A DNA stretch of 14,727 bases, from contig JAJRTK010000505.1 of assembly GCA_024278345.1 (NCBI GenBank), positions 1 through 14,727 of the forward strand, written 5' to 3'. Below are positions 1-14,727 of the stretch, in pieces. This stretch comes from a bacterium. GTDB lineage: Bacteria; CSSED10-310; JAJRTK01. The notes under the pieces were generated by a model. The model did no database searches, was not told the origin of the DNA, and saw only the letters and a program-made list of their open reading frames with translations. Made by a program: the position numbers and the translations under genes. Each line of letters opens with the position of its first letter. Position 1 is the stretch's first letter.

Positions 1-662
1 TCCATCACGTAGCCAACACCTCGAACCGTATGGATGAGCTTTGGTTCAAAATTCCGGTCAAGCTTGTTGCGCAAATACGAGATGTAGACCTCAACGACGT
101 TGGTGGAACTGTCGAAATCAATGCCCCACACGTGTTCGGCGATTTGTGTTTTTGTCACGATGCGTTCCGAATTTGCCAGAAGGTAGCGCAATAAGGAGTA
201 CTCCCGGCCCGTAAGCTTGATTTCCACGTCTCCCCGCCGGACCTTGCGGGAGACTGGATCAAGGGTCAGATCGGCCAAATGCGTCGCCGATTGGGTGACG
301 AGCTGTCCCCGGCGGGTCAAGGCGCGAATACGGGCCAGAAGCTCCGCAAATACGAAAGGTTTCGTCAGATAGTCGTCGGCGCCTAGGTCGAGGGCCTCCA
401 CTTTCGTCTCGATCTCATCCTTGGCGGTGAGCATGAGCACCGGCGTGTCGATGCCGAGCTCTCGGAGCTGACGAAGGACATGAATCCCGCTTATACCGGG
501 CAAGAGAAGATCGAGGAGAATGACGTCGTATTCTGCTTGCAGGCAGAACTCCAGCGCGCGATGGCCAGTTTCAGCCACATCGACACCGTATCTTTCCTCT
601 CGCAGTCCACGCTGGATGAATCGGGCAACCTTGGCATCGTCCTCGACGACCAGGATCTGCAT
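1..662 (-). CDS. OmpR/PhoB-family response regulator, 3' end cut by window edge
   Basis: This is a two-component response regulator, a cytoplasmic DNA-binding protein switched by phosphorylation from a sensor kinase. The first 220 codons are visible and the reading frame is still open at base 1. The receiver domain (about residues 1-115) starts MQILVVEDD and has the acidic pair D8/D9, phospho-acceptor D51 in LLDLLLPG, T79 in LMLTAKD and K101 in YLTKPF, so all catalytic positions are intact. A winged-helix effector domain (about 125-220) follows, with the OmpR-type stretches LTGREYSLL and VYISYLRNKL and ending VRGVGYVM, so only a few residues are missing. The ATG at 662 is preceded by AAGGA eight bases upstream. 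The gene is divergent from the tRNA gene. Its kinase would be expected beyond the left edge. The regulon cannot be told from the sequence. Confidence 0.95.
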   Translation of the reverse strand, partial: MQILVVEDDAKVARFIQRGLREERYGVDVAETGHRALEFCLQAEYDVILLDLLLPGISGIHVLRQLRELGIDTPVLMLTAKDEIETKVEALDLGADDYLTKPFVFAELLARIRALTRRGQLVTQSATHLADLTLDPVSRKVRRGDVEIKLTGREYSLLRYLLANSERIVTKTQIAEHVWGIDFDSSTNVVEVYISYLRNKLDRNFEPKLIHTVRGVGYVM

Positions 663-687
663 GTCCGGATTCCTTTTCCGCAACAAT

Positions 688-716
688 TTGCGATTTTCGG
701 GGTTCGAGGTTATAAA
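688..716 (+). promoter_or_regulatory. Sigma-70-like promoter of the tRNA-Ala gene
   Basis: A -35 box TTGCGA (688-693) and a -10 box TATAAA (711-716) are separated by exactly 17 bases. Transcription would begin near 723, a few bases before the mature tRNA 5' end at 730, which leaves a very short leader for RNase P to remove. The boxes lie in the 67-base gap between the divergent response-regulator start codon and the tRNA. Read by eye only. Confidence 0.7.
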
Positions 717-729
717 AGGCGTCTGGATC

Positions 730-802
730 GGGCGGTTAGCTCAGTTGGGAGAGCGCCGGAATCGCACTCCGGAGGTCGAGAGTTCGAGCCTCTTACCGTC
801 CA
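730..802 (+). tRNA. tRNA-Ala, anticodon CGC
   Basis: A full cloverleaf folds by hand. The acceptor stem 730-736 (GGGCGGT) pairs with 795-801 (ACCGTCC), and the discriminator A is at 802. The D stem is 739-742 with 751-754. The anticodon stem 756-760 with 768-772 encloses the loop ATCGCAC, giving anticodon CGC at 763-765. The T stem 778-782 with 790-794 encloses the loop TTCGAGC. Pair 3:70 is G-U (732 with 799), the classic alanine identity element, and A73 also fits alanine, so the anticodon and the stem agree. It decodes GCG. The CCA end is not encoded (803-805 is TCC), so it must be added by tRNA nucleotidyltransferase. Confidence 0.95.
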
Positions 803-810
803 TCCTTGAA

Positions 811-842
811 AGTCGCTGTCTTTTCAGCGGCTTTTTCTTTTG
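811..842 (+). terminator. Intrinsic terminator after the tRNA
   Basis: An 8-bp stem AGTCGCTG / CAGCGGCT (811-818 with 825-832, one G-U pair) has a six-base loop and is followed by a T-rich run at 833-842. It lies eight bases after the tRNA. Read on the other strand the same stem is preceded by A and followed by a few T residues, so it may also help end the convergent gene whose stop codon is at 874-876. Confidence 0.85.
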
Positions 843-873
843 GCGCCCGACCCCTGATTCTTTTTTCTGGATT

Positions 874-3800
874 CTAGCTTTTCCCGCTTGAAGGCTTGTT
901 TTTTTTCGCACTCACGGAAACCGGAAGAGGGCCGGGAGCCGATGCTTCTTCGAAAGACCCAAGGGCCTCCACGGTTTCCCGGACATGAATGAGGTCGAGC
1001 ACCGAAAGTGCCTGCACCGTGCGGATTGTAAGAAGCTGCGTGCTCCAGCTTTCGGGATGGCTGTAGATCTGCCGAATCAGGCCTGCGCCGCGCTCCGTGG
1101 CCTGGGTGGAAATCCCCTGATCTACAAGCTTTCTGATTCCCTTGCCAAGACCTTGATAATCAAGATGATAGGCAAGTCGGTATGGGAAGGCTTGCAGCCG
1201 GCTGAGCCCGGCCGGGAAACGGACAGCCAAGTAACTGGATATCGCGCGGGATTCCCGGTCGGCTCGCAAGAACAAAAAGGTCTTGAGCATCCGCTTCAAG
1301 AGTGTCGTCAAGAACCGAGCGGGATGAATTTCCAGAAGCCATCGGCGATTTCTTGCGATCTCTTGAAGGCTTTTGTCGATTCTTCCTTCGATCTGGAAGA
1401 GCTCCGCAATGCTCTTGTAGTTGATGCACCATGCGATACCGATGGCTCGGATGCCTTCCGCGGAGACACCGGCGGAAAGGTGAAGCCCTTTTTCCTTTGT
1501 TTGCTCCAGATACCCAAGCTCGACCAAAACTCGTGCCAGCCGTGCCACGGCCATCCGTCTCTTTTCCCGCAATTTTTCTAGCTCTTCCTTTTCACGGTTT
1601 TCCGCACGAACGAATCCCAAATCCTCCGCGTACACGGAAAAACTTCTTGGCGGCGGGGGGAGGCCGGGCAGGGCGAGTCCGAGGTACTCCGGGTCGAATT
1701 CGGCGCGAAGCCGCATGGCTTCAAAGAAAATGGGCCGGCGCATCCGGTCAAGTTTGCGGCGTACTGACTCGATGCTGGAAGTTGGGAGCTCCACGGATTC
1801 TGGAAGGAACTCGGGATTGAGGATGTCTCGCACACTGGTAGCCAAAAGACGAATGAGCCAGGGCAGGGAACGGAGCAGGATTCCGATGATGTAAAACGGT
1901 AACAGCACCACCCGTCCGCCCCAGAGGCGTGTCCTGTAGATGTTGTAGAGATTGATGGTTCTCACCCGTTTTGGAAGCCGCTCAAGAGGGTAGCTGCCGA
2001 AGATCCTTCGAATCATCGTGCGGCGGGCGACGGAGAGGGCTTCCAGAACTTCATCCCCGAATTCGTACTGAACCTCGAGATCAAGCTCTTCATCGACGGA
2101 CAAAAAGTGGAGGGCGTTGAAGGATGTGCTCACGAGGCGGTGGAACTGCCGGCGTTCCTTATCGACGTCACGTCTGAGCCTGCCGGTGGCTCGGCCGCTC
2201 ATTCGATCCAACCAATTGGACATGGCCGCCAGCTCCTCGCTGCTCGCACGATCCAGCTCCCTGAGAGGAATGCAGTAACGGTTGAATTCCAGGATAAGCT
2301 TTGCCGTTTGCTCCGCCACTGACGAGGTCAGAAGGTGAAACCAGATGTGAGGCCCAAGAACCGATTTTCTTCGGCTCAATTCCAGTCTTTCCAGGCGTTT
2401 GAGCTCTGCCTTGGTGTAGTTGAGCCTTTCGAGGCGGATGTTCATGAGCACGAGATTTCCCAAGAGCTGTTCCGCCGTCTTCGTGTCGGTAGAATGCAGG
2501 ACGGAACCGTCCAAGAAGTCTCGGTACAGAAGGAGGATGCGCTTCGTGTCGCACCGGGCGCGAAACGCACGGTGGTCATCAGGCGAAACCTGGGGCAGCT
2601 CTTGTCGCTGGAAAAGGCCAGGATCCGCCGGAAAAGTGCCGCGGAGGACCTTTTCAGGTTCCAGGACCCGGCAAGCGAGGATCTGACAGTCCCTTTTTCT
2701 CTTGTTTTCTTTCAGGGTCTCCAGAAGGTTCGTGTACTGAGCTTCCACGACGTTGTGGTAGACATCAGTGGCGTCGGAGGCAAGACGCCTCAGCCAAATG
2801 CCGGTTCCCATGAAGATCAAACAAATGGCCCCCACCACCACAAATCCTACGCCCAAAGTGCTGGTGAGGGATTTGGCGACGCTTTCCAGCACCTTGAAAT
2901 GCAGGAAGAGCACGTCAAGAACAATCTTGACCAGCAGAAAGATCCCGCCGAATAGGATGAGCCTCTTCGCCGGCCGTTGGCTCGAAGTCACCAGTGTGTT
3001 TCCCACCTTGTCCAGAAGGGCGGGGCCCGAGATGACGCCCTGAAGATCGGCGAACCAGTAAACCAAGGAAAGTAGCTTTTCCAGTACGTCACCAAGACGG
3101 CGGCCGGCCGAGGCGATGGTTTCCGATGAGGCTTCGTCACTGGCCCCTGCAAAGGTCCGGACGAGTGGCAGGCTGCGAAATCCTGGCAGGTTCATGTACT
3201 TGAGGACCGTGGCCAGTCTCTGGGTCAATCCAGGCCCCAAAAATAGCTCCACCTCGGCGCCGTTGAGATGCTTGAGGGAATCGATGAGGTCGTCGGCGTG
3301 AACCACCGGGAACCGGCTCCCACCTTTGGAGGCGGACTGAAGAGGTGAAGCCCCGGAGAGGCTGAGTTCGGGGCGGCAGGCCACTGCTTCCGATGCCAGG
3401 TCCAGCAAGGCGACAAGCTTGGGAAAAGAAATCTCTGGCACCAGGAGACGCAACCGCTGAAGGTTGCGGGTGCGAAGGCGCGGGAGCCTGCGGAGCGGGT
3501 CGGAAGCAGTTTCCGTTCCCCGAGTCCTAAAATCAAAGAGTAGAAGATTCGACTGAAGAATCGATCGGAATCGGTGAACGACTTGATCCATTCCACGAAG
3601 AAGGAAAATGAGCAACCGAACGCTTCGGAGAAGCGGTCTCGCAATCCGAACATACCGCACGAGTCTGGGAAGCCGGAACAAGCGAACCCATTCCAGATGC
3701 AGGGCATCGCCAGTGCCAAGTCCCCAAGTCAAAAGACCGATGGGAATGGAGGGCAAAAAGTCTACGAAGAAATGGCGGCGAATGTAGCGGAGAGGTTGAG

Positions 3801-5118
3801 GCGAATAAACCGTCCGCACACCGATCTCAATGAGCAGAAAAAGGCAGATGATCCCATCAACCAAATCAAGCTTGTTTCGCAGGTCCGGGTCGAGCTCGAC
3901 GGACATGTCCACGGCAAGCAGGCCAACGAGCACGAAAATGAAGAAGAAGACGAGGCTTTCGGTCACCCTAACCCAACGTTTGCCAAACCGGCGAACGAGA
4001 CGAGCCTCCAGTTGTTGCTCCAGGAGCTCGTCCATCACTCTTCGCCGCTGTTGCTTGAGCTGGCGAATGGACCGCCGCTTTGGCCGGTTGACGGGAGCCG
4101 ACCGGTCTATTGCGCCCAACATCCAGTCCGTGAGCTCCAGGAAGCACTTGAGGATGGGAATGCCTTCGGGGTTCGGACGATCCGTGGCGGTCGTATAGAT
4201 CTCATGGCCATGCTCGAGAAGGCCGTGAGCCAGTTCTTCCACCGCTGGCGCAATGGCCCGATCCGGTTGGCGAAGCTCGCCTTCAATGGAGCTGCGGAGC
4301 TTTTGCTCAATAGGGATAAGCCGCGGAGTTTCTTCTGGTCCCGTGCCTTCCCAAGTAGTGGCGTCGCCAAGTTTTTTTTGAAGCACTAGAGCGTCAATTT
4401 CTCCGCGGATCATGGAGCTGTCAAAGAGCAGATCGGCCACCTCCGGAAGCGACTCATCACCCTCTGACGACAGAAGCTGTTCCGCCCTGCTGCAGGCCAG
4501 TTTTTGCTGTGCCCTGGCCATGGAAACCCGGATCTCGAAGAGCTTCTTCGTTGTTTGTTCCACTGAGAGCAGGTCCAGAAGAGACGTTGATTGGTTTTGT
4601 GCTCCCCGTGCTCCGGCCAAAGAGGGAGACTCTTTTTCCAGGCGTTTGGCAGCATTCTTCGTCTCCCTCGTAAGCCAGGAACAAACCCTCTTGGCATCGG
4701 CCAAGACCCAGTCCCGTCGATCTCCTTCCAGGGCCATGAACAAAAGGTGAAGCGTGTAGGAACGCTCTTCGAGCATCAACAGGCCAGCGAATTCCTCGTG
4801 AAACGACTGGAACGTGGCGTGGCTCATGGTCTGTCGCCGAGCCTCAAGCTCTTCCAACATCTTTTCGAGGAGCTCCGCCGTCTCCGGAGATCGGTGTTCC
4901 TCCACATAGGAAAGCGCCCTTGCACGGAGAGCGGTCAAGAGGTCAAGGAGCTCTGGTTCCTGCTGAAAACCCTCGGGATCCTCGAAGCCCAAAGCTTCAT
5001 CATGCGCCGAAATCCAAGCATCCACGCTCCACCCGGCGGCAACGACCAGTTCTTCCAGAGAAACACTGGGCCGAGTGATAACCTGGTGTATCCGTTGGCG
5101 AATTGTTGTGAAGGCCAT
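874..5118 (-). CDS. Very large membrane protein with a poreless voltage-sensor-like S1-S4 domain, family unknown
   Basis: I do not recognise this protein of about 1,414 residues. Residues 1-380 are mostly soluble, helical and charged. Residues 387-510 look like a voltage-sensor domain: S1 (387-405), S2 (417-437, LIEIGVR with E431), S3 (449-468, VDFLPSIP with D453) and an S4 with arginines 479, 482, 485, 488, 491 and 494, then 498 and 501. E431 and D453 sit where voltage sensors keep their S2 and S3 counter-charges. No S5-pore-S6 and no TVGYG-like filter follow, but a soluble region, two membrane segments (718-741, 753-775), another hydrophobic stretch (1067-1095) and a charged C-terminus with a possible coiled coil (1174-1205). 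The ATG at 5118 is chosen because AGGGAG lies 12 bases upstream and residues before it overlap rpmH or run through intergenic repeat DNA. An in-frame ATG a little upstream (MGWGR) is possible. The gene stands alone, divergent from rpmH. Voltage sensing is an inference. Confidence 0.85.
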   Translation of the reverse strand: MAFTTIRQRIHQVITRPSVSLEELVVAAGWSVDAWISAHDEALGFEDPEGFQQEPELLDLLTALRARALSYVEEHRSPETAELLEKMLEELEARRQTMSHATFQSFHEEFAGLLMLEERSYTLHLLFMALEGDRRDWVLADAKRVCSWLTRETKNAAKRLEKESPSLAGARGAQNQSTSLLDLLSVEQTTKKLFEIRVSMARAQQKLACSRAEQLLSSEGDESLPEVADLLFDSSMIRGEIDALVLQKKLGDATTWEGTGPEETPRLIPIEQKLRSSIEGELRQPDRAIAPAVEELAHGLLEHGHEIYTTATDRPNPEGIPILKCFLELTDWMLGAIDRSAPVNRPKRRSIRQLKQQRRRVMDELLEQQLEARLVRRFGKRWVRVTESLVFFFIFVLVGLLAVDMSVELDPDLRNKLDLVDGIICLFLLIEIGVRTVYSPQPLRYIRRHFFVDFLPSIPIGLLTWGLGTGDALHLEWVRLFRLPRLVRYVRIARPLLRSVRLLIFLLRGMDQVVHRFRSILQSNLLLFDFRTRGTETASDPLRRLPRLRTRNLQRLRLLVPEISFPKLVALLDLASEAVACRPELSLSGASPLQSASKGGSRFPVVHADDLIDSLKHLNGAEVELFLGPGLTQRLATVLKYMNLPGFRSLPLVRTFAGASDEASSETIASAGRRLGDVLEKLLSLVYWFADLQGVISGPALLDKVGNTLVTSSQRPAKRLILFGGIFLLVKIVLDVLFLHFKVLESVAKSLTSTLGVGFVVVGAICLIFMGTGIWLRRLASDATDVYHNVVEAQYTNLLETLKENKRKRDCQILACRVLEPEKVLRGTFPADPGLFQRQELPQVSPDDHRAFRARCDTKRILLLYRDFLDGSVLHSTDTKTAEQLLGNLVLMNIRLERLNYTKAELKRLERLELSRRKSVLGPHIWFHLLTSSVAEQTAKLILEFNRYCIPLRELDRASSEELAAMSNWLDRMSGRATGRLRRDVDKERRQFHRLVSTSFNALHFLSVDEELDLEVQYEFGDEVLEALSVARRTMIRRIFGSYPLERLPKRVRTINLYNIYRTRLWGGRVVLLPFYIIGILLRSLPWLIRLLATSVRDILNPEFLPESVELPTSSIESVRRKLDRMRRPIFFEAMRLRAEFDPEYLGLALPGLPPPPRSFSVYAEDLGFVRAENREKEELEKLREKRRMAVARLARVLVELGYLEQTKEKGLHLSAGVSAEGIRAIGIAWCINYKSIAELFQIEGRIDKSLQEIARNRRWLLEIHPARFLTTLLKRMLKTFLFLRADRESRAISSYLAVRFPAGLSRLQAFPYRLAYHLDYQGLGKGIRKLVDQGISTQATERGAGLIRQIYSHPESWSTQLLTIRTVQALSVLDLIHVRETVEALGSFEEASAPGPLPVSVSAKKNKPSSGKS

Positions 5119-5223
5119 GGTGCCAGGCGACTCCCTAGTGTTTCTGATTCTGCCCCATCCCATCTGGTTAGCCGTGGGACTCCCGCAGGGCATAATTCGA
5201 GAAAACCGCTTTTTTTTCTTTGA

Positions 5224-5281
5224 GTTACCTTCCGCTCGCGGCGGCGGCAATCCGTCCGCCGCCACTCGCATTTCACCGCCC
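5224..5281 (-). repeat. Palindromic intergenic repeat, copy A
   Basis: On the minus strand this contains an exact 22-base core (5242-5263) that begins GGCGGCGGACGG and ends ATTGCCGCCG, also found at 13020-13041. The core and its edge form a hairpin: GGCGGCGG (5240-5247) pairs perfectly with CCGCCGCC (5256-5263) around an 8-base loop. Aligned by eye to copy B without gaps, about 47 of 58 positions agree, so the similarity goes beyond the palindrome. It is compatible with a REP/RAYT-type or other dispersed intergenic element. Confidence 0.65.
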
Positions 5282-5385
5282 CGGGACAGGGTTGACTGCC
5301 CTGAATGCGTACCACAACCCACTCGTTCAACATACCGTCTTTCTTGACAGGCGCCGAAACGGTCTGGGATGACAGGATCCTGTTC

Positions 5386-5414
5386 TTGAGCATTGGGAAC
5401 GAATGGCCTATACT
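5386..5414 (+). promoter_or_regulatory. Sigma-70-like promoter of rpmH and the housekeeping cluster
   Basis: A -35 box TTGAGC (5386-5391) and a near-consensus -10 box TATACT (5409-5414) have 17 bases between them. The predicted start near 5421 gives a leader of about 40 bases to the rpmH ATG. No other promoter this good was seen between rpmH and rsmG, so it may drive much of the downstream cluster. Confidence 0.75.
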
Positions 5415-5460
5415 CTGCCTTTCCCACACTTGGCGGCACCTGTTCAACAAGGAGAAACCG

Positions 5461-5604
5461 ATGAAACGGACATTTCAGCCAAACAACCGCCGACGGCGAA
5501 AAAAGCACGGGTTCCGGGCCAGGATGAAGACAAAATCTGGGCGCCGCGTGATCCAGAGGAGACGAGCAAGAGGCCGCACACGATTGAGCGCCTCTGATTC
5601 CTAA
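5461..5604 (+). CDS. rpmH: 50S ribosomal protein L34
   Basis: L34 is a small, very basic protein of the large ribosomal subunit that binds 23S rRNA. The 47-residue product begins [19 protein letters not shown] and continues through [20 protein letters not shown], matching the L34 family along its whole length. A usual L34 has 44-47 residues, so it is complete. The start at 5461 is supported by AAGGAG at 5449-5454, six bases upstream, and by the promoter at 5386-5414. A longer frame open from 5305 is only upstream read-through. rnpA follows after 88 bases, the usual pairing of these genes, which links ribosome production to tRNA 5' processing. Confidence 0.98.
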
Positions 5605-5692
5605 ACAAGCCCAGAATGAACGTGTGATGAGCTTGAGTTGTGCCATGCCGAAAGTGACCGTGAACAGTCTACCAAAGAGTTGACCCAAAACC

Positions 5693-6043
5693 ATGGGTTT
5701 GCCACGTAAGCATCGCCTGACCCATCGTCGGGATTTCCAACGCCTTTATGCCCGCGGGCGGAAATTAGTCCGCCGAGAACTTGTTGTTTTTGTTACGCCC
5801 GGAAAAGCTGTGGTGCCAAGACTCGGGTTGACTGTATCGAAGAGAGTCGGCAATGCCGTGGCGCGGAATCGAGTCAAGAGAAGACTCCGCGAGTCTTGGC
5901 GCGGGATCATCACTCAGCTGCCTCCGGTGGACATTGTTGTCGTCGCACGCCCGCCTCTTTCCAATGCTCAATACCGCCGCTTCTTGGAAGCCGCCGAACG
6001 ATTTCGATGTTGGTTCGAGCGAATAACATTCTCAGACAGATGA
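5693..6043 (+). CDS. rnpA: Ribonuclease P protein component
   Basis: This is the protein cofactor of the RNase P ribozyme. It helps the catalytic RNA bind the 5' leader of precursor tRNAs in the cytoplasm. The 116-residue product has the family's N-terminal pattern ([14 protein letters not shown]) and the RNA-binding signature [10 protein letters not shown] at residues 58-67. Length is normal. The ATG at 5693 has only a weak purine tract (AAAGAG) about 13 bases upstream, so translation may be inefficient. The in-frame codons just upstream run into a stop, which excludes a longer start. The stop TGA overlaps the yidD start codon (ATGA), implying translational coupling. The catalytic RNA gene rnpB was not seen here. 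Confidence 0.96.
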
Positions 6044-6261
6044 AGGCTGTCTGGATCTGGTTGGCCATCGCGCCAATCCGATTCTACAAACTTTTCATCT
6101 CCCCGATCCTTCCTCCCGCCTGCCGATACAGTCCGACGTGCTCCATGTATGCCATGGAGGCTATCCGGCGTCATGGGGTTTTCCGCGGTTTTTTCCTGGC
6201 TGTTTATAGGCTTCTGCGGTGTAACCCTTTCAGTCGAGGCGGTTACGATCCCGTCCCTTGA
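6040..6261 (+). CDS. yidD: Membrane protein insertion efficiency factor YidD
   Basis: YidD is a small membrane-associated protein that assists YidC and Sec in inserting inner-membrane proteins. The 73-residue product has an amphipathic, hydrophobic N-terminus ([20 protein letters not shown]) and then the family core [17 protein letters not shown], with the cysteine pair CRYSPTC, a later RLLRCNPF and the terminal GGYDPVP. All hallmark residues are present. The start at 6040 overlaps the rnpA stop by four bases. An upstream in-frame ATG at 6010 would add ten residues without family support. yidC follows after 48 bases, as in most bacteria. Confidence 0.95.
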
Positions 6262-6309
6262 CACTTCGCCAACACCGGTCATCGATGCGGTTGGCATGGA
6301 GAAGTTAGC

Positions 6310-8040
6310 GTGGAAAAAAGGCTATTCCTCGCGGTCATATTATCTATGGCCGTCCTGATGATTTGGCAGGTTCTCTTTCCCCCAATTCCCATGGAGGAAC
6401 CCGTTGGGCCCATGCCTCCGAAGCTGGCTGCGACTCCCTCGCCTGGAACAGATGCCAAGTCGCCTTTTCAGCCGTCGCCCAAACCTTCTCAGGCGAGGCC
6501 CCCTGTACCCATGGGAATTCCCATGGAGTCAGACGTCGAGGAGCGGGTGGTGACCATCGACACGCCGCTCTACCGTGCGAGAGTTACAAATCGAGGAGCC
6601 TGCCTGCTGAGTCTTCGCCTCAAAAACTATCGTCTCCATCCCGATACCCCAGAATTGGTGGAAATGATTCCTCAACCCGACGGGATTGCCAAGTATTTGG
6701 AAGAGGAATACTCGGAAACCGATCGCGCGCAAAAGTTAAGCCTTCTCCCCTCAGAGGTCAAAAAAATGTGGCGGCCCCTGGCTGTCAGAATCACGGGGAC
6801 TGAAGAAGGACTTGAGCAAAACCAGATTGTCTTTAGCCTCGAAGCTCCAAGCGATGCCAGCCTTTTTCGACTGGATGGGGGCGAAGACGTAGTTCTGACC
6901 TTCTCCCATCTGGATTCAACAGGGCTTCGGCAAACAAAGCGTGTGACTTTCTACGCTGACTCCTACCTTCAGAAAGTCGAGCTCGATTTCACCAACGACG
7001 GAGACGGCCCCCTGCTCATCACTCCCGAGATGGTGGTGACCGAAGGCTACCGCGCCGCGGGAATCCCGCATTCGACCCGATACAATGTCGCCTCGGCGGT
7101 TTATGGCGCCGTGGCAAAGAGATACTCTCTGACTCTTCCAGATCCAGGCCAGCGGCAGCGGGAATCCGTCACTGGCCTCCAGTGGGCCGCCATGGAAGAC
7201 CTCTATTTCTTCACCGGCCTCTTGCCGCGCTCGCCCGCTGGCACAGTCATTGCCGAGCAAACAGTCATGGGCTTGCCCCGTATCTTGATCCAGTTTGACC
7301 CGCTTCAGATCCAGCCTGGAATGTCAGCCGAAATGGCGGTCGATGCTTACTTGGGGCCCAAGGAATACGATGGGCTGGTGGAAATCGGGAGCGATGTTGA
7401 TCGCATTATCGACTATGGAATGTTTCGCATACTAGCCCTTCCGGCTATCGCAATCCTGAAGTTTCTCAATGGGATCGTTCATAGTTTTGGGTTCGCCATC
7501 ATCATCTTGACCCTGCTTCTCAAGGTTGTGACCTATCCGCTGAACATGGCGCAATACAGCTCCATGAACAAAATGAAGCTCCTGGCTCCAGAGCTCGAGA
7601 AAATTAAGGCAAAATACAAGGACGCCAAGGATCCCCAGCGCTATAACCAAGAGATGATGCAACTCTATAAAGTCCATGGCGTCAATCCGGCGGCGAGCTG
7701 TTTACCCATGTTCGTTCAGATGCCGATTTTTCTTGCTCTCTATAGCGGATTGCTCTATTCCATAGACCTCAGACAAGCACCGTTTCTCTATATCCCCGAC
7801 CTTTCGAACCCCGATCCATACTTCATTTCACCGCTGCTCATGGGCGTCAGTATGCTCGCTCAACAGCGGTTGAGTCCAAGTCCCGCGGATCAGTCTCAGG
7901 CTACGATGATGAAGGTGCTCCCTATCGTGTTTACGGGCATTTTCCTTTTCGCCCCCGCCGGGCTGGTCATCTATTGGCTCATGAACAACGTGCTATCCAT
8001 TGCCCAACAATACTGGATGCAGAAAACAGGCAAGGCGTGA
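6310..8040 (+). CDS. yidC: Membrane protein insertase YidC (GTG start)
   Basis: YidC inserts and folds inner-membrane proteins, alone or with SecYEG. The 576-residue product begins with an uncleaved signal-anchor (about residues 5-22), then a proline-rich tether (about 19-70), a large periplasmic domain (about 75-360) and a conserved C-terminal insertase core (about 380-570) with five hydrophobic segments. The core shows YPLNMAQYSSMNKMK, VNPAASCLPMFVQMPIF and GLVIYWLMNNVLSIAQQYW. The long periplasmic domain is the Gram-negative form. GTG at 6310 is chosen because GGAG lies at 6298-6301 with eight-base spacing. The ATG at 6297 is in another frame. The groove position held by arginine in E. coli (R366) is lysine here (K405), so the positive charge is kept. 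Confidence 0.97.
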   Translation: MEKRLFLAVILSMAVLMIWQVLFPPIPMEEPVGPMPPKLAATPSPGTDAKSPFQPSPKPSQARPPVPMGIPMESDVEERVVTIDTPLYRARVTNRGACLLSLRLKNYRLHPDTPELVEMIPQPDGIAKYLEEEYSETDRAQKLSLLPSEVKKMWRPLAVRITGTEEGLEQNQIVFSLEAPSDASLFRLDGGEDVVLTFSHLDSTGLRQTKRVTFYADSYLQKVELDFTNDGDGPLLITPEMVVTEGYRAAGIPHSTRYNVASAVYGAVAKRYSLTLPDPGQRQRESVTGLQWAAMEDLYFFTGLLPRSPAGTVIAEQTVMGLPRILIQFDPLQIQPGMSAEMAVDAYLGPKEYDGLVEIGSDVDRIIDYGMFRILALPAIAILKFLNGIVHSFGFAIIILTLLLKVVTYPLNMAQYSSMNKMKLLAPELEKIKAKYKDAKDPQRYNQEMMQLYKVHGVNPAASCLPMFVQMPIFLALYSGLLYSIDLRQAPFLYIPDLSNPDPYFISPLLMGVSMLAQQRLSPSPADQSQATMMKVLPIVFTGIFLFAPAGLVIYWLMNNVLSIAQQYWMQKTGKA

Positions 8041-8064
8041 CGCTCGCCTCTGAGGAGGAAAACC

Positions 8065-8937
8065 ATGCGTAAGATGATAGAAGACACAGGAACCACACCA
8101 GAAGAGGCGATCAACAAAGTTCTCGCGAAGTTGGGGGTGTCTCGCGAGCAGGTGGCGATTGAGATTCTCGAACATGGCAGCGAAAGCTCTTTGTGCCGTC
8201 GCCCGGCTCGCGTACGGGTCGTTCACGATCCTTCCTCGCTCGTCGCCATCCGACCCGTCCAGGCTGCTCAGGCGCCACTCCAAGAGACTCTGCCAGAGGA
8301 TGCGGCCGAAGAAGAAGCTCCCCTTGCAGCCGAAAAAAACGAGCCTCCTCCAGAAAATTCTACTTCTGACGAAACCGAGGAGTCTGAAACAACAGGTCAT
8401 GCGGAACCCACCGCACCCCCGGAACGGGAATCGGTGTTGGAATCGGATGACGTGGACGGAGATCTGTCAAACGCACAAGAAGATGAACCTGCCGATCTGT
8501 TAGACTTGGCTCTGGACATCGTGTCGGACCTCTTAGATCACATCGGGATCGACGCCTACCTCGATGCATCGCGGACCAACAGCAAGATCTACATCGATAT
8601 CGAAAGCGATCTAGGTGGCCTCCTTATCGGGAAACAGGGCAAGAACCTCGACGCACTCCAGCACGTCGTGAATCGTATTTTCGCCAGAGAGAATGAAGAA
8701 CGCACCACCATTGTCCTCGACACGGAAGACTATCGCCGCCGCCACAGGGTCTCCTTGGAAGACCTGGCCTTCCGCGTGGCCGACCGGGTTCGGGGAACCG
8801 GAAGACGGTCGGTTCTCAAGGAGATGAACCCCTACGAGAGGCGCCTCGTCCATCTGGCGCTCAAAAACGACCCTGATATTGAAACCATCAGCGAAGGAAA
8901 CGGCTTTTTGAAGAAAATCCGGATCCAACTCCGCTAG
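8065..8937 (+). CDS. jag: Jag/KhpB-type RNA-binding protein (Jag_N, KH, R3H)
   Basis: Jag (also KhpB, EloR or SpoIIIJ-associated protein) is a cytoplasmic single-stranded RNA-binding protein. Homologues in Firmicutes influence cell elongation and post-transcriptional control. The product has 290 residues: a Jag_N domain (about 1-50, with TPEEAINKVLAKLGV), a long acidic, low-complexity linker (about 70-145), a KH domain with the GxxG loop GKQG at 189-192, and an R3H domain with R259 and H263 in NPYERRLVHLAL, ending in SEGNGFLKKIRIQLR. The ATG at 8065 has a strong GAGGAGG about seven bases upstream. It follows yidC by 24 bases and precedes mnmE by 6, its standard context. Confidence 0.94.
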   Translation: MRKMIEDTGTTPEEAINKVLAKLGVSREQVAIEILEHGSESSLCRRPARVRVVHDPSSLVAIRPVQAAQAPLQETLPEDAAEEEAPLAAEKNEPPPENSTSDETEESETTGHAEPTAPPERESVLESDDVDGDLSNAQEDEPADLLDLALDIVSDLLDHIGIDAYLDASRTNSKIYIDIESDLGGLLIGKQGKNLDALQHVVNRIFARENEERTTIVLDTEDYRRRHRVSLEDLAFRVADRVRGTGRRSVLKEMNPYERRLVHLALKNDPDIETISEGNGFLKKIRIQLR

Positions 8938-8943
8938 CGCCTG

Positions 8944-10311
8944 ATGGACACAATTGCCGCAATCGCGACACCTGCCGGTTATGGAGGAATCGCGGTCATC
9001 CGCGTCAGCGGTACCAAAGCCCTAGACATCTGTTCCAGAAGTTTCGCACCTCGGCGGCGCCGACCTCTGGATTGCTCCGATGACCGCCGCGTCGTTCTGG
9101 GGGAGGTCCGGCGTGGGTCACAGACCATTGACCGGTGTGTTGCCAGCCTCTTCCTTGGCCCCAACAGTTATACCGGTGAAAATGTCGTTGAGCTTGCGTG
9201 CCACGGAAGCCCTTTCGTGGCCAGCCATGTTCTCGACACCTTGCTGGAAAATGGTGCGCGGCTGGCAGAGCCAGGCGAGTTTACGCGCCGCGCCTTTGAA
9301 AACGGAAAGCTCGACCTTGTGCAGGCCGAGGCTGTCCTGGATCTCATTTTGGCCCATGGGGAACAGAGTGCGCGGCTGGCCCTGAGCCAGCTTAGTGGAC
9401 AGCTTTCGCGCCGGATCGAGGGCTTTCAACAAGAATTGATCACCGCTGTTGCCGAGATTCAGGCTTTTCTGGAGTTTCCCGACGAAGATCTTTCCACGGA
9501 GACTCCCCAGGCCCTGTTGACCCGCCTCAAGACCACGTCCAAAGGGATCGAGGAACTGCTGGAAACCTATGACGAGGGACGTCAGATTCAACAAGGGTAT
9601 TCCTGTGTTTTGGTCGGCGACGTCAACGTGGGGAAGAGCACTCTAGCCAACGCCCTCCTGGGCGCGGAGCGAAGCATCGTCACTCCCCTGCCCGGGACGA
9701 CGCGGGATCTGGTGGAGTCGAGACTCAAACTCCAGGGCATTTCAGTTCTTCTTTACGACACGGCGGGTCTGCGCAACAGCGAGTGCCCCGTGGAGGCCGA
9801 AGGAGTTCGGCGAACCCTGGGGGCCGTGTCCAGCGCGGACTTGGCGATACTTGTCATCGACGCCGCCGCAAAGGACCCTGGTTGGGAGGATCGTCTGCTT
9901 TTCGAGAAGGCCACCCAACCAAAGCAACACTGTATCGTGGCGTGGAATAAGGTGGATCTCCGGCATGATCCGCCTCCGGGCGAGTTTTTGGGGATCCCGG
10001 TGGTGCCCGTATCGGCTTTGACTGGCACGGGGCTAGAGGAGCTGCGACACCAGATCAAGAAGATTCTCCTGACTCAGCACACATCGTCAGGGGAGCGCCT
10101 CCTTCTTTCCAATACTCGGCAAAAGAACGCCTTGCAGCGGGCTCACAAGGCGATGGCTAGGGCGATGGAGATCTTGCCTTCCCGCGGTGACTACGAGCTG
10201 GCCGTAGAAGATCTCCAGGTGGCATTGACAGAGTTTGGGCGCGTCTTGGGTAAGGTGACGCCTGACGAAATCCTAGATCAGGTGTTCAGCCGGTTTTGCA
10301 TCGGCAAGTAA
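8944..10311 (+). CDS. mnmE: tRNA modification GTPase MnmE
   Basis: MnmE works with MnmG to install carboxymethylaminomethyl (or aminomethyl) groups on wobble uridine 34 of certain tRNAs, using a folate one-carbon unit and GTP. The 455-residue product has the N-terminal folate-binding domain (DTIAAIATPAGYGGIAVIRV and GEFTRRAFENGKLD), a helical domain with an inserted G domain, and the C-terminal CIGK (452-455) carrying the essential cysteine. G-domain motifs are G1 GDVNVGKST (from 225), G2 TTRD, G3 DTAG (272-275) and G4 NKVD (335-338). G1 has valine where most MnmE proteins have proline (GxPNxGKS), but GKS is intact. There is no clear Shine-Dalgarno. The six-base gap to jag suggests coupled translation. 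Confidence 0.97.
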   Translation: MDTIAAIATPAGYGGIAVIRVSGTKALDICSRSFAPRRRRPLDCSDDRRVVLGEVRRGSQTIDRCVASLFLGPNSYTGENVVELACHGSPFVASHVLDTLLENGARLAEPGEFTRRAFENGKLDLVQAEAVLDLILAHGEQSARLALSQLSGQLSRRIEGFQQELITAVAEIQAFLEFPDEDLSTETPQALLTRLKTTSKGIEELLETYDEGRQIQQGYSCVLVGDVNVGKSTLANALLGAERSIVTPLPGTTRDLVESRLKLQGISVLLYDTAGLRNSECPVEAEGVRRTLGAVSSADLAILVIDAAAKDPGWEDRLLFEKATQPKQHCIVAWNKVDLRHDPPPGEFLGIPVVPVSALTGTGLEELRHQIKKILLTQHTSSGERLLLSNTRQKNALQRAHKAMARAMEILPSRGDYELAVEDLQVALTEFGRVLGKVTPDEILDQVFSRFCIGK

Positions 10312-10338
10312 CGGGCGATTGTGGAACGGGGTCGCGGA

Positions 10339-12231
10339 ATGGGTCACGGTCATTACGAAATTGCTGTCGTGGGTGCCTGCCATGCTGGGTGCGAAGCTGC
10401 CCTGGCTTCCGCCAGAATGGGGCATCAAACACTCATGATTACCCTGAACCTCGACACCGTCGGGCAGATGAGCTGCAATCCCGCCATCGGCGGCCTGGGA
10501 AAGGGCCACTTGGTTCGAGAAATCGATGCCCTGGGTGGTGAAATGGCTCGCGCCGCTGACTCCACCGCCATCCAGTTTCGCATGCTCAATACCCGCAAAG
10601 GCCCAGCCGTCCAGGCCGGTCGCGTCCAGTCTGATCGCGCCGCGTACCGACGGCGGATGCGGAGGGTCTTGGAAGAAACGACAAACCTGTACATTCTCCA
10701 GGCGGAGGTCGCGCACTTTCTTCTTTATGATGACCGGATCACCGGACTGGAAACCACCCTTGGAGAACAGTTTAGCGTTGGAGCCATCATCGTGGCCACC
10801 GGAACGTTTCTTGGGGGCTGCCTCCATATCGGCGAGCGGCAACTTCCGGCGGGCCGCGCCGGAGAACGCCCGGCCATCGAGCTTGCGGAGTTCTACCGCC
10901 GGCTCGGTTTCCAGGTGAGCCGCCTGAAGACCGGGACGCCACCCAGGCTCGACGGGCGGACCATTGACTACTCCGCCTGCCGGAAACAGCCTGGAGACCC
11001 CGAGCCCACTCCCTTTTCCTATTCCACCGGCGATCTCTCCGGGATGGAACAGATTCCTTGCCATCTCACCCAGACCAACGAGACCACCCACGAGATCATT
11101 CGCCAGAACCTCGCTCGGTCCGCGGTTTTCAGCGGCGCGATCCAGGGAACCGGTCCACGGTACTGCCCTTCCATCGAAGACAAAATCATCCGTTTCGCCG
11201 GCAAGCCTTCCCACCAAATCTTCCTGGAACCTGAAGGCCGAACCACCCATGAAGTCTACGTCAATGGAATCTCCACCTCCCTGCCCATCGACGTGCAGCA
11301 CCAGGTCGTGGCCTCCATCCGAGGCCTGGAAGAAGCCCACATCCTCCGCCCGGGGTACGCCATAGAATACGATTTTATCCAGCCCACGGAGCTTCTTCCC
11401 ACCCTGGAAACCCGGAAAATTCGCGGCCTCTATCATGCTGGTCAGATCAACGGAACCACCGGTTACGAGGAAGCCGCCGCACAGGGGTTTTGGGCGGGCG
11501 TGAACGCCGCCCTGGCGCTCCGCAAGGCCCCACCCATGATTCTGGGGCGCCATGAGGCATACATGGGCGTTCTCATCGATGATCTCGTGACTCGGGGCGT
11601 GGACGAGCCCTACCGGATGTTCACCTCACGGGCCGAATACCGCCTCTTGCTCCGGTTTGACAATGCTGACCAGCGACTCATGGATATCGGCCATCGCCTG
11701 GGTCTGATTTCTGCCCGCGAGCAGAAGCGGTGCCACGAGAAACGGCGGAAAATCCAGATCACTCTGGATCTTCTTCGGGCCCAGAAGATAACGCCCTGTC
11801 AGGAAGTCAACCGGCGCCTCGCGGAACTTCATCAACCGATGCTCCGCGTTCCCGCCAATCTAGCCACCCTCCTTCGACGCCCGGCATTCGGTTACCAGGG
11901 GCTGCGTCTTCTTCACCCAACCCTGCCGGAGCTCGATCCCGAAGTCCGCCGTCAAGTAGAGATCCAGGCCCGGTATGAGGGATATCTTCAGCGCCAGGAA
12001 GAACAAGTCCAGAAGATGCTCCGCCACGAATCCATGCGCCTTCCGCCCGACCTCGATTACCTCTCCATGGCGGAACTCTCCACCGAAGTCCGCCAAAAAC
12101 TCCACCGCCATCGGCCCGACACCTTGGGGCAGGCCTCCAGAATCTCGGGCATGACGCCAGCCGGCTTGAACGTCCTTTTCCTCTTGGTCCACAAACGAAA
12201 CCGCCAAACCTCCCAAGCTATCGCCAATTGA
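10339..12231 (+). CDS. mnmG: tRNA U34 modification enzyme MnmG (GidA), FAD/NADH-dependent
   Basis: MnmG is the flavoprotein partner of MnmE in forming cmnm5U/nm5U at position 34 of tRNA. The 630-residue product matches the family length. It has an N-terminal FAD-binding fold, the conserved C46 in [16 protein letters not shown]276 in [13 protein letters not shown] (both positions match the catalytic cysteines of the family), [13 protein letters not shown], and a C-terminal helical part ending [16 protein letters not shown], used for MnmE and tRNA contact. I take ATG 10339 because it puts the nucleotide motif at the usual distance from the start. GTG at 10321 is possible and would add six residues. 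An oddity is the dinucleotide motif GACHAG (12-17), where most members have GGGHAG or GAGHAG. The rest is intact, so the gene is probably functional. Confidence 0.96.
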
Positions 12232-12240
12232 ACTTGTCCC

Positions 12241-12915
12241 ATGACCGATCCCCATTCCAACCTGGTCCGCCAAATCGTGCGCCTGGCCGATGACGTCCAC
12301 CGTCTGCTGCCCGATATCGATATCACGCGGGTGCAGCGAGCCCAGATACTGCGCTACGTCACCGCCCTCCGGGATTACAACCGGATCCACCGAGTCACCG
12401 GGACCAGGACCGCCGAGGACATGCTGCGCCTCCACGTCGCCGACAGCATCGGCCTCCTGCCTTGGATGACGCCTCCACTCGTGGATGTGGGGAGTGGCGC
12501 CGGGCTGCCCGGCATCCTCCTGAAGATCCTCCAGCCCGATTGGGAGGTCACCCTGGTGGAGCCCCGCAAGAAGGCTTCCGCCTTCATCGCCTGGATGATC
12601 GCCGAGCTGGGGTTGCGGAACGTGCGGCTCCTGGATCGGCGGGCCGAGGCCGTGCGGATCGGGGATCTGCTGAATCCCGACGGGGCTTCCACGCTGGTGG
12701 CCAAGGGATTCGGCGACACCCGTCGTCTTCGGGAGGTGGCGGGCCACTTATTGGCTCCGTCGTTCCTGGAAGGCGATTCCGCGCCCCCGCTCTCCGTGGT
12801 CGTGCCGTCGGGGAACCCCGAGCCGGTCCATTCCGGGGAAGAGGTGCATCCACACCCCCTCATGGGGGACCGGTTCCTCCACGTGATCCGGATTCCTCCA
12901 GAGAACCGTTTTTAG
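12241..12915 (+). CDS. rsmG: 16S rRNA (guanine-N7)-methyltransferase RsmG, somewhat divergent
   Basis: RsmG (GidB) transfers a methyl group from S-adenosylmethionine to N7 of G527 in 16S rRNA. In several species its loss gives low-level streptomycin resistance. The 224-residue product has the SAM-binding signature DVGSGAGLPGI (residues 82-92), the preceding HVADSIGLLPWM and the following LVEPRKKASAFI and DRRAEAV, all in family order. Two spots differ from the consensus. The usual N-x-x-x-NLT region reads NRIHRVTG, and the segment that normally reads like vsRAf is VAKGF. The C-terminus is also variable, but the frame is intact and ends normally. It starts nine bases after mnmG with only a poor Shine-Dalgarno and is the last gene of the cluster. 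Confidence 0.85.
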   Translation: MTDPHSNLVRQIVRLADDVHRLLPDIDITRVQRAQILRYVTALRDYNRIHRVTGTRTAEDMLRLHVADSIGLLPWMTPPLVDVGSGAGLPGILLKILQPDWEVTLVEPRKKASAFIAWMIAELGLRNVRLLDRRAEAVRIGDLLNPDGASTLVAKGFGDTRRLREVAGHLLAPSFLEGDSAPPLSVVVPSGNPEPVHSGEEVHPHPLMGDRFLHVIRIPPENRF

Positions 12916-13001
12916 GCTTCGAGCCGCCTTGGGCCGGCAGGAACTGGTCTTGGGAGGAATCCAGGTCGTGGGGCGCCTTGAGGGTAGTGAGCTTGGTTGA
13001 A

Positions 13002-13059
13002 GGGCGATGATAGGGGAGGGGCGGCGGACGGATTGCCGCCGACCCGACCGGAAGACGAC
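13002..13059 (+). repeat. Palindromic intergenic repeat, copy B
   Basis: This shares the exact 22-base core (13020-13041) with copy A at 5242-5263 but lies in the opposite orientation. Here the stem is six base pairs (13022-13027 with 13036-13041) around the same 8-base loop ACGGATTG. Flanks of about 18 bases on each side also resemble copy A, giving about 47 identities in 58 by eye. It lies in the gap just after rsmG, so the two copies bracket the housekeeping cluster. Confidence 0.65.
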
Positions 13060-13083
13060 AAGAAAAGAGGCTCAAGGGAGAGC

Positions 13084-13100
13084 TTGCCGCGCTACGGCAA
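13084..13100 (-). terminator. Possible weak terminator hairpin after the mutase gene
   Basis: A perfect 6-bp stem TTGCCG / CGGCAA with a five-base loop lies 14 bases past the minus-strand stop codon at 13115. No T run follows at once. A short CTCTTTTCT stretch comes about 13 bases further on. It could slow or end transcription, or protect the 3' end, but it is not a classic intrinsic terminator. Confidence 0.3.
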
Positions 13101-13114
13101 CCCTCGGGCTTGCC

Positions 13115-14727
13115 TTACATGCTTCTTCGGTACTGGCCGCCGACCTGGAAGAGGGCTTGTGTGATTTGGCCCAGGCTGCAGCATTTCACGGTTTCCATGA
13201 GTTCGGCGAAGAGGTTGTCGCCCTCTAGGGCCACGCGTTTGAGGCGTTCCAATGCGGGTCCGCTGCGCTGGGCGTGGCGTTGGTGGAAAGCCTGGACGCC
13301 CTGGATTTGGGATTGTTTGTCTTCGTCGGTGGATCGGGCCATCTCGATCTCTTCCACGCGGCCGACTTTTCGTTGGTCGATGAAGGTGTTGATTCCGACG
13401 ATGGGCAGCTCGCCGCTGTGCTTCTTTTGTTCGTATTCCAGGGATTCTTCCTGGATCTTGGAGCGTTGGTACATGAGTTCCATGGCGCCCAGGACGCCGC
13501 CGCGGTGGGAGAGGCGTTCGAACTCGGTCAGGACGGCTTCTTCCACGACGTCGGTGAGCCATTCGAGGAAGTAGGAGCCTTGGAAGGGGTTTTCGTTTTT
13601 GAGGAGCCCGAACTCGCGGTTGAGGATGAGCTGGATGGCGACGGCTCGGCGGACGGATTCTTCGGTGGGTGTTGTGATGGCTTCGTCGTAGGCGTTGGTG
13701 TGGAGGCTGTTGCAGTTGTCGGCGATGGCGTAGAGGGCCTGGAGGGTGGTGCGGATGTCGTTGAAGTCGATCTCTTGGGCGTGGAGGGAGCGGCCGGAGG
13801 TTTGGATGTGGTACTTGAGTTTTTGACTCCGCTTGCCGGCTCCATAGAGATCCCTCATGGCGATGGCCCAGATGCGCCTTGCGACTCGGCCGATGACCGT
13901 GTATTCGGGGTCGATGCCGTTGGAGAAGAAGAAGGAGAGGTTGGGGGCGAACTGGTCGATGGGAAGGCCTCGGGCCAGGTAGTATTCGACGAAGGTGAAG
14001 CCGTTGGCCAGGGTGAAGGCGAGCTGGGTGATGGGGTTGGCCCCGGCCTCGGCGATGTGGTAGCCGGAGATGGAGACGGAGTAGAAGTTGCGGACGCCGT
14101 TTTCGCAGAAGTATTCCTGGATGTCGCCCATCATTTTGAGGGCGAAGTCGGTGGAGAAGATGCAGGTGTTTTGGGCCTGGTCCTCCTTGAGGATGTCGGC
14201 TTGGACGGTGCCGCGGACGGTTTTGAGGGTGTCGTTGCGGATTTGCCGGTATTCGTCGGGTGGCAGGAGTTGGTCGCCGCTGACGCCCAGGAGTCCGAGG
14301 CCGGTGCCGTCGTGGCCGTCGGGGAGGTTGGGAGCGCGGTAGACCGGTGTGTCCGGGGCAAGCTGGGCGATCTTCTTCTTGGCCTCTTCCCACCGGCCGG
14401 TTTCCCGGAGCCTTTTTTCGACGTTTTGGTCGATGGCCGTGTTGAGAAACATCGCCAGGATCATGGGTGCCGGGCCGTTGATGGTCATGGAGACGCTGGT
14501 GGAGGGTGCGCTGAGATCGAATCCCGAGTAGAGACGCTTGGCGTCGTCCAGGGTGGCGACGCTGACCCCCGAGTTTCCGATCTTTCCGTAGATATCGGGC
14601 CGGAGGTCGGGATCGCGGCCGTAGAGGGTCACCGAATCGAAGGCCGTGGAGAGGCGGGCCATGGGGTAGTCCTTGGCCAGGTAGTGGAACCTTCGGTTCG
14701 TCTGTTCCGGCGGGCCTTCGCCGGCGA
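13115..14727 (-). CDS. B12-dependent acyl-CoA mutase, IcmF-like catalytic part, 5' end cut by window edge
   Basis: This is the C-terminal 536 or so residues of an adenosylcobalamin-dependent acyl-CoA mutase, which rearranges the carbon skeleton of acyl-CoA thioesters by a radical mechanism. The frame stays open to base 14727, and an internal methionine at 14662 is not a credible start because the family sequence ([19 protein letters not shown]) runs across it. Stretches such as [64 protein letters not shown] and the end [19 protein letters not shown] fit fused isobutyryl-CoA mutase (IcmF) better than classical methylmalonyl-CoA mutase. No cobalamin-binding DxHxxG lies at the C-terminus, as expected if the B12 and G-protein (MeaI-like) domains come first, beyond the window. 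A stand-alone large subunit of a related mutase (for example pivalyl- or 2-hydroxyisobutyryl-CoA type) is the alternative. Substrate is uncertain. Confidence 0.93.

Follow-up and report, generated by a model that had tools for sequence, protein, structure and literature searches.

A bacterial protein family predicted to join a KvAP-type voltage-sensor domain to a membrane-anchored putative effector module without a canonical channel pore

Membrane potential serves bacteria in energetics and in signalling. Among the systems closest to the protein described here, KvAP, an archaeal Kv channel, has a voltage-sensor domain (VSD) that runs straight into the S5-P-S6 segments. Ci-VSP instead carries a large effector on a pore-less VSD, and the counterpart of that effector, PTEN, exists without any VSD; Hv1 is likewise a VSD without a separate pore domain. 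In SLC9C1, the sperm Na+/H+ exchanger, a VSD regulates a non-channel partner within one chain (PMC10620092). According to a 2023 review, every prokaryotic VSD described to date is accompanied by a pore (PMC10377628). Our literature search, in which subscription journals were thinly covered, found no prior description of pore-less prokaryotic VSDs, and the literature examined held no dedicated bacterial voltage sensor other than channels.

The window, which is the whole 14,727-nucleotide stretch of bacterial DNA analysed here, carries on its minus strand the gene of a large membrane protein (Table 1). Its predicted start, MAFTTI at window position 5118, corresponds to M193 of the long ORF, agrees with the N-termini of the family and keeps the gene clear of the opposite-strand rpmH/rnpA region. 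A sequence-only reading of this DNA had placed a voltage-sensor-like module at 3590-3965, about residues 385-509, which lies within the domain delimited here, and the residues that it named are all in place: LIEIGVR at 429 (E431), VDFLPSIP at 452 (D453) and eight S4 arginines from 479 to 501.

Table 1 Features of the voltage-sensor protein gene, in window coordinates
Feature	Residues	Window position	Strand	Basis or remarks
Gene of the 1414-aa voltage-sensor protein		874..5118	-	open frame; stop codon inside span
N-terminal region	1-372	4003..5118	-	poorly conserved, mean identity to window 16%
Voltage-sensor domain	373-520	3559..4002	-	KvAP VSD match, Kv-channel profile match, AF2 model
S1 helix	380-406	3901..3981	-	AF2 helix; acidic residue 404
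S2 helix	411-438	3805..3888	-	D421, E431, charge-transfer position 428
S3 helices	442-469	3712..3795	-	AF2; D453, P456, P459
S4 arginine repeat	476-501	3616..3693	-	R479, 482, 485, 488, 491, 494, 498, 501
Linker domain, S4 to hairpin	521-690	3049..3558	-	24% identity to window
Conserved helical hairpin	698-736 + 742-805	2704..3027	-	hydropathy, invariant columns, AF2 helices
Putative effector, conserved core	801-1075	1894..2718	-	invariant columns; motif YRDFLDGSVLHSTDTKTAEQLLGN
Third hydrophobic segment	1063-1097	1828..1932	-	hydropathy
C-terminal region	1076-1400	919..1893	-	conserved RKxxRMR, LRA-FD-EYLGL, QxLxxLD motifs

Homology searches and structure prediction indicate that the module is real. 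The whole 1414-aa protein matches Pfam Ion_trans at 3e-4, the KvAP sensor in the PDB gives a sequence match of 2e-5 spanning S1-S4, and the sensor-region profile built from 17 family members hits Kv3.1 at 4.3e-8; Pfam PF00520 is matched by 16 of the 17 members. The AF2 model has the four-helix S1-S4 fold, with pLDDT mostly 80-93 across S1-S2 and 70-86 across S4, and its best structural matches are all VSDs: comparison with KvAP (1ors_C) gives a VIA Z of 11.6 and an rmsd of 3.2 A with 130 of 132 residues aligned, and comparison with the Ci-VSP VSD a VIA Z of 9.1. Fold prediction had been set beforehand as one of two checks that could overturn the assignment, and it returned a VSD, not a soluble amphipathic helix. 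Judged by sequence and model, residues 373-520 are a genuine S1-S4 voltage-sensor domain of the KvAP type.

The residues on which a working sensor depends were tallied by column in 41 family sequences, and the second check set by the sequence-only reading, conservation of E431, D453 and the S4 arginines, likewise leaves the assignment standing. Position 421 in S2 is D in all 41; position 431, also in S2, is E in 29 and D in 12; position 453 in S3 is acidic in 40 of 41 (D 32, E 8); and the acidic position 404 in S1 is E in 33 and D in 8. The charge-transfer position 428 is F in 33 and L in 8, and the window protein has L there, the same as KvAP. In S4, R501 is kept in 41/41 and R488 in 39/41, and the basic fraction across the 41 relatives is 0.86 in phase (every third position) versus 0.01-0.02 in the other two phases. 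The window protein itself has six arginines in a row at i+3, followed by 498 and 501, although 56 of 5000 shuffled versions of this arginine-rich sequence also contain an i+3 basic run at least six long, so the run is weak evidence alone.

The likeness to KvAP (PDB 1ors, 2kyh) extends to countercharge spacing, to sequence across S1-S4 and to the leucine at the charge-transfer site. In the alignment, D421-E431 pair with D62-D72 of KvAP and D453 with E93, and the S4 arginines 482/485/488/491 pair with R117/120/123/126. Because VSD folds are also known from weakly voltage-dependent channels, fold and charges are insufficient to prove sensing. Conceivably the domain has lost voltage sensing and survives because it anchors the protein in the membrane or helps it to oligomerise, a reading that draws on four relatives (L042, L059, L060 and L070) in which S4 arginines are lost and only short i+3 runs remain; in these relatives sensing may be lost or altered. 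For the family, we think a purely structural role quite improbable, since countercharges and S4 phase are kept over deep divergence and the VSD (35% identity to the window) is as conserved as the core (37-39%), whereas neighbouring regions drift, with the linker at 24% and the N-terminus at 16%.

The half that would make the protein a canonical channel is missing from its sequence. The VSD half of prokaryotic 6-TM channels (NavAb/NaChBac, Kv; PF00520) is homologous to that of the family, but their S5-P-S6 half is absent: no S5-P-S6 profile matches after the sensor, in each of the nine matching members examined the Ion_trans match breaks off at profile position 109-125 of 241, and no selectivity-filter motif recurs, with two TxG-type strings among 41 sequences, neither of them recurrent. 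Where KvAP goes on into its pore, the family protein continues after S4 with a linker of 180 residues, then a tight hairpin and then a large module; the next membrane helix starts at 698, about 180 residues past the end of S4 at 516, which leaves no short S4-S5 linker to a pore. The linker is mostly helical in the AF2 model, in which parts have pLDDT < 50. Sequence comparison and modelling thus confirm that the predicted protein is without a canonical 6-TM channel pore, and the earlier statement of "no pore" holds for canonical pores.

The sequence-only reading had paired the sensor with large soluble regions; the large remainder does look cytoplasmic, apart from a conserved second membrane hairpin (698-805) that had gone unmentioned. 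This is the only TM pair after the sensor, a tight glycine-rich hairpin with a 5-residue turn between its helices in the AF2 model; its hydrophobic core spans 715-783, and glycines 724, 756, 763 and 773 are invariant. Four VSD helices and two more give the 6-TM count, and the invariant glycines recall helices that pack together or line a pore, such as those of MscS-type channels, so that hairpins of several subunits might line a VSD-gated ion path and make the protein a voltage-gated channel with a non-canonical pore. We regard this as unlikely given the absence of a P-loop and of a recurrent filter motif, the 5-residue turn, the distance from S4 to the hairpin, and the persistence of the hairpin-plus-core module without any VSD.

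A pore-less VSD is also the architecture of Hv1, and the sequence-only reading had allowed that the module conducts protons itself, in which case the large C-terminal part would be regulatory or anchoring. That suggestion is weakened, and we see very little chance of it. A review describes the S4 tryptophan as totally conserved in Hv channels (PMC10377628), whereas the S4 columns of the 41 family sequences have no conserved Trp. Hv1 also has an aspartate midway along S1 that serves selectivity. In the numbering of the window protein, the S1 stretch 389-403 is without an acidic residue in all 41; residue 404 is D/E in 41/41, which favours a proton conductor, but aligns with the S1 glutamate of KvAP. 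The huge C-terminal part is a further difference from Hv1. A review, moreover, knows of no gating-pore current in VSDs that are assembled correctly and whose S4 ladder is intact (PMC10651576).

Beyond the hairpin lies the conserved core, with invariant residues G871, D878, T881, Q884-N888, G922, P923, W926 and F927. It has no PDB or Pfam match; in PDB sequence searches the core, the C-terminus and the N-terminus each gave nothing above chance level, a haemagglutinin coiled coil being among the matches, and the N-terminal family profile had no PDB match below E 0.18. Pfam searches at E 0.1 gave no phosphatase match among 17 members, Pfam and NCBIfam gave no exchanger or cyclic-nucleotide-binding domain in any member scanned, and sequence and profile searches found no recognised catalytic motif or fold in the effector. 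PADLOC defence systems, PHROGs phage families and NCBIfam held nothing informative for the protein. Pfam matches to CATASP, SfLAP and GvpK were dismissed as below cut-off and not common to members, and fold matches of the non-VSD part (vinculin, HAMP fusions) were set aside as long-helix noise in a comparison that barely probed that part.

Short proteins without a VSD carry the same hairpin-plus-core module (hhalign probability 99.6, E 5.6e-24). They occur in three genomes, two of which are without any VSD of the family, and they lack the third hydrophobic segment (1063-1097), which is possibly membrane-associated and falls in a gap of the hhalign alignment. Because these sensor-less homologues exist, the sensor seems to be an accessory that regulates the module, as in voltage-sensing phosphatases. 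The family protein thus resembles Ci-VSP in having a large effector on a pore-less VSD of matching fold, and in an effector module that also occurs alone, as PTEN does; it differs in being bacterial, in its extra membrane hairpin, in having no PTEN-like match and in an effector unrelated to known families. With SLC9C1 it shares a VSD joined to a non-channel part, but not the exchanger or cyclic-nucleotide-binding domain.

Far from being a one-off, the protein belongs to a sizeable family whose members come chiefly from Planctomycetota, with others in some bacteria labelled Myxococcota. Since about 55 of 392 sampled Planctomycetota genomes, 5/5 genomes of one small other phylum and the complete chromosome of Uabimicrobium amorphum carry a member, these are real genes and not an artefact of one MAG. 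When the query contained no VSD sequence, a VSD was nonetheless present in every one of the 24 new genes for which upstream sequence was available. Eight genomes of the window's own phylum yielded no close relative, with two weak partial hits that were unconvincing; the viral contigs searched held no family member, and the position of the window sequence in the tree was without support. Gene neighbourhoods share no common partner. Homologues of GspD and GspE immediately precede the gene in two relatives only (L030 and L031), a subtilase neighbours it in another (L035), and other relatives have other neighbours.

Taking sequence and models together, we consider this probably a bacterial voltage-sensing membrane protein, not a canonical channel, whose sensor switches the C-terminal module. 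A change in membrane potential would move S4 through the charge-transfer site of S2/S3. Travelling along an unbroken S4 helix (483-516) and across the linker, this movement would reach the hairpin and would switch the C-terminal module, either in its activity or in its assembly. The logic would be that of voltage-sensing phosphatases, with an unrelated putative effector. Coupling of potential to the soluble regions, already proposed in the sequence-only reading, is strengthened by the sensor-less effector homologues and is still something we infer.

We also lean, somewhat less strongly, towards this being the first prokaryotic voltage-controlled non-channel family, in which a KvAP-type sensor is joined to a membrane-anchored effector module, hitherto undescribed and also present by itself, with potential directly switching an activity other than conduction. 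A pore-less VSD family spread over several bacterial phyla would challenge the eukaryotic origin of uncoupled VSDs. It would also make the coupling of S4 to an effector tractable to study and expose a new effector module, and the Uabimicrobium amorphum member, on NZ_AP019860.1, is easy to name and study because its genome is complete. For the bacteria that carry it, the family may be a means of turning membrane voltage into action other than conduction.

The minus-strand open reading frame covers 874–5694 of the window, with its opening 192 codons opposite the rpmH/rnpA region; a MAFTTI start at 5118 gives 1414 residues, in agreement with the N-termini of relatives, and in this numbering every residue named in the sequence-only reading, which had described a voltage sensor-like S1–S4 module with no pore, is in place. 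The region 5461–12915 carries rpmH, rnpA, yidD, yidC, jag, mnmE, mnmG and rsmG in the order typical beside a replication origin, so the gene for the voltage-sensor domain (VSD, residues 373–520) is divergent from that core cluster. At two Planctomycetota loci (L030:5122–9094 and L031:4626–8585) the VSD gene directly follows genes for a GspD-type secretin and a T2SSE ATPase, with gaps of 49 bases and 3 bases, an arrangement absent at the other loci examined.

Features of the VSD protein, its gene neighbors and its short homologues
Feature	Location	Strand	Remark
S1	residues 380-406		AlphaFold2 model
S2	residues 411-438		AlphaFold2 model
S3	residues 442-454 + 460-469		AlphaFold2 model
S4	residues 472-480 + 483-516		AlphaFold2 model
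OmpR-type response regulator gene	window 3-686	-	downstream of VSD gene, same strand
tRNA-Ala (CGC)	window 730-802	+	between OmpR-type regulator gene and VSD gene
Short sensor-less homologue	L081:634-2262	-	weak VSD-free profile match
Short sensor-less homologue	L082:2172-3800	-	weak VSD-free profile match
Short sensor-less homologue	L079:1210-2493	+	weak VSD-free profile match

Hydropathy places S1–S3-like segments at ~378–470, and the genome's only Pfam Ion_trans match is to residues 386–500 (20.6 bits, under the family cut-off of 25). PDB searches with the whole protein and with residues 372–540 both returned the isolated KvAP sensor as top match, in an alignment spanning S1 to S4 (residues 372–540: E 2e-5). 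D404 falls on the S1 glutamate, D421, E431 and D453 on D62, D72 and E93, respectively, in KvAP numbering, Leu428 pairs with a leucine, and R482, R485, R488 and R491 pair with arginines of the KvAP S4. When 17 members were combined in a profile of the region, it matched Kv3.1 at 4.3e-8, with sensors of Kv, Nav and HCN type next. In the AlphaFold2 model, which covers residues 367–1075 and was built from 41 sequences (mean pLDDT 78.7, pTM 0.65), the arginine-rich segment forms S4 of a VSD. Foldseek with this 709-residue model ranked both KvAP sensor entries first with probability 1.00, albeit with unimpressive E-values of 0.1. VIA-align gave Z 11.6 against the KvAP sensor (rmsd 3.2 over 130/132 residues) and, among the 50 matches listed, VSD-bearing proteins nearly throughout, including Ci-VSP at Z 9.1; high Z can arise by chance with helical bundles, but here one homologous family dominates the list and the sequence evidence concurs. 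The sequence matches and the KvAP-like predicted fold thus bear out the earlier assignment.

The sensor residues are conserved, as that assignment demanded. Across the 41 sequences, position 421 is always D and 431 always acidic (E in 29, D in 12); an acidic residue (D or E) also occupies 453 in 40, position 428 carries F in 33 and L in 8, and R501 is invariant. Between positions 476 and 494 of S4 the mean basic fraction is 0.86 at every third residue vs 0.01–0.02 in the other two phases; S4 is shorter or degraded in some members (L042, L059, L060, L070). Identity to the window protein is 35% for the VSD, 39% for the hairpin (a glycine-rich two-helix membrane segment, residues 698–805) and 37% for the core (residues 801–1075), vs 16%, 24% and 25% for N-terminus, linker and C-terminus, a pattern that fits a sensor under functional constraint. 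A VSD kept for structure, with no voltage sensing, seems improbable. In a few members (most clearly L031, also L050 and L054) the S1–S2 loop, predicted to be extracytoplasmic, is extended by an insert tens of residues long.

The claim that no pore follows holds for a canonical one. In all nine matching members examined individually, the Ion_trans match stops at profile position 109–125 of 241, the VSD end; the next membrane helices in the model (698–736 and 742–805; hydrophobic pair 715–783) begin ~180 residues past S4, and the 5-residue turn between them is too short for a P-loop. Two of the 41 sequences contain filter-like strings, at unrelated places. The claim is less secure for a pore of another kind at the hairpin, which its invariant glycines (724, 756, 763, 773) make conceivable; we consider such a channel unlikely. 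Least probable is an Hv1-like proton path through the VSD; the S4 tryptophan of Hv channels (PMC10377628) is not conserved in the family.

From residue ~690 on, sequence searches of Pfam, NCBIfam, PADLOC, PHROGs and PDB gave no convincing match. A third hydrophobic segment (residues 1063–1097; 1828–1932, minus strand) could be a membrane-associated helix and is missing in the short homologues below. The whole-protein search found no relative in the other genomes searched of the window's own phylum; a wider scan turned up two genomes with full-length relatives, and such relatives then proved to be present in 5/5 genomes of the phylum to which these two belong. The 17 loci from an alignment scan of 84,980 species are labeled Planctomycetota, Brocadiia, Myxococcota or Deltaproteobacteria, or Verrucomicrobia, or lie on the chromosome of Candidatus Uabimicrobium amorphum, which is complete; labels are the submitters' own and uncertain, and most sequences come from metagenome-assembled genomes. 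One full-length copy per genome was the rule in twelve genomes checked. Searched with a VSD-free profile (residues 640–1075), 392 Planctomycetota genomes gave matches in 56 (one by a short form only), 282 genomes of a Myxococcota-labeled phylum gave three full-length forms and one short form, and 288 of a Verrucomicrobia-labeled phylum gave none beyond the starting genome; all 24 additional genes with upstream sequence that this profile found encode the VSD.

Three weak matches to this profile are proteins of ~430–570 residues, with the hairpin at their start and both the DGA-H-TD-K and the LR-D-EY motif retained. They match residues 660–1395 by profile-profile comparison (probability 99.6, E 5.6e-24); two scanned against Pfam had no significant match, and by sequence they look like a separate undescribed family. 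One of their genomes also has the full-length form and the other two lack this family's VSD, so the module is separable from the sensor. Fusion alone does not show regulation; among the comparative evidence, this separability speaks most strongly for regulation of the C-terminal module by the sensor, which we regard as the probable arrangement. Voltage would move the S4 charges, the long S4 helix and linker would transmit this movement to the hairpin, and the module, a putative effector, would be controlled in this way.

A 2023 review stated that, in database searches, prokaryotic VSDs always come with a pore selective for K, Na or Ca, and that bacteria and archaea have no known Hv1-type channel (PMC10377628); this family contradicts the former statement. 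Among earlier cases the voltage-sensing phosphatase comes closest in logic, and the other non-channel protein with a VSD is SLC9C1 (PMC10620092, PMC13095418). Sensor and logic are already known; what we rate as new is the domain of life in which that logic would operate, and the putative effector.
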